A stretch of 64,000 nt of DNA from Hufsiella arboris (GTDB lineage Bacteria; Bacteroidota; Bacteroidia; Sphingobacteriales; Sphingobacteriaceae), in NCBI RefSeq assembly GCF_009834875.1, contig NZ_WVHT01000007.1, positions 62,001-126,000 on the forward strand. Direction: 5' to 3'. Under the pieces are notes generated by a model, which made no database searches, was not told the DNA's origin, and was given only the letters and a program-made list of their open reading frames with translations. The position numbers were made by a program, and so were the translations under genes. This document shows positions 1 to 64,000 of this stretch, piece by piece; the stretch's first letter is position 1, and every line of letters starts with the position of its first letter.

Positions 1-1
1 T

Positions 2-748
2 ATCGATGCCGGAAATGTGGGGATCAAAATAAACCTGTATGGTTCTGATCGTGGCGTTGATAACATAACTATTGTAACCGGACGTGTTTGGTACAATACA
101 TGGACGACAAAAATCATCGAATTTCCGACTTTTACCCAATCCGTTGATTATGAGCCATTTGTTGTAACGACGAGAGACGCCGCTGAGTTTCAGGTCGATC
201 CAAAGTTAAATTATCACATCAATTCTGCAATGGTTCCCCAGATTTATCGCCAATACCGGAAGTCGCTCTCTGAGATTGAGCAACAGTTTATGCGAAATAC
301 GATTTACGATGCCTACCGGATCGTAGCAAATTCATTTACATCGGATTCTGTCATGTCTAACCGTGAAAAGTTTGAAGATAAAATACAGGTGTTGCTCACC
401 AAAAATCTCGGGAAAGACGGGTTTGTTTATGATCAACTGACATCTGCGATAAGTCCGCCGGCCTCTTTAAGACGAATGATAGATGAAAAGAACGCATCGA
501 TACAGGCACGTCTCAAAGCGGAAAATGAAGCTAAACAGGCCATTGCTGAAGCAACTGTAAGTAAAGCAAAAGCCGAGGGTGAGGCGGCTGCTTTGCTGGT
601 GCGAGCGAGAGCCGAAGCTGAAGCCAATCGCCTGAGGCAGCAATCGCTTACACCACTTTTAGTGCAACAGCTTGTAATTGAAAAATGGGACGGGAAATTG
701 CCTCAATACGGAACGGTTCCTCAATTTTTTAAAAATATCACCCAATAA
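2..748 (+). CDS. SPFH/prohibitin-like protein, 5' end missing
   Basis: C-terminal 248 residues of a band-7/SPFH protein, a family that forms membrane-associated ring scaffolds. The frame is open to the first bases of the window; the codons before the GTG at 17 read I-D-A-G-N and continue the SPFH strand pattern, so that GTG is internal and the true start lies upstream. Visible parts are the SPFH core (about residues 5-165), an Ala/Glu/Lys-rich helix typical of the family's coiled coil (about 165-215), and a tail with the prohibitin-like W-D-G-K-L-P motif. The N-terminal membrane anchor would be in the missing part. A strong terminator follows 80 bp later. The family is clear; the cellular role is not. 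Confidence 0.85.
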   Translation: MDAGNVGIKINLYGSDRGVDNITIVTGRVWYNTWTTKIIEFPTFTQSVDYEPFVVTTRDAAEFQVDPKLNYHINSAMVPQIYRQYRKSLSEIEQQFMRNTIYDAYRIVANSFTSDSVMSNREKFEDKIQVLLTKNLGKDGFVYDQLTSAISPPASLRRMIDEKNASIQARLKAENEAKQAIAEATVSKAKAEGEAAALLVRARAEAEANRLRQQSLTPLLVQQLVIEKWDGKLPQYGTVPQFFKNITQ

Positions 749-828
749 TCGCTCTTGTCTTTCATGTTAGGCCCGTTAAATAAAATCTAACTGGCTCGAT
801 CTGATGAATTACGGATAAGTTGATTTAT

Positions 829-862
829 AAAGCCACTGATTTAATCAGTGGCTTTTGTTTTT
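829..862 (+). terminator. Rho-independent terminator after the SPFH gene
   Basis: A perfect 26-base palindrome (829-854, arms beginning AAAGCCACTG and ending CAGTGGCTTT) is followed by a run of T broken by one G (852-861). It closes the SPFH transcript and isolates the GH2 gene downstream. Confidence 0.85.
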
Positions 863-917
863 AGCAGTTACACCAAGTCGTTAAGATCCAGAAAACTGAG
901 GATTAAGACCTATGTTC

Positions 918-947
918 TTTGACTGCATACTTTTTATTTTACATTTG
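918..947 (+). promoter_or_regulatory. Candidate Bacteroidota promoter for the GH2-to-GH95 run
   Basis: A -7 box TACATTTG at 940-947 matches TAnnTTTG exactly, and a TTTG at 918-921 lies 18 bases upstream as a -33 box. It sits 73 bp before the GH2 start codon, after the terminator, so it could drive the whole co-directional run. Motif match only. Confidence 0.5.
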
Positions 948-1020
948 ATTATAAGAACCAATTTAATCTTCTTTAAATAAACCTATACGCCATAAATTGG
1001 CGTCGATGATTTAAAACTGC

Positions 1021-3489
1021 ATGTTCAAAAGTCACTTTAACCTTTTTAGACAAACGACGTTCGTCCTGATTTCCTTTTCTTTATGGTTTTTCAAATCGGA
1101 AGCTTTCGGTCAGTCTGCCCCATTTACTTCTAAACAAAGTTTTGACGCAAACTGGAAATTCGAAAAGAGCGATTTTTTCAACGCAGAATCTGTTGTTTTT
1201 AATGACAAGGCATGGCGTACAATAGATCTTCCACACGACTGGAGCATTGAGGATTTGCAGGGTTCAGCGGGTGACAGCATTATCGGTCCTTTTTCAAAGA
1301 AAAGTGAATCAGCGGGTGCGACTGGTTATGTGATGGGCGGTACAGGCTGGTACCGCAAACATTTTACGCTGAAACCTGGCGAAGCTGGGAAGCAAATTAG
1401 TATCTTGTTTGATGGCGTGTACATGAACTCGGATGTCTGGATAAATGGAAAACACCTGGGAAATCATCCATATGGTTACACACCGTTTTATTACGATCTC
1501 ACAAACTTTCTTAATCCTGCCGGTAAAGACAATGTTATCGCTGTAAAGGTGAAAAATTTGGGTGTGAATAGCCGCTGGTATAGTGGTTCGGGTATTTACC
1601 GGCATGTCTGGATGATGATGAAAAACAAGATTGATTTTACCGAATGGGGAACGTTTGTTACCAGTCCAAAGGTTGATAAAAGCCTCTCTACAGTGCAGTT
1701 TCAAACCGAAGTTGAAAATGTAAGCAGGGAGATAAAAAATGCTGTCATCGGGTTTACTATTTTTTCTACCAAAGGGGGAAAAGTAGTTTCGGGAAAAATT
1801 AATACAAAATTGAATGCGTCAGGTAAAACAGTGTTAACAAAAGCATTGAATGTTGCACGACCTGATTTATGGTCGCCAAAATCACCTCATTTATACAAAG
1901 CGGATATCACCATCGAAATCAACGGAAAACTAATAAGCCGAAAACAATTAACGTTCGGCATACGGGAAATAAGCGTTGATGCAACTTACGGATTACGCAT
2001 AAATGGTGAAAAATTGTTGCTAAAAGGCGGAGGCGTACATCATGATAACGGTGCTTTAGGCGCAGTTACCATCGACCGTGCTGAGGAGCGAAAAGTAGAA
2101 CAATTAAAAGCCAACGGCTTTAACGCGATACGAACCACGCATAATCCGCCTTCAGAGCAGTTTTTAAACGCATGTGACAAGTTGGGCATGGTCGTGATCG
2201 ATGAAGCGTTCGACACCTGGCAGCATCCTAAAAATAAAGCCGACTATCATTTGTATTTCAAAGAGTGGTGGAAGAAAGACCTCCGTTCTATCGTGCTGAG
2301 AGATCGCAACCATCCTTCGGTGATTTTCTGGAGCATCGGGAATGAGATTAATGAACGTGCGGAAACAGATGGTGTTGACCTTGCGACTCAAATGGTTTCG
2401 CTCGTTAAAAGCATCGATCCAACCCGCAAAGTAACAGAAGGAGTATGTGGATTTTGGGATCATCCTGGCGTAGAATGGGATCATTCGGCCAATGCTTTTA
2501 AACCACTCGACGTCGCCGGCTCTAATTACGAATGGAAGAATTATGAGAGTGATCATCAAAAATATCCTGAAAGAATTATGATGGGAACTGAATCGTTTGC
2601 ATATGAAGCCGCAGAAAACTGGTCGCAGGTAGAAAAACATCCGTACGTAATTGGCGATTTCGTCTGGACCGCTATGGATTACATGGGAGAAGCGGCGATC
2701 GGTCATAATGATTTAGATTCAGTGAAACCTATGCCTGCTAGTATGTGGCCCGCTTATTATATTTCTAATTGCGGAGATTTGGATGTCACGGGAATTAAAC
2801 GTCCACAATCATACTTCAGGGACGTTGTGTGGGACAGGAGTGTTATCGAAATGGCTGTGCATGCGCCGGTTCCTGCCGGTCATAAAGACGTTTTCAGTGC
2901 CTGGGGCTGGCCCGATGAATACCGCAGCTGGAACTGGGAGGGAAATGAAGGGAAAGAGCTTGAAATTACTGTTTATTCAAAATGCGATAAAGTGAGGCTG
3001 GAATTAAACGGTAAAACACTTGCTGAAAAACAGGTTAGCGATCCGGCAAAACTTGCTTTTAAATTCAATGTGCCTTACAATCCTGGTGAAATAAAAGCCT
3101 TTGCCATAACGAATAATGAAGTTGTAGGTGCAACCAGTCTCAAAACTGTCGGAAAGCCTTTTAAATTACGATTAACGGCTGATAGAAGAAGGATCGACAA
3201 CAGTCGCAACGACTTGTCATATATTTCTGTGGAGGTATTGGATGAAAACGATCAACTTGTCCCGGACGCAGTTATGCCGGTCAATTTTTCGATAAGTGGG
3301 GCTGCAGAAATTGCGGCCATCGGAAATGGAAATCCAAAGGGAATGCAAAGCTTCAGGCAATTAAACCACGATACTTATCAGGGCCGCTGTTTGGTCATTG
3401 TCAGGCCGGTTGGTAAATCCGGGGCGGTTAATTTATTGACAAATGCTAGGGGTTTGCAACCAGGAAAACTAGAAATTCGGGTACAATAA
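1021..3489 (+). CDS. GH2 beta-galactosidase, secreted
   Basis: Retaining glycoside hydrolase of family 2, probably removing terminal beta-galactosyl residues in the periplasm. An N-terminal signal peptide ends near residue 30. The order is sugar-binding jelly roll (about 40-210), Ig-like domain (about 215-315), TIM barrel (about 320-600), then a DUF4982-like module around residue 640 and a final GH2 C-terminal domain, the build of GalB-type enzymes. The acid/base is E442 (S-I-G-N-E) and the nucleophile E524 (M-G-T-E-S). At 822 residues it is normal for this type. It leads a co-directional run: the SGNH esterase starts 23 bp after its stop. A fucosylated beta-galactoside substrate is inferred from the GH95 downstream; a beta-glucuronidase-like specificity cannot be excluded. 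Confidence 0.88.
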   Translation: MFKSHFNLFRQTTFVLISFSLWFFKSEAFGQSAPFTSKQSFDANWKFEKSDFFNAESVVFNDKAWRTIDLPHDWSIEDLQGSAGDSIIGPFSKKSESAGATGYVMGGTGWYRKHFTLKPGEAGKQISILFDGVYMNSDVWINGKHLGNHPYGYTPFYYDLTNFLNPAGKDNVIAVKVKNLGVNSRWYSGSGIYRHVWMMMKNKIDFTEWGTFVTSPKVDKSLSTVQFQTEVENVSREIKNAVIGFTIFSTKGGKVVSGKINTKLNASGKTVLTKALNVARPDLWSPKSPHLYKADITIEINGKLISRKQLTFGIREISVDATYGLRINGEKLLLKGGGVHHDNGALGAVTIDRAEERKVEQLKANGFNAIRTTHNPPSEQFLNACDKLGMVVIDEAFDTWQHPKNKADYHLYFKEWWKKDLRSIVLRDRNHPSVIFWSIGNEINERAETDGVDLATQMVSLVKSIDPTRKVTEGVCGFWDHPGVEWDHSANAFKPLDVAGSNYEWKNYESDHQKYPERIMMGTESFAYEAAENWSQVEKHPYVIGDFVWTAMDYMGEAAIGHNDLDSVKPMPASMWPAYYISNCGDLDVTGIKRPQSYFRDVVWDRSVIEMAVHAPVPAGHKDVFSAWGWPDEYRSWNWEGNEGKELEITVYSKCDKVRLELNGKTLAEKQVSDPAKLAFKFNVPYNPGEIKAFAITNNEVVGATSLKTVGKPFKLRLTADRRRIDNSRNDLSYISVEVLDENDQLVPDAVMPVNFSISGAAEIAAIGNGNPKGMQSFRQLNHDTYQGRCLVIVRPVGKSGAVNLLTNARGLQPGKLEIRVQ

Positions 3490-3512
3490 AGTTATCCCGT
3501 TAATAACAAGTT

Positions 3513-4295
3513 ATGAAAAAAGGAAATTTGCTTCAGCGACGAATTTTTTTAAATAGATTTTTAGCGCTGTGTGCGGTTTCCGCCGTGTCCAACAACATTT
3601 TAGCGTCGGGAATGCAGATATCACATGATACGCAGCAGGCGAAAGACGGTTTAACGGTTTTGTTCCAGGGTGATTCTATCACCGACGGCAATCGAAGCCG
3701 GAATGATGACTGGAATCATGTTATGGGCCATGGATACGCTTACCTCATCGCAAGCAGGCTTTGGTTTGATTATCCTAAAAATGGCTATCACTTTTTTAAT
3801 CGCGGCATCAGTGGTAATAAAATAACTGATCTGGCTGCGCGCTGGCAAAGCGACACTATCTCCCTGAAACCGGATCTGTTGAGTGTTTTAATCGGGATTA
3901 ACGATATTTCTGCGTTATTGAACGGTGACCATTCTTATACTGCCGAAAATTATGAAAAAGGATATCGGGACTTGCTTGACGAGACCAGGCAAAGACTTCC
4001 CGAAGTGAGGTTCGTGCTTTGTGAACCTTTTGTTTTGCCGGTCGGTAATGTGAAAGAAAAGTGGCCACAGTATTCAGAGGAAGTTAAAAAGCGACAAATA
4101 GTAGTAAAGAAACTTAGCGCTGAATACAACGCTGTATTTGTGGCTTTTCAAAGTGCCTTCGATAAAGCCTTAAGTCGTGCACCTGCAGAATATTGGATAT
4201 GGGACGGTATTCACCCAATGCCGGCCGGACATGAACTTATGGCAAGAGAGTGGATAGCACAGGTGGGAAAGCAAACCAAAATGATTCCTGGTTAA
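3513..4295 (+). CDS. SGNH/GDSL hydrolase, probable carbohydrate esterase
   Basis: Secreted 260-residue SGNH-fold hydrolase, most likely deacetylating a glycan so that neighbouring glycosidases can act. Block I is G-D-S-I-T-D (nucleophile Ser), block III G-I-N-D-I (oxyanion Asn), and block V W-D-G-I-H-P supplies Asp and His. The N-terminus carries a twin-arginine-like segment (R-R-I-F-L-N-R) before a hydrophobic stretch, so Tat export is possible. It lies 23 bp after the GH2 gene and 27 bp before the mutarotase. Rhamnogalacturonan acetylesterase-type activity is one option; the acyl group and sugar cannot be read from sequence. Confidence 0.82.
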   Translation: MKKGNLLQRRIFLNRFLALCAVSAVSNNILASGMQISHDTQQAKDGLTVLFQGDSITDGNRSRNDDWNHVMGHGYAYLIASRLWFDYPKNGYHFFNRGISGNKITDLAARWQSDTISLKPDLLSVLIGINDISALLNGDHSYTAENYEKGYRDLLDETRQRLPEVRFVLCEPFVLPVGNVKEKWPQYSEEVKKRQIVVKKLSAEYNAVFVAFQSAFDKALSRAPAEYWIWDGIHPMPAGHELMAREWIAQVGKQTKMIPG

Positions 4296-4322
4296 CGAAC
4301 AGGCCAGAAATAACTAGCAATT

Positions 4323-4658
4323 ATGAACCGTCATTGTTTTGCACTGGATTTAATTGATGATCCGACATTAATAAAAGAATACGAAGACTGGCATCAAAAT
4401 GTCTGGCCCGAAATCATAAAAAGCATTCAGGATTCAGGAATAACCGATATGCAAATTTACAGGTTCGGAAACCGGCTTTTCATGATTATGGATACTACGG
4501 ATGACTTCAGTTTCGAGAGAAAAGCCCTATCAGATGCTGCAAATCCGAAAGTTCAGGATTGGGAAAAACTTATGTGGAAATACCAACAACCCTTGCCATG
4601 GGCGGAGCACGGAGAAAAATGGCTGCTTATGAAAAAAATATTTCAGCTTAAACGGTAA
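4323..4658 (+). CDS. DUF718 mutarotase, probably for L-fucose
   Basis: A 111-residue cytoplasmic protein of the RhaM/DUF718 fold that speeds alpha/beta interconversion of a 6-deoxy sugar. The family signature E-Y-x-x-x-H-x-x-x-W-P-E is present, with catalytic His at 24 (H21 in the classical RhaM at 47143). It is longer than that RhaM and has a different middle segment and C-terminus. Its neighbours are a fuconolactonase-like hydrolase 8 bp downstream, an L-fucose-dehydrogenase-like SDR and a GH95 fucosidase. L-fucose is therefore the likely sugar, although homology-based annotation would probably say L-rhamnose mutarotase. Confidence 0.78.
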   Translation: MNRHCFALDLIDDPTLIKEYEDWHQNVWPEIIKSIQDSGITDMQIYRFGNRLFMIMDTTDDFSFERKALSDAANPKVQDWEKLMWKYQQPLPWAEHGEKWLLMKKIFQLKR

Positions 4659-4666
4659 TAGCGAAC

Positions 4667-5500
4667 ATGAAAATAGATGCCCATCAACATTTTTGGAAAT
4701 TCGATGCCGTTCGGGACAGCTGGATAACGGATGATATGGCTATTATCAGAAATGATTTTTTACCGGCTGATCTCGAGCCGTTGTTAAACGAAAATGGATT
4801 TGATGGTTGTATTGTTGTTCAATCCAGTCAGAGTGAAGAAGAGAATTTATTCCAGCTTGGTAACGCCGGGCAGCATGAATTTATTAAGGGCGTAGTTGGC
4901 TGGGTGGATTTACAGGCTGAAGATATTGAAGATCGGCTGGCGCATTACAGGCAATTTGAAAAAATGAAAGGCTTTCGCCATGTTTTACAAGGCGAAGCGG
5001 ATAGAGCTTTAATGTTAAAACCTGAATTCAAGAGGGGGCTGGGCATGTTAAATAGTTTTGGATTTACTTATGACATTTTGATATTTCCCGATCAGTTGCG
5101 TTACATACAGGAGCTTGTTGAGTTTTTCCCGGATCAGCCTTTTGTGATCGACCATATAGCCAAACCTGATATAAAACGCGGCAAAATCGACCACTGGAAA
5201 GATGATATTCAAGCTTTCGCGAGCTATGAAAATGTCAGTTGTAAAGTTTCCGGAATGGTAACGGAAGCAAACTGGCACAATTGGAAGAATGAAGATTTTT
5301 ACCCATATCTTGATGTGATTTTTGAAACATTTGGCACGGAACGTATCATGTTCGGTTCGGATTGGCCGGTTTGCCTTGTTGCCGCTACCTACGCCTCGGT
5401 AGTGAACATCGTACAAAGTTATTTTTCAAATTTATCGCCAGGCGAGCAGGAACAGATCTGGGGTAAAAACGCGGCCAATTTTTACCGGCTCAAAAGCTAG
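4667..5500 (+). CDS. Amidohydrolase-2 family, probable L-fuconolactonase
   Basis: A 277-residue cytoplasmic TIM-barrel lactonase. It begins with D-A-H-Q-H-F-W, the N-terminal metal/substrate His pair of the family, has the central H-I-A-K-P segment, and ends with F-G-S-D-W-P-V, whose Asp is the conserved catalytic residue. It would hydrolyse L-fucono-lactone, made by the SDR encoded 17 bp downstream, to L-fuconate. Length and motifs fit the fuconolactonase/rhamnonolactonase group; the fucose reading rests on the GH95 and mutarotase next to it. An L-rhamnonate-type pathway is the main alternative, but rhamnose here has its own phosphorylating route at 49-56 kb. Confidence 0.8.
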   Translation: MKIDAHQHFWKFDAVRDSWITDDMAIIRNDFLPADLEPLLNENGFDGCIVVQSSQSEEENLFQLGNAGQHEFIKGVVGWVDLQAEDIEDRLAHYRQFEKMKGFRHVLQGEADRALMLKPEFKRGLGMLNSFGFTYDILIFPDQLRYIQELVEFFPDQPFVIDHIAKPDIKRGKIDHWKDDIQAFASYENVSCKVSGMVTEANWHNWKNEDFYPYLDVIFETFGTERIMFGSDWPVCLVAATYASVVNIVQSYFSNLSPGEQEQIWGKNAANFYRLKS

Positions 5501-5517
5501 CAAAAGATTATTAAACT

Positions 5518-6306
5518 ATGGATTTATTGTTAAAAGACAAGGTAATCATCGTTTCGGGCGGTGCAAAAGGCATCGGAAACGGCATTGTCAGAGTGTTGGC
5601 AAAGGAAGGTGCTATTCCGGTTATCATTGGTAGAAATGAGGATGACAATTTGAAGTTAACCAAAGAGATATCGGGGCAGGGCCACAAGGTATTTCAATTG
5701 GTCGCTGAATTATCTGATCCCACCCAGTGCAAACGCGCAATTGATGTGGTTTTGAATCAGTTTGGGAAAATCGATGGGCTGGTAAATAACGCTGGAGTTA
5801 ATGACGGTGTAGGCCTGGAAAATGGCAGTTATGAAAAGTTTATGGAATCACTGCACCGCAATGTTGTCCATTATTATTTATTGGCGCATCATGCTTTACC
5901 AGCTTTAATAAAATCCAGAGGCTCGATCGTCAATATATCTTCTAAAACAGCAATCACCGGGCAGGGGAATACCTCCGCTTACGCCGCGGCAAACGGCGGT
6001 CGTATAGCCTTAACTCGAGAATGGGCGGTAGAGCTTTTAAAATATGGAATTCGGGTAAACGCTATAATCGTGGCAGAATCATGGACACCTGCTTATGAAA
6101 AGTGGATTCAAACATTGTCGGACCCTGAAGATAAATTAAAAGAAATAACAGGCAAAATTCCGCTGGAAAACAGGATGACCACGCCGGAAGAAATTGCCAA
6201 TACAACGGCCTTTTTATTGTCTTCACGCTCAAGTCATACTACAGGGCAATTGTTATTTGTCGACGGGGGGTATGTTCACCTGGACCGTGCTTTGGCAAAT
6301 GCATAA
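5518..6306 (+). CDS. SDR oxidoreductase, probable L-fucose dehydrogenase
   Basis: A 262-residue classical short-chain dehydrogenase expected to oxidise L-fucose to its lactone with NAD(P)+. The Rossmann motif S-G-G-A-K-G-I-G is at residues 14-21, N-N-A-G follows, and the catalytic Ser sits in N-I-S-S-K. The active-site Tyr is in S-A-Y-A-A-A-N, where the usual Y-x-x-x-K lysine is replaced by Asn (codon AAC); the reading frame around it is intact. The C-terminus has the normal family ending (L-F-V-D-G-G). It sits between the lactonase and GH95 in a tight co-directional run. The family is certain; substrate is from context. See the finding on the missing lysine. Confidence 0.8.
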   Translation: MDLLLKDKVIIVSGGAKGIGNGIVRVLAKEGAIPVIIGRNEDDNLKLTKEISGQGHKVFQLVAELSDPTQCKRAIDVVLNQFGKIDGLVNNAGVNDGVGLENGSYEKFMESLHRNVVHYYLLAHHALPALIKSRGSIVNISSKTAITGQGNTSAYAAANGGRIALTREWAVELLKYGIRVNAIIVAESWTPAYEKWIQTLSDPEDKLKEITGKIPLENRMTTPEEIANTTAFLLSSRSSHTTGQLLFVDGGYVHLDRALANA

Positions 6307-6339
6307 GTATAATCGCTGATAACCAGAAAAATTAAACTA

Positions 6340-8796
6340 ATGAAGTTTCGCATCCTTTTGTTAATCCTGATCCCGGCCTTCGCATGTGGACAAACTGATT
6401 TAAAACTTTGGTATGAACAACCGGCGAGCGTATGGACGGAAGCTCTGCCGGTTGGCAACGGCCGTTTGGGTGCAATGATCTTTGGCAACGTTCAGGAAGA
6501 ACTGATTCAACTTAATGAAAGTACGCTTTGGTCCGGTGGGCCTGTCAAAAGCAGTATTAACCCGGACGCTCGGAAATATCTACCACTGATTCGTAAAGCA
6601 ATTTTCGACGGCGATTATCAGAAAGGCGCTGAACTTTGCAAAAAAATGCAGGGATTGTATACGGAAAGCTATATGCCGTTGGGCGACCTTCGTATTAAAC
6701 AAAACTTCCGGTCTGAAAACCTGCGATCGTATTACAGAGATCTGAATATTGAAAATGCGGTTGCCACGACAAAATACACGGCCGGGGGTGTTAATTACAC
6801 ACGCGAAATTTTCTCTTCAGCGCCCGACCAGGTGATTGTTATTAGAATCAGGGCAGATAAGCCCGGCCAGCTAAACCTTGAAATTTCCTCGAAAAGCCAA
6901 TTAAAATTTACTACAGAATCGATTGCCAATAACATTTTTTCCATGAGCGGAAAGGCGCCCGCCCACGTTGATCCAAGTTATGTCGGATACAACAAGGAGC
7001 CGGTGATATACGCAGATTCCGGCGGTTGCCGTGGTATGAACTTTAATCTCCTCATTAAAGCGATAAATAAAGGCGGCTCGGTAACAAGCGACAAAAATGC
7101 ATTATCAGTTAAAGGTGCAACGGAGGTTTTGTTACTTGTGTCTGCTGCTACAAGCTTTAAAGGATTTGACAAGTGTCCTTCCTCCCAGGGGAAAAATGAA
7201 AAAAGCCTTGCAATGGGCTATTTGCGGAAAGCGTCTCTGAAATCGTATAACCTGTTGCTGGAAAATCACAAAGCAGACTACCAAAAGTACTTTAAACGGG
7301 TCGATATTTCTTTCGGACAGGACACCGCCAGGGCGGCTAAGCTTCCAACCGATAAACGATTAATGGCTTACACTGGTGGCGGCCACGATCCCGGCCTGGA
7401 GGCTTTGTATTTCCAATACGGAAGATATTTATTGATATCGAGTTCCCGGCCCGGGCAAACGGCTGCGAACCTTCAGGGAATCTGGAATAAAGACTTGCGT
7501 CCCGCCTGGAGTTCCAATTATACCATTAATATTAACGCCCAAATGAATTACTGGCCGTCACTGGTTACTAATCTCGCTGAACTCAATAAGCCTTTTATCG
7601 AACTGATCAAAAATATTTCCATTACCGGCGCGCGAACTGCGAAAGAGTTTTACGGGCTCGATGGTTGGGTGGCACACCATAACAGCGATATCTGGGCAAC
7701 TTCAAACCCCGTTGGCGATCTTGGCAAAGGCGATCCCAAATGGGCCAATTGGTCTATGGGGGCTAACTGGCTTTGTGAACATTTGTGGGACTACTACCGG
7801 TTTACAAACGATAAGGAGTTTTTAAGGCAAACAGCCTATCCTCTGATGAAAGGAGCGGTTATTTTTACAATGGGCTTCCTGATACAAGACAAAGACGGTT
7901 ATTGGGTGACATCGCCTTCCGGCTCACCTGAAAATGTATTCAAAGACGAGAATGGAAAGGAAGGAGCAATTGCAATGGGGAGTACCATGGATATGTCGAT
8001 CATACGTGAATTATTTGCCAATTTTGTTGCATCATCGCAATTACTGAAATCCGATTCATTATTGCGGCAGCAGGTTATTGCAAAGCAAAAAAAACTGTAT
8101 CCTTTTCATATCGGCAAGAGAGGCAATATCGTTGAGTGGTATAAAGACTGGGATGAAGTGGAAGTTCATCACCGGCATGTTTCTCATTTATACGGACTGC
8201 ACCCAGCCAACCAGATCTCACCTGCCGCCACTCCGGAGCTGGCAGCTGCAGCACGTAAAACACTGGAAATCCGGGGGGATGAAGGGACAGGTTGGAGCAA
8301 GGCCTGGAAGATAAACTTTTGGGCGCGACTTTGGGACGGAAACCATGCCTATTCACTCATTCGCGATCTCTTACATTTAACAACTGAAAACAATGCTAAT
8401 TACGGAGAAGGAGGTGGCACCTATCCTAACCTCTTCGATGCGCATCCGCCTTTTCAAATCGACGGAAATTTTGGCGGCACCGCGGGCATTGCCGAAATGT
8501 TATTGCAAAGCCAGAATAATGAAATTCACCTTTTGCCGGCCCTGCCTGATGAGTGGAAAAACGGGTTCGTCAAAGGACTAAGGGCGCGCGGAGATTACCA
8601 GGTAGATATTAAATGGAAAAACGGCCGCCTGGATGAGGCGGTGATAACGTCTTTTGCAGGCCAGGCCTGCGTCGTCAGATCTGCAATTCCTTTAAAAGTT
8701 GATAGTAAAGATGTTCCGTTCAAGAAAACCGATTTCGGATATGTGACAACATTTCTAACAAAAAAGGGTCAAAGCTATAAACTAAACGCACAGTAA
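6340..8796 (+). CDS. GH95 alpha-L-fucosidase, secreted
   Basis: An 818-residue inverting glycosidase that removes alpha-1,2-linked L-fucose (some members act on L-galactose). It has a short signal peptide, then the typical GH95 opening with [11 protein letters not shown] and [10 protein letters not shown]. Catalytic landmarks are the [10 protein letters not shown] motif with N397/N399, the general-acid region S-P-S-G-S-P-E-N (E about 530) and I-D-G-N-F-G-G with the base-assisting Asp near 708. An (alpha/alpha)6 barrel sits between an N-terminal beta domain and a short C-terminal beta domain. It supplies L-fucose to the dehydrogenase, lactonase and mutarotase just upstream. Confidence 0.92.
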
Positions 8797-8846
8797 TAAG
8801 TTAAAAAGTATTTCATTAAGTTTTCAAAAATGAATGTTAGCAACGG

Positions 8847-8862
8847 CTGTTTTTAAAAACAG
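8847..8862. repeat. 16-base perfect palindrome before GH97
   Basis: CTGTTTTTAAAAACAG is its own reverse complement. It lies 50 bp after the GH95 stop and 54 bp before the GH97 start. It could be a weak transcript end or a regulator site; nothing in the sequence decides between them. Confidence 0.4.
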
Positions 8863-8874
8863 TAGGAATATTAA

Positions 8875-11019
<2,145 letters not shown>

Positions 11020-11035
11020 TGATGCGAATTTAATG

Positions 11036-11067
11036 AAAGGCAGAGTGATAAGTACTCTGCCTTTTTT
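11036..11067 (+). terminator. Terminator after GH97
   Basis: An 11-bp perfect stem (AAAGGCAGAGT with ACTCTGCCTTT), a 7-base loop and a six-T run lie 17 bp after the GH97 stop. Confidence 0.88.
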
Positions 11068-11109
11068 GCAAGCAGCTTTATGCCATACACAATCCGACAT
11101 TAACATTAT

Positions 11110-11138
11110 TTTGTACCGCTGCAAACTTGCTATCTTTA
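11110..11138 (+). promoter_or_regulatory. Candidate promoter for the GAF protein
   Basis: TTTG at 11110-11113 and TATCTTTA at 11131-11138 (7 of 8 to TAnnTTTG) are 17 bases apart, 32 bp before the start codon. Motif match only. Confidence 0.4.
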
Positions 11139-11169
11139 AATTCTGAAGCCAATCTAGAAGGAATTACAA

Positions 11170-13467
11170 ATGATACTTCCATATTTTCCTGAATCGCCGT
11201 TTGATATCAGGCTGTCTTTTTCGGGCATCATCGAACATTTTGAAAAAGTGGCAAGCGATCCGTTAAATCCAGACGCTGTTAAAGCACAAAGCGTATTAAA
11301 TAAGGTTTCTTTACATCCTGAATTAAAAGATGGCAGTATCGACTTCGACCAGTTAAACGGGAACGAGGATCTGATAGGGCAATTGCTGGAAGCGATGTTT
11401 CCACCTGCGCTTACCTTAAATGAAATTAAGGCAGCTACCATTCCATTTACAAAGGTTTTGCTTAACCCGACCGAGCGGTTTAAAAATTTGCTGCGGGCTG
11501 CCGATCTCGACTTCGAAATAAATATCAGGGATTATACCGAACATCAGTTTTATGTATCGAGCTGCTGCCTCATACTAAATGAATTTTATGGAACTCAGCT
11601 GGATTTCAGTAAACCGTTGTTCTACGACATTCCAACTGCGAATGGGGTACTTAAACACTATCGGATACTTTATAATGCGGATTTCCTGGATATTATACCG
11701 ACCGAGAAATCCATCTCTTTAACAGCTGAGGACATTAATCAGTTGCTGGATAATTACGACAACCTTGAGTTGTGGAAGGAAAAGTTTCCGAAAGGAAGCT
11801 GGCGGCTAAGCGGTTTTGCCATCATGACTTTATACGATGCAACTGTGGAAAATGCAGTTTCAATTTTGAAGGAAAAGCTACTGATATCGAATACTGGAAA
11901 ATTTAAGGGAAGCATGGAGTCAATTTTTCGCTCTATTTATAAAATTCCGGATATACAGATTGGTGCCAGCATATTTAGCAGGGAGCACCAAACATTTGAT
12001 ATCATCGATTTTGGCGAACCACTGCAAAGTTTTGTTTTAAAAGAAGGGAGTCAGCACAACTCTGAAAATACATTTTGTTCAAAATCTCATTTCTGTATCA
12101 TTGAAAAACAGGACTTTTTTGCTGTATCTGATGTTGCGGCACTGTTAGCTGCCGAGCCGGAGAATTTGCTTGCCCGGCATATGGCAGAACAGGGAATCAA
12201 CAGTTTTATTTTAGCGCCCATAACCAAAAATGGCGTATTGATGGGCGTTCTTGAAATTGTATCCATGAGGTCAAAAGAGCTGAACAGCGTAAATGCCCAT
12301 AAACTGGAAATCGTGATGCCGTTTCTGGTAGATACAATCGACAGGCTTATTACGGAATTCAGGAATGAAGTTCAGGCCGTTATCCAAAAAAATTATACCA
12401 GCATCCATTCAAGCGTTTATTGGAAATTTTCCAGCGAAGCACAAAATCTCATCAGGGCAAATCGCCGTGGCGAAGACTATGTCTTAAAGGAAATAATCCT
12501 TGACGATGTTTATCCGTTATATGGTCAAACCGATATAAAGGGTTCGTCGGATACCAGGAACCAATGCATTCGCCAGGACTTAACCAGCCAGCTTAAACAT
12601 CTCCTTATTTTGCTGCCAAAAATTAAAAGTTATCTAACCGATTTTGATTATGATACAAGAACGAAGCAGATAGAGGATAATTTCGAATCGATTAAACACT
12701 TGTTTTATGCAAATACCGAACAATATGTCAACGACTTTCTGGAAAATAAAATTCACCCGTATTTGCAAAAGATCGCAGGCAAGGAAGTAATGCCATTGGT
12801 AGATGCTTATTTTATTGAGAATGATAAAAAGTTCGGGACATTTTATGCGAACCGGAGAAAATATGAAACTTCGGTTTCGATGATCAATAACAAGCTCGCG
12901 ACGTATTTTGACAACAGTGAAGCTTCGGCCCAGACAATTTATCCGCATTATTACGAGCGGTTTAAAACAGACGGTGTTGAACACAATCTTTACATCGGGC
13001 CTTCTATTTCGCCAAAACATCATTTCGATATCAGGCTTCTACAAGATCTCCGGTTATGGCAATTGCGGATTTTATGCAAGATGGAGCTCGCTCATCACCA
13101 GTTAAAAAAGGAATTACCTTATCCCCTTGATGTAACTTCGTTGATCCTTGCTTATCATTCAAGTATTTCACTTCGGTTTAGGATGGATGAAAAACGGTTT
13201 GATGTTGACGGTACTTACAACGCGCGTTATGAGGTTGTCAAAAAGCGTATCGATAAAGCCTTCATTAAAGACACTACTGAACGCATTACACAGACCGGCA
13301 AAATAACGATTGTTTATTCCGGCAGATCAGAGGAGAAAGAATACAGACAGTACATTGAGATATTACAGAACGAAAAAATATTGGCTGACGTAGTTGAAAA
13401 TTTCCAGGTTGAAGATCTGCAGGGTGTTGTTGGCCTTCATGCGTTAAGGGCACAAATTATACATTAA
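11170..13467 (+). CDS. Orphan GAF-domain protein
   Basis: A 765-residue cytoplasmic protein without signal peptide or membrane segment. A GAF-like domain (about residues 250-400) is recognisable from the block around I-L-A-P-I-T-K-N-G-V-L-M-G-V-L-E-I. No kinase, cyclase, GGDEF or DNA-binding module is attached. The N-terminal part and the long helical C-terminal part are unfamiliar; a stretch around residues 445-465 (V-Y-P-L-Y-G-Q-T-D-I-K-G) looks like a conserved core. It stands alone between the GH97 terminator and the convergent DoxX-like gene, whose stop is only 6 bp away. A signal-sensing or scaffolding role is plausible but not shown. Confidence 0.7.
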   Translation: MILPYFPESPFDIRLSFSGIIEHFEKVASDPLNPDAVKAQSVLNKVSLHPELKDGSIDFDQLNGNEDLIGQLLEAMFPPALTLNEIKAATIPFTKVLLNPTERFKNLLRAADLDFEINIRDYTEHQFYVSSCCLILNEFYGTQLDFSKPLFYDIPTANGVLKHYRILYNADFLDIIPTEKSISLTAEDINQLLDNYDNLELWKEKFPKGSWRLSGFAIMTLYDATVENAVSILKEKLLISNTGKFKGSMESIFRSIYKIPDIQIGASIFSREHQTFDIIDFGEPLQSFVLKEGSQHNSENTFCSKSHFCIIEKQDFFAVSDVAALLAAEPENLLARHMAEQGINSFILAPITKNGVLMGVLEIVSMRSKELNSVNAHKLEIVMPFLVDTIDRLITEFRNEVQAVIQKNYTSIHSSVYWKFSSEAQNLIRANRRGEDYVLKEIILDDVYPLYGQTDIKGSSDTRNQCIRQDLTSQLKHLLILLPKIKSYLTDFDYDTRTKQIEDNFESIKHLFYANTEQYVNDFLENKIHPYLQKIAGKEVMPLVDAYFIENDKKFGTFYANRRKYETSVSMINNKLATYFDNSEASAQTIYPHYYERFKTDGVEHNLYIGPSISPKHHFDIRLLQDLRLWQLRILCKMELAHHQLKKELPYPLDVTSLILAYHSSISLRFRMDEKRFDVDGTYNARYEVVKKRIDKAFIKDTTERITQTGKITIVYSGRSEEKEYRQYIEILQNEKILADVVENFQVEDLQGVVGLHALRAQIIH

Positions 13468-13473
13468 GACGAC

Positions 13474-13923
13474 TTAGCCAATAGAACAAAGATAGGTCCA
13501 GGCAATAAAAAACAGCTGTAAAGGGACTCTGAACCAGAGATACTTCAAGCCGGGTCCGTCATACGTTGCCTTTTCCATATTTATTTGTTTCGATGCCGCG
13601 TAACTATTTGCTGGAAGCAACACAATAAAAAAGAGTATTAAAAGCCAGCCCGTAATAGTTCTTAACTCTGGAACGTGCAGGGTAACAGCTGCGATTATTT
13701 CTATTATTCCAGTTACGTAAACCATCAGCGGCTTAAAGGGAACGGGTGGAGGAATCATCATTACCATCCCTTTTTTAAACATAAAATGCCCACTTGCGGT
13801 GAGAAAAAGCATGGCCGACAAGCCAATTCTTCCGGCCATGGAATAATCAGAATCTCCGGTATATAGTTTTACACCGGCAACAGAGATTACAAAAACTACG
13901 ATCAGGACAACTAACGGTTTCAT
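13474..13923 (-). CDS. DoxX-like four-helix membrane protein
   Basis: A 149-residue inner-membrane protein with four hydrophobic segments and the family blocks G-H-F-M-F-K-K-G-M and L-P-A-N-S-Y-A-A. The frame stays open 21 codons further upstream, but the ATG at 13923 begins the first membrane segment and has an AGGA-type ribosome site before it, so it is taken as the start. Members of the DoxX-like group are linked to quinone- or thiol-related redox functions, but most are uncharacterised. It is divergent from the EEP gene (66 bp apart) and convergent with the GAF gene. Confidence 0.72.
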   Translation of the reverse strand: MKPLVVLIVVFVISVAGVKLYTGDSDYSMAGRIGLSAMLFLTASGHFMFKKGMVMMIPPPVPFKPLMVYVTGIIEIIAAVTLHVPELRTITGWLLILFFIVLLPANSYAASKQINMEKATYDGPGLKYLWFRVPLQLFFIAWTYLCSIG

Positions 13924-13989
13924 TACAAATTCTTTTTCCTTTGAGTGATGTAAAATCTTTAATTTTCGAGCAGATTCAAAAGCCAATTT

Positions 13990-14832
13990 ATGAAAAGCAA
14001 TTCCTTATTATTAGCAATTTTATTTTTATTCAGTTGTCTGATCTGCAGCGCGCAAAATTCCATTCGGGTTGCTACCTATAATCTCCGTTATGATAATCCG
14101 GCAGACAGCGGAAACCTATGGAAGGATCGCTCAAAGTATGTAGCCGACCTGATACGTTTTCACGATTTTGACTTATTTGGAACCCAGGAAGGAAAAAAGA
14201 ATCAATTAAGTGATCTGCTGAAGGATCTTCCCGAATATTCAAAGTACGGCAAGGGTAGAGACGATGGAAAGGACGGTGGCGAACACTCGGCGATATTTTA
14301 TAAAAAAGATAAGTTCAAATTACTGAAAAGCGGTGATTTCTGGCTGTCGGAAACTCCGGAAAAGCCATCCTTAGGCTGGGACGCTACATGCTGCAACAGG
14401 GTCTGTTCCTGGGCGTATTTCCAGGATCTGAAAAGTGGTAAGAAATTTTATATGTTCAATGTACATTTTGATCACCAAGGGAAAGTTGCACGTGTTGAAA
14501 GCGCAAAACTGATGATCAAACGGATTAATTCAATTGCCGGAAACGAACCGGTTGTATTAACGGGCGATTTTAACGGCGACCGGAAAAGTGAATGGTATAA
14601 AATTCTTGCTTCATCTGGCATTATTCACGATTCGGTAAAAGAGGTGAAAAATCCATATCAAAATAATTCGTCATACACTGATTTTGGCAGGGAGTTTCAA
14701 AATGATGAAGTGATTGATCATATTTTTATTTCCAGCAAGTTTCATGCATCCAAATGGGGAATACTTACTGATACTTACCGTGGTAAATTCCCCTCGGATC
14801 ATTGTCCCGTGTTATGCGTTTTGCAGTTTTAA
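13990..14832 (+). CDS. Secreted endonuclease/exonuclease/phosphatase-family protein
   Basis: A 280-residue EEP-fold phosphodiesterase or phosphatase exported by an N-terminal signal peptide (cleavage after about residue 21). The metal and catalytic signatures run in order: Y-N-L-R, G-T-Q-E-G (metal Glu), H-F-D-H-Q-G, T-G-D-F-N-G-D, the I-D-H-I-F block and final S-D-H-C-P-V. The same fold includes nucleases, sphingomyelinases and inositol-phosphate phosphatases, so the substrate is open; secretion argues for phosphate scavenging or a surface-glycan phosphoester. Its TAA abuts the stop codon of the convergent AraC gene with no base between them. Confidence 0.82.
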   Translation: MKSNSLLLAILFLFSCLICSAQNSIRVATYNLRYDNPADSGNLWKDRSKYVADLIRFHDFDLFGTQEGKKNQLSDLLKDLPEYSKYGKGRDDGKDGGEHSAIFYKKDKFKLLKSGDFWLSETPEKPSLGWDATCCNRVCSWAYFQDLKSGKKFYMFNVHFDHQGKVARVESAKLMIKRINSIAGNEPVVLTGDFNGDRKSEWYKILASSGIIHDSVKEVKNPYQNNSSYTDFGREFQNDEVIDHIFISSKFHASKWGILTDTYRGKFPSDHCPVLCVLQF

Positions 14833-15711
14833 TTAGCTTTGAAATTTTAGCCGATTGATATACTCCTTGCGGTATGTCAGGGGGCTGAATCGGGTAGTGT
14901 GTTTAAATACTTTATGGAAGAAGGCTATATCAGCATATCCACATTCAAAACATATTTGGCTCACAGGTTTATCGGTATTGATTAGTTGCTGCCGGGCGTA
15001 GTTGACGCGATAACCGGCAATAACCTCTGAGAACGTTTTGCCGGTCATTTTTTTATAGTACTTGCAAAAGGCATTTGGTGTCATCCGCGCAATTTCCGCT
15101 ATTTGATTTAGACCGATTTTATTGCGGAAATTTTCAATAATAAATGCCTGCACCTCATTTAAGCGATGATGTTCATGGGTGCCTGGCTCGTAAATTATCG
15201 TTTCGTCATTCAGCAGTTTGAAAAATTTCGTGTTTGATAACTGGCTGAATATATCGAGCAGATTAATTAATCTTTTAAGCGGATCTGTTTCTGCGGATAA
15301 TTCATTCATTTTTAGGGTAACCAGTTCCGCTGTTTCGCCATAAAAATGAATGCCAAAAAAGCTTTGATTAAGTAGGCGGGAAACCCTGGCGGTCTCAAGC
15401 TTCCGGAAAAAATCGCTTCCTAAAAAGTCGCGTTGAAACTGTATAACTACCGATCTGGCGTTTATTTCCTCGGTTAAAATAGTATTTTTCCAGCAATGCG
15501 GAACATTAGAACCGATTAGTACCAGGTCGCCGGAATTAAAAACGGACATGTCATTCCCAACAAACCGGTTGCCTTCGCCCTTCAGGATTGCCGTTAATTC
15601 AAATTCAGGATGAAAATGAAACGGTGCATGGAATTCAGATTCCTCGAAGGTTCTGACTAGGAACGAACCGTTTTCACTTTCCGAAATAGCTTCTAAGGAC
15701 GGTTTAACCAT
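14833..15711 (-). CDS. AraC-family regulator with cupin sensor domain
   Basis: A 292-residue transcription factor. The N-terminal cupin (about 20-100) contains F-H-F-H-P-E-F-E-L and a P-H-C-W strand, the ligand-binding part of sugar-responsive AraC proteins. The C-terminal pair of helix-turn-helix motifs (about 195-290) is complete, ending with the Y-A-D-I-A-F-F-H-K-V-F-K signature. It is the last gene of a minus-strand unit, starting 5 bp after the stop of the clan GH-A hydrolase, so it probably controls that unit in response to a sugar released by the hydrolase. Confidence 0.87.
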   Translation of the reverse strand: MVKPSLEAISESENGSFLVRTFEESEFHAPFHFHPEFELTAILKGEGNRFVGNDMSVFNSGDLVLIGSNVPHCWKNTILTEEINARSVVIQFQRDFLGSDFFRKLETARVSRLLNQSFFGIHFYGETAELVTLKMNELSAETDPLKRLINLLDIFSQLSNTKFFKLLNDETIIYEPGTHEHHRLNEVQAFIIENFRNKIGLNQIAEIARMTPNAFCKYYKKMTGKTFSEVIAGYRVNYARQQLINTDKPVSQICFECGYADIAFFHKVFKHTTRFSPLTYRKEYINRLKFQS

Positions 15712-15716
15712 TCAGA

Positions 15717-16841
15717 TCATTGATGTTTGTGCAACTCAATATATTCTTTCTTCTCCGAACGATCAATGTATTCTTTAATTGTATCTATCTCACTCGGTTT
15801 ATATGGTTTGAAATCACCGTGATAAAGATCATGCTGCCATAAATCTTGCGGGGGATCACCAGGCCGATGCCCCCATGGCAAATCTGTTTGAGTTTTACCA
15901 TTTACTAGTCCCCATAAGTTGCACCCAATTTTATATTGATAAAAGATAGGCAGGATCTCGCTAACGGTCGATCCAAACGGCCTGTTCATCCATTCGGTAT
16001 TTATCAAAGGACGGTTCAGCTTCTGAAATTTTTCGACAGCCCTGGTAACGGTTTCTTTGTTTCCGTAATCGTGAAAAGTAATTATATCCGAATTATTGAT
16101 GATGATCTCATTTAACCTTGGATTCTGATCAAACATACCGATGCTTAACGGTTGATCCGGGTTAATTGAACGAGCCCATACGATTACCTTTTTTAACAGC
16201 GGAAAAGTTGCGCTGCCAAGTCCTCCGTTCGTCGGTTCATTGTAGAGATCCCAAAATAAAATCCGTTCATCGTTTTTGTGGTGATTAATGATATCCCTCA
16301 CATATTTTTCAAGTTTGGGATAGGTTGTCGAATCGGTAACCATACTGTGGCCCGGGCTCGGCGACCATGCCCAGGCATACCAGCCTTTTAGCGGTTCGGG
16401 TTGCTTTCCAACTACCGGATCGCTTTTTATACCAAATGAACAGTCATCAAATAGCGCTGGTATGAACTTAATATGGTGCTTATAACACAGCGCCATGAAA
16501 GTATCAAGCGTTTTTAAAAAGTAAGCAGGGTCATCCTCATAAACAGCATACTGTAATACAGCTCTCAACGAATTCATTCCCGACTGTTCAGCCAAGGCGA
16601 GCTCCCGGTCAATCGCTTTCGGATCAAACGTTGTTTTATCCCACATCGCCGTATAATTTATTGCGTAAGCCGGGATGTAATTAAATCCACAATACCATGG
16701 TTGTTTGTTATACCAATCCCATGCCTTTTTCTCCGGCCATTTCTGGGCGGTTTGAGCGCGGGAATCCAATGAAAACGCGATAATGATAAGTGTGAATATG
16801 GCAATTTTTATCAGCCAAGACTGGTTTTGAGATTTTTGCAT
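15717..16841 (-). CDS. Clan GH-A glycoside hydrolase, GH5-like
   Basis: A 374-residue exported enzyme with a signal peptide to about residue 29 and one TIM barrel. The acid/base is E202 in W-D-L-Y-N-E-P and the nucleophile E283 in I-N-T-E-W-M, the beta-4/beta-7 pair of clan GH-A. Homologues in Bacteroidota are often labelled 1,4-beta-xylanase or cellulase-family hydrolase, but the sequence does not fix the substrate. It is the middle gene between a phytanoyl-CoA-dioxygenase-like protein (21 bp upstream) and the AraC regulator (5 bp downstream). Confidence 0.75.
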   Translation of the reverse strand: MQKSQNQSWLIKIAIFTLIIIAFSLDSRAQTAQKWPEKKAWDWYNKQPWYCGFNYIPAYAINYTAMWDKTTFDPKAIDRELALAEQSGMNSLRAVLQYAVYEDDPAYFLKTLDTFMALCYKHHIKFIPALFDDCSFGIKSDPVVGKQPEPLKGWYAWAWSPSPGHSMVTDSTTYPKLEKYVRDIINHHKNDERILFWDLYNEPTNGGLGSATFPLLKKVIVWARSINPDQPLSIGMFDQNPRLNEIIINNSDIITFHDYGNKETVTRAVEKFQKLNRPLINTEWMNRPFGSTVSEILPIFYQYKIGCNLWGLVNGKTQTDLPWGHRPGDPPQDLWQHDLYHGDFKPYKPSEIDTIKEYIDRSEKKEYIELHKHQ

Positions 16842-16862
16842 TTTAAATTGAGGTTGCGAGTG

Positions 16863-17678
16863 CTATTTAACCATTGGATTTAATTCAGAAGCGGCAAGCT
16901 GTCCCGCAGCCAGCCCCTTAAGCCATGTCTGGCGATCATTTTCCTGGTGCTTGTTTTGCGGTTCGGTAATGTGAGCGCCATCTGCGAAATAGATAACCGT
17001 CATAACTTCGCGGGTGACGTCTTTTGAGGAATTTCCGGGCGCTGTATGCAATGTCCAGCCGTAGTGCCATGTTGCATCACCAGCTTTCATGGTTTTGGCT
17101 CGTGTAACCGGGAAATTATTCCGTTCAATAAATTGTTGTAATGTGCTTTCTGATTCGTCAGATATCGGAATATTTTCGGCAAAGCCTGCGGTATGCGATC
17201 CGGAAGCAAAGGTCAGCATTCCCATTTCTTCATCTATGTCGATCAATGGCATCCACATCGTGACAGTTTTCGAAGTATCCAGCGGCCAGTAATATTGATC
17301 CTGGTGCCATGGAGTAAATCCTCCGCCAGGTTCCTTAAAAAGCGCCTGGTCATGGTAAATGCGAACGTTTTCCACGCCTAGTAAATCCGCCGCAATTTTT
17401 GCAAAACGTTTAGCCAGAGTGAATCGTCGTACCTCTTTGTCCGTTTGCCACAAATTCATAATTTGTAGAAAGGCTTTCCCATAAGTGTCCCGGTCTTTTA
17501 AGTCGCGTTTTTCCGTATTGTATTGGTAAGCTGCTTTTTTAATGACATTCCGGTAGTAAGAAAGCTCCTCTGGCTTTAATATTTCATGGATGAGCACGTG
17601 GCCGTTTTCTCGGAATGCGCTGACCTGATCATTGCCGACATGGATAGTATCGTCCAGCGGAAATAAATTATTTTCCAT
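16863..17678 (-). CDS. Phytanoyl-CoA dioxygenase (PhyH) family protein
   Basis: A 271-residue Fe(II)/2-oxoglutarate oxygenase with no signal peptide. The facial triad is visible: H125-x-D127 in W-H-Q-D-Q-Y-Y-W and distal H211 in T-L-H-T-A-P-G-N, with R223 placed to bind 2-oxoglutarate. Family members hydroxylate lipids, osmolytes or small metabolites. It is the promoter-proximal gene of a unit with a glycoside hydrolase and an AraC regulator, which suggests that it acts on a sugar, a methylated sugar or a glycoside aglycone after import. That role is inference only. Confidence 0.83.
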   Translation of the reverse strand: MENNLFPLDDTIHVGNDQVSAFRENGHVLIHEILKPEELSYYRNVIKKAAYQYNTEKRDLKDRDTYGKAFLQIMNLWQTDKEVRRFTLAKRFAKIAADLLGVENVRIYHDQALFKEPGGGFTPWHQDQYYWPLDTSKTVTMWMPLIDIDEEMGMLTFASGSHTAGFAENIPISDESESTLQQFIERNNFPVTRAKTMKAGDATWHYGWTLHTAPGNSSKDVTREVMTVIYFADGAHITEPQNKHQENDRQTWLKGLAAGQLAASELNPMVK

Positions 17679-18384
17679 TATTTTGAATTTTTAGTTAGAA
17701 TTCCAAAACACGGATTTTTACCAGTTCTGATATTCGATTAAATTATTCAATTTATGGTAGATATTATCCGATTTGGACAAATGGCAGAGATTTCTGCGTA
17801 AAGTAGCAGTATCTTAGGCTTTAGTATGTGACGGAAAAGGCTTAAAACTTGTTTTCACTTGGACTTCTCACAAATAACTGGCTGATTAACTTGTTATCCA
17901 AAAGATGGTAATAATGGAATGTTCTGATAATCTTATTATTATATCGTGTAACTGTGCATTTTATTCCCTGATTTTGAAAAAGCCGGGAAAGAATTGCCAA
18001 TCAGGTACGGCTTATTATAGCCAAAGGGCTTATCTTATTCAAAGTTTGCCCGAACCTTGAGCGCTATAGTGATTAACAATTACTTATCCCGACTTTCTGC
18101 AAATTGGTCTATAAGAACCATTACCTTTAATTATCAACTGGTATTTTGTGTGTTTAGCGGCACTAGCACGTCTGCATGTGCTCGTTTTTCTTTCTTCCAG
18201 TAAACAATTGACGCATCAGTCGTCTTATCAAATGTTCCAACAACCGAGCCATAAAGCCAATTATTAAACAAGCGTAATCGGATGCCAGTAAATTTAGAAT
18301 CGCTTTTGATTATTCGTAATTTTTAGCCTAAACGGTTGATAAATTCAGATTTTAACTCTTTCTTAGAATTAAGAACTTATCAAC
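17679..18384. other. 706-bp stretch without a convincing gene
   Basis: This AT-rich gap between the divergent PhyH-family and M28 genes must hold both promoters, but I found no exact TAnnTTTG pair in it. On the minus strand 18134-18322 is open for 62 codons and reads protein-like (for example G-S-V-V-G-T-F-D-K near its middle), but it has no start codon and is bounded by a stop upstream. It may be a decayed gene fragment or chance. No RNA gene or strong hairpin was seen. Confidence 0.5.
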
Positions 18385-20022
18385 ATGAAAGTCCAGTCTT
18401 TATCCGTTTTAAGCGTCATACTGTTTTTCGCAATTGCATCCTGCAACAAGTACGCTGAACAATCAGGTAAAATATCTGAAAACGATGTAAAAAATTATTT
18501 ATCGGTTATTGCTAATGATTCATTACAGGGTAGAAAGCCATTTACTGTGGGTGAGGATAAAACAATCCGTTATTTATCGGATGAATTTAAAAAATTGGGC
18601 TTGGAGCCGGCAAATAAAGGAAGTTATTTCCAGGATGTACCGATGGTAGAAGTTACGAGTAAACCAGCAGGAGATTTAAAACTGTCCGGAAAGTCCAATT
18701 TATCGTTGAAGCCATATACAGATTTCGTAGCTGGATCAAGGCAGGAGCTTGAAACGATCAATATTCAAAACTCACCATTAGTCTTTGCCGGATACGGTAT
18801 TGTAGCTCCTGAATACCAGTGGAATGATTATGCCGGACTGGACGTAAAAGGAAAAACCGTTATTGTTTTGGTAAATGATCCGGGATTTAAATCGAATGAC
18901 CCTTCGTTATTTCATGGAGACACGATGACTTACTATGGCCGTTGGACTTACAAATACGAAGAAGCGGCGAGACAGGGAGCTGCGGGTGTTTTAATTATTC
19001 ACCAAACCGAGCCGGCGAGTTATCCCTGGCATGTCGTAAATAACAGCTTTTCCGGTGCGAAACTTTATCTTCAGCAAAGTGACAAACACATGTCCCGCTG
19101 TAAAGTTGAAGGATGGATTACTGAGGAAGCCTCTACAAAATTGCTGGCTGCCGCCGGAATTACGGGGGATTTCAGAGCGCTTGCCAGGAAGAAGGGCTTT
19201 AAGGCGATTCCGCTGAATACTAGTATGTCATTAGTATTAAATAATAAACTTAAATATTCAACCTCGCACAATGTTGCAGCTTTAATTAAGGGAACTAAAA
19301 GGCCCGATGAATGTGTAATTTATTCCGCCCATTGGGATCATTTTGGTAAAGGAAAGCCTGACGCTAAAGGAGATAGTATTTACAATGGCGCCGTAGATAA
19401 CGGTACAGGCACGGCAGCGTTGTTAAGTATGGCGAAGGCTTTTTCCAAATCGGAAAAGCCGGAAAGGTCAATTCTTTTCCTGGCAGTAACGGGCGAGGAG
19501 CAAGGATTGCTCGGTTCGGAATATTATGCTGCGCATCCGTTATTCCCGCTGAATAAAACTGTTGCCGATCTCAATATGGACGCTTTACATCCGTTTGGCG
19601 AAACTACGGACGTTGCCGTTACCGGAAAAGGACAAAATGAACTGGAAGATTATGTTGAAGATATTGTCGAAGAAAACGGTAAACATACAATCGGTGATAC
19701 AAAGCCGGGCGCCGGAAGCTATTACCGTTCAGATCATTTCAATTTTGCGAAAGTCGGCGTTCCCGCATTAGACATCAACACAGGAATTGAAAGTGTATTG
19801 CACGGAGCTGATTGGGGAAAAGCACAAAGCAAAAGTTATAATGACGATAATTATCATCAACCATCGGATAATTTTTCGCTGATAAAGGATTACGGAGGCA
19901 TCACTCAAATTGCCAATATATTATACCAGATTGGTTGGAAGCTTGGCAATGAAACTACTTTTCCGGGATGGAAAAATGGCTCCGAGTTTAAAGCGGTTAG
20001 AGATAAATCGATGAAGAATTGA
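18385..20022 (+). CDS. M28-family metallopeptidase lipoprotein with PA insert
   Basis: A 545-residue secreted aminopeptidase-like enzyme. A lipobox (I-A-S-C, Cys20) anchors it to a membrane. A PA-type domain occupies about residues 100-250, and the di-zinc peptidase domain follows with its ligands in order: H316 (A-H-W-D), D338 (A-V-D-N), E371/E372 (G-E-E), D399 (N-M-D) and H451 (S-D-H-F). All are present, so the enzyme should be active. It stands alone; the next gene is convergent. It probably trims peptides outside the cytoplasm and has no evident link to the glycan genes. Confidence 0.9.
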   Translation: MKVQSLSVLSVILFFAIASCNKYAEQSGKISENDVKNYLSVIANDSLQGRKPFTVGEDKTIRYLSDEFKKLGLEPANKGSYFQDVPMVEVTSKPAGDLKLSGKSNLSLKPYTDFVAGSRQELETINIQNSPLVFAGYGIVAPEYQWNDYAGLDVKGKTVIVLVNDPGFKSNDPSLFHGDTMTYYGRWTYKYEEAARQGAAGVLIIHQTEPASYPWHVVNNSFSGAKLYLQQSDKHMSRCKVEGWITEEASTKLLAAAGITGDFRALARKKGFKAIPLNTSMSLVLNNKLKYSTSHNVAALIKGTKRPDECVIYSAHWDHFGKGKPDAKGDSIYNGAVDNGTGTAALLSMAKAFSKSEKPERSILFLAVTGEEQGLLGSEYYAAHPLFPLNKTVADLNMDALHPFGETTDVAVTGKGQNELEDYVEDIVEENGKHTIGDTKPGAGSYYRSDHFNFAKVGVPALDINTGIESVLHGADWGKAQSKSYNDDNYHQPSDNFSLIKDYGGITQIANILYQIGWKLGNETTFPGWKNGSEFKAVRDKSMKN

Positions 20023-20116
20023 CGAGCGCACTACCTTGTAGATTTGTTTGTACATATTTATTAAAATTGGCCGGCCGACCGTTTGTTGAAATTTTTAAAA
20101 TAAACACGAACTTTTA

Positions 20117-20530
20117 TTAGAGAAAAACGACTGAAAACAACACGATCAGGCAAATTGAGATAAGTGATTGAAACAATATCGCAACTAACAATCTCATGCG
20201 TTTCGAGAAATCAATTTCTTCAGCTAAATGGTGGTGGCTCATGTCTTCTGATGCATGTTCCTGATCTTCTGTATATCTTGTTAACGCGTTTTCAGAAAAA
20301 AGAACGTTTGTTACGGGTTTGCCCTTGTGATCGGTTAAACCTGTAACGTCTGTATTTACAGATTCCATTGCGTTAATTACAAGGCTTAAATTCTGAGTTT
20401 TAAAATTCATTTCTGTTTTCTGTGAAGCTGTTCCGGCATGTAACTGGAAAGCGAAAAATAATCCCAGGGCATATACTCCGAACTTTGCTGCTGTGATTGA
20501 AACTAAGTGTAAAAATGATAGCTTTTTCAT
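20117..20530 (-). CDS. Small membrane protein of unknown function
   Basis: A 137-residue protein not recognised as a known family. The open frame begins further upstream, but the first ATG, at 20530, opens a signal-like hydrophobic stretch and is taken as the start. Around 60 soluble residues follow, then a histidine-containing patch (S-H-H-H-L-A-E-E) and a second membrane helix at the C-terminus. It is divergent from the signalling cluster at 20709, and the two share an intergenic region with an 11-bp inverted repeat. Shared regulation is possible. Confidence 0.55.
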   Translation of the reverse strand: MKKLSFLHLVSITAAKFGVYALGLFFAFQLHAGTASQKTEMNFKTQNLSLVINAMESVNTDVTGLTDHKGKPVTNVLFSENALTRYTEDQEHASEDMSHHHLAEEIDFSKRMRLLVAILFQSLISICLIVLFSVVFL

Positions 20531-20611
20531 GACTTTTTGATGTTTTGATTTACACCTCAAAGTTCATTTTGGCAGCTACGCGCATCCACCGGAGAAACAC
20601 CCTATCGCTCT

Positions 20612-20644
20612 CGTGTTTTCACATAAAAAAAGGGTGAAAACACG
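20612..20644. promoter_or_regulatory. 11-bp perfect inverted repeat in divergent promoter region
   Basis: CGTGTTTTCAC (20612-20622) and GTGAAAACACG (20634-20644) are exact reverse complements around an A-rich 11-base centre. The element lies 81 bp from the minus-strand start codon and 64 bp from the plus-strand one. It may be an operator for a dimeric regulator, such as the response regulator encoded downstream, or a 5'-leader hairpin. Confidence 0.55.
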
Positions 20645-20708
20645 GGGTGCGTCCGAAAAATTTCATCACTAATTTTAATGTAATTCAAACCTTTTAAAAA
20701 TTAGTGTT

Positions 20709-21296
20709 ATGAAAACGAGTCAGATTAACAAAATCAGAGCAACATTGAAAGGGCTTTTTGTCCTTTTAACTTTTGTGTTAATTTCAGCATGCGGTGATCC
20801 GAAGCAGAAAAACTTAAACGAAATAAATGCAAGTAGTTTGGCTGCGGATAGTATTAATTTTGCTGCTGATTGCAGTATATCGCCATCATTTTGCACAACA
20901 GATCCAGATCATTTAGACGAAATTGACCCTACAATACCAATCTCAGATACCCAAATTAATCATCTTGTCAATGGACTTTCTGATTATCCCTTCTTAAAAA
21001 ACGATAGGGCTTTAAAAAAACACACCAACCTTGTCAAAATATTAAAAAAAGGCTTATTCCTAAGCAAAGCGTCTTTGGAGCAAATTCTCCATGACACCCA
21101 AAATCCTAACATCAAGGGAGTTCGAATAATTTTTGGGATCAACTGTCGAAAGAGTGGAGGATATGTCCACTTCACTGCTATTTACGCAGGAGATGACGGT
21201 GCTGCATCCGCACTAGCAGAAGACAGTACACAAACAGATGTAGCTAAGGCGTTAGTTGGCAAAAAATTCGATGGCGTTCCGCCTCCAGGAAATTAA
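20709..21296 (+). CDS. Lipoprotein, paralogue A of a DGVPPP-tailed pair
   Basis: A 195-residue predicted lipoprotein (I-S-A-C, Cys28) of no family I recognise. The soluble part aligns with the next gene over about 100 residues: L-K-K-G-L-F-L with L-H-Y-G-F-Y-L, R-I-I-F-G-I with V-F-Y-F-G-I, and a shared C-terminal D-G-V-P-P-P. The two therefore look like diverged copies of one domain, one lipid-anchored and one helix-anchored. The sequence carries four cysteines after the lipobox (C-S-I-S-P-S-F-C and others), which could form disulphides in the periplasm. It leads a five-gene run ending in a two-component system. A ligand-sensing role is inference. Confidence 0.62.
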   Translation: MKTSQINKIRATLKGLFVLLTFVLISACGDPKQKNLNEINASSLAADSINFAADCSISPSFCTTDPDHLDEIDPTIPISDTQINHLVNGLSDYPFLKNDRALKKHTNLVKILKKGLFLSKASLEQILHDTQNPNIKGVRIIFGINCRKSGGYVHFTAIYAGDDGAASALAEDSTQTDVAKALVGKKFDGVPPPGN

Positions 21297-21330
21297 CAAT
21301 TAACTTCATATACAAATACTAACTAACATT

Positions 21331-21870
21331 ATGGAAAATCTAGGAACAATTATTATTGCCCTCGCAATCGGGCTTATTTTAGGTTACTATTATGGAAAAC
21401 GTATAAAGCCCGTAGAGCCGGATGCTACGCGTATCCCAGATCAAATTCCTGCTACGGAACGTCAAGGCTTTGCAAGCCGTTTACCTAACATTGATAGGCA
21501 CAGGATCGACGATCAAACAGCCAGAGATATGATTAATCGATGCATCAGCGGCTTAGATGAATTAGCCAGCTGGCCGTCACTTCAGGATCTGTTGCATTAT
21601 GGATTCTACCTCGACAATAACCTTGTCAGAACATTAGTGTCTGAATCAAGATCAGAGGAACTCGTGTTTTATTTCGGTATCCGTGAGCCATCCGAAGGCA
21701 CTTCCGAAAGGGGTGAATACTCAATGGTATTCTTCTCTGCAACGCCTGAAGAACGGGCCGCCTATACGAGCTACAACACCTTCGATGTGAATTCATTCAA
21801 TAAACTGATCGCAGGCAAAATATTATTAGACGGAGTTCCACCTCCGAAAAGCATTGAACCAAAACCCTGA
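21331..21870 (+). CDS. Membrane-anchored protein, paralogue B of the DGVPPP-tailed pair
   Basis: A 179-residue protein with one N-terminal membrane helix (about residues 4-22) followed by a positively charged G-K-R-I and a soluble domain. From about residue 60 it matches the lipoprotein encoded just upstream, including the F-G-I strand and the D-G-V-P-P-P tail, with a short extra S-I-E-P-K-P end. Positive-inside reasoning suggests that the soluble domain may face the cytoplasm, unlike its lipoprotein partner; this is uncertain. It is 34 bp after the first copy and 6 bp before the 7-segment membrane gene. Confidence 0.6.
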   Translation: MENLGTIIIALAIGLILGYYYGKRIKPVEPDATRIPDQIPATERQGFASRLPNIDRHRIDDQTARDMINRCISGLDELASWPSLQDLLHYGFYLDNNLVRTLVSESRSEELVFYFGIREPSEGTSERGEYSMVFFSATPEERAAYTSYNTFDVNSFNKLIAGKILLDGVPPPKSIEPKP

Positions 21871-21876
21871 TAGCAG

Positions 21877-22491
21877 ATGATTCTGTATTGGATATTACTG
21901 GGAATTATCTTCCTTTCATTTGTGACCGGACTAATCCGTTTCAAACAGCATAGTATCGCTGGTAAGATATTATGCTGTTTGATTTTTTCCGGGTTGATAA
22001 ACCAGTGTATCGGAATGTATCTGGGTGATAAGACATTGATCAACTACCATATATTTTTTATTTTACAATATGTCCTGGCGACATTGTTCTTCTATTATTC
22101 GTTCTCCCGCCTGGAGATCAAAATATTTAGTCTTGTTTTATTGATACCAGTTTGTATCGCAGGTGTGATTAACAGCGTTTATTTTCAAAAGGCCCATACA
22201 TATCCATCAAACTTTGCTTTGATATCACATAGCCTCTTTTTATTGTATTCGCTGCTTTTGTATATTCAAATGATCAATTCGCCAATTAAACTTAACCTGT
22301 TTAAACAAAGCATTTTCTGGAGCGCAACAGCCTTTCTGGTCTTTCCGGTGCTCATGCTGTCGAGTATCGGCTTGTATAATTATTTCGAACGGCACAAGCT
22401 TGACGAAACTTACATATATATGCTTTTTTACATCGCCAACTACATTTTTTATATCTTACTTGGAGCAGCATTGTGGTTTGACAGAAAATAG
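21877..22491 (+). CDS. Seven-segment integral membrane protein
   Basis: A 204-residue protein that is almost entirely membrane. Hydrophobic segments fall near residues 1-20, 26-49, 56-77, 82-104, 111-133, 145-170 and 179-201, with short loops and no soluble domain. It is not a family I can name. Its stop is 5 bp before the histidine kinase start, and that kinase has only one membrane helix and no sensor domain, so this protein is a good candidate for the sensory part of the system. Confidence 0.62.
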   Translation: MILYWILLGIIFLSFVTGLIRFKQHSIAGKILCCLIFSGLINQCIGMYLGDKTLINYHIFFILQYVLATLFFYYSFSRLEIKIFSLVLLIPVCIAGVINSVYFQKAHTYPSNFALISHSLFLLYSLLLYIQMINSPIKLNLFKQSIFWSATAFLVFPVLMLSSIGLYNYFERHKLDETYIYMLFYIANYIFYILLGAALWFDRK

Positions 22492-22496
22492 AAGTT

Positions 22497-23339
22497 ATGA
22501 GAAGATCACCGGAACAAGCTGAAATATACCTTTTATTCTTTCTGGGGATATTTGTGTTTTCATGCCTGGTGGGTTTTATCATCTATTTTATTTTCGTGTA
22601 CCGAAATAAACAGTTAAAAAATGACCGGGAAAAAGACCAGATGGTCGCGCAATATCATCAGGAACTTTTGAAAACCCGTATCGAGATCCAGGAACAAACT
22701 CTTAAACATATTTCAGATGAAATCCATGACAACATTGGGCAGGTACTGTCTTTCATCAAGCTTAACCTCAGCCAGGCGAAAAACCTGGACAGCGGTCAGA
22801 AACAGGAGAAGATTGATGAAAGCCGTGAGCTGATCAGTCATGTAATTGTCGATCTTCGAAATCTCTCGCATAGTTTAAGTTTTGAGCATATTGTTAAACA
22901 CGGTCTTCCGGAAACGATTAAAAACGATGTTCAGACATTGCAAAACACAGGCGCTTACGATATAGATTTTATTATCTCGGGTCAGCATTATTCCCTGGAT
23001 CAACGAATTGAACTTGTATTATATCGAATTTTTCAGGAAGCAATTAATAATATCATTAAGCACTCAAAGGCTAAACATCTGAAAATCAGCTTGCAATATT
23101 TTCCCGAAATGTTTAATTTAACCGTTGAAGACGACGGTTTAGGTTTTAATGCCGGGGAAATTTTAAAAAATTGTGAGGGGAATGGTTTAAAAAATATCAG
23201 AAACAGGGCCAGCCTGATTGGTGCATCAATGGATGTGAATAGCTCACCAAATGAAGGTTGCCAAATTACTATTAGCTTAAATCCGTCAGGAAATTCTCAA
23301 GTTAACGATAATGAGGCAATACCAAGTGGCTCTGGTTGA
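22497..23339 (+). CDS. Sensor histidine kinase, HisKA_3 (NarL-partner) type
   Basis: A 280-residue kinase with a single N-terminal membrane helix (about 15-37) and a short coiled coil leading into the dimerisation domain. The phosphorylated His is H77 in D-E-I-H-D-N-I-G-Q, the class that pairs with LuxR-type regulators. The ATPase domain has the N-box (A-I-N-N-I-I-K-H-S), D-D-G-L-G-F and G-N-G-L-K-N-I. There is no periplasmic or PAS/GAF input domain, so input must come from partner proteins, presumably those encoded directly upstream. Its last 29 bases overlap the response-regulator gene. Confidence 0.9.
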   Translation: MRRSPEQAEIYLLFFLGIFVFSCLVGFIIYFIFVYRNKQLKNDREKDQMVAQYHQELLKTRIEIQEQTLKHISDEIHDNIGQVLSFIKLNLSQAKNLDSGQKQEKIDESRELISHVIVDLRNLSHSLSFEHIVKHGLPETIKNDVQTLQNTGAYDIDFIISGQHYSLDQRIELVLYRIFQEAINNIIKHSKAKHLKISLQYFPEMFNLTVEDDGLGFNAGEILKNCEGNGLKNIRNRASLIGASMDVNSSPNEGCQITISLNPSGNSQVNDNEAIPSGSG

Positions 23340-23955
23340 TGATCACCGGCTTTTCCGAAACGGTATGGCTTCGTTAATTGGCAATTTTCCCGAATACATT
23401 GTTTCGCTCCAGGCGTCTAACGGCAAAGAGTTTATTCAGAAAATAAGCAAAAAATTCAAGCCTGATATCGTTCTTCTTGATCTCGACATGCCCGAAATGG
23501 ATGGTATCGCCACAACTGACTGGCTGCACAAAAACTTCCCCGAAATTCACGTGATTATTCTTTCTATGTTCGACAATTCGGAAAAGATTTTAAAGCTGGT
23601 TGAGATGGGCATTAAGGGCTATCTTTTAAAAGATTCGGACATGGATGATTTTAAGCGTGCCTTGGATACGGTGTCGAAAGACGATGTTTTCTTTCCGTCA
23701 TTTGTAACAAAACATATGATGCAGAAGCTTAAACCTCCTCCCAAGACCAATGGAGAAGTGACGCTTAATAAACGTGAAACAGAGTTCCTTATCTGGAACT
23801 GCAGTGAGCTAACTTACAAGGAAATTGCTGATAAAATGTGTATCAGCATACGAACCGTTGATGGTTATCGCGATCAGTTATTCGAGAAATTGCAGATCAA
23901 AAATAGGGTAGGATTGGTGCTATATGCGATTAAGCATAAACTAGTAGAAATGTAA
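23311..23955 (+). CDS. LuxR/NarL-family response regulator
   Basis: A 214-residue DNA-binding response regulator. The receiver domain (1-125) shows acidic D-D-H near the N-terminus, phospho-acceptor D57 in L-L-D-L-D-M-P, and Lys in Y-L-L-K-D. The C-terminal LuxR helix-turn-helix (about 150-210) includes N-K-R-E-T-E-F and Y-K-E-I-A-D-K-M. Its start lies inside the kinase gene, a translational-coupling arrangement that ensures both are made together. Targets are unknown; the divergent promoter at 20531-20708 and the secreted protein gene at 24100 are the nearest candidates. Confidence 0.9.
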   Translation: MRQYQVALVDDHRLFRNGMASLIGNFPEYIVSLQASNGKEFIQKISKKFKPDIVLLDLDMPEMDGIATTDWLHKNFPEIHVIILSMFDNSEKILKLVEMGIKGYLLKDSDMDDFKRALDTVSKDDVFFPSFVTKHMMQKLKPPPKTNGEVTLNKRETEFLIWNCSELTYKEIADKMCISIRTVDGYRDQLFEKLQIKNRVGLVLYAIKHKLVEM

Positions 23956-24099
23956 TAAGTCGATATTTTTTTGGTTTTCGTAATTAACGTTTTTTAACAG
24001 TAGCCTCTCTAAACTAATCATCCTTTCTTCCAGTCGAATATTCAAACAACAGCAAAACAAAGGACGTCCGTGTTTACTGTTAATTTAAAATGAAGAAAG

Positions 24100-24573
24100 A
24101 TGAAAAAACTTTTAATTATGTCTGCTCTTGTTTTATCAAGCTTTGTATACAAAGCAGCAGACGCTCAGATCAGGATCAATGTTAACATTGGCAATCAACC
24201 AGAATGGGGACCTTATGGCTATGACCGTGCCGATTACTATTACCTTCCGGAAATTGGTGCATATTATAATGTAGCACAACGTAACTATACTTATCAGCAA
24301 GGAAACAGATGGGTTACAAAAACCTCGCTTCCATCGCGATATAAAAACTACGATTTATACCGGTCATATAAAGTTGTAATAAATGACCGTAATCCATGGA
24401 TAAACAATAATGTTTATAGCAGTAGGTACGGCTCATATAGAAACAGACACGATCAGCGCAGCATTCGCGACTACAATAATAACGCTAAATACGCAAGGGA
24501 TAATGATAGAGATCAGAGAAGGGATAACAGATGGGACGGTCATGATAATCGGGGTAAGGACCGGTCAAGATAG
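24100..24573 (+). CDS. Small secreted Tyr/Asn/Arg/Asp-rich protein
   Basis: A 157-residue exported protein, not recognised as a named family. A signal peptide ends near A-D-A-Q. The first half is tyrosine-rich (repeated Y-Y and N-Y pairs, as in A-D-Y-Y-Y-L-P and N-Y-T-Y), and the last 50 residues are a charged low-complexity tail dominated by Asp, Arg and Asn. Small proteins with such tails occur in Bacteroidota envelopes, but no function is known to me. It follows the response-regulator gene by 144 bp and ends at a strong terminator. Confidence 0.65.
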   Translation: MKKLLIMSALVLSSFVYKAADAQIRINVNIGNQPEWGPYGYDRADYYYLPEIGAYYNVAQRNYTYQQGNRWVTKTSLPSRYKNYDLYRSYKVVINDRNPWINNNVYSSRYGSYRNRHDQRSIRDYNNNAKYARDNDRDQRRDNRWDGHDNRGKDRSR

Positions 24574-24586
24574 TCAGTTATAACTT

Positions 24587-24621
24587 AAAGAGAGCCGCCA
24601 GCTATAGGCGGCTCTCTTTTT
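24587..24621. terminator. Strong terminator between convergent genes
   Basis: A 13-bp perfect stem (AAAGAGAGCCGCC with GGCGGCTCTCTTT), a 7-base loop and a T run lie just after the secreted-protein gene. The convergent pyruvyltransferase gene stops at 24626, so the hairpin may also serve the minus strand, where the T run is weaker. Confidence 0.88.
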
Positions 24622-24625
24622 GTGG

Positions 24626-25858
24626 CTAAATGCATATCTCACCCAACCCCGTCAGGAAATTTTCGTTGAGGAGAAGCAATAACAGAGAGGTACTTTGATT
24701 GATGGATAGCATCGGCTGCACAACAGAAGTGGTTTGAGGTTGAATAATCTTAAACACTTTCTTCCACATTTGCACTGATAAGTCTTTTTGTTTAGCACTC
24801 AATATTTTTAAGCGTTCGGAAACCTGGGAATTGTAAATGGGGTCGGCAAGCTTATCCAGCAATTTTTCCGCTTGTTCAAAGTCGTTTAAGTCCTCCACCA
24901 GGCCTTCTTCAAAGCCGTAATCTTTAACAAGCATTCGGTATTTATGCGACCAGCTTGTAGCCATACAGGGTACGCCCTGGCTCAATGCACTTACAACTCC
25001 GTGGAAACGCGAGCACACAACAAAGCGGGCTGTTGAAATGATTCCTTTGATTTCCAGCGCATTATCTTTAATAACAACATCCAGCGGATTTTCCAGCTCT
25101 TTATTTAGCTGATAAGCTAGTTCGGCATCTTTTTTCCCTTCATGAATTAAAAAGTAAGGTATAAAACCTTTTGATCGAATTTTTTCAATTATAAATTTTA
25201 AAAATCCAAAGTAATGATCTTTACCTACGACATCTTCTTCGATCATTTTATAATTGGGAATAACAGCTACTTCATTTTTTGACGGATCGAAATCGGAGGG
25301 AACAGATCCACTGATCAGATTTGTAAAATCCGGTGACTGTATAATGTGAGGCGATTGCTGTACACCTGTCAGATAATCGAACGATTCTTCTTCCCTCGCT
25401 ACAATCAAATCTGCGTTTGAAATGATTTTTTTCATCACTTCTCTGATCGGTTCGGTTGAAAACGGCCCGAATGCCTGCGGTAAAAGAATGATCTTTTTTC
25501 TTTTAGCTTTCCATTCGACTATTTTATTTCCTAATCGTCGTTGAGCATATTCCGCGCCCCACTGATCTCCAAAGGCGAAACCAGAAGCATCGATCACAAT
25601 GTTAATCTCATCTTCTAAAACGATACCCAATTTTCTGCGAAAAAATCGGGGGATAAGTTTTCCGATAAAATTCAATTTCCGGGAGCTTAGTTTAATCGAA
25701 ATATCAAAATGCTTTAACTTTTCGGCAGGAACTCTTGGGCTTTTATGCATACAGATTACGACACTCTCATTGTAATCTTTTATCTGCTTAAAAACTGCGT
25801 GCAGCATCAGTTCGGCGCCTTTGTTTACAAAGTCCACGCCCCGTAGCTCAATAATCAT
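24626..25858 (-). CDS. Polysaccharide pyruvyltransferase-family protein
   Basis: A 410-residue cytoplasmic protein of the CsaB/WcaK-type family, which transfers pyruvate from phosphoenolpyruvate to sugars of surface polysaccharides. The GT-B-like family pattern is visible: an N-terminal N-K-G-A-E-L motif, a central L-L-P-Q-A-F-G-P-F and, near residue 280, S-R-F-H-G-V-V-S-A-L-S-Q-G-V-P. The sequence has no signal peptide. It lies 154 bp beyond the DUF6807 gene on the same strand; a link to the catabolic unit is doubtful because the function is biosynthetic. Confidence 0.8.
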   Translation of the reverse strand: MIIELRGVDFVNKGAELMLHAVFKQIKDYNESVVICMHKSPRVPAEKLKHFDISIKLSSRKLNFIGKLIPRFFRRKLGIVLEDEINIVIDASGFAFGDQWGAEYAQRRLGNKIVEWKAKRKKIILLPQAFGPFSTEPIREVMKKIISNADLIVAREEESFDYLTGVQQSPHIIQSPDFTNLISGSVPSDFDPSKNEVAVIPNYKMIEEDVVGKDHYFGFLKFIIEKIRSKGFIPYFLIHEGKKDAELAYQLNKELENPLDVVIKDNALEIKGIISTARFVVCSRFHGVVSALSQGVPCMATSWSHKYRMLVKDYGFEEGLVEDLNDFEQAEKLLDKLADPIYNSQVSERLKILSAKQKDLSVQMWKKVFKIIQPQTTSVVQPMLSINQSTSLLLLLLNENFLTGLGEICI

Positions 25859-26012
25859 AAGTATGGTAGATGTAGTGTGTTACTTGCTTGCTTTAAGCAG
25901 TTACCTGCAATTTACCACTTATAATATATTTTAAGATGTTAACTAGTAGTTGTGTATTGTTACGTGAAATTTTAATTTTAAAACTATCATTAATCTCAGT
26001 TACAGCTAAAAA

Positions 26013-27053
26013 TTACCTATTTATCGGCGTAAATTCATCGAACAGTTTGTTTATGTTTTCGGTAGTTAACCTGCCGCTATTAATAATTATCCGATACTTA
26101 AAAGTTACCGCCTCTCCGGGTTTTAGCACCAGGTTCAAATTTTCTTTGCCATTGCTAAAAACCTTTTGGCCAAGCGGGTTGGCCGCAAACAGTCCATAGC
26201 CCCTTGCGTGCCAGTACGTTGGATAACCGGGATTTTGAGGATTGTCTAAAATTGCAATTGAAACGTCCTGGCCCTCGACCGTTCCGTTTAAAACACACCA
26301 TTTACCACGTGTTCCCCAAACATCGTTCCCGGTCTTACCTTCGCTGCTTAAGTAGATACCATTAGCTTTGTATTGGCCGGTTGTTGAAAGCGTTGTTTTA
26401 TTGCCATGTATATCGGTGAATTCCTGTGGTTTTTCGAGAGGCGATTCCAATTCACCGGTTACTCTTATTGCCAAAAAACCGTCTTTAACATCTGCAAATT
26501 TTACAGTGTCCTTTTGAACAGTTAATGTTGTGGTGCGGTCAATCACCTGCATTTTTTCTGTTCCGGAAAACGAGAAAACAGTTTGTTCTCTGAGCAATAC
26601 TTTTTTGTCCTGGTTGTTCCAATCGGCTGAATATTGCAACTCGCCTTTGTCTCCACTTTTAGCTTTCTCTACTTTGACATTTGTGATCCAGCCATATTTG
26701 GATTTTTTATCAGCAGGGATTGCATATGAGTTGTTCCAAAAATCCAGACCATTGACACTCTCGTAGTTCATCCATAAACCAATGTGATGCGGATGATCTG
26801 TCCGCTCGCCAGCCTTGGTTTCAAGTGGAAATTTCCTGGTTAAGGTTCTTCCCGAAACCGTATTAATGGGATATAAAAATGGCTTTTCAATGGTGTCTGG
26901 ATAATGAAACGACGTAAATAATTTTCCGCCGATTAAAACGTCAACTTTTTTCGCAGACGTATTCGAATTAAGCTGAACCGGTAAATTTTGGGAGCTGGCC
27001 GTAAAGCCAGTTCCCAAAAAAAATAATGCAAGTATTTTTAAATTGAAAGTCAT
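26013..27053 (-). CDS. DUF6807 (PmoA-like) secreted protein
   Basis: A 346-residue exported protein with a signal peptide of about 21 residues and a beta-rich fold carrying the family block H-P-H-H-I-G-L-W. Proteins of this group are often labelled methane oxygenase PmoA, which is misleading; in Bacteroidota they sit beside Gfo/Idh oxidoreductases and DUF1080 proteins in sugar loci. The gene begins 1 bp after the SusD stop, so it is the last member of the LacI-linked SusCD unit. The His-rich block could bind a metal or substrate. The activity is unknown. Confidence 0.75.
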   Translation of the reverse strand: MTFNLKILALFFLGTGFTASSQNLPVQLNSNTSAKKVDVLIGGKLFTSFHYPDTIEKPFLYPINTVSGRTLTRKFPLETKAGERTDHPHHIGLWMNYESVNGLDFWNNSYAIPADKKSKYGWITNVKVEKAKSGDKGELQYSADWNNQDKKVLLREQTVFSFSGTEKMQVIDRTTTLTVQKDTVKFADVKDGFLAIRVTGELESPLEKPQEFTDIHGNKTTLSTTGQYKANGIYLSSEGKTGNDVWGTRGKWCVLNGTVEGQDVSIAILDNPQNPGYPTYWHARGYGLFAANPLGQKVFSNGKENLNLVLKPGEAVTFKYRIIINSGRLTTENINKLFDEFTPINR

Positions 27054-27054
27054 T

Positions 27055-28755
27055 TTAGTAACCTGTGTTTTGACCGAAATTATTCGTTGTTCTGTCTATC
27101 TGATCTTGTGGTATTGGTCGTAAAACATGGAAAGGCTGTATATTTTTCTTGCCCTCGTCATTGTAAAGCTTTACGCGTTCAACAAGTTTTCCTGTTCTGT
27201 TCAGATCGAACCAACGACATAACTCACCAGATAATTCTCTTCCACGTTCATTAAGTAAGGTATCAATGTTCAGTTTATCCGGGGTTAAATCCATGAGTGC
27301 CTTTTTGCCCGGATAAGCGGCGCGTTCACGAACTTTGTTGATGTAAGTAGTGGCTTCAGCAAGGTTTCCAGCTCCGATATATGCTTCTGCAACCATCAGA
27401 TAAGTATCCGCCAGGCGATATGCGAGGTAATCACGCGAACCTACATCGTCATTAACAGCAGACCGGGTTTTATCCATGAACTTAATTAGCGATGGATATT
27501 TGGTTTCAGTATAATCCTTCGGCAAAATAACGAGGTATGGTTTTTTTGCAACTTCTTCGGGTGCCAGGTTTTTACCAGGCAGCCAGATTGCTGTGTCACC
27601 AACTGCAAATTTAGGTTTGCCGGCCGCGTCCTTTGGTATGTTTGCAGCGTTGTTACTGATCCAAGCAACTTTAAAACTTTTGTTATAGCGTGAATCGACC
27701 GTGCGATCACCAAAATTTGCGAGCGCGAAATTAGTGGGCCTTAAACGCTTAAAGCATTTCCCGTTTTCAAGATCACGTACCATGCCAGGTAAAATATCGT
27801 ATTGCATTACGTAATATGGATGCATACGGTTACCATTTCCATCGTTCAGCTTATCAGTGGTGTATTGAACAGCCCATATAACTTCTGCATTTACTTCACC
27901 CGCGCCTTGTTTAAAAATGTCGGCAAAATCATCCAGCAATCTGAAATTATAGTTGTTGATCACATTTTTTCCTAATTCTGCAGCTCTTGCAAAATCAGTG
28001 GGCTGGGCGGCTTCAGGTATATAAGCCCGGGTAAGCAGAACTTTGGCCAGTAAATTTTCAGCAGCTGGTTTCGTTGCACGCCCGTAATCAGCTTGTGTAA
28101 CCGGGAGATTAGCTATCGCGAATTCAAGGTCGGCTACGATCGCATCATATACTTCCTTAACGGATGATCGTTTTGCTTCTGTTGTAATTTCCGAATTCTC
28201 CTTAAGCGCCAAATGGATCGGCCCAAAGGTTTGAACCAAAATAAAATAATATTGTGCACGCAGCCATCTGGCTTCTCCGATACTTTTATTTTTAGTGGCA
28301 TCATCAATACCGGGAACAGAAGCCGCGCGATCTATTACAATGTTGCAGGTGTTGATTGTTGTGTAAAAGTTGTTCCAAAGATCCCTGACCATTGCATCAC
28401 GCGAATTCAATTTGGTATCGTATAAATCGTAATGTTTGAAGTCGCCATCGGCGCCGTGCGTATACATATCGGTGCCGAATTCTGTCAACGTCATACCCAT
28501 TTCACCACTGGCGAAAAAAATACGCAAACCGCTGTATGACGCTTTTACAGCACTTTCAAATCCTGGTTTTGTATTGAGGTATTGTTCCGTAACGCCGGAA
28601 ATAACTTCCTCATCCAGTATCTTTTTACAGGAAGGGGAGACCAGCAACAATACCATCGTAAAAACGGGCACTGTTATATACTTTAATTTAGGAAAGAATG
28701 TCGGTCTATAAAGCTTCTCAAACTGTTCGATAAGCCGTTTTGTAAGTTTTTTCAT
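27055..28755 (-). CDS. SusD/RagB outer-membrane glycan-binding lipoprotein
   Basis: A 566-residue partner lid of the SusC transporter, binding oligosaccharides at the cell surface. The lipobox S-P-S-C gives Cys43 after an unusually long N-terminal region; the ATG at 28755 is the only start that keeps both the charged N-terminus and the helix. SusD-like TPR segments follow (A-R-W-L-R-A-Q-Y-Y-F near 165), and the C-terminal RagB motifs include L-L-N-E-R-G-R-E-L and W-F-D-L-N-R. It is 17 bp after the SusC stop and 1 bp before the DUF6807 gene. Confidence 0.93.
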   Translation of the reverse strand: MKKLTKRLIEQFEKLYRPTFFPKLKYITVPVFTMVLLLVSPSCKKILDEEVISGVTEQYLNTKPGFESAVKASYSGLRIFFASGEMGMTLTEFGTDMYTHGADGDFKHYDLYDTKLNSRDAMVRDLWNNFYTTINTCNIVIDRAASVPGIDDATKNKSIGEARWLRAQYYFILVQTFGPIHLALKENSEITTEAKRSSVKEVYDAIVADLEFAIANLPVTQADYGRATKPAAENLLAKVLLTRAYIPEAAQPTDFARAAELGKNVINNYNFRLLDDFADIFKQGAGEVNAEVIWAVQYTTDKLNDGNGNRMHPYYVMQYDILPGMVRDLENGKCFKRLRPTNFALANFGDRTVDSRYNKSFKVAWISNNAANIPKDAAGKPKFAVGDTAIWLPGKNLAPEEVAKKPYLVILPKDYTETKYPSLIKFMDKTRSAVNDDVGSRDYLAYRLADTYLMVAEAYIGAGNLAEATTYINKVRERAAYPGKKALMDLTPDKLNIDTLLNERGRELSGELCRWFDLNRTGKLVERVKLYNDEGKKNIQPFHVLRPIPQDQIDRTTNNFGQNTGY

Positions 28756-28772
28756 ATTAAATCAAATGAGGA

Positions 28773-31700
28773 TTAAAAACTAGCGTTTACACCAAAAATA
28801 AACGTACGCGTTGGTGGTGCATCTACGCTGATTGAAGTGCTTTGTTCACGTCCGTTGCTAGGGCCAACCGCAAACTCCGGATCAATTCCATGATACTTGT
28901 CACGATAAGATGAAAACAAAATAAAGGGTTGCTGAGCGCTGGCGTAGACACGCAACGATTGTATCTTTATTTTATCAATGACCTTTTTTGGTAAACTGTA
29001 GCCCAGTTGCATATTCCTAACTTTTAAGAATGAGCCATCGTAATAAGTTAGCGTGCTTACATAGTTTGGACGCTCCTGGTTTTTGTTCGGACGTGGATAA
29101 TAATTACTAGGATTTTCAGGGGTCCAGTAATCTGCTGCTATTACATTGTATCTTCCGGCATACGTTCCGTTATCTGAATGGAAGTTGCTTCGTATCATGC
29201 TTCCCTCGCGAACGTAAATGAATGCGGAGAAATCAAATCCCTTATAGCTGAACCGGTTGGTGATGCCGCCTGTCCATTTAGGAATATCGGAGCCTAAAAT
29301 TACACGATCTTTTGTCGCATCAATCGTTCCGTTTCCATCCTGATCTTTAATTTTTATTTCACCTACTTTGGCCGAGTATTTTGCAGCTTCTGCGGCTTCG
29401 CTGGTCTGCCATACGCCGATCCGCTCAAAGTCATAATAAACAGTTAACGGTTGTCCGATAAACCAGCTGTTTCCGATATCGTCTGCTGTCCCGTCATAAA
29501 GGCTGACAATTTTCTCACGGTTAATCGTTACGTTGAGTTCTGTGCTCCATTTAAAACCGCCAGGAGTGTCGAAATTTATTGACGAAAGCGATAATTCTAC
29601 CCCTTTGTTTTGTGTGGCTCCGACGTTCTGCAGCACTGTGCTATATCCTCCGGTAATTGGAAGTTGCCGGGGCATTAACAGATCAGTGGTGTTTTGGCGA
29701 TATAGGTCAACCGAGCCGTTCAGGCGATAATTGAAAAAGCTGAAATCTAAACCAAGGTTAATCGTTGAGGTTGTTTCCCATTTTAAATCAGGATTGGTAA
29801 TAGCGGTAGGAGAAAAACCGAATGCGCTGGCGCTGCCGAATGCGTAAACGGTTCGGCCTAAGGCGCCCTGAGTGGCATAAGGACTAATTCCTGTGTTGCC
29901 GGTCCGGCCGTAACCGCCCCGCAATTTCAAATCGTTTAGGAATTCTTTGTTTTTAAGGAAATTTTCTTCTTTTAGTCTCCACGCAACAGCGAAGGAAGGG
30001 AAGAAGCTCCACTTATTTCCGGGTGCGAAACGCGAAGAACCATCGGCACGGCCGGTAAGGGTGACCAGGTACTTATCTTTAAAACCATAGTTTAAGCGCC
30101 CCATGAAAGATTCAATTGTCCATTCAGTTAAATTACTTCCGACACTTGTTATTGTGGTAGCATTTCCGAGGTTATAAAATTGCTGGGATTCAACAGGAAC
30201 ACCTTCAACGGCATCTGAATAATTTTCAGTCCGGTCATTCTGAATACTGTATAAAGCCGTTGCTCCGATTGAATGATCTTTTATCTGCTTTTTATACGTC
30301 AGAATATTTTCTAAAGTATAAGAAAAGTTGTTGGTGTTAGCAGTAAACGCCTGCGGTTCTCCTAAATTTCGCGCGTTGGTGTAACGGCCGACGAACCTGC
30401 CGTTACGGGTAGAATAGTAGCTTGGACCGAAATTGATATGAAATGCAAGTCCATCTATTATCTGGTATTCACCGAATATACTTGCAAAGATCCGAGTACG
30501 ATTTAGTTCATCGACATTTGCTCCCGGAACAACTTCCGATAGTGGATTTGACAGTAAAGCATCATTCGAATTCTTGAATACCAGGTTACCATTTGCGTCA
30601 TATGGCACTGTTAGCGGGCTGTTGACGAGGCTTTGGCCAAGGTAATTTATTGAGGCGCCATTTCTTTGTCCGAGAGTGGCAATTGTAGATAAGCCAATTT
30701 TTATTTTTTTTCCAATGTTCTGGTCCAGGTTAAGCTTAAGGTTGAACCGTTCGAAATCAAGTCCGTCTATAACACCTTTTTCATCGTAGTAATTAGCGGA
30801 GGCTGCATACTTTGTATTATCATTTCCTCCGAGGAAGCCCAAATAATGTTGCTGCTGAAAGCCATTTTCCAGGATCATGTCCTGGTAGTTAGTATTACGG
30901 CCTGTTTTCATGGATTCAAGTTCAACAGGTTCGAATACGGTTGTTGTTTTGAATGTAGCCGGGTCGTCAATTATAGCTCCCGGATCGTTTGGATCATATT
31001 GTCCTATCGCACGGTACGCCTCCCGTTTGTAGCTGGCAAATTTATCGCCTTGCAGTATATCATATGAACCGAGCGGTGTCGAAAACCCCGCATAGCCTGC
31101 GTAAGAAACAGAAGGTTTAGACACTTTTCCGCGTTTCGTGGTAACAAGAACAACGCCGTTCGCCCCGCGTGAACCATAAATCGCCGTTGCGGATGCGTCC
31201 TTCAAAACGTCCATTGACTCGATGTCATTAGGGCTGATATCTCCGAGATCGCCTGAAAAAGGAATTCCATCAACTACATATAAAGGGTCGTTTCCGGCCG
31301 CAAACGAACGTCTTCCCCTGATGCGTACAACAACTCCGGACCCTGGTTTGCTGCCGTTACTTGCTACGTCGATCCCTGCAATGCGTCCCTGCAATGCCTG
31401 TTGCAAATTGGCTACCGGAAGTTCACTGATTTGCTTGGATGAAACTGACGCAACCGCACCGGTTATATCGCTTCTTTTTTGTGTGCCGTATCCAACAACC
31501 ACTACCTGCTGTAAGGAGTTTTCATGTGGCTTGATTTGAATGTTAATGGTTGTCCTGTTTCCGACTTCGGCTTCTTTCGGATCATAGCCAATATAGGTAA
31601 ATACCAGGGTGGCAGTTGAGGCGGCATTTATTGTGTAATTTCCGCCGGCATCGGTGACGGTCCCGGCTGTCGCCCCTTTGATTTTGACAGATACGCCGGG

Positions 31701-31817
31701 GAGCGGTCCGCCGTCGTCACTGGAAGTTACCCTGCCTGTAACTTTCTTGTTTTGTGCCGTAACAACCACGCAAAATAATAGCATAGCCGACAGCAGTAAG
31801 AGTTTAATTGGTCTCAT
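28773..31817 (-). CDS. SusC-type TonB-dependent outer-membrane transporter
   Basis: A 1014-residue energised importer of oligosaccharides. A signal peptide (to about 21) is followed by a carboxypeptidase-regulatory-like domain (about 24-95), a TonB-box-like stretch and plug domain starting at V-V-V-G-Y-G-T, and a long beta barrel ending in an aromatic residue (A-S-F). It is 94 bp downstream of the LacI gene on the same strand and 17 bp upstream of SusD. The ligand cannot be read directly; the nearby DUF1080, Gfo/Idh and DUF6807 genes suggest a glycoside processed by oxidation. Confidence 0.94.
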   Translation of the reverse strand: MRPIKLLLLSAMLLFCVVVTAQNKKVTGRVTSSDDGGPLPGVSVKIKGATAGTVTDAGGNYTINAASTATLVFTYIGYDPKEAEVGNRTTINIQIKPHENSLQQVVVVGYGTQKRSDITGAVASVSSKQISELPVANLQQALQGRIAGIDVASNGSKPGSGVVVRIRGRRSFAAGNDPLYVVDGIPFSGDLGDISPNDIESMDVLKDASATAIYGSRGANGVVLVTTKRGKVSKPSVSYAGYAGFSTPLGSYDILQGDKFASYKREAYRAIGQYDPNDPGAIIDDPATFKTTTVFEPVELESMKTGRNTNYQDMILENGFQQQHYLGFLGGNDNTKYAASANYYDEKGVIDGLDFERFNLKLNLDQNIGKKIKIGLSTIATLGQRNGASINYLGQSLVNSPLTVPYDANGNLVFKNSNDALLSNPLSEVVPGANVDELNRTRIFASIFGEYQIIDGLAFHINFGPSYYSTRNGRFVGRYTNARNLGEPQAFTANTNNFSYTLENILTYKKQIKDHSIGATALYSIQNDRTENYSDAVEGVPVESQQFYNLGNATTITSVGSNLTEWTIESFMGRLNYGFKDKYLVTLTGRADGSSRFAPGNKWSFFPSFAVAWRLKEENFLKNKEFLNDLKLRGGYGRTGNTGISPYATQGALGRTVYAFGSASAFGFSPTAITNPDLKWETTSTINLGLDFSFFNYRLNGSVDLYRQNTTDLLMPRQLPITGGYSTVLQNVGATQNKGVELSLSSINFDTPGGFKWSTELNVTINREKIVSLYDGTADDIGNSWFIGQPLTVYYDFERIGVWQTSEAAEAAKYSAKVGEIKIKDQDGNGTIDATKDRVILGSDIPKWTGGITNRFSYKGFDFSAFIYVREGSMIRSNFHSDNGTYAGRYNVIAADYWTPENPSNYYPRPNKNQERPNYVSTLTYYDGSFLKVRNMQLGYSLPKKVIDKIKIQSLRVYASAQQPFILFSSYRDKYHGIDPEFAVGPSNGREQSTSISVDAPPTRTFIFGVNASF

Positions 31818-31911
31818 ACGTTGTTTAGTTTTGGTTAGTAAAATAGAGACAGGTTTCGGTTACCCTGCCCCGAGGTTTATTTATTATTGGCGTTTATGCA
31901 AACTGATACTT

Positions 31912-32943
31912 TTACGGTTTGATATCTGATAAAGTTGAGTTTCGGATAATCAGTTCGGTATTTAAAACATTTGTAACGGCTTTCCATTCGGAAACATCCC
32001 TTTTCATTTGCTCAAATAACGCATTCGTTGCGCACCGACCTATTTCATCTATAGGCTGGGCAACTGTTGTAAGGCTGGGCTCGACAAAAGAAGATACATA
32101 CTCATTGCTGAACCCAGCGATCGCGATATCATCCGGAATTTTAAAACCCCTGGACTTGACAACTCTGATAGCTTCGATGGCCGTTGGATCATTAAAGGCA
32201 AATAATCCGTCGGGTGGCTGTTTCATATCCATTAATGCATTGACGCTATCTTTAATAACTGGCACCGTCAGGTCGCAAACTTTAATTAGTTCTTCATCAA
32301 CAGGTATATCGTATTTTTTCATCGCGTCAAGATATCCGTTCATCCGGTTCTGCCCGATAAGCAAACACTGAGGGCCGGCGAGGTGGGCGATACGCTTTTT
32401 TCCAATCTTGATTAGATGCTCGACGGCCTGAAAAGCGCCATGGCGGTCGTCGACTATTATTTTAGGTACCTGCATTTCATTGCAGATCCGGTTAAAAAAT
32501 ACAAGCGGAATACCTTTTCGCTCAAATACTTTAAAGTGTTCGAAATCAGTTGTTTGTTTTGAAATAGAAACCAGCAGGCCGTCAACATGGTTGGCAAGCA
32601 TAACCCTGGCATTCTCGACTTCCGTTTCATAGCACTCATCAGATTGGCTGATAATTACGCTGTAGCCATTTTGCGATGCAATCTTTTGTACGGCCATAAC
32701 TACATGCGGGAAGAACGAATTTGAAAACTCCGGTACAATTACGCCGATAGTATTTGTTTTCCTTTTTACCAGGCTTAAAGCAATCAGATTTTTTTGATAA
32801 TCGAGTTTGTGTGCCAGGTCCAGAATAGCTTTGCGTTTCTCCGGACTGACTTTCGGATGCCCCGTTAAAGCTCTCGAAACAGTTGATTTAGAGGTATTTA
32901 GTTGCTTAGCGATATCAACAATTGTTATTTGATGATGCTTCAT
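31912..32943 (-). CDS. LacI-family transcriptional repressor
   Basis: A 343-residue regulator. The N-terminal helix-turn-helix (T-I-V-D-I-A-K, then S-K-S-T-V-S-R-A-L) and hinge helix precede a periplasmic-binding-protein-like sugar sensor (about 60-340). It is divergent from the DUF1080 gene; the 196-bp space between them holds two LacI-type palindromes next to a -7 box. On its own strand it is followed by SusC, SusD and DUF6807. It most likely represses both arms until an oligosaccharide or metabolite binds, and may also autoregulate. Confidence 0.93.
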   Translation of the reverse strand: MKHHQITIVDIAKQLNTSKSTVSRALTGHPKVSPEKRKAILDLAHKLDYQKNLIALSLVKRKTNTIGVIVPEFSNSFFPHVVMAVQKIASQNGYSVIISQSDECYETEVENARVMLANHVDGLLVSISKQTTDFEHFKVFERKGIPLVFFNRICNEMQVPKIIVDDRHGAFQAVEHLIKIGKKRIAHLAGPQCLLIGQNRMNGYLDAMKKYDIPVDEELIKVCDLTVPVIKDSVNALMDMKQPPDGLFAFNDPTAIEAIRVVKSRGFKIPDDIAIAGFSNEYVSSFVEPSLTTVAQPIDEIGRCATNALFEQMKRDVSEWKAVTNVLNTELIIRNSTLSDIKP

Positions 32944-32999
32944 AAATTTAAGTTGGTTAGTATAATTGGGGTTTTAAAGTTTTTAATTTAAAAAAAAAT

Positions 33000-33017
33000 C
33001 GTGGGAATGTTCCCACG
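33000..33017. promoter_or_regulatory. LacI-type operator 1
   Basis: CGTGGGAATGTTCCCACG is an inverted repeat with 8-base arms broken only at the centre (TG rather than CG). Its core matches operator 2, whose centre is 19 bp away. Confidence 0.75.
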
Positions 33018-33021
33018 CATA

Positions 33022-33033
33022 GGGAACGTTCCC
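33022..33033. promoter_or_regulatory. LacI-type operator 2 (perfect palindrome)
   Basis: GGGAACGTTCCC is a perfect 12-base palindrome with the central CG typical of LacI-family operators. It lies four bases before the -7 box at 33038, where bound repressor would cover the polymerase site. Confidence 0.8.
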
Positions 33034-33037
33034 ATAC

Positions 33038-33045
33038 TATTTTTG
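33038..33045 (+). promoter_or_regulatory. -7 promoter box for the DUF1080/Gfo-Idh operon
   Basis: TATTTTTG matches TAnnTTTG exactly, 94 bp before the DUF1080 start codon. The -33 region falls in the stretch covered by the two LacI-type operators; no clear TTTG is present there. Confidence 0.6.
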
Positions 33046-33139
33046 ACCGGTGGGATTTCAACAAAAAAAAATGCAACTTTATATTGCGATACCAATTTAA
33101 TAGATCTGATTTTATTCAGTTAAACCTTTATTATACTTT

Positions 33140-34498
33140 ATGAAAAAAACCATCGTGACTTTGGTATGCCTGGCTTTTGCTTCGCAATCATTTAGTCAAA
33201 CTACAAAAGAACAATGGACACAATTATTTAACGGCAAAGATCTGAAAGGTTGGAAACAGCTTAATGGAAAAGCGACTTACCAGGTGAGAGGTGATGAAAT
33301 TGTGGGTATTACTGTGCCTAATGAAAAGAATTCGTTTCTGGCAACCGAAAAAGAATATGGCGATTTTATCCTCGAGCTTGATCTTAAAGTGGACACATCA
33401 ATGAATTCAGGAATTCAGATCAGAAGCCTGAGCTCTCCGGATTATCAAAACGGCCGTGTGCACGGTTATCAGGTTGAAGTGGATCCTTCAGCGCGCCGAT
33501 GGAGCGGCGGACTTTATGACGAAGCGCGCCGCGGCTGGCTTTATCCAATGGATGTTAATCCTTCCGGGAAAAAAGCATTTAAGAATGGTGAATGGAATAA
33601 ATATCATATTGAATGTATCGGAAGCAGTATCCGCACATGGGTTAACGGAATTCCCACCGCTAATTTAGTAGATGCAGAAACAGCAAAAGGCTTCATCGCA
33701 CTGCAGGTGCACGAAATTTATAAGCCGGAAAATGTAGGTAAAGAAATTCACTGGCGAAACGTCCGTATACAAACAGCCAATCTTAAACCAAGGCCGCTGG
33801 ATAATACGTTTGTTGTTAACACGATTCCAAACGATCTTTCTGCCCAGGAGAAAAAACTGGGTTACGTTCTGTTATTCGATGGGAAAACTTCAAACGGCTG
33901 GCGCGGAGCGTATAAAACCAGTTTTCCTGGTACTGGTTGGGAAATTAAGGATGGAGTACTTACGATCCGCGATTCGGGCGGAAAAGAAGGCGGAATAGGC
34001 GGCGATATTGTCACACAAAAAGAATACAGCGCTTTTGTGTTAAAATTCGATTTCAAGCTTACCGAAGGCGCCAACAGCGGAGTAAAATATTTCGTTACCG
34101 AAAACGAGAAAAGCTCGGGATCGGCCATTGGATTGGAATACCAGGTTCTTGACGATGACAAACATCCAGACGCTAAATTAGGAAGGGACGGTAACCGTAC
34201 ACTGGCGTCGCTTTATGATTTAATACCCTCACTAAAAATTGCAAACTCACGGCATAACATCGGCGAATGGAATCAGGGGATCGTAATCGTTTACCCGGAT
34301 AATAAAGTGGAGCATTACCTTAACGGTCAGAAAGTCGTAGAATATCATCGCGGCTCACCGGAATATTTAAAGTTGGTATCCGAAAGCAAATACAAAATCT
34401 GGCCAAATTTCGGCATGGCTGAAAAAGGTCACATCCTATTGCAGGATCACGGCAATACCGTATCGTACAGAAGTATTAAAATCGACGTATTGAAATAA
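33140..34498 (+). CDS. Tandem DUF1080 (3-keto-glycoside-cleaving type) protein
   Basis: A 452-residue secreted protein with a signal peptide (to about 20) and two copies of the DUF1080 concanavalin-like domain: about 24-215, opening [13 protein letters not shown], and about 235-450, opening [13 protein letters not shown]. Members of this family have been linked to cleavage of glycosides after C3 oxidation, by hydrolysis or elimination, in Bacteroides. That fits the Gfo/Idh oxidoreductase encoded 4 bp downstream. Carbohydrate binding alone is the alternative. The promoter is under the LacI operators at 33000-33033. Confidence 0.85.
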
Positions 34499-34502
34499 AA
34501 CT

Positions 34503-35861
34503 ATGGCATATTCAAGAAGAAAGTTTATAAAACAGTCGGCAATTGCGGCTGCCGGTACTTACGCTGGTACGCTTGGCTTTAGTGCAAAAAGTTATGCCCG
34601 GATTTTAGGAGCCAACGATCGTGTCCGGGTTGGATTGGTTGGATTTTCTGACCGCTTTCGATCTTCATTATTTCCGGCTTTCCTGGCAAGTAACAAGGAG
34701 CTTAACTTTGATCTTATTGCAGTTTCCGACATATGGAAATATCGCAGAGAGGAGGGCCAGGCCTATTTGAAAGAGAAAATGGGTCATGATATTACGGCCT
34801 GCGTAAATAATGACGAATTATACAATGTGAAGGATCTGGATGCGGTTTTTATTACTTCGTCTGATTTCCAGCACGCGCTGCATTGTATCGAAGCGGTAAA
34901 AGCCGGTTGCGACGCTTACGTAGAAAAACCCTTTGCTGAAACGATGGAAGATAACCGGGCCGCGCTGAAAGCGGTTAAAGAAACCGGGAAAATTGTTCAA
35001 ATCGGGTCACAACGCCGAAGCGGAAGCAATTATAAAGCCGCCGAAGATTTTATCAAATCAGGCAAATTCGGCGATATCTCGATGGTTGAGCTAACCTGGA
35101 ATGTTAATCAGCCTGGCAGATGGCGCCGGCCTGAACTGGTTGCTAAGCTAAAGGAACAAGATACCGACTGGAAGCGTTTTTTGCTAAACCGGCCTTACGA
35201 ACCGTTCGATCCGAGGAAATATCTTGAATATCGCTTATTCTGGCCCTATTCCTCCGGTATGCCGGGACAGTGGATGAGCCACCAGATTGATACCGTGCAC
35301 TGGTTTTCCGGTTTAAAACATCCGCGCAGTGTTGTGGCAAACGGCGGCATTTATACTTGGAAAGACGGCCGTAAAAATTGGGATACGACCACTGCTGTGT
35401 TTGATTATGGCCCATCGGGCGATCCATCAAACGGCTTCCAGGTTATTTTCAGTTCGCGTATGCAAAACGGTGATGAGCGCCCCGCCGAAATCTATTATTC
35501 AAATGGCGGTGAGCTGAATCTGATTACCAATACAGTTTCGCCGGAAGGTGGTTTAACCGAAAAGTTTGCATCGGCAATGAATATGAAGCCGAACCTGCTT
35601 CCCAATGTTACACTTGCCGATAAGTCGGTACAAGCGGTTGCTGCGGCAAATACCGGGGCAGATACCCTGGTACTTAATCACGTTAGAAACTGGATGGAAT
35701 GTATTCGCAGCCGCAAACAACCTAATGCGCCGGTTGAAGCTGGTTACTATCATTCCATCGCAAATATCATGACTAACGCAGCCGTAAGAACCGGTACCAA
35801 GGCAACGTTTAACGAGAGTACGCAAGATGTTATGGCAGGAGGGAAAGTTTTTAAATATTGA
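34503..35861 (+). CDS. Gfo/Idh/MocA oxidoreductase with Tat signal
   Basis: A 452-residue sugar oxidoreductase exported by the twin-arginine route (S-R-R-K-F-I-K followed by an Ala-rich helix), as expected for a protein that folds around its nicotinamide cofactor in the cytoplasm. The Rossmann part has a modified V-G-L-V-G-F motif, the family E-K-P-F is at about residue 140, and the catalytic H-x-x-D-x-x-x-H motif appears as S-H-Q-I-D-T-V-H-W. Members of this group oxidise glycosides at C3. It is translationally close to DUF1080 (4-bp gap), which supports a paired oxidation and cleavage role. A terminator follows. Confidence 0.87.
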   Translation: MAYSRRKFIKQSAIAAAGTYAGTLGFSAKSYARILGANDRVRVGLVGFSDRFRSSLFPAFLASNKELNFDLIAVSDIWKYRREEGQAYLKEKMGHDITACVNNDELYNVKDLDAVFITSSDFQHALHCIEAVKAGCDAYVEKPFAETMEDNRAALKAVKETGKIVQIGSQRRSGSNYKAAEDFIKSGKFGDISMVELTWNVNQPGRWRRPELVAKLKEQDTDWKRFLLNRPYEPFDPRKYLEYRLFWPYSSGMPGQWMSHQIDTVHWFSGLKHPRSVVANGGIYTWKDGRKNWDTTTAVFDYGPSGDPSNGFQVIFSSRMQNGDERPAEIYYSNGGELNLITNTVSPEGGLTEKFASAMNMKPNLLPNVTLADKSVQAVAAANTGADTLVLNHVRNWMECIRSRKQPNAPVEAGYYHSIANIMTNAAVRTGTKATFNESTQDVMAGGKVFKY

Positions 35862-35910
35862 ATTATTAAGAAGCCGAACTATATTAGTTAGTTCACAGTT
35901 CCCGTTGGTT

Positions 35911-35948
35911 AAAAGAGGTCATATTCGCCCGAATGCGACCTCTTTTTG
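35911..35948 (+). terminator. Terminator after Gfo/Idh gene
   Basis: An outer stem AAAAGAGGTC with GACCTCTTTT encloses a smaller ATTCG/CGAAT stem and is followed by T residues. It lies 50 bp past the stop. Confidence 0.82.
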
Positions 35949-35966
35949 TTAGAACGTAAAAATCTT

Positions 35967-36008
35967 GTTAGATATGTATCGATACAGGATGCCACAGGAC
36001 AATCTAAC
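35967..36008. promoter_or_regulatory. Nested inverted repeats upstream of GH106
   Basis: The perfect palindrome TGTATCGATACA (35975-35986) runs into ATACAGGATGCCACAGG (35982-35998). Both are framed by GTTAGAT (35967-35973) and ATCTAAC (36002-36008). A near copy of the 17-base word occurs upstream of the second GH105 gene at 45790-45806, at almost the same distance from the start codon (142 and 148 bp). Confidence 0.5.
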
Positions 36009-36140
36009 GTGTGGTAGTGCATACTTTTAGGATACGATAAATAACCAATTCATCTTCACAGATGATTACACCTAAATTAGGCAGGTGAAACAGCGTTTAC
36101 TATTAGACCTTGTTGTTTCACGGACCTTACAGGTAATTGC

Positions 36141-38981
36141 ATGCTTAAAAGAAATATCTTAACGATCACGCTATTTTCTGCTACTCTTTGGTTTTTCCCG
36201 GGAAAGAGTTTTGCTCAAAATTCCCTGGCATGGCCCGAAATAACTCAGCAGGCAAAGCCCTGGACACGCTGGTGGTGGGAGGGCAGCGCTGTTGATACAG
36301 TTAATTTAAAATGGATCATCAACGAATACAAAAACGCCGGCCTCGGCGGAATGGAAATTACAAGCATTTACGGTGTAAAAGGAGAAGAAAATAAATTTAT
36401 CGATTTCACATTACCGAAATGGATGAATATGCTTGACTATACGTTAAAACAAGCAGAACGAGCCGGCCTCGGAATTGATATGGCGCAGGCGAGTGGTTGG
36501 CCATTCGGTGGGCCATGGGTGAAAAATGCTGATGCCAGTAAATACTTCGATTACAAGATTTACAAACTTAGCGGGGGACAAACATTGAAAGAACCCGTCA
36601 TTTACGATCAAAAAGGTATTTTAAGACAGGAAGGGCAGAAAATAGATTTGGCTGTACTCAAAAAGCCGATAACTGCAAATGAGAACTTGCAGCTGTTAGC
36701 AATCGACCAGGTTCGTTACCCGGAAACGCTGCCAGCGGAAACACTGATGGCCTATTCTGAAAAAGGAGAGGTGCTAGATCTATCGGCTAAAGTAGGTAAA
36801 AACGGAATGCTTAGCTGGAAAGCGCCCGCAGGAAAGTGGACGCTCGTAGCTATTTTTCAGGGCCTTCACGGAAAAATGGTTGAACGCGCCGGTCCGGGAG
36901 GAGAAGGCTACGCGATTGATCATTTTTCCTTAAGTGCTACAAATAACTATTTAAATCATTTTGATCGGGCGTTTGCCGGGCATGATCTTTCTTATTTGCG
37001 GGGATTTTTCAACGATTCGTACGAGGTTGACGACGCGATAGGCGAAGCAGACTGGACACCTGATTTCCTTAGCCAGTTTAAATCGAGAAGAGGATATGAT
37101 CTGAAAGGTCATTTGCCGGCGCTTGTTGGGTTGGCGTCGGCGGATGAGAACAAGCGTGTGCTTACAGATTATCGTGAAACAGTATCCGATTTACTGCTTG
37201 AACATTACACGATGGCCTGGCATAAGTGGGCCGCACAAAAAAGTAAGCTCATCCGGAACCAGGCGCACGGTTCACCTGCAAATATACTCGATTTGTATGC
37301 GGCAACCGATATCCCCGAAGCAGAGGGCGATGATGTACTGCGGGTTAAGTTCGCTTCCTCTGCCGCACATGTAACCGGCAAAAAATTGTCCTCATCTGAG
37401 TCGGCAACCTGGCTGAATGAACACTTTCTTTCTGGTTTGGGCGACGTGAAAAGAAAAATGGATATGTATTTCCTTGGCGGAATAAATCATACATTTTACC
37501 ATGGGGCAAATTATACTCCAAAAGATGCTGCCTGGCCGGGATGGCTGTTCTACGCCGCTGTGCACTTTACTCCTGATAATACGTTTTGGGAAGATTTTCC
37601 GACGCTGAACAATTATGTTGCAAGGGTTCAGTCGTTTTTGCAACTGGGAAAGCCCGACAATGACGTGCTTGTTTATTTACCTTTTTACGATGCAGTAGCT
37701 ATAAAGGGACGCTCGCAGCTTGTGCATTTCGACGGCATAGAACATGGATTCAAGGGTAGCTCATTTGATAGTGCAGCTAATCAGCTATACAAAGCAGGTT
37801 ATTCGTTTGATTTTATTTCCGACCGCCAGGTTCAGAATACAAAAGCTGAAAATGGATTAATACGAACAGCCGATGTGCAATACAAAACGATTATTGTTCC
37901 GGCAGCTGAGCAAATGCCGCTTGAAACATTGCAGCACCTGGTTAAGCTGGCTGAAAACGGAGCGTCAATCGTTTTTTATCAAAAAATGCCGCAAGATGTT
38001 CCCGGTTTCAATGATCTGCAAAACCGGCGGGCTCAATTAGCAAAAATCATATCAGGTTTGAAATTTTCAGCTAAAACGGCAACGGTTGGCAAAGGGAGAG
38101 TTATGCTTGTTACCGACTTGAACGATCTAAAACTGCTAAACGTTTACGCCGAACCAATGACTGCCTCCGGTATCGAATTTATTCGACGCGCAAATGCAAC
38201 AGGTAAATATTATTTCCTGGTTAATAAAAGCGGAAAAAATATTACCGGATGGGTTCAGTTAAACGCCGAAGCCAAATCAATCGCAGTATTCAATCCGTTG
38301 GTCGGCCAATCAGGTTACGGCGCTATAAGACACAAAAACGGAAACACAGAAATATATCTGCAGTTGAAAAACAGCGAGAGCGTTATTGTTCAAACATTCG
38401 ATGACGAGGATCATGCAGCAAATTATCAATATCCGGAAGTTGCCGGAGAGCCGGTTTCCGTAAAAGGTTTGTGGACGATTGATTTTATAAATGGCGGTCC
38501 GAGTTTACCGGCACAGGTAAAAACCGAAAATCTTCGGTCGTGGACGGATTTTGAAGGGCAGGATTATAAAAATTTCTCTGGTACAGCTCGTTATTCGGTT
38601 AAGTTCGGTAAACCTAAAAGTTACTCTGATGCCTGGATTTTGAATCTTGGATCAGTTGAAAGTAGTGCGAAAGTATACTTGAATGGCAATTTGCTTGAAA
38701 CACTTATTGGTCCGGATTATCAGTTGATTATTGCAACTTCGCAATTAAAAAAGCAAAATACACTTGTTGTTGAAGTCGCCAACCTGATGGCTAACCGCAT
38801 CGCTTACATGGATAAAAATAACCGGCCTTACCGGAAGTTTTACAACATCAACATGTCGGCCAGGCTTAAAGAAAACAGGGGCGAAGATGGAAAATTTACT
38901 GCCAAAAACTGGACTCCGCACGCCTCCGGTTTAATCGGTCCGGTATCTTTAACCCCGGTAAAGTTTAATAAACCTCAATAA
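36141..38981 (+). CDS. GH106 alpha-L-rhamnosidase
   Basis: A 946-residue exported enzyme (signal peptide to about residue 26) that removes alpha-linked L-rhamnose. The family opening W-T-R-W-W-W-E-G-S-A-V-D and G-L-G-G-M-E-I-T is clear. Acidic motifs N-D-S-Y-E and S-S-S-E-S-A-T-W lie in the catalytic part. The C-terminal 180 residues form a galactose-binding-like beta sandwich (N-L-G-S-V-E-S-S-A-K-V-Y-L-N-G), usual in this family. It leads a tight operon: GH2 begins 1 bp after its stop and GH105 follows. It supplies rhamnose to the pathway at 47-56 kb. Confidence 0.88.
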   Translation: MLKRNILTITLFSATLWFFPGKSFAQNSLAWPEITQQAKPWTRWWWEGSAVDTVNLKWIINEYKNAGLGGMEITSIYGVKGEENKFIDFTLPKWMNMLDYTLKQAERAGLGIDMAQASGWPFGGPWVKNADASKYFDYKIYKLSGGQTLKEPVIYDQKGILRQEGQKIDLAVLKKPITANENLQLLAIDQVRYPETLPAETLMAYSEKGEVLDLSAKVGKNGMLSWKAPAGKWTLVAIFQGLHGKMVERAGPGGEGYAIDHFSLSATNNYLNHFDRAFAGHDLSYLRGFFNDSYEVDDAIGEADWTPDFLSQFKSRRGYDLKGHLPALVGLASADENKRVLTDYRETVSDLLLEHYTMAWHKWAAQKSKLIRNQAHGSPANILDLYAATDIPEAEGDDVLRVKFASSAAHVTGKKLSSSESATWLNEHFLSGLGDVKRKMDMYFLGGINHTFYHGANYTPKDAAWPGWLFYAAVHFTPDNTFWEDFPTLNNYVARVQSFLQLGKPDNDVLVYLPFYDAVAIKGRSQLVHFDGIEHGFKGSSFDSAANQLYKAGYSFDFISDRQVQNTKAENGLIRTADVQYKTIIVPAAEQMPLETLQHLVKLAENGASIVFYQKMPQDVPGFNDLQNRRAQLAKIISGLKFSAKTATVGKGRVMLVTDLNDLKLLNVYAEPMTASGIEFIRRANATGKYYFLVNKSGKNITGWVQLNAEAKSIAVFNPLVGQSGYGAIRHKNGNTEIYLQLKNSESVIVQTFDDEDHAANYQYPEVAGEPVSVKGLWTIDFINGGPSLPAQVKTENLRSWTDFEGQDYKNFSGTARYSVKFGKPKSYSDAWILNLGSVESSAKVYLNGNLLETLIGPDYQLIIATSQLKKQNTLVVEVANLMANRIAYMDKNNRPYRKFYNINMSARLKENRGEDGKFTAKNWTPHASGLIGPVSLTPVKFNKPQ

Positions 38982-38982
38982 A

Positions 38983-41841
38983 ATGAAGTTCAGATTTTTT
39001 TCAGCCATTATCATCTTAACAGGTTTATTTTCAGATAGTGTCACTGCGCAAACTAAGCTTGTTCAATATTTGTCAGGAAAGGACAACGACCATACGGTTG
39101 CCTGGGATTTCTTTTGTTCAGGAGGCCGCAAAGCTGGCAGTTGGCAGAAAATCAATGTTCCCGGACATTGGGAGCAGCAAGGTTTTGGCGACTATAACTA
39201 TGGCCGTGACTATGTTACGTATGGCAAGAACTTTCGTTTCGCCGACGAAAAAGGGTTCTATAAATACAACTTCAGCGTTCCCGAAAGCTGGAAGGGTAAG
39301 GAAATTAAGATTGTTTTTGAAGGCTCCATGACAGATACGGAAGTTAAAATTAACGGGAAACCTGCCGGTAAAATCCATCAGGGGGCTTTCTATCGCTTTA
39401 AGTACGATATATCCGATAAGCTTGTTTACGGAAAACCTAATCAACTTGAAGTTGCCGTAAGCAAAATGTCAGCAGATCAATCTGTTAACAATGCCGAACG
39501 GCTTGCAGATTACTGGATTCTGGGAGGAATTTTTCGCCCGGTTTACCTTGAAGCAGTTCCGCGTCATCACATCGAATGGACTTCCATCAATGCGAAAGCT
39601 GATGGCAACTTCGCAATAGCTGTTCATCTTGAAAACCCTGTGAAAGGAGCGGTTATTTCCGCGCAGATCAAAGACGGCGAAGGTCGGATTGTCGGAAACA
39701 CCCAGTTCACGAATTCGAAAGCTGACACGTCAATTACGCTAAAAACAAAAGTTAATAACCCGGATCTCTGGACGGCGGAAACTCCAGATCTATATGAAGT
39801 TACAACCACCTTATCGGAAGGAACACAAACGGTTTATAAGTCAACTGAACGCTTCGGCTTCCGAACTATTGAGGTGCGCAAAGGAGACGGGATCTATGTA
39901 AATGGAACGAAAATTAAAATGAAAGGCGTTAACCGGCATGTCTGGTGGCCTGAAAGCGGGCGATGTGTGAATGCCGGAATCGATCTGAATGATGTGAAAC
40001 TTATCAAGGAAATGAACATGAACGCCGTTCGCTGTTCTCATTATCCGCCGGATGCGTCTTTCCTGAACTATTGCGATTCACTCGGATTATACGTATTAGA
40101 CGAACTGGCAGGCTGGCAGAAAGCCTATAGCACTAAAGCCGGCGAACCCCTGGTGAAGGAAATGGTGACACGGGATGCGAACCATCCTTCGATCATTTTT
40201 TGGAGTAACGGGAACGAAGGCGGACATAATTTCGACCTTGATGACGACTATGCCAAATACGATCTCTCTGCCAGAACCGTGATTCATGCCCATCATAAAC
40301 CAGGCAATGCTATTAACGGTATCGACTGTAATCACTACGAGGATTACTACAGCACACAGAAAATACTTGCCGACTCAAATATCTACATGGTTACCGAGTT
40401 CATGCATGCGCAGGATGATGGTGCCGGTGGTGCAGGGCTTTCGGAAATGTGGAATCTTCATTGGAATTCGAAGCGCGGAGCCGGAGGATTTATCTGGGCC
40501 TTGCTTGATGAAGGGCTGGCAAGAACGGATCACAATGGAATGATCGATGTGAACGGTGTAAATGCCCCCGACGGAATTTTAGGCCCCCACCGGGAAAAAG
40601 AAGGCAGTTTTTATGCCATACGCGAGATCTTTTCGCCTGTTAAAATCGACATGAAAAAGCTTCCGGATGATTTTAAGGGAAAGATTTCTATCGAAAATCG
40701 GTACAACTTCATCAATATAGCGGATTGCAGTTTTAAATGGTCGACACTGAAATTTCGCTCGCCGAAAGATCAGTTTGCAGGTGAAGAAATACTAAACAGC
40801 GGAACTGCCAGATCGCCGGATATCGCGCCAACACAAAAAGGAATCCTCGCCCTGAAGCTCCCAGCTGACTGGAAGCATGCCGACGGATTAGCGCTTTCCG
40901 CATCTGATCCGGCCGGAAAGGAAATATATCGCTGGGTTTGGAAGGTCAAATCTAATAAGCAGCTGCTCGAAGATATCGTTAGCGATAAAGGTCCGGATAG
41001 TGTACGTGTTTCCGAAAACGATTCCCTGCTGACAGTTAAAGGCGGTGAAATAAGTGTAACGTTCAGCAAAAGAACAGGTATGATCGCTTCGCTGGCAAAT
41101 TCAACAAGCATGCCTTTATCATTCAAAGACGGTCCGGTATTGGTAAGCGGAAACGCGGTGTTCGATTCGCTGAGTTACAAACTAGAAAATAACCAGGCTA
41201 CTATTGAAGCTAATTACACCGGTGACATGCAAAAAATAACCTGGACTATGGTGCCGTCGGGATGGTTAAAAATGGACTATTCATACACCTTGCAGGGAAA
41301 ATATCCTTTCGGCGGAATCAGTTTCAATTATCCGGAAAATTTCGTTTTAGGCGCACGCTGGCTTGGCAAAGGCCCTTACAGAGTTTGGAAGAACAGGCTG
41401 GAAGGCGTTTCGTGCAGCACTTGGGAAAATCTGAAAAATAATACTCAAACCGGTGCCGCGCCCTGGATATATCCTGAATTCAAGGGTTATTTCGCGGATG
41501 TCAGCTGGATCCAGATGAATACAGTGGAAGGTAAATTTCTTGTCGGAACACCGGATGATGAACTTTATGTGCGTCTTTTTGATTTTTACGGCCTTACGGG
41601 TCTAAAACCTCACCCTGATCTTCCGAAAGGAGATATTTCTTTCCTTGATGGCATTCCCGCAATTGGAAGCAAGCTGGGAATGAGAATTACGCCGCATCCC
41701 GAGAATTACGGCCCTGCTGGAGAGATGAATGAATTTAGCGGAGAAAAAAGACGGACACTTTATTTTTATTTCGGACTTCAAAAAGGCGATAATAATTCAA
41801 GGCAGTTTGTAATGCCCAAAGAAAATATCCTGACAAATTAA
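38983..41841 (+). CDS. GH2 glycosidase, beta-galactosidase type
   Basis: A 952-residue exported GH2 enzyme with signal peptide, sugar-binding domain (about 30-200), Ig-like domain, TIM barrel (about 300-560) and a long C-terminal half that includes a beta-galactosidase small-chain-like domain (G-K-G-P-Y-R-V-W near 800). The acid/base is E412 (N-G-N-E-G-G-H) and the nucleophile E472 (M-V-T-E-F). It starts 1 bp after the GH106 stop and 48 bp before GH105, so it probably removes beta-galactosyl or similar residues from the same pectic oligosaccharide. The exact sugar is not settled. Confidence 0.86.
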   Translation: MKFRFFSAIIILTGLFSDSVTAQTKLVQYLSGKDNDHTVAWDFFCSGGRKAGSWQKINVPGHWEQQGFGDYNYGRDYVTYGKNFRFADEKGFYKYNFSVPESWKGKEIKIVFEGSMTDTEVKINGKPAGKIHQGAFYRFKYDISDKLVYGKPNQLEVAVSKMSADQSVNNAERLADYWILGGIFRPVYLEAVPRHHIEWTSINAKADGNFAIAVHLENPVKGAVISAQIKDGEGRIVGNTQFTNSKADTSITLKTKVNNPDLWTAETPDLYEVTTTLSEGTQTVYKSTERFGFRTIEVRKGDGIYVNGTKIKMKGVNRHVWWPESGRCVNAGIDLNDVKLIKEMNMNAVRCSHYPPDASFLNYCDSLGLYVLDELAGWQKAYSTKAGEPLVKEMVTRDANHPSIIFWSNGNEGGHNFDLDDDYAKYDLSARTVIHAHHKPGNAINGIDCNHYEDYYSTQKILADSNIYMVTEFMHAQDDGAGGAGLSEMWNLHWNSKRGAGGFIWALLDEGLARTDHNGMIDVNGVNAPDGILGPHREKEGSFYAIREIFSPVKIDMKKLPDDFKGKISIENRYNFINIADCSFKWSTLKFRSPKDQFAGEEILNSGTARSPDIAPTQKGILALKLPADWKHADGLALSASDPAGKEIYRWVWKVKSNKQLLEDIVSDKGPDSVRVSENDSLLTVKGGEISVTFSKRTGMIASLANSTSMPLSFKDGPVLVSGNAVFDSLSYKLENNQATIEANYTGDMQKITWTMVPSGWLKMDYSYTLQGKYPFGGISFNYPENFVLGARWLGKGPYRVWKNRLEGVSCSTWENLKNNTQTGAAPWIYPEFKGYFADVSWIQMNTVEGKFLVGTPDDELYVRLFDFYGLTGLKPHPDLPKGDISFLDGIPAIGSKLGMRITPHPENYGPAGEMNEFSGEKRRTLYFYFGLQKGDNNSRQFVMPKENILTN

Positions 41842-41889
41842 CCAATTGATAACGCTCAACCAGATTCAATTAACCAAATCTAACTAACA

Positions 41890-43257
41890 ATGAACTATCA
41901 ACGTTTCTTTAACAGGTCAGCCGTTTTCAGCGCGGCGCTATTGTTTTTTTCGTTTAATGTCGGCGCGCAATACGTAACCGGAAAAGGTAACGATTCAACG
42001 ATGCCACTTCATTTAATGAAGCCCCAATATGAAACGCCTTACGGTGAGACTACGAAAGATAACGTTAAGATCGTGTTGGACCGGGTTTACAATTATCTGA
42101 ATGCGGTAACACCAACTGAACTGGTTGACAAAACATCAGATCAGGCTGTCACTGACTTGTCGAAGGCTGATACCAATTCAATTTTCAAGCCCGGAGATTT
42201 CAGGCTGTTAAGTTATGAATGGGGCGTTACTTATACCGGAATGCTCGAAGCGGGGATAGCAACCGGCGACAAAAAGTTTACATCATACACGCTTAACCGG
42301 GTGAATTTTATCGGCGACGTTGTAAAAAATTATAAAGATTTTTTGAAAAAGAATCCGAATGTCGCCACACCCGTCCGTTCGGTGTTAGCGCCTCATGCAC
42401 TTGACGACGCGGGCTCAATCGCTGCTTCTATGATCAAGGCTATGAATCAGGGTGCGAAAAAAGAACTGGTTAAGCCAATGGTTGATAATTACCTCAATTA
42501 CATCATGACAAAAGAATTTCGGTTGGCCGATGGGACACTAGCCCGTAACCGGCCCCAGCCCAATACGTTATGGCTCGACGATCTGTATATGAGTTTACCG
42601 GCGATGGCGCAAATGGGGAGGCTAACAGGAGACAGTAAGTATTTCGATGAGGCCGGCAAGCAGTTTAAACAGTTTTCCGAAAGAATGTTCAATACCGAAC
42701 GCGGCCTGTACATGCACGGATGGGTACAAGGCATGGAGCCTCATCCGCAGTTTCATTGGGCCAGGGCAAATGGCTGGGTTATCATGACGATGATCGAACT
42801 GCTGGACGTTATGCCGGAAAATCATCCTTCACGGCAATTCATATTGGATCAATTAGCTAAACATGCAGCAGGTTTAGCGCAAAGACAGGATAAAACCGGA
42901 TTCTGGCATCAGCTTCTGGATCGTGACGATTCATACTTAGAAACCTCTGCTACCGCGATTTATGCCTATTGCTTCGCACGTGCGATAAACAAGGGCTGGC
43001 TTGAGGCAAAGGCTTATGGTCCGGCAGCTTTGTTAGCGTGGAGCGCTGTAAGTACAAAAGTAAATCAGAAAGGGCAGGTAGAAGGCACATGTGTTGGAAC
43101 GGGGATGGCTTTCGACCCGGCGTTTTACTACTACAGGCCGATAAGCAATTTCGCCGCACATGGTTACGGACCGGTTCTGCTAGCCGGTTCCGAAATTTAC
43201 AGGCTTCTTGAAAAGCATCCTTTCGAAATTAACGACAGCGCGGTTCAAATAAAATAG
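41890..43257 (+). CDS. GH105 unsaturated rhamnogalacturonyl hydrolase
   Basis: A 455-residue exported (alpha/alpha)6-barrel enzyme of the GH88/GH105 group. It removes the unsaturated galacturonyl residue left at the non-reducing end by rhamnogalacturonan lyases. The catalytic aspartate is probably D230 in T-L-W-L-D-D-L-Y-M-S; further active-site blocks are H-W-A-R-A-N-G-W and the G-T-C-V-G-T-G segment near the end. It closes the GH106-GH2-GH105 operon. Its presence implies that a polysaccharide lyase, not encoded in this window, generates the substrate. Confidence 0.9.
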   Translation: MNYQRFFNRSAVFSAALLFFSFNVGAQYVTGKGNDSTMPLHLMKPQYETPYGETTKDNVKIVLDRVYNYLNAVTPTELVDKTSDQAVTDLSKADTNSIFKPGDFRLLSYEWGVTYTGMLEAGIATGDKKFTSYTLNRVNFIGDVVKNYKDFLKKNPNVATPVRSVLAPHALDDAGSIAASMIKAMNQGAKKELVKPMVDNYLNYIMTKEFRLADGTLARNRPQPNTLWLDDLYMSLPAMAQMGRLTGDSKYFDEAGKQFKQFSERMFNTERGLYMHGWVQGMEPHPQFHWARANGWVIMTMIELLDVMPENHPSRQFILDQLAKHAAGLAQRQDKTGFWHQLLDRDDSYLETSATAIYAYCFARAINKGWLEAKAYGPAALLAWSAVSTKVNQKGQVEGTCVGTGMAFDPAFYYYRPISNFAAHGYGPVLLAGSEIYRLLEKHPFEINDSAVQIK

Positions 43258-43313
43258 TATGGTGAATAGGTTGTCATTTTCAGTTTAGGATTTGACAAGG
43301 ATGCTGAAAATCC

Positions 43314-44975
43314 TTACCAGGTGAGTTTAACTAAGGCCACTGCCTGGCCGGGTAATTGGGTTTCGATAACCACCGTGCTACCGGTTTCTTTTCGGAGGCT
43401 ATTATTTTCTATAGTTTGCAGCATCCCTGCTTCCTGAAGTTGTTTTATTTGACTCTGGGTTGGATTTGCGGGGCTGCCCATCTTTTTCCATGCGGTGTAT
43501 GAATTGCTATGACTTTCATCAATGCGATACTCTGTTAAGGTGATGTCTTTTTGGGCCAGGCCGCTTACTGCAACAGAAACCGGGATGATATCGCCGGGTT
43601 TGTTTGTGTCGTGATAATTCCAGACCATAATCGTTGCCGAGTTTTTTCCTTTAGCTGCCATGGCACCGATTTCGTTCTTATTTCGGATACTTGAATCAAG
43701 AACTGTGGTTAAGGAATACATGCTATTACCGGTTACCGCCACCCTTGATCCGCTCATTTTTCCAAACATGCGGAACACGTTTAAAACCGGCTTGTCCACG
43801 CCGTTTGTCGCCAGGTCCCTGAAACCGGCAAACCAGGGCTGATCTTCAAATTCAAACGACCAGGAAACGGCGCCAATGAGATTTGTTTTAAATTTGTCGG
43901 ACAGTTCATAATGCCTTGCAAAGGATGCGGCCGTGTAGCTGGAATACATCGTGCCATTACGGTAAGCATTCTCCGGGTTGGTCGACATCCCGCAAGCCGC
44001 GCAACCTTCCGGGTCAGACTCGCCAATAATAATAGCTTTGTCTTTTAACTCGGGAAAACTTGCAATGACCTTCATATTGTCGTCGATATTCCTGAGCTGT
44101 CTGCGTATATCCATCTGTACAACGCCATTTACGAGGCGGGGAGATCCTTTCGCATGAAACAGCACGGCATCGAGCGGTGAGCCAATCTTGCCGGTAACAT
44201 AGTTGGTATCATACAAGCAATGTTTAATGAAAGCGTTTAAAAACTTCATGCCTCCGCCGGTAACATTCGCTCCGCCAATTTTTGCCGTTGGCAAGGCCCG
44301 TTTAACGCCATCGGCTGCGTAGTCATAAAGCTTGAAAAATTCAGGTAGCGTACCTTTCCAATAAGCGCCGTCGGGTTCATTCCATACTTCCCAATACCAG
44401 CTTTCAACCTCCTTTTGGCCATATCGCTTTACACAATGCTTCACCCATTCATAAGTAAGGTCGCCCCACTTTTTATAATCTTTTGGCGGATAGGCCCAGC
44501 CGGTTTCAATAACGCTATAAGGAAGACCAGGTTTCCATTGATGCTGATATGGATGCGGCTTGGTCGACAAAGCTTCCGGCATAAAGCCGATCTGTGCAAG
44601 CGGTTTCATCCCGCGCTTAACGTAAGTATCGAATATTTTGTCTGTGATTTCCCAGTTATAAACAGGATTTCCATGCTTATCCTCGGTGTATGCATGGGTT
44701 GAACCCCATTTCAGCGCCGGCGTGCCATCGCCCGAAGTGAGCAGATTATGGGTGCGAACATATACCGGCGACTTGCTTAGTTGCGAAAGCTCGGTCAGCA
44801 GCTTTTGTCCGTCTTTCATATAGGTGTAGTTTGGTTCGTCATACCCAAACCAGCTCCAGATTGGCGTCATCGAACCGATTTCTTTATCAAGATTTACCTG
44901 AATGACCGCATCTTGCGCGAAAAGGGTTGAAGAAAGAAGAGCGAGTAAGGCAATGGCAAAGGGTTTTTTCAACAT
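43314..44975 (-). CDS. GH39-like clan GH-A glycosidase
   Basis: A 553-residue exported enzyme. The open frame extends to a TTG at 44990, but the ATG at 44975 directly begins the signal peptide. The TIM barrel carries acid/base E200 (E-V-W-N-E-P-D) and nucleophile E319 (I-I-G-E-S-D), followed by a C-terminal beta domain, as in GH39 beta-xylosidases. An unusual C-A-A-C pair lies just after the nucleophile. It is alone on the minus strand, convergent with the first GH105 and divergent from the SGNH hydrolase. The substrate may be a xyloside, arabinoside or another pectic side-chain sugar. Confidence 0.78.
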   Translation of the reverse strand: MLKKPFAIALLALLSSTLFAQDAVIQVNLDKEIGSMTPIWSWFGYDEPNYTYMKDGQKLLTELSQLSKSPVYVRTHNLLTSGDGTPALKWGSTHAYTEDKHGNPVYNWEITDKIFDTYVKRGMKPLAQIGFMPEALSTKPHPYQHQWKPGLPYSVIETGWAYPPKDYKKWGDLTYEWVKHCVKRYGQKEVESWYWEVWNEPDGAYWKGTLPEFFKLYDYAADGVKRALPTAKIGGANVTGGGMKFLNAFIKHCLYDTNYVTGKIGSPLDAVLFHAKGSPRLVNGVVQMDIRRQLRNIDDNMKVIASFPELKDKAIIIGESDPEGCAACGMSTNPENAYRNGTMYSSYTAASFARHYELSDKFKTNLIGAVSWSFEFEDQPWFAGFRDLATNGVDKPVLNVFRMFGKMSGSRVAVTGNSMYSLTTVLDSSIRNKNEIGAMAAKGKNSATIMVWNYHDTNKPGDIIPVSVAVSGLAQKDITLTEYRIDESHSNSYTAWKKMGSPANPTQSQIKQLQEAGMLQTIENNSLRKETGSTVVIETQLPGQAVALVKLTW

Positions 44976-45044
44976 AATAGTCGTTTTCAATGCGAATGGT
45001 TTGGATGTTGTAAATTAGCCAAAAGACCCGGCTATAATCAATCC

Positions 45045-45069
45045 GGAACATTAAATTTCTTTGTAAGAT
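45045..45069. repeat. 25-base element also found upstream of GH97
   Basis: The stretch reads GGAACATTAAATTTCTTTGT followed by AAGAT. The copy at 8865-8889 differs at only three positions. Both lie in upstream regions of secreted-enzyme genes, so a shared regulator site is possible. Confidence 0.4.
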
Positions 45070-45140
45070 GGTTTCACGTAATTCCTGGAAAAACGGGAAA
45101 GTGAACCGTGTAGCATTTGGCCAGGGCTAAATCAAACAGT

Positions 45141-45773
45141 ATGAAAATTAAAATTGCGTTAATATCTCTATTGGCTTTGGCCTTTGTTGGCTTTAAAGAA
45201 AAAGGCTTAAGCGGCCAGGCGGTATGTTTTGGAGATTCTATTACTTATGGTGCAAATGTCGATGGGTACAGTTGGGTGTCGTATCTAAAAGAACTGCATC
45301 CGGAAGTCGATTTCGTTAACGCCGGCAGAAGCGGGAGAAAAACATCGGATAAAAAAGAATTGCTACCCGTACTTGAAAAATATCCCAAAGCTAATGAATA
45401 CCTGATTTTTCTTGGTGTAAATGACTTAAAAGACGGAACAGGTTCAATGGTGAATAGTTGTGTGGAAAATATGAAATGGATGATAGCCGAAATCAGACAA
45501 GTCAACGGGAAAGCAGATATTGTAATACTCGCGCCAACGGATATCAATCTAAAAACGATGAACGAGGTGAACATAAAGAAGAAGTATAATGACAATACCA
45601 AAAATGCGCTTCAGGCATTGAGCAAGAAATATAAAGCTTTGGCGAAAGAAGAACATGTGGAGTTCGTTTCATTGCTGCATACGGTAAGTAAATCAAACTA
45701 CGCGGATGGATTACATCCGAATCTCGCCGGGCAAAAAGAAATCGCAGAAATGGTTTGGAAGCGGTTAAATTAA
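45141..45773 (+). CDS. SGNH/GDSL hydrolase
   Basis: A 210-residue esterase-like protein. A TTG lies in frame at 45117, but the ATG at 45141 starts a hydrophobic N-terminus (signal peptide or anchor) and is preferred. Block I is F-G-D-S-I-T-Y-G, block III L-G-V-N-D-L and block V A-D-G-L-H-P. It is shorter than the SGNH protein at 3513 and lacks its Tat-like start. It probably deacylates a pectic oligosaccharide. It is followed at 181 bp by the second GH105 gene. Confidence 0.82.
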   Translation: MKIKIALISLLALAFVGFKEKGLSGQAVCFGDSITYGANVDGYSWVSYLKELHPEVDFVNAGRSGRKTSDKKELLPVLEKYPKANEYLIFLGVNDLKDGTGSMVNSCVENMKWMIAEIRQVNGKADIVILAPTDINLKTMNEVNIKKKYNDNTKNALQALSKKYKALAKEEHVEFVSLLHTVSKSNYADGLHPNLAGQKEIAEMVWKRLN

Positions 45774-45789
45774 TATAAAATACAAGTAT

Positions 45790-45806
45790 ATACAGGATGC
45801 AGCAGG
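45790..45806. promoter_or_regulatory. Shared upstream word before the second GH105
   Basis: ATACAGGATGCAGCAGG matches 15 of 17 bases of the word at 35982-35998 before GH106. A separate 10-base palindrome GGTTGCAACC lies at 45901-45910. Confidence 0.45.
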
Positions 45807-45954
45807 TTGCGTTACATCGGCATTAAACTTAAAATAGCGGTTTAGCCAATTAAGCTTCGCTGCACGAACTATTAAAAATGACAAATATGGTTATCCGGAA
45901 GGTTGCAACCAGTCGGACGAATAATTTAATTATACCAATCACAAAATAAAATTT

Positions 45955-47088
45955 ATGCATCGGTTTCTGGACTATCTTTTTTTTCCATTGGCCTTACTCC
46001 TGATCGCTGGTTGTAGTTCCAAAAAAGGCCTTGTGTCCGATAAGAAGGGAACACTCCAGTGTATGCGCAAGGCTAACGTCTATTTTATGCAAAAGTGGCC
46101 CGATCCGGGCAAGTCAATCGTCACGAACAAAGAACGCCCGAGCAACATCTGGACACGTGCTGTTTACTATGAAGGTTTGATGGCACTTTATGGCATCGAC
46201 AAGGATGAGAAATATTATGACTATGCGGTAGAATGGGGTCAAAAACATCAGTGGAACCTTCGTGGCGGCGTAAACGCCCGAAATGCAGACGATCAGGCCT
46301 GCGGGCAAACTTACATCGACCTTTATCAAATTGATCAAAAACCGGAACGTATCGAGGCGATCTCTCAATCTATAGACCTGATGATTTCATCGGGTAGGGT
46401 TGACGACTGGACCTGGATTGATGCGCTGCAGATGGGGATGCCGGTTTTCGCCAAACTAAGCAAGCTGAAAAACGACCCGAAATACCTCGGGTACATGTAC
46501 AAAATGTACCGGCATTCCAAAACGGTTGAAGGCGGTGGCTTATATAACGAAAAGGACGGACTTTGGTGGCGGGACAAAGATTTTGTGCCGCCGTATAAAG
46601 AGCCTAACGGAGAAGACTGTTACTGGTCGCGTGGCAACGGCTGGGTTGTTGCCGCTCTTGTTAAAGTATTGGATCTGATGCCAGAAAATGCTTTGCATCG
46701 GGACGAATACATGGCGGATTATAAGCAGATGATGAAAGCCTTGCTTCCGTTTCAGCGCAGCGATGGTTTCTGGAATGTCAGTCTTCATGATCCAACACAT
46801 TTCGGTGGTCCGGAAACTTCTGGAACATCACTCTTTATTTACGGAATGGCAGCGGGCATCAATCATGGTTGGCTGGACCGCGCGACTTACGAGCCCGTTC
46901 TGTCTAAAGCATGGAATGCCGTATGCAAAAACGCTGTACATCCTGACGGGATGCTTGGGTTTGTACAAGGCACTGGCAAGGAACCAAAAGATGGACAGCC
47001 GGTGAGCTATGATCATATTCCCGATTTTGAAGATTATGGATTGGGATGTTTCCTGCTCGCAGGTTCGGAAGTTTATAAAATGAAATAG
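45955..47088 (+). CDS. GH105 unsaturated glycuronyl hydrolase, lipoprotein
   Basis: A 377-residue member of GH88/GH105 anchored by a lipobox (I-A-G-C, Cys20). The catalytic Asp is probably D156 in W-T-W-I-D-A-L-Q-M, with the R-G-N-G-W-V block near 225. It is more compact than the GH105 at 41890 and about the size of YteR-type enzymes, so the two may handle different chain lengths or different unsaturated uronides. RhaM follows 54 bp later, linking this gene to rhamnose use. Confidence 0.9.
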   Translation: MHRFLDYLFFPLALLLIAGCSSKKGLVSDKKGTLQCMRKANVYFMQKWPDPGKSIVTNKERPSNIWTRAVYYEGLMALYGIDKDEKYYDYAVEWGQKHQWNLRGGVNARNADDQACGQTYIDLYQIDQKPERIEAISQSIDLMISSGRVDDWTWIDALQMGMPVFAKLSKLKNDPKYLGYMYKMYRHSKTVEGGGLYNEKDGLWWRDKDFVPPYKEPNGEDCYWSRGNGWVVAALVKVLDLMPENALHRDEYMADYKQMMKALLPFQRSDGFWNVSLHDPTHFGGPETSGTSLFIYGMAAGINHGWLDRATYEPVLSKAWNAVCKNAVHPDGMLGFVQGTGKEPKDGQPVSYDHIPDFEDYGLGCFLLAGSEVYKMK

Positions 47089-47142
47089 CAAAAAGAAGCA
47101 TCCCTGAAATTGAGATTATAATTCGACTTATAAAGTAGCAAT

Positions 47143-47451
47143 ATGAAAACAGCATTCGTAATGAAGTTAAAAAACGGATTTGCAGAGGAGTATAAAAAGC
47201 GGCACGATGCAATATGGCCGGAACTGGCGGAATTGCTGAAAAAAAATGGCGTGAGCGATTATTCAATTTTTTTAGACGAAGACACTAACCAGTTATTCGC
47301 GGTACAACAGCAAACCGGTGCTTCATCGCAGGATCTTGGAGACACAGAAATAGTTAAAAAATGGTGGGCTTACATGGCCGACATCATGGAAACAAATGAT
47401 GATCTTTCGCCGGTCAGCAAACCGTTAAAAATAGTTTTTCACCTGGATTGA
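47143..47451 (+). CDS. rhaM: L-rhamnose mutarotase
   Basis: A 102-residue cytoplasmic enzyme interconverting alpha- and beta-L-rhamnose before isomerisation. The catalytic His is H21 in R-H-D-A-I-W-P-E-L, and the W-W-A-Y-M block follows; length is standard for RhaM. It sits between GH105 and a GH43-like gene, with the symporter, isomerase, kinase and aldolase genes further downstream. Compare the diverged paralogue at 4323, which sits with fucose genes. Confidence 0.9.
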   Translation: MKTAFVMKLKNGFAEEYKKRHDAIWPELAELLKKNGVSDYSIFLDEDTNQLFAVQQQTGASSQDLGDTEIVKKWWAYMADIMETNDDLSPVSKPLKIVFHLD

Positions 47452-47456
47452 AACGA

Positions 47457-48410
47457 ATGAAAAAAGTAATCTGCCTGAGCATTCTTGCCACGTTTTTTTG
47501 TGTTTTATTTTCTTCTGGGCAGTTCAAAAACGATACTATCTACCTGTTTTCGTATTTTAAAAATAATGGAGAGGACGGCCTGCATTTGGCTTATAGTGAA
47601 GATGGTTTTCATTGGAAAGCGTTGCACAAAGACAGCTCTGTTTTGAAGCCGGCGGTCGGCAATGAAAAGCTTATGCGCGACCCATGCATAATCCGCGGCG
47701 GCGATAAGAAGTTTCATATGGTATGGACGGCCAGCTGGAAGGATAAGGGCATTGGTTACGCTAGTTCCAGCGACCTGGTACACTGGTCGGAGCAGGAGTT
47801 TCTTCCGGTAATGAAACAGGAAGAAGGATCACGGAATTGCTGGGCTCCGGAGATTACCTACGATACTAAAAAGCGTAATTACATGATATACTGGTCGACT
47901 ACTATAACCGGAAAATTCACCGAGACGGCATCAGAAAAGGAAAGCGGCTACAATCACCGTATCTATTATACAACAACACCTGATTTCAAATCTTATTCGC
48001 CAACTAAATTGCTTTATGATCCCGGCTTCAACGTGATCGATGCAACAATCGTTAAAGATAGCGACCGGTACCTGATGTTTATGAAAGATGAAACCCGCGA
48101 GCCACCGCAAAAAAATCTGAAGATCGCGTCCGGTAAAAACTTAGCCGGGCCGTATTCAGCTGCGGGAAAACCGATTACTAGTGATTACTGGGCGGAAGGG
48201 CCTACTTTATTGAAAAAAGGCTCACAATGGATTATCTATTTCGATAAATACACTTTACATCGCTATGGCGCAATTTCTTCCGGTGACTTAGAAAATTGGA
48301 AAGACATTTCCGATGAAATTGACCTTCCGAAGGGAATCCGTCATGGAACGATACTGGAAATAACAAAAGCGGAATTAAGTATTTTACAGAAGTCCTTTGA
48401 TAGCAACTGA
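47457..48410 (+). CDS. GH43-like glycoside hydrolase
   Basis: A 317-residue exported five-bladed beta-propeller enzyme. A TTG at 47448 overlaps the RhaM stop, but the ATG at 47457 starts the signal peptide and is chosen. Likely active-site residues are D75 (M-R-D-P), E132 (W-A-P-E) and E247 (A-E-G-P-T), and the F-S-Y-F-K-N-N-G-E-D-G-L opening is typical of one GH43 group of arabinosidase- or galactosidase-like enzymes. It starts 5 bp after RhaM, so it belongs to the rhamnose-linked operon. The bond cut is not readable. Confidence 0.76.
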   Translation: MKKVICLSILATFFCVLFSSGQFKNDTIYLFSYFKNNGEDGLHLAYSEDGFHWKALHKDSSVLKPAVGNEKLMRDPCIIRGGDKKFHMVWTASWKDKGIGYASSSDLVHWSEQEFLPVMKQEEGSRNCWAPEITYDTKKRNYMIYWSTTITGKFTETASEKESGYNHRIYYTTTPDFKSYSPTKLLYDPGFNVIDATIVKDSDRYLMFMKDETREPPQKNLKIASGKNLAGPYSAAGKPITSDYWAEGPTLLKKGSQWIIYFDKYTLHRYGAISSGDLENWKDISDEIDLPKGIRHGTILEITKAELSILQKSFDSN

Positions 48411-48436
48411 CCTTTGTACATAACGATGTTTTGATA

Positions 48437-49468
48437 ATGAAAGCGCCTGATTTTTTCAAATTTATAGTTGTTGATGAATATTCCGCGACGCCTAAATATC
48501 TGCAGTTGAGTGAATCAATTATTGCAGCTGTTGAAAATGGATATCTAAAAAAAGACGATATCCTTCCGTCGATTAATGAGCTGAGTTATGTACTGGAAGT
48601 TTCCCGTGACACTGCCGAGAAAGGGTATAAATATCTGAAAAAAAGGGGGGTCATCGTTTCTGTTCCAGGCAAAGGCTACTATATCGGTAACACCGATTTT
48701 AAGCGGAAGATCAAAATATTTTTACTCTTCAATAAGTTGTCGGCGCATAAAAAAATTATTTACGACTCTTTCGTATCATCGCTTGGTGAAGATGCAGCAA
48801 TTGACTTCTATATCTACAATAATGATTTCGCGCTTTTTAAACGGCTTATTCAGAACAAACGGACCGATTATTCGCACTATGTGATCCTGCCGCATTTTGT
48901 AGAAGGCGGCGAAAATGCTTATGAAATCATTAATACGCTTCCAAAAGAAAAGCTTATCCTCCTTGATAAAAAAGTTCCGGGTGTTGATGGCACTTTTGCC
49001 GCCATTTACGAGAATTTTGAAAATGATATCTATAAAGCGCTTGACGACGCCAAAGGCCAGCTAACAAAATATCATACCTTGAAGCTTATATTTCCCAAAC
49101 CCAGTTATTTTCCAAAAGAGATTGTAAACGGTTTTAAGCGCTTTTGCCGGCAATATGCTTTCAATCATTTCGTAGTAGATGACATCGAAAATGAACCTAT
49201 CGGGAAAGGCGAAGTGTTTATTAACCTGATGGAAGACGACCTCGTTAAGCTGATAGAGCGTATCATGTCGTTAAACCTGCGAATGGGCAAGGAAGTAGGA
49301 ATTATATCTTATAATGAAACACCTTTAAAAAAGCTGCTTCTTAATGGTATAACTACTATTTCAACCGATTTTAAAATGATGGGGGCGATGGCTGCCGAGA
49401 TGATTAAAAATCAAACGATCGAGCATAAAGAAGTACCTTTCCGGATAACAATCAGGCCGTCGATTTAA
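48437..49468 (+). CDS. GntR-type regulator with LacI-like sensor domain
   Basis: A 343-residue transcription factor. The ATG at 48437 is preferred to an in-frame TTG at 48431. The N-terminal winged helix (about 8-78) has L-P-S-I-N-E-L-S and V-P-G-K-G-Y-Y-I, the GntR signature. The rest is a periplasmic-binding-protein-like sugar sensor. It lies 26 bp after the GH43-like gene and 215 bp before the symporter, so it is well placed to control the rhamnose catabolic genes. L-rhamnose or rhamnulose is the likely ligand by context. Confidence 0.87.
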   Translation: MKAPDFFKFIVVDEYSATPKYLQLSESIIAAVENGYLKKDDILPSINELSYVLEVSRDTAEKGYKYLKKRGVIVSVPGKGYYIGNTDFKRKIKIFLLFNKLSAHKKIIYDSFVSSLGEDAAIDFYIYNNDFALFKRLIQNKRTDYSHYVILPHFVEGGENAYEIINTLPKEKLILLDKKVPGVDGTFAAIYENFENDIYKALDDAKGQLTKYHTLKLIFPKPSYFPKEIVNGFKRFCRQYAFNHFVVDDIENEPIGKGEVFINLMEDDLVKLIERIMSLNLRMGKEVGIISYNETPLKKLLLNGITTISTDFKMMGAMAAEMIKNQTIEHKEVPFRITIRPSI

Positions 49469-49521
49469 TTAATTGTGATTGTTTTGAATCGCGGGAAAGA
49501 TAAATCCGCATCGCCGTGTGC

Positions 49522-49572
49522 TTACCGTTTCTTTTATGATAATTCCCGTTTTTTAACGTTTTGGGACGGTAA
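49522..49572. promoter_or_regulatory. Candidate regulator site upstream of RhaT
   Basis: TTACCGT (49522-49528) and ACGGTAA (49566-49572) are exact reverse complements with centres 44 bp apart, about four helical turns. They lie in the 215-bp gap between the GntR gene and the symporter and could be two half-sites of one regulator. Short, so chance is possible. Confidence 0.35.
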
Positions 49573-49683
49573 ACTTACATGTTTGATTTCAGTTGCCTTA
49601 TGACATGATAGTACATAACAGTTGAAAATTCTTATCTTCCTACTTTGGCAGGGCCAATATAAACTAATTATAAATCGACATAA

Positions 49684-50760
49684 ATGCAAGCAATTTTCGG
49701 TGTTTTCTACCATTTACTTGGTGGATTTGCTTCAGGCAGTTTTTACATTCCGTACAAAAAAGTTAAGGGTTGGTCGTGGGAAAGTTATTGGATTATTGGC
49801 GGCCTTTTTTCATGGCTTATCGTTCCACCCTTAGCCGCGTTTCTAACTATTCCTTCTTTCTGGGAGATCATAGCGTCAACTTCCTCATCAACTTTATTTT
49901 ATTCTTACCTGTTCGGTTTATTATGGGGAATCGGGGGCTTAACATATGGATTGGGAGTAAGGTATCTTGGGGTAGCCCTTGGTAGTTCCATAATTCTGGG
50001 TTTATGCTCAGTATTTGGGTCGTTGATACCATCTGTCTACTACGAATTTTACCCAAAAGCTGGTAAAGAAACAATAAGCATGATGGCTTCCTCAAGCTGG
50101 GGACAGTTAGTGATTCTTGGGCTTCTCGTTTGTATCATCGGAATTGTCATTTGCGGAAAAGCCGGCCAGATGAAAGATAAAGGGATGAGCGCTGTAGAAA
50201 AGAAGTCATCAAACGCCGAGTTTAAGCTCGGTCTGGGGTTGATCGTTTCAATTATTTCGGGCGTGTTAAGTGCCTGTTTTGCCTTCGGCATCGACGCCGG
50301 AAAAGACATGGCGAACCAGGCGAATGAACTGTGGAAAGCCGCTAATCCTGGTCAGGGCGAGTTTTTGTTTCAGAATAATGTTACCTACGTGGTTGTATTG
50401 TGGGGCGGTTTAACAACCAATTTTATCTGGTGCATGATCTTAAATTACCGCAATAAATCTTTCGGAGATTACACGAACAGCAAAACGCCGCTTTTAAAAA
50501 ATTATATATTCTCGGCGCTTGCGGGTACAACCTGGTTCCTGCAGTTTTTCTTCTACGGCATGGGCGAAAGCAGGCTTGGCAACGGCGCCAGCTCGTGGAT
50601 ACTGCATATGGCTTCAATCATATTGGTAGCAAATTTATGGGGCCTGGTGTTGAAAGAATGGAAAGGAGTCAGCAGAAAAACTATGCTGACGATAGTGGCT
50701 GGCATCATGGTAATTCTTTTATCTATAATTATTGTAGGTATAGGCAATTCGATTAAATAA
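49684..50760 (+). CDS. rhaT: L-rhamnose/H+ symporter
   Basis: A 358-residue inner-membrane transporter with about ten hydrophobic helices. The opening F-Y-H-L-L-G-G-F-A-S-G-S-F-Y-I-P-Y and the K-V-K-G-W-S-W-E block are characteristic of RhaT. It imports the rhamnose released in the periplasm by the exported glycosidases. It heads a run of four catabolic genes with gaps of 19, 35 and 21 bp. Confidence 0.93.
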   Translation: MQAIFGVFYHLLGGFASGSFYIPYKKVKGWSWESYWIIGGLFSWLIVPPLAAFLTIPSFWEIIASTSSSTLFYSYLFGLLWGIGGLTYGLGVRYLGVALGSSIILGLCSVFGSLIPSVYYEFYPKAGKETISMMASSSWGQLVILGLLVCIIGIVICGKAGQMKDKGMSAVEKKSSNAEFKLGLGLIVSIISGVLSACFAFGIDAGKDMANQANELWKAANPGQGEFLFQNNVTYVVVLWGGLTTNFIWCMILNYRNKSFGDYTNSKTPLLKNYIFSALAGTTWFLQFFFYGMGESRLGNGASSWILHMASIILVANLWGLVLKEWKGVSRKTMLTIVAGIMVILLSIIIVGIGNSIK

Positions 50761-50779
50761 CATTTTAAATAACAATAAT

Positions 50780-52900
50780 ATGTCTTTGACAACATCATCT
50801 TTTAAACGTGTAAGTTATTTGTGGGACGAGGCGGAAGCGGCTAAACTGGCTGGTGATGAAGTCGCTTTATTAATTTATCGTTCTAATTTGCTTGGCGCAG
50901 ATCTGCGTCTGACTAACTATGGGGGAGGCAACACATCTTGTAAAGTGATATCCAAAAATCCGCTTACGGGCGAAGACACGGAAGTAATGTGGGTAAAAGG
51001 CTCGGGCGGCGACTTGGGTACACTGAAAAGGAGTGGATTGGCGGCGCTGTATGTTGATCGTTTACGTAACCTGAAAAATATTTACCGCGGTATCGAACAT
51101 GAGGATGAAATGGTTGATCTCTTTAATCATTGTATCTACGATTTATGCTCGAAAGCGCCATCAATTGATACACCGCTGCACGGGTTTTTGCCCTTTAAAC
51201 ATATAGACCACCTGCATCCCGACGCAGCAATCGCAATCGCTGCCGCCAAAGACGGCGAGCAAATTACCCGGGAATTATTTAACGGTACGATTGGCTGGGT
51301 GCCTTGGCAAAAGCCGGGTTTCGACCTTGGCTTAAAATTAAAAGCTTGCCTGGATGCAAACCCAGGCATTCGCGGAATCATGTTGGGTTCCCATGGCTTG
51401 TTTACCTGGGGCGACACTGCTTACGAAAGTTATATCAATACCTTAGAGGTAATTGAAAAGTGCGCAGACTACTTGGAGCAGAGCTACGGGAAAAGTAAAC
51501 CGGTATTCGGCGGACAAAAGATAAACAGCCTTCCGGAAGATGAACGCCACGAAAAGGCCGCATCGTTAGCCCCGGTACTCCGTGGTTTTTGTTCCAGCGA
51601 CCGCTTAATGCTTGGCCATTTTACCGATGATGCCAGGGTTCTGGAATTTATTAATTCAAACGATCTCGACAGGTTGGCGCCGCTTGGTACAAGCTGCCCG
51701 GATCACTTTTTACGAACTAAAATCAGTCCGCTGGTACTTAACCTGGAGCCAGACGAAGATATTTCTGATGTCGCAGCAATCAAAAATAAGCTTGTGCCGC
51801 AGTTCGATACATACCGGGCAATGTACCGTGAATATTACGAAAACTGCAAGCATCCAAACAGTCCGGCTATCCGCGACAGTAACCCGGTGGTTATACTTTA
51901 TCCCGGCGTTGGTATGTTCACTTTTTCAAAAGATAAACAAACTGCGCGTGTTGCCGCCGAGTTCTACATCAATGCCATCAACGTTATGAAAGGTTCAGAA
52001 GCGATATCTGAATACACATCGCTGCCGCGCCAGGAAGCATTTAATATCGAATACTGGTTACTGGAAGAAGCGAAACTCCAGCGCATGCCTAAGCCGAAAC
52101 CGCTGACGGGTAAGGTTGCTTTAATTACAGGCAGCGGCGGCGGAATTGGCAAAGCCATTGCTAAAAAATTTGTTGAAGAAGGCGCTTGTGTCGTGTTAAA
52201 TGACATGAATGAGAAACGCCTGAAAGAAGCAGGAGATGAGTTCATCAGTAATTTTGGTAAAGATTCGGTTGCTACCACGCCCTTAGATGTGACTAATCAC
52301 GAGCAAATTGAAAAAGCACTGAAAAGAACTGCTTTAACCTTTGGCGGGGTGGATATCGTTGTAAACAACGCGGGCCTTTCGATTTCTAAGTCGATTGAAG
52401 ATCATACCGGGAAAGATTGGGATTTATTGTACGATGTGCTTGTAAAAGGGCAGTTTATGGTCACACAGGCGATGGTGAAATTAATGAAAGACCAAAATAC
52501 AGGCGGCGACGTTATCAATATTGTCAGCAAAAACGCCTTGGTAAGCGGGCCCAACAATGCCGGATACGGAAGTGCAAAAGCTGCACAATTGCATTTAAGC
52601 CGGTTGAATGCGGCTGAGCTTGGAGCGGCAGGTATTCGTGTTAACGTAGTAAATCCGGATGCGGTTATAAGCGACAGCAATATTTGGGCTGGCGGCTGGG
52701 CCGAAGGCCGGGCGAAAGCTTACGGAATAACGGTCGCGGAACTTCCTGAATATTATGCTAAACGAACATTACTGAATAAAATAATATTACCGGACGATAT
52801 AGCCAATGCTTGTTTCGCATTTGTTGGCGGTTTGCTCGATAAGTCTACAGGTAATGTTTTGAACGTAGATGGCGGCGTGGCTATGGCTTTTGTCAGATAG
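50780..52900 (+). CDS. Fused rhamnulose-1-phosphate aldolase / lactaldehyde dehydrogenase
   Basis: A 706-residue two-domain enzyme. The class II aldolase half (about 1-400) has metal histidines in D-T-P-L-H-G and H-I-D-H-L-H-P and a late G-S-H-G-L motif. The SDR half (about 430-706) has T-G-S-G-G-G-I-G, N-N-A-G and the complete catalytic Y-G-S-A-K. It would split rhamnulose-1-phosphate into DHAP and L-lactaldehyde, then oxidise lactaldehyde to L-lactate. Such fusions are known as RhaD-ALDH or RhaEW types in several bacteria. Confidence 0.92.
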   Translation: MSLTTSSFKRVSYLWDEAEAAKLAGDEVALLIYRSNLLGADLRLTNYGGGNTSCKVISKNPLTGEDTEVMWVKGSGGDLGTLKRSGLAALYVDRLRNLKNIYRGIEHEDEMVDLFNHCIYDLCSKAPSIDTPLHGFLPFKHIDHLHPDAAIAIAAAKDGEQITRELFNGTIGWVPWQKPGFDLGLKLKACLDANPGIRGIMLGSHGLFTWGDTAYESYINTLEVIEKCADYLEQSYGKSKPVFGGQKINSLPEDERHEKAASLAPVLRGFCSSDRLMLGHFTDDARVLEFINSNDLDRLAPLGTSCPDHFLRTKISPLVLNLEPDEDISDVAAIKNKLVPQFDTYRAMYREYYENCKHPNSPAIRDSNPVVILYPGVGMFTFSKDKQTARVAAEFYINAINVMKGSEAISEYTSLPRQEAFNIEYWLLEEAKLQRMPKPKPLTGKVALITGSGGGIGKAIAKKFVEEGACVVLNDMNEKRLKEAGDEFISNFGKDSVATTPLDVTNHEQIEKALKRTALTFGGVDIVVNNAGLSISKSIEDHTGKDWDLLYDVLVKGQFMVTQAMVKLMKDQNTGGDVINIVSKNALVSGPNNAGYGSAKAAQLHLSRLNAAELGAAGIRVNVVNPDAVISDSNIWAGGWAEGRAKAYGITVAELPEYYAKRTLLNKIILPDDIANACFAFVGGLLDKSTGNVLNVDGGVAMAFVR

Positions 52901-52935
52901 AAATTACAACCAATTAATCTTCTTAAATTAAAATA

Positions 52936-54210
52936 ATGAGGTTAGAGAAATATAGGATTGATCAGCATAATTCAGAGCTCGACGATAAACACCAGAAAAG
53001 GATAAGCTTTTTCCTGGAGGAAAATACATCAGCTAAAAATATCATTCAAAAGCTAGTTGATTTTCAGATTGCCATTCCAAGCTGGGCTTTGGGAACCGGT
53101 GGTACGCGTTTTGGGAGATTTTCCGGAGGCGGTGAACCCCGGAATCTTGAAGATAAATTAATGGACATCGGCCTCTTGCACCAGTTAAACGGAAGCAGCG
53201 GCGCTGTATCGCTACATATTCCATGGGATATTCCATCAGATGCCGAAAAAATAAAAAACCTGGCCGGATCATTAAACCTGAAGTTCGACGCGATGAATTC
53301 GAACACCTTCCAGGATCAGGCCGCGCAAGAGTTCAGTTACAAATTCGGATCGTTGCAGCATGTGGATGAGAATGTACGACGGCAGGCGATTGAGCATAAT
53401 ATTGAAGTTATAAAACATGGCGAGGCCCTTGGCTCAAAATCTTTAACTGTATGGCTTGCCGATGGCTCTTGTTTCCCTGGTCAATTAAACTTTCGTGAAG
53501 CCTTTCAACGGACGCTCGACAGCCTGCGTGAAATTTATGCCGCTTTACCGACCGACTGGAAAATATTTGTAGAGTACAAAGCATATGAGCCTAATTTTTA
53601 TTCTACTACAGTTGGCGATTGGGGTCAATCCTTGTTGTATGCAACCAAATTGGGAGAGAAGGCATTCACATTAGTAGATCTTGGACATCATTTACCTAAT
53701 GCCAACATCGAGCAGATCGTATCATTGCTACTGATGGAAGGTAAGCTGGGAGGGTTTCACTTCAATGATTCAAAATACGGCGACGATGATCTTACCGCAG
53801 GTTCTCTAAAACCATATCAGCTGTTTCTGATATTCAACGAACTTGTTGAAGGAATGGATGCCAGGGGTATGAATCATGCAACAGATCTTGGCTGGATGAT
53901 CGATGCTTCCCATAATGTAAAAGATCCGCTCGAAGATTTGCTTCAGTCAGTTGAAGCGATCATGATGGCTTATGCGCAATCACTTTTGGTAGATCGTACA
54001 GCTTTGAAAGCAGCTCAACAGGTCCATGATGTTGCTCTTTGCCAGGAAATTCTTCAGCATGCACACCGAACGGATGTTCGCCCGCTGGTTGCCGAAGCCA
54101 GACTACGAGCAGGAGCCGCGTTAGATCCGATAGCACTTTTCAGAACGCTGGATGTGCGTAAAAAACTAATTGATGAGCGTGGACTGAAAACTGTAGCCAC
54201 AGGATTATAA
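52936..54210 (+). CDS. rhaI: L-rhamnose isomerase, RhaI type
   Basis: A 424-residue TIM-barrel isomerase converting L-rhamnose to L-rhamnulose. Metal-binding segments are visible: E in F-V-E-Y-K-A-Y-E-P, D/H in L-V-D-L-G-H-H-L-P, and H/D in G-F-H-F-N-D-S-K-Y-G-D. The sequence resembles the Rhizobium-type RhaI rather than enterobacterial RhaA. It is 35 bp after the aldolase fusion and 21 bp before the kinase. Confidence 0.9.
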   Translation: MRLEKYRIDQHNSELDDKHQKRISFFLEENTSAKNIIQKLVDFQIAIPSWALGTGGTRFGRFSGGGEPRNLEDKLMDIGLLHQLNGSSGAVSLHIPWDIPSDAEKIKNLAGSLNLKFDAMNSNTFQDQAAQEFSYKFGSLQHVDENVRRQAIEHNIEVIKHGEALGSKSLTVWLADGSCFPGQLNFREAFQRTLDSLREIYAALPTDWKIFVEYKAYEPNFYSTTVGDWGQSLLYATKLGEKAFTLVDLGHHLPNANIEQIVSLLLMEGKLGGFHFNDSKYGDDDLTAGSLKPYQLFLIFNELVEGMDARGMNHATDLGWMIDASHNVKDPLEDLLQSVEAIMMAYAQSLLVDRTALKAAQQVHDVALCQEILQHAHRTDVRPLVAEARLRAGAALDPIALFRTLDVRKKLIDERGLKTVATGL

Positions 54211-54231
54211 ACCGTGAATTAGTCTTTCAAG

Positions 54232-55617
54232 ATGCCGGTACCAGTAATTGCCATATTTGATGTAGGTAAAACCAATAAAAAGCTTTTTCTTTTCGACGAG
54301 GATTACCGGATTGTTTTTGAACGTTCAGCGAGATTTACAGAGACCGTTGACGAAGACGGTGATAGCTGCGAAAATCTGGAAAGCCTTCGCTTGTCGGTTT
54401 TCGATTCCCTGAGTGAGGTAATCAGAAACAAGGAGTTTGATATTAAGGCGATTAACTTTTCCACTTATGGAGCCAGTCTCGTTTATGTTGATCAGCGTGG
54501 ACGTCCGCTGACGCCGCTCTATAATTACCTGAAAGCATATCCTGAAAAGCTTAAGTATGAATTTTATCGCAAATATGGTGATGAACAAGAACTTGCTTTA
54601 AGTTCCGCATCGCCTGTTTTGGGCAGTTTAAATTCCGGCATGCAGTTATATCGGCTGAAATGTGAGCAGCCGGAGATTTTTAAAAAGGTACGTTACGCCC
54701 TTCATCTTCCGCAATACATGAGCTCCATTATAACTGGTAAGTTATACAGTGATATCACGAGTATCGGATGTCATACAAGCTTATGGAACTTTCAGAAGAA
54801 CACATACCAGGATTGGGTTTCAAAAGAAAAGCTGGCTGATAAACTAGCTCCGATTTTTCCTGGAGATGCCGTCATTCCTTCCGTTTTTCCCAGTGACAAG
54901 TTTCCTTCAGGTGTCGGTCTTCATGATAGTTCCGCAGCGTTGATACCCTACCTTGAAAGTTTTCACGAACCTTTTATCTTAATTTCAACGGGAACCTGGT
55001 GTATCAGCCTGAACCCTTTCAACAATTCTCCTCTAACGAAATTTGAACTTTCGCAGGATTGCCTTTGCTACCTCAGTTATAAAGGTAAGCCGGTCAAGGC
55101 ATCGCGTTTATTTGCCGGTTATGAGCATGATAAGGAAGTAAAACGAATCGCAGAATATTTCGGCCAGTCTTATACTAAATATAAATCCTTAAAATTTGAT
55201 CTGAAGATCATGAGAAAGTTTCTGCCCGAAGAAGCTCTGCCGATATATTTCAACAGACTCGGTATTAATTATCTGAACTTTGAAAAAGAAGATCTCAGCC
55301 GTTTCAGCAGTGATACTGAAGCCTATCACTATTTAATTTATACGCTGATTTTTAAGCAATTTATATCTACCAATCTGGTTTTGGAAAAAAGTAAAGTAAA
55401 ACGAATTTTCGTCGACGGCGGCTTTTCAGGCAACGTTATTTACATGAATTTGCTGGCCATGGCATTTCCGGGATTTGAGGTTTACGCAGCTTCTATGGCG
55501 CAGGCAACCGCCATGGGCGCCGCGGTAGCCATTCATAATAACTGGAATGACAGGCCGCTGCCGGGAGACGTTATCGGGCTAAAATTATATGTACCGTTTT
55601 TGAAGGTTGTTTCCTGA
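54232..55617 (+). CDS. FGGY-family kinase, probable L-rhamnulokinase
   Basis: A 461-residue sugar kinase with both FGGY lobes. The N-terminal phosphate loop is I-F-D-V-G-K-T-N-K-K, the second ATP motif S-T-G-T-W-C-I-S-L, and the C-terminal F-V-D-G-G-F-S-G-N plus A-Q-A-T-A-M-G-A-A segment closes the nucleotide site. In this operon it should phosphorylate L-rhamnulose at O1 for the aldolase fusion. L-fuculose kinase is the nearest alternative, but the fucose genes here follow a non-phosphorylating route. Confidence 0.86.
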   Translation: MPVPVIAIFDVGKTNKKLFLFDEDYRIVFERSARFTETVDEDGDSCENLESLRLSVFDSLSEVIRNKEFDIKAINFSTYGASLVYVDQRGRPLTPLYNYLKAYPEKLKYEFYRKYGDEQELALSSASPVLGSLNSGMQLYRLKCEQPEIFKKVRYALHLPQYMSSIITGKLYSDITSIGCHTSLWNFQKNTYQDWVSKEKLADKLAPIFPGDAVIPSVFPSDKFPSGVGLHDSSAALIPYLESFHEPFILISTGTWCISLNPFNNSPLTKFELSQDCLCYLSYKGKPVKASRLFAGYEHDKEVKRIAEYFGQSYTKYKSLKFDLKIMRKFLPEEALPIYFNRLGINYLNFEKEDLSRFSSDTEAYHYLIYTLIFKQFISTNLVLEKSKVKRIFVDGGFSGNVIYMNLLAMAFPGFEVYAASMAQATAMGAAVAIHNNWNDRPLPGDVIGLKLYVPFLKVVS

Positions 55618-56086
55618 TGAATAGTTAATTGGGATTCGAAAATGTATAATCCGACGCTTAAGTGATGGATTCATTACGGCGGAATGCGGGCGCCGTTACG
55701 GACTTACTTAACAAGGTCGAATAATCCATTTTTTCAAAACATTTGTCCATTTGAAAGACTTTGTCGCAGGTTTAAGTTTACTGATAAGTTTGATATAGTA
55801 ATACTTAAGCTTTAAATATACTGATTGTATTTTTTTATGTGTCGTAAATACACTTTATTTGCAATAACCAATTACTACAATCCTTTTCATCGCAGCTGAT
55901 TCCCTGGTCTTGTGAATGAAAGGATGCTTTTTAAAACCTAAAATTTCAATTATGAGGAAAGAATAGACGTTCGAGACTTCCAGTATGGGCAATGAAGACA
56001 ACTCTGCTTGATCTGCTTTTGCCGATTATTACACACGACCCTTATGGAATTTACAAACCAATCAATTATCAAAAACCTAAAAAATT
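55618..56086. other. 469-bp gap before the second SusC
   Basis: No convincing gene was found. It carries a candidate promoter (55760-55792), a GC-rich imperfect stem near 55676-55700 (ACGGCG with CGCCGT) and a long AT-rich leader. If the promoter is real, the SusC transcript has an untranslated leader of nearly 300 bases. Confidence 0.6.
55760..55792 (+). promoter_or_regulatory. Candidate promoter for the second SusCD unit
   Basis: TAAGTTTG at 55785-55792 matches TAnnTTTG exactly; TTTG at 55760-55763 is 21 bases upstream. It is 294 bp before the start codon. Motif match only. Confidence 0.38.
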
Positions 56087-59000
56087 ATGCGAAATTTAAA
56101 ACCAAGCTATTTAAAAAAGTGGTGTCTCAGTACACTGTTTTTCGCAGGGCTGCTGTTTTCTACAGCTCATGCACAGCAGCAAAATGTTGTGTCCGGTACG
56201 ATCACTTCGAATGACGCATCTCCTGTGCCGGGAGTAAGTGTCAAAGTGAAAAATACGTCCAATGGCGTTGCATCCGACCCTAATGGACGTTATTCTATCA
56301 GAGCGGAGGCAGGCTCAACGCTTGTATTCAGTGCTATTGGATTTGAAACAAGGGAAGTGGCCGTTTCCACGAATACATTAAACATAACGCTGCAATCAAA
56401 GGCAAGCAATTTAAATGAAGTAGTTGTTATTGGCTATGGAACAATCCGTAAAAAGGACCTGACCGGCGCCGTTGCAAATATCAAAGGTTCTGATATTAAG
56501 TCGCAGGGTGTTAGTGATATCACAAAGTCAATTCAAGGCCGGCTGCCAGGAGTTACTATCGAATCGGCCGGCGGTAATCCGGGTGCTGGCACACGAATAT
56601 TGATCAGGGGGGTAGGAACCCTCGGAAACGCTGCGCCATTATATATTGTTGATGGCGTGCAGGTTGCCAATATCAATAATTTAAGCCAGGTAGATATTCA
56701 GTCGATCGATGTTTTGAAAGATGCATCGGCTGCGGCTATTTATGGATCACGGGCAGCAAACGGCGTAGTTTTAGTAACAACTAAATCGGGACGAAACGGA
56801 GTGACCGTTGTTCAGGCTAACGCGAATTATGGTGTTCAGCATATTGCTCATGAAATCGGTGTTTTGAATGCGCAAGAATGGGCAAACGTAAGCAATGCGG
56901 CACACGATGCAGCCGGATTGCCAAAATTAGATATCGCTGCGAATCCTCAAAGCCTTGGGGAAGGTACAAATTGGCAGGATGCGATTTATAAGTCGGCTCC
57001 CGTTCAGCAATATGAACTATTGGTAAGTGGGGGATCTCAGTCAACAAATTACAGTGTAAGCGGAAGCTACACCGATCAGGAAGGTATTGTAGACGTGACT
57101 GGTTATAACCGCTATAACCTTCGGGCAAAATCCGAAACTACAAAAGGTATTTTTAAGTTCGGTGAAACCCTTCTTTTAACCCGGGAGCGTACTATTAACA
57201 TGGCCGGCGGATGGGGTGGACAAGGTGGAAATCCAGTTGGTTCGGCTGCGAAAATGATTCCTGTTTTCCAGATATATGATCCTGCGGCTATTGGTGGTTA
57301 TGCCGGTGCTTATGGTCCGGTTGTAAACGTAGCAAACCCGGTGGCTCAGCTTTACCTGGAAGATATAGACAGAATATCTTCAAATATTTTAGCAAACGCA
57401 TATGGGGAGGTTACTTTTACACCTGGACTTTCCTACAAACTAAATTTAGGTTATACCAGTAATTTCGGTAGCGGCAATGATTACTACCGCCGCTACGTTG
57501 TTGGAACGCTGTTTTCACACCCTACAAACGATTTAAGTCAGACCAAGGATCAAAACAACTTACTTCTGATTGAAAACACACTGAATTATAACAAAACATT
57601 TGGAAAAAGCAGCTTGCAAGCCTTGGCTGGTTACACCTATCAGAAGAATAAATACACTTATCTGTTGTCTGCCAGAACAGATCTTCCGGACGGAATTGAA
57701 AATATCGATGCGGGTGCCGGAACTTCAACAACAGGTGGAAACAGTAATGAAAGCCGGCTTGCATCGGCTTTGGCGCGTGTGATTTACTCCTATGATAATA
57801 GGTATCTGTTGACAGCCAGTTTCCGCCGCGATGGTTCTTCCCGGTTTGGAAGCGATAATAGGTACGGTAACTTCCCGTCTATTGCTGTAGGATGGAATAT
57901 CTCAAATGAGAAATTTTACGGAAAGCTGGAAAATGTCCTGCCAACGCTAAAATTAAGGGCCAGTTATGGTGTGCTGGGTAACCAGGAAATTGGCGATTAC
58001 CAGTACAGTGCGGCGATTGCTTCTAATATAAATTATGTAACAGGTTCCGAACAGCAGAAATGGTTTGGTGCGATACAAACTACTTTTGCGTCGCCAAACA
58101 TAAAATGGGAAAATACGAAGACAACTGACATCGGACTGGATGTGGGAATGTTTAATAATAAACTTAGTTTAACGGCAGATTATTTCGATAAAACAACGGA
58201 TGATGTTCTATTAAATGTTCCTATTCCCGGATCAGCAGGTTCAACGTCTAACCCTGTGGTTAACGCCGGAAAATTGAGAAATAAAGGATTTGAACTTGGC
58301 GCTAATTTTACAGATCATCACGAAAAATTCAATTATTCAGTTTTCGGGACGTTAAGCACGGTTGACAATAAAGTTTTAGAGCTTGGCACAGGTTCTCAGC
58401 AAATATTTGGCGGCCAGCCAACCCACCATGGTGCCTCCAGTACGCTAACTGAAGCAGGTGGCCCGATCACAGCGTTTTACCTGATCAAGGATGTTGGAAT
58501 CTTTAACACCCAGGATGAGATCAATGCCTATAGCAAAGACGGCAAGCTAATCCAGCCAAATGCCGCTCCCGGCGATATAAAATTCCAGGATACTAATAAT
58601 GACGGGCAAATCAGCGACGAGGATAAAGTTTATTCAGGCAGTCCGTTCCCATCGTTTGAATATGGATTTGGATTCAATGCTTCGTATGCAAACTTTGATA
58701 TCACTGCATTTTTCCAGGGCACACAGGGAAATAAAATTTATAACGGCTTACGCCAGGACCTTGAAAGCATGAGCCTTGAATTTAATTATTCTAAAGAAAC
58801 GCTAAATGCATGGACTCCTGAAAATCACTCAAATGTGCCTAGAGCCGTTATAAACGATCCTAACTATAACGACCGTACCTCTACACGGTTTTTGGAAGAT
58901 GGATCATACTTCCGGATGAAAACGCTTCAGATAGGATATACATTTACTGATCTGCTGAAAAAGAAGTTGAAGCTAACGAACCTGAGAGCATATGTTAGCG

Positions 59001-59149
59001 GAGATAATTTGTTTACGATAACAAAATACACTGGATTTAATCCTGACCTTGGTCGTACAGGAAGCATTTTTGACAGAGGAGTTGACTTTGGACACGTTGC
59101 TTATCCTATAGCAAGAACAATTTCTGTAGGTCTGCAATTATCCTTATAA
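56087..59149 (+). CDS. SusC-type TonB-dependent outer-membrane transporter
   Basis: A 1020-residue importer with a signal peptide to about residue 30, a carboxypeptidase-regulatory-like domain (about 33-105), plug starting at V-V-I-G-Y-G-T, and a beta barrel with a terminal aromatic strand. It is the second SusC in the window and differs clearly from the one at 28773. It lies directly after the rhamnose operon and before SusD (35 bp), so it probably imports the rhamnose-containing oligosaccharides. Confidence 0.94.
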   Translation: MRNLKPSYLKKWCLSTLFFAGLLFSTAHAQQQNVVSGTITSNDASPVPGVSVKVKNTSNGVASDPNGRYSIRAEAGSTLVFSAIGFETREVAVSTNTLNITLQSKASNLNEVVVIGYGTIRKKDLTGAVANIKGSDIKSQGVSDITKSIQGRLPGVTIESAGGNPGAGTRILIRGVGTLGNAAPLYIVDGVQVANINNLSQVDIQSIDVLKDASAAAIYGSRAANGVVLVTTKSGRNGVTVVQANANYGVQHIAHEIGVLNAQEWANVSNAAHDAAGLPKLDIAANPQSLGEGTNWQDAIYKSAPVQQYELLVSGGSQSTNYSVSGSYTDQEGIVDVTGYNRYNLRAKSETTKGIFKFGETLLLTRERTINMAGGWGGQGGNPVGSAAKMIPVFQIYDPAAIGGYAGAYGPVVNVANPVAQLYLEDIDRISSNILANAYGEVTFTPGLSYKLNLGYTSNFGSGNDYYRRYVVGTLFSHPTNDLSQTKDQNNLLLIENTLNYNKTFGKSSLQALAGYTYQKNKYTYLLSARTDLPDGIENIDAGAGTSTTGGNSNESRLASALARVIYSYDNRYLLTASFRRDGSSRFGSDNRYGNFPSIAVGWNISNEKFYGKLENVLPTLKLRASYGVLGNQEIGDYQYSAAIASNINYVTGSEQQKWFGAIQTTFASPNIKWENTKTTDIGLDVGMFNNKLSLTADYFDKTTDDVLLNVPIPGSAGSTSNPVVNAGKLRNKGFELGANFTDHHEKFNYSVFGTLSTVDNKVLELGTGSQQIFGGQPTHHGASSTLTEAGGPITAFYLIKDVGIFNTQDEINAYSKDGKLIQPNAAPGDIKFQDTNNDGQISDEDKVYSGSPFPSFEYGFGFNASYANFDITAFFQGTQGNKIYNGLRQDLESMSLEFNYSKETLNAWTPENHSNVPRAVINDPNYNDRTSTRFLEDGSYFRMKTLQIGYTFTDLLKKKLKLTNLRAYVSGDNLFTITKYTGFNPDLGRTGSIFDRGVDFGHVAYPIARTISVGLQLSL

Positions 59150-59184
59150 CAACACTAACCAATTAAAAAGTAAAAATATTAGAT

Positions 59185-60708
59185 ATGAAAAAGGCAATTG
59201 TTTTTTTAAGTATCATCACACTATTTTCCAATTGTAAGGAGAGCGACCTGGAACTTGATAATCCAAACCAGATCACTACAGTTACTTACTGGAAGACAGA
59301 AAATGATGTATTAAGCTCCCTTGCGGCAACTTATGGTTTGCTTAGGGACGTAAATGGCGGATTTTGGGGCGTAAGAGGTATTGAATTGGCAAATGGTCGC
59401 GGCGACGACTTCTTCATTCGGAATGATGTTGCCAATTTATACCAGCTGTCGACATTTACTAACACTCCCGATAACGGTGTGCTGAATGATCTGTGGAACA
59501 CCAGTTACCGTGCGATATTTCGTGCGAATCAAATCATTGAAAATGCGCCAACGGTGCCAGGCTTAAGCGATCAGGCAAAAACAGGTTATATCGCGGAAGC
59601 TAAATTTTTAAGAGGGCTGAACTATTTTATTCTCGCCATAAACTTTGGCGATGGCCCTATAATTACAAAAACTCCTCAAAGTAAAGACGACTATTTTGCT
59701 GTCAAGTCTCCCGAAGCGGACGTTTGGAAACAAGCTATACAGGATTTTACTGATGCTGCAGCCGGCTTGCCACAGTCTTATCCCGCGCAATGGGTTGGCA
59801 GAGCGACAAAAGGCGCTGCTATTGCTTACCTTGGAAAATCGCAGCTCTATACTAAAAATTATACGGCGGCTGAAGCGACGTTAAAACAACTTACCAGCGG
59901 TTATGGCTATCAGTTAATGCCTAACTATGGTGACAATTTTCTTGCCAGCAAAGACAATAACCAGGAATCGGTATTTGAGATTCAGCTTGCAGACGTTGGG
60001 GGTACAAATCCATGGGCTGGCGAAAATGCTGCTCAGGCAATTGGTGTAACAACCGCGCAGGAATTCGCGCCTTCGGAGGTTGCAGGATGGTTCGAGGTTT
60101 CCTTCACCGATAAATTGTTTAAGGAATTTCAAAAGGAAAAAACTGTGAGCAATGAACTGGATCCGAGGATGTATGCAACAATGGTTTGGGATTATCCCGG
60201 TGCCGTGTTATACAACAAGCCTTTTAGCAGCTTTAAGTTGGTTTTTGGCTACAGTACAATAATTAAAAAGTATCAAAACTATAACCAGGACGGCGAACTG
60301 ACTGGTGCGAGCGGAGCATCTGACTATACCTCAAGTAACAATGAGAGGGCCTTACGCTACGCGGATGTCCTTTTAATGATCGCGGAAGCTATGACAATGC
60401 AAGGTAAAGTTCCGGATGCTTATCCGTTTGTTAAACAAATCCGTGACCGTGCACACCTGGCTGATTTACCTGCCGGATATAGCCAGGACCAGATGATGGC
60501 TGAAATCAGGCACCAGCGTATGATCGAGTTTGCACGTGAAAATCAGCGTTTCTATGATTTAAAACGTTGGGGACTTCTTAAGCAGGAGATTGACAACAGC
60601 GATAAAGTTGGAAAGCAATTTTTTGCATCGCCAAAATTCGATTACTTCCCTGTTCCACAATCGGAGATAAACTCCAATCCGAAGATGGTTCAAAATCCAA
60701 ATTGGTAA
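59185..60708 (+). CDS. SusD/RagB outer-membrane glycan-binding lipoprotein
   Basis: A 507-residue surface lipoprotein (lipobox F-S-N-C, Cys17) that caps the SusC barrel. RagB/SusD helices are visible (A-E-A-K-F-L-R-G-L-N-Y-F near 137), as is the C-terminal block R-H-Q-R-M-I-E-F-A-R-E-N-Q-R-F-Y-D-L-K-R-W. It pairs with the preceding SusC. A strong terminator hairpin stands 12 bp after its stop, before the GH2 gene. Confidence 0.93.
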   Translation: MKKAIVFLSIITLFSNCKESDLELDNPNQITTVTYWKTENDVLSSLAATYGLLRDVNGGFWGVRGIELANGRGDDFFIRNDVANLYQLSTFTNTPDNGVLNDLWNTSYRAIFRANQIIENAPTVPGLSDQAKTGYIAEAKFLRGLNYFILAINFGDGPIITKTPQSKDDYFAVKSPEADVWKQAIQDFTDAAAGLPQSYPAQWVGRATKGAAIAYLGKSQLYTKNYTAAEATLKQLTSGYGYQLMPNYGDNFLASKDNNQESVFEIQLADVGGTNPWAGENAAQAIGVTTAQEFAPSEVAGWFEVSFTDKLFKEFQKEKTVSNELDPRMYATMVWDYPGAVLYNKPFSSFKLVFGYSTIIKKYQNYNQDGELTGASGASDYTSSNNERALRYADVLLMIAEAMTMQGKVPDAYPFVKQIRDRAHLADLPAGYSQDQMMAEIRHQRMIEFARENQRFYDLKRWGLLKQEIDNSDKVGKQFFASPKFDYFPVPQSEINSNPKMVQNPNW

Positions 60709-60719
60709 TATCTTTCTTC

Positions 60720-60750
60720 AGCGCATGCTTCTTCTTAGCATGCGCTTTTT
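60720..60750 (+). terminator. Terminator between SusD and GH2
   Basis: A 10-bp perfect stem AGCGCATGCT with AGCATGCGCT, a 7-base loop and a T run end 15 bp before the GH2 start codon. It should cut GH2 expression relative to SusCD unless readthrough is controlled. Confidence 0.85.
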
Positions 60751-60765
60751 AGTCTTTAAAATGTT

Positions 60766-63603
60766 ATGAATATGGTTAAGAGGTTTTTTGCCCTGTTAGT
60801 GGCATCGCTGTGTACCGTTGGTTGTGTTACTGCGCAATCTAAGCTTAATCTCGACCTTTCAGGAAAATGGAAGTTCCGGGTTGATAGTTTGGATGAAGGA
60901 ATCAGTAAGAAATGGTACAGCCAAAATCTGGAAGATGAAGTGACACTTCCGGGATCAATGACTACCAACCTAAAGGGCGATGACATCACGGTCAATACGC
61001 CGTGGACCGGAAGTATCGAAGATTCATCATGGTTTCGGAATAAGGAATATGCAAAATATCGCGACCCTAAGAATATCAAAGTTCCATTTTGGCTGCAACC
61101 AGTAAAATACTATAAGGGTGCCGCCTGGTACCAAAAAGCGGTTTTAATACCTGAATCATGGAGCGGCAGTCAAATTAAACTATATCTGGAGCGATGCCAT
61201 TGGACGACAGGTGTTTGGCTGGACGATCAATCTCTCGGTACCAAAAACAGCCTGTCGACACCTAATATTTTTACTCTTCCTTCAAATCTTCGTTCGGGAA
61301 AGCACAAACTAACTATCAGGGTTGATAACCGTGTTTCAGATATCAATGTCGGCCAAAATTCACACAGTATTTCTGATCATACTCAAACAAATTGGAATGG
61401 TGTTGTTGGCAAAATTCTTTTGGAGGCTTATCCGCAGGTTATAATAGAAGACGTTAAGCTATACCCGGATATAAAAACCGGAACTGTGACAGCGAAAATT
61501 TTGGTGAACAATAATTCCGCAAGTGAAAAAACCATTGGAGTTTCTTTAAAAGCCCTGAATGTGGACCGCCCATCGGATAAGTTGCCGGTAATTTCAAAAT
61601 CTGTAAAGATTCGCGGAAAGCAGTTGGTTACGGTAATTTATCCGATGGGAAAAACCCCCATGCTTTGGGATGAGTTTAATCCGCATCTCTACCGGATGGC
61701 AGTTTCTGCCGGCAGCGGAACTACAAAGGATGAGCGCTTACAACAATTTGGCATGAGAGAGTTCGGCGTTAAAAACACGCAGTTTACGATTAATGGTAAA
61801 CTAACGTTTTTGAGAGGTACGCTGGAGTGCGCTGTGTTTCCTAAAACCGGTTACCCGCCGACTGATTTAGCTTCCTGGTTGCGTGAACTGAAAATTTGCA
61901 AGGATTATGGATTGAATCATATCCGGTTTCATTCATGGTGCCCACCGGAAGCCGCGTTTGACGCAGCCGACCAGCTTGGCATGTATTTTCAGATCGAATG
62001 CGGATCGTGGGCTAATCAGGGTGCCACTGTGGGAGATGGGAAGCCGCTTGATCGTTATTTATACGCAGAAAGTGAACGGATTGTAAGCACTTACGGCAAT
62101 CATCCTTCTTTTTGTCTGATGGCTTATGGAAACGAACCTGCCGGGAAAAATCATATTGCGTATTTAACCAGCTTCGTAAAATACTGGCAGCAGAAAGATA
62201 AGAGGCGTTTATATACCACGGCCGCCGGGTGGCCGATAGTTAAAGAGTCTGATTATAACAGCACGCCTGCGCCGAGGATTCAGCAGTGGGGCGAGGGCCT
62301 GACTAGTATAATCAATAGCAAAGAGCCGAACACAATGTATGACTGGTCGGCGAAGTTACAAGGTTTGAAACAGCCAACAGTAAGCCATGAAATTGGCCAA
62401 TGGTGCGTTTATCCTGATTTTGATGAGATAAAGAAATATAACGGTGTTTTAAAAGCTAAAAACTTCGAGATCTTCCAGGATTTACTGAATGAGCACGGAA
62501 TGAAAAATCGTAGCAACGATTTCCTTTTTGCCTCGGGTAAGCTACAGTCGCTTTGCTACAAAGCAGATATTGAGGCTGCTCTAAGAACCAATGGTTTCGG
62601 GGGGTTTCAATTACTTGGGTTAAATGATTTTCCAGGCCAGGGCACCGCACTGGTAGGAGTGTTAGACGCTTTTTGGCAGGACAAGGGTTATATATCTGCG
62701 AAAGAATTTAGTCAATTTTGCGGGCCTGTAGTTCCGTTGCTGCGGCTTCCGAAGATGATTTACAATTCTGCAGAAACGATTAAGGGGCATATAGAAGTTG
62801 CTCAGTTTGGACCCTCGGAACTTAAAAACGTAGCGACTGAATGGGAAATTACCGATGATCGCGGCAAGATGTTATTCTCCGGCAAACTGCCGGCTAAAGA
62901 CATTGTAAACGGAAACATTAGTTTGGGTGATTTTTCGCAGCCTCTTTCTTCGATAACCAAACCTTCCCATTTAACTATTAAAGTAGAGATAGAAAATTAT
63001 AAAAACGCATGGGACATATTTGTTTACCCACCGGAAAAGGCCGCTAACGATAACGGAATATTAATTGTCGATAAACTTACGGTCGATGTGACAACACAAT
63101 TAGAAGCGGGCAAAAAAGTATTATTGACATTGAAAAAAGGTTCGTTAAAACCTGAATTCGGCGGCGACATAGCCATCGGTTTCTCTACGATCTTCTGGAA
63201 TACAGCCTGGACAAAAGGTCAGCCGCCTGTTACTATGGGAGTTCTTTGTAATCCGGAACATGCGGTTTTTGAAAACTTCCCAACTCAAAAATATAGCAAC
63301 TGGCAATGGTTCGATGCCATGACGCATTCAAGCCCAATCTTGTTAAACAAGCTATCCGACAATATAGATCCTTTGGTCCGCGTTATTGACGATTGGGTAA
63401 CTGCCAGGCCGCTTGGCTTATTATTTGAATGCAAAGTAGGCAAGGGAAGTTTAATGGTTTCGGGGATTGACCTGTTTACTGACATGGACAAAAGGCCGGT
63501 GGCAAAACAACTGAAATACAGCATTCTGAATTACATGGCAAGTGGTAGATTCTCACCTGATAAAACAATCAGCGCGTCTGCTATCAGCCAAATTTTAAAT
63601 TGA
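60766..63603 (+). CDS. GH2-family glycosidase, secreted
   Basis: A 945-residue exported enzyme with a signal peptide to about residue 24; an ATG two codons in (60772) is an alternative start. The N-terminal sugar-binding domain (about 28-220), Ig-like domain and TIM barrel are of GH2 type. The acid/base is E457 (Y-G-N-E-P) and the probable nucleophile E542 (S-H-E-I-G-Q-W). A C-terminal region of about 300 residues is unlike ordinary LacZ. It resembles large GH2-like enzymes of pectin loci whose sugar is often not galactose, so the substrate is open. Confidence 0.8.
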   Translation: MNMVKRFFALLVASLCTVGCVTAQSKLNLDLSGKWKFRVDSLDEGISKKWYSQNLEDEVTLPGSMTTNLKGDDITVNTPWTGSIEDSSWFRNKEYAKYRDPKNIKVPFWLQPVKYYKGAAWYQKAVLIPESWSGSQIKLYLERCHWTTGVWLDDQSLGTKNSLSTPNIFTLPSNLRSGKHKLTIRVDNRVSDINVGQNSHSISDHTQTNWNGVVGKILLEAYPQVIIEDVKLYPDIKTGTVTAKILVNNNSASEKTIGVSLKALNVDRPSDKLPVISKSVKIRGKQLVTVIYPMGKTPMLWDEFNPHLYRMAVSAGSGTTKDERLQQFGMREFGVKNTQFTINGKLTFLRGTLECAVFPKTGYPPTDLASWLRELKICKDYGLNHIRFHSWCPPEAAFDAADQLGMYFQIECGSWANQGATVGDGKPLDRYLYAESERIVSTYGNHPSFCLMAYGNEPAGKNHIAYLTSFVKYWQQKDKRRLYTTAAGWPIVKESDYNSTPAPRIQQWGEGLTSIINSKEPNTMYDWSAKLQGLKQPTVSHEIGQWCVYPDFDEIKKYNGVLKAKNFEIFQDLLNEHGMKNRSNDFLFASGKLQSLCYKADIEAALRTNGFGGFQLLGLNDFPGQGTALVGVLDAFWQDKGYISAKEFSQFCGPVVPLLRLPKMIYNSAETIKGHIEVAQFGPSELKNVATEWEITDDRGKMLFSGKLPAKDIVNGNISLGDFSQPLSSITKPSHLTIKVEIENYKNAWDIFVYPPEKAANDNGILIVDKLTVDVTTQLEAGKKVLLTLKKGSLKPEFGGDIAIGFSTIFWNTAWTKGQPPVTMGVLCNPEHAVFENFPTQKYSNWQWFDAMTHSSPILLNKLSDNIDPLVRVIDDWVTARPLGLLFECKVGKGSLMVSGIDLFTDMDKRPVAKQLKYSILNYMASGRFSPDKTISASAISQILN

Positions 63604-63637
63604 CACCTTTAACCGGAGTTCAATTAGCATTATTATT

Positions 63638-63659
63638 AAAGGCCCTGTGAAGGGCCTTT
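63638..63659. terminator. Hairpin between convergent GH2 and AraC genes
   Basis: A 9-bp perfect stem AAAGGCCCT with AGGGCCTTT and GTGA loop lies between the two convergent stops. T tracts are short on both strands, so it is a probable bidirectional terminator of moderate strength. Confidence 0.62.
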
Positions 63660-63664
63660 ATCTG

Positions 63665-64000
63665 TTAATTCTTTTTATGCTTGCTTCTATATTTTGCTGG
63701 TGAGGTGCCCATAAGTTTTTTAAAGAGTCTCGAAAAATAATACGGATCATCGAAGCCCAGCCTGGCACAAATTTCCTTAATGCTTAAATCGCTGAAATAT
63801 AAATATTGGCAGGACTTCTGAATTTTCAGAAGGCTGAAATATTGATTGGGTGAACTACCAGTTTTTGCACGGAAAAGCCTGGAATAGTGCGATACAGACA
63901 AATGCTGACTTGAAGCGAAATGATCAACAGAAAATCGGCTGTCAAGATTTTTTTTCATAAATACGATCGATTTCTTAATCAGATCGTCGTCTTGAATTGT
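63665..64000 (-). CDS. AraC-family regulator, 5' end beyond window
   Basis: Only the C-terminal 111 residues are present. The frame is open past the Met at 63958 to the window edge, and the extra residues (D-D-D-L-I-K-K-S-I-V-F) continue the usual start of the AraC DNA-binding domain, so the Met is internal. Both helix-turn-helix motifs are complete, with S-V-S-H-Y-S-R-L-F-R and F-D-D-P-Y-Y-F-S-R-L-F-K-K. It is convergent with the GH2 gene and may regulate the adjacent SusCD-GH2 unit. The sensor domain cannot be judged. Confidence 0.88.
   Translation of the reverse strand, partial: TIQDDDLIKKSIVFMKKNLDSRFSVDHFASSQHLSVSHYSRLFRAKTGSSPNQYFSLLKIQKSCQYLYFSDLSIKEICARLGFDDPYYFSRLFKKLMGTSPAKYRSKHKKN

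Follow-up and report, generated by a model that had tools for sequence, protein, structure and literature searches.

A two-copy version of an uncatalogued Bacteroidota signalling cassette in Hufsiella arboris

Do five closely spaced genes of Hufsiella arboris form one signalling system, and where does the histidine kinase among them obtain its input? The genes lie in the window, the 64,000 nucleotide stretch of DNA that was analysed. All five ORFs were confirmed on the plus strand between 20709 and 23955. The intergenic gaps are 34, 6 and 5 bp, followed by a 29-bp overlap of genes 4 and 5; the run described in an earlier note was thus confirmed from the ORF coordinates. The features of the locus are as follows.

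20612..20644, strand not given: candidate operator, a perfect inverted repeat CGTGTTTTCAC-11-GTGAAAACACG
20667..20706, strand not given: inverted repeat of 10 bp around a 20-nt loop; 2 nt separate it from the gene 1 start
20709..21296, + strand: gene 1, small tailed protein in a lipoprotein form, 195 aa
21270..21287, + strand: gene 1 tail DGVPPP, taken to correspond to the family's CPxxC tail without its cysteines
21331..21870, + strand: gene 2, small tailed protein in a single-helix-anchored form, 179 aa
21829..21846, + strand: DGVPPP tail of gene 2
21877..22491, + strand: gene 3, seven-helix membrane protein (7TM), N-out/C-in, with a GPCR/rhodopsin-like predicted bundle, 204 aa
22497..23339, + strand: gene 4, HisKA_3 histidine kinase with one N-terminal helix and without a sensor domain, 280 aa
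23311..23955, + strand: gene 5, NarL/LuxR-type response regulator, 214 aa

Genes 4 and 5 have the kinase and regulator domains of a NarL/LuxR-type two-component system. Gene 4 matched HisKA_3 (PF07730, 36.8 bits, cut-off 24) and HATPase_c (PF02518, 42.4 bits, cut-off 26.4). Gene 5 matched Response_reg (PF00072, 84.7 bits, cut-off 30.2) and GerE (PF00196, 43 bits, cut-off 23.5). No sensor domain was above cut-off in gene 4, which bears out the earlier claim that the kinase lacks one.

The order small protein, 7TM, HisKA_3 kinase and LuxR-type regulator was found to be recurrent. The gene-neighbourhood check, set beforehand, showed co-occurrence in both directions. The 7TM gene was next to the small protein gene in 76 of 78 named loci, which were found only via the peptide pattern from the small protein; the other two were cut by a contig end. 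The 7TM profile behind this count was partly built from the same loci, and with a profile drawn from different loci the 7TM was detected in 72 of the 78. From the 7TM side the small protein was directly upstream in all 28 testable loci (of 30), and a small-protein candidate was upstream of 18 of 20 weak 7TM matches, the upstream proteins in both sets being judged by eye, as were four unmatched hydrophobic ORFs. No small protein was found upstream at L197 and L202, the two remaining weak matches, yet their 7TM genes adjoin a kinase and a regulator. The kinase profile found nothing in four of the 20 weak-match loci. Where more than 2.6 kb was available downstream, 7TM, kinase and regulator were all present in 59 of 65 loci. 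The sets of 30, 30 and 78 loci overlap, and the 144 7TMs fall into 125 clusters at 90%.

The small protein and the 7TM are therefore shown to accompany each other in genomes almost without exception, with the same kinase and regulator usually behind them, and the suggestion that the five genes act together is supported by this recurrence. Small protein and 7TM occurred without a kinase in five loci and only a helix-and-coil stub of the kinase was left in L134, so the pair looks like the core of the cassette. Two further cassettes are present in the same genome as the window. Of the genomes sampled, at least 106 of 395 from the class and at least 77 of 385 from the phylum carried the 7TM, both lower bounds with at most seven candidates scored per genome, and several copies per genome are common. 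The earlier note did not recognise the arrangement as a named system; neither protein has a convincing Pfam or NCBIfam family, and no description of the cassette was found in the literature searched. Two families without a convincing entry thus form an almost invariant pair, and its recurrence points to a whole class of Bacteroidota environmental sensors unnamed in family libraries. The five window genes are a two-copy version of this cassette.

The candidate operator lies between divergent genes, 64 bp upstream of gene 1, and reads as two GTG-N4-CAC palindromes 21 bp apart. It is the only site in its own genome at that spacing with up to three mismatches. A minority of cassettes share a recurring pair of palindromes, spaced about 22 bp, ahead of their first gene. 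The pattern was present in 16 of 126 cassette upstream regions (about 14 distinct), in none of the regions in each of 100 shuffles and in 2 of 198 control upstreams; the window's site fails a stricter arm rule. The repeat before gene 1 fits the operator recurring before other cassettes, and the cassette therefore probably controls its own expression. An R-[DE] motif in the regulator recognition helix was present in all seven listed cassettes with AAAACAC half-sites and in none of eight others. These rows came from 15 of 21 loci, two of the seven had a single half-site and relatedness was uncontrolled, so a link between recognition helix and operator type is only suggestive. The 20667..20706 repeat is a possible 5' leader hairpin.

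The position of the small protein and 7TM genes at the head of an operon that looks autoregulated also suits another explanation, namely that both proteins are mere outputs of an ordinary two-component system, co-transcribed with it and outside sensing. Pairs without a kinase would fit this too. However, no input domain can be recognised in the kinase itself, in many genomes the pair stays associated with kinases that have diverged, and the L197 and L202 7TMs keep kinase and regulator even without the small gene. This explanation is considered distinctly unlikely.

Genes 1 and 2 had been described as diverged copies of one domain with a shared tail. The DGVPPP tail was indeed present near the C-terminus of both. 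Direct similarity was weak (BLASTP E = 0.005, 21% over 117 columns). A profile of 125 homologues excluding both genes placed gene 1 at the top of 211 window ORFs (E = 0.0004) and gene 2 next (0.031), ahead of the third ORF at 0.34. A profile of the 45-residue core alone gave gene 1 an E of 0.19 and missed gene 2 together with 8 of the 125 other members. In hhalign each single sequence aligned only weakly with the family (gene 1 Prob 24.5%, gene 2 2.2%; unrelated control 0.2%). Paralogy is likely for gene 1 and somewhat less sure for gene 2, so the earlier description stands more firmly for the first gene than for the second.

Gene 2 as sole query matched only its own genome among 301 genomes of the family, found no relative among 59 pattern matches in genome contigs and had no plasmid match. 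Gene 1 found only its own copy in two genomes of the genus; a second gene 1-like place in its own genome contained stops and was dropped as chance level (E 0.35). A typical small protein had no plasmid match. Searches of solved structures by sequence with genes 1 and 2 gave chance-level matches only. Pfam matches among 75 small proteins were weak and scattered (DUF6968 in five, best E 0.0009; DUF7151 in three), NCBIfam matched single members only (best E 0.0018), and ten members scanned individually against family libraries gave nothing. The small domain of L123 had no Foldseek match at E ≤ 0.001; its best VIA Z was 3.5, to CopG over 51 residues, which does not show a new fold.

The small protein combines a conserved domain with a conserved proline tail, which in the family is a CPxxC motif at the end of the protein. 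Its proline is the most conserved residue (121 of 125 rows) and was also present in 49 of 50 rows from outside the pattern-seeded scan. CPxxC was found in 99 and CP-x(3-5)-C in 10 of 125 small proteins, one of which, L045, is a wrongly picked 50-aa ORF, and the DGVPPP tails of the window may be read as cysteine-less versions. Such cysteines raise the idea of a metal- or thiol-redox sensor reporting to the kinase via the 7TM, a role proposed for Sco/PrrC-type proteins beside RegBA-type systems. Against this, 14 of the 125 keep prolines without such an arrangement of cysteines, and cysteine is absent from the two window tails. The 75 members scanned matched nine Pfam families at E ≤ 0.1, none of them a Sco family, and the Sco family had no match to genes 1 and 2 at E ≤ 1. 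A redox role of this kind is judged very unlikely.

The earlier note had one copy lipid-anchored and the other helix-anchored, and had the input to the kinase come from the upstream proteins. The anchors were found: gene 1 has the lipobox VLISAC and gene 2 a single N-terminal helix. The gene 1 domain is predicted to lie outside the cytoplasmic membrane. From the charges flanking its helix (MEN / GKRIK) gene 2 is probably N-out and C-in with its domain in the cytoplasm, which makes a role as an outside sensor improbable. Cassettes usually have a single small protein, in most cases anchorless; 107 of 127 had no N-terminal hydrophobic stretch on a crude scale that in L091, L097 and L106 picks up an internal one. 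No convincing second tailed gene was found upstream in 86 loci. The sole regex match, in L157, was an unconvincing 92-aa acidic ORF, and profile matching in very small searches gave 12 chance-level matches. Two anchored copies before one 7TM are a local variant.

The gene 3 model was a confident prediction. Foldseek gave a best E of 0.063, with none at ≤ 0.001. Among 50 listed matches from the Foldseek top 1000, VIA-align gave Z of 12.6-14.7 over 183-202 of 204 residues (rmsd 3.1-4.3), values that a common helical bundle can give. The model may resemble GPCRs and rhodopsins, in shape only. No lysine for retinal was present at residues 182-195, and 12 of 73 family members had one in the matching stretch of helix 7. 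An N-out topology was predicted from K+R bias, which was positive in 10 of 11 lipoprotein-type cassettes (one tie) and 124 of 130 others (three negative); three TM-anchored cassettes outside both groups were all positive. The idea of a topology that flips according to where the small protein sits was rejected, the topology being the same in both groups. The inner end of helix 6 has a conserved Phe-Trp; conservation did not differ significantly between inner and outer helix halves (p = 0.14). The 7TM had no phage match. Among 73 7TMs Pfam matched DUF3817 in one only, NCBIfam matched five families with one member each, and the L023 7TM matched DUF6163 below its cut-off. Neighbourhoods were examined at 11 of 15 listed places from the gene 3 search. 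An apparent small protein-7TM fusion in L176 was a wrong-frame ORF.

On balance, the cassette is considered somewhat more likely than not to be a self-regulated two-component system in which two separate, dedicated proteins do the sensing in place of the kinase. The small protein would dock on the 7TM, at least partly via its tail. The 7TM, with its conserved Phe-Trp at the inner end of helix 6, would relay the state of the complex to the kinase via its single helix and coil. The kinase would set regulator phosphorylation, and the regulator would bind the paired palindromes and raise or limit the expression of the operon it belongs to. The window has two anchored copies of the small protein, predicted one outside and one inside, and the 7TM could be held from both faces. 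This split-sensor reading is weakened by the two forms of the small protein: leaderless members and lipoproteins share the domain and tail and go with one 7TM topology, and one docking mode cannot easily serve both sides. The small share of cassettes with the operator, the failure of the window's site under the stricter arm rule, the lack of a significant difference between helix halves and the exceptions among the 20 weak matches also count against it. As read from sequence, the link between small protein and 7TM is a genomic partnership, which is not contact. A more specific version, a bacterial form of receptor-plus-transducer signalling in which a GPCR-like 7TM takes the proline tail of a small, usually cytoplasmic partner into its inner face and signals to a histidine kinase, with copies on both membrane sides here, is unlikely.

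Alternatively, the small protein could be a secreted or peptide-like signal, with its tail as ligand and the 7TM as receptor, in a self-inducing cell-to-cell system. Its gene is first in a probably autoregulated operon, lipoprotein forms exist, genomes carry several paralogous cassettes, the tail is conserved beyond the domain and the predicted 7TM shape is receptor-like. On the other hand, most small proteins lack a signal peptide, no exporter or protease gene recurred in the cassettes examined, the model of a typical member is a compact fold (pLDDT 91.8) and gene 2 is probably anchored facing the cytoplasm. A secreted signal is thus regarded as unlikely. The confident 7TM model, the nearly invariant tail proline and the predicted operator each lend themselves to direct experiment.

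The cassette was compared to known systems. LiaFSR-type systems have a HisKA_3 kinase, a LuxR-type regulator and one inhibitory membrane protein in one operon, and so share a dedicated membrane protein with the window. In contrast they are not known to have a small tailed partner or a 7TM bundle, and the LiaS model matched far below its cut-off. In RcsF-IgaA-RcsC a lipoprotein, a multi-pass membrane protein and a kinase likewise act in series, but the proteins and phosphorelay differ and the genes are not known to share an operon. 7TMR-DISM receptors (PF07695) likewise couple seven helices to signalling domains in bacteria; their 7TM and signalling module form one fused protein, whereas the genes are separate in the window and the neighbourhoods examined. 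The family had no match to gene 3 at E ≤ 1 or in 73 members at E ≤ 0.01, and profile-profile comparison with 13 family members gave Prob 0.8% (30 columns) and 1.0% (42 columns). BtsS/LytS-type 7TM kinases similarly have seven helices with the N-terminus outside and feed a histidine kinase, but sensor and kinase are one protein of the LytS/LytTR type (PMC10653868).

The closest working analogue appears to be SaePQRS of Staphylococcus aureus, which is not a member by the tested features. It is not known to have a repeated tailed domain. The likeness is one of architecture: in SaePQRS, one operon of four genes encodes a lipoprotein, a multi-pass membrane protein, a regulator and a kinase that has no large sensor domain (PMC5083920). 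SaeQ has four predicted helices compared to seven in gene 3, SaeR is winged-helix compared to the GerE/LuxR-type HTH of gene 5, and the gene order differs (PMC5083920). In likeness to the reading proposed here, an autoinduced promoter that carries two sites for the regulator precedes its first gene, and its accessory proteins form a complex with the kinase (PMC5083920).

Genes 1-5 lie at 20709-23955 on the + strand. An ORF check returned all five, with the gaps of 34, 6 and 5 bp and the 29-bp overlap given in the earlier note. Gene 1 was predicted to encode a lipoprotein and gene 2 a protein with a single-helix anchor, with DGVPPP near the end of both, which agrees with the lipid and helix anchors claimed for them. 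The 7-segment description of gene 3 also held, with seven helices found in the sequence and the predicted structure (7TM protein). The gene 4 product is a HisKA_3 kinase; it has a single N-terminal helix and, as had been stated, no sensor domain. Gene 5 encodes a receiver and LuxR-type regulator. A 157-aa basic, secreted-looking protein with no Pfam match is encoded immediately 3' of the regulator gene, at 24100-24573, and is a possible target gene.

Genes 1 and 2 had been described as copies of one domain. Their proteins showed weak mutual similarity (E=0.005). A profile of 125 homologues, from which both were left out, ranked gene 1 first (E=0.0004) and gene 2 second (E=0.031) among the 211 window ORFs. 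A profile of the core alone barely detected gene 1 and missed gene 2, and single-sequence hhalign gave weak scores only. Sequence, tail and gene position taken jointly make paralogy likely.

By sequence, gene 2 was found in its own genome only (1/301 genomes of the family). Relatives of gene 3 were present in 14/100 genomes, own genome counted. From 15 gene 3 places 11 neighbourhoods were examined, and all 11 had a small protein directly 5' of the 7TM gene, assigned by eye and in some cases longer; a kinase followed in nine. The closest relative cassette (L022) has one lipoprotein with the tail VPPVPGN and the next closest (L023) one leaderless protein with the tail CPPWC. Two further cassettes are present in the window's own genome.

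Recurrent co-occurrence, named earlier as support for a system, was found across genomes from both sides. In the class the 7TM search matched at least 106/395 genomes at E<=1e-6, and a small protein was present in 28/28 testable loci (30 were listed, the other two being cut upstream). The small-protein search matched 61/395 genomes; of 30 loci, 25 had a 7TM by profile, four had an unmatched hydrophobic ORF instead and one was at a contig edge. A peptide pattern from the small protein gave 78 loci in named genomes, with a 7TM next to the small protein in 76 and the remaining two cut off. Kinase and regulator were present in 59 of the 65 pattern loci with more than 2.6 kb downstream; of the other six, five lack a kinase and L134 keeps a stub of the kinase helix and coil. 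Twenty weak 7TM matches were chosen deliberately as a test against the cassette reading. Fifteen had a small protein (eight by profile, seven by eye), three a more diverged, tail-less upstream protein and the last two neither. In 16 of the 20 a kinase was recognized by profile. In the phylum the 7TM was found in at least 77/385 genomes, eight of these outside the class. Among the named hosts are Pontibacter, Hymenobacter, Mucilaginibacter, Chitinophaga, Larkinella, Fibrella and Ignavibacteria MAGs.

The gene 3 structure was predicted with a pLDDT of 93.5 and a pTM of 0.89. K+R counts were 2.33, 2.14, 1.60 and 2.45 for loops 1, 3, 5 and the C-terminus, and 0.51, 1.03, 0.92 and 1.25 for the N-terminus and loops 2, 4 and 6. 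The higher counts in the first set indicate an N-out, C-in topology, which is identical for the lipoprotein and leaderless small-protein classes. The model aligned over almost its full length to solved structures with Z of 12.6-14.7 among the 50 matches listed. These are proteins of GPCR, Frizzled/Smoothened or rhodopsin type; one of them, 5jsi, is titled just "membrane protein". Such values may mirror a shared helical bundle. Foldseek gave no significant match for the model, and no relation to 7TMR-DISM was found by sequence comparison. Phe147 (68/73) and Trp148 (63/73), at the inner end of helix 6, are among the most conserved residues of the 73-member family alignment. The column of residue 43 in helix 2 is acidic in 63/73, and those of residues 188 and 192 in helix 7 are Asn in 47/73 and 51/73. 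The window protein has Gln43, Asn188 and Tyr192. The conserved acidic and Asn positions are reminiscent of the sodium site in class A GPCRs.

The typical small protein is about 104 aa, starts M-[SA]-F-x-G and ends CPxxC...N-x-L-N. Of 125 tails, 99 had CPxxC, 10 had CP-x(3-5)-C, 14 had prolines without that cysteine pattern and two were other. The tail proline was kept in 121/125 rows (49/50 of those from outside the pattern-seeded scan), the first cysteine in 115/125 and the second in 103/125. As the proline is better conserved than the cysteines, a linear binding motif would account for the tail more readily than a metal-binding or disulfide site would. The predicted fold of a typical member, L123 (pLDDT 91.8), had no clear relative among solved structures. 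On a crude scale an N-terminal hydrophobic stretch was absent in 107/127 members, genes 1 and 2 counted; other members are lipoproteins. The gene 2 helix is preceded by MEN and followed by GKRIK; by charge its domain should face the cytoplasm and that of gene 1 the outside. One domain would then have to work on either side of the membrane with a single 7TM topology.

The cassette is best read from its sequences as an accessory-protein two-component system, in which the small and 7TM proteins together would act as the sensing unit. In SaePQRS, the closest analogue, a lipoprotein and a membrane protein form a complex with a kinase whose input domain is simple, and the operon is autoinduced via two regulator sites (PMC5083920). 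Because SaePQRS has another class of regulator and another number of helices, the likeness would be one of working, not of membership. The earlier note did not recognize the arrangement as a named system; likewise, no convincing Pfam or NCBIfam family was found for the small protein or 7TM, and no description of the cassette in a literature search at search-result level. Two-component systems with accessory proteins are already known and the cassette would be a new form of these, with some chance that it is something beyond that.

Two inverted repeats lie ahead of gene 1:
20612-20644, perfect 11-bp inverted repeat, candidate operator
20667-20706, perfect 10-bp inverted repeat around a 20-nt loop, its 3' end 2 nt upstream of the gene 1 start codon

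The first is the sole such site in its genome at <=3 mismatches and can be read as two GTG-N4-CAC palindromes at a spacing of 21 bp. Read in this way it fits a pattern seen ahead of these cassettes, a pair of reverse-complementary GT-N6-AC sites spaced 20-25 bp, with a peak at 22. This pattern occurred in 16/126 upstream regions (about 14 distinct), in none in each of 100 shuffles and in 2/198 controls. A second definition, any repeated palindrome with 4-bp arms 21-23 bp apart, gave 16/126, against 0.75 on average in shuffles (maximum 3) and 2/198 controls; the window site fails its 4-bp-arm rule. Half-site letters vary among cassettes and pairing is retained, as would be expected of one operator per regulator. 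The second repeat could hide the ribosome site.

No convincing case of two tailed genes ahead of one 7TM was found in 86 other loci. Some longer small proteins, in L029, L024 and L070, seem to contain the domain or tail twice (clear by profile only in L029), a single-chain counterpart of the two genes in the window. In L166, L167, L168 and L171 7TM genes stand in tandem pairs ahead of a single kinase-regulator pair, and in L166 each has its own small gene. L196, L205 and L215 have a larger diverged partner without the proline tail ahead of 7TM and kinase, with a regulator gene upstream, possibly a sister version of the cassette. At L134 (5001-7889) small protein and 7TM precede a 91-aa helix-and-coil stub similar to the N-terminus of the kinase; next comes a secreted protein, MACPF-like by eye. 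A gene for an FKGRGAQVNT-containing protein lies 3' of the cassette in L039 (3668-4738), L023 (3605-4681), L025 (3745-4815) and L026 (3724-4842), which suggests an ancestral site for one cassette.
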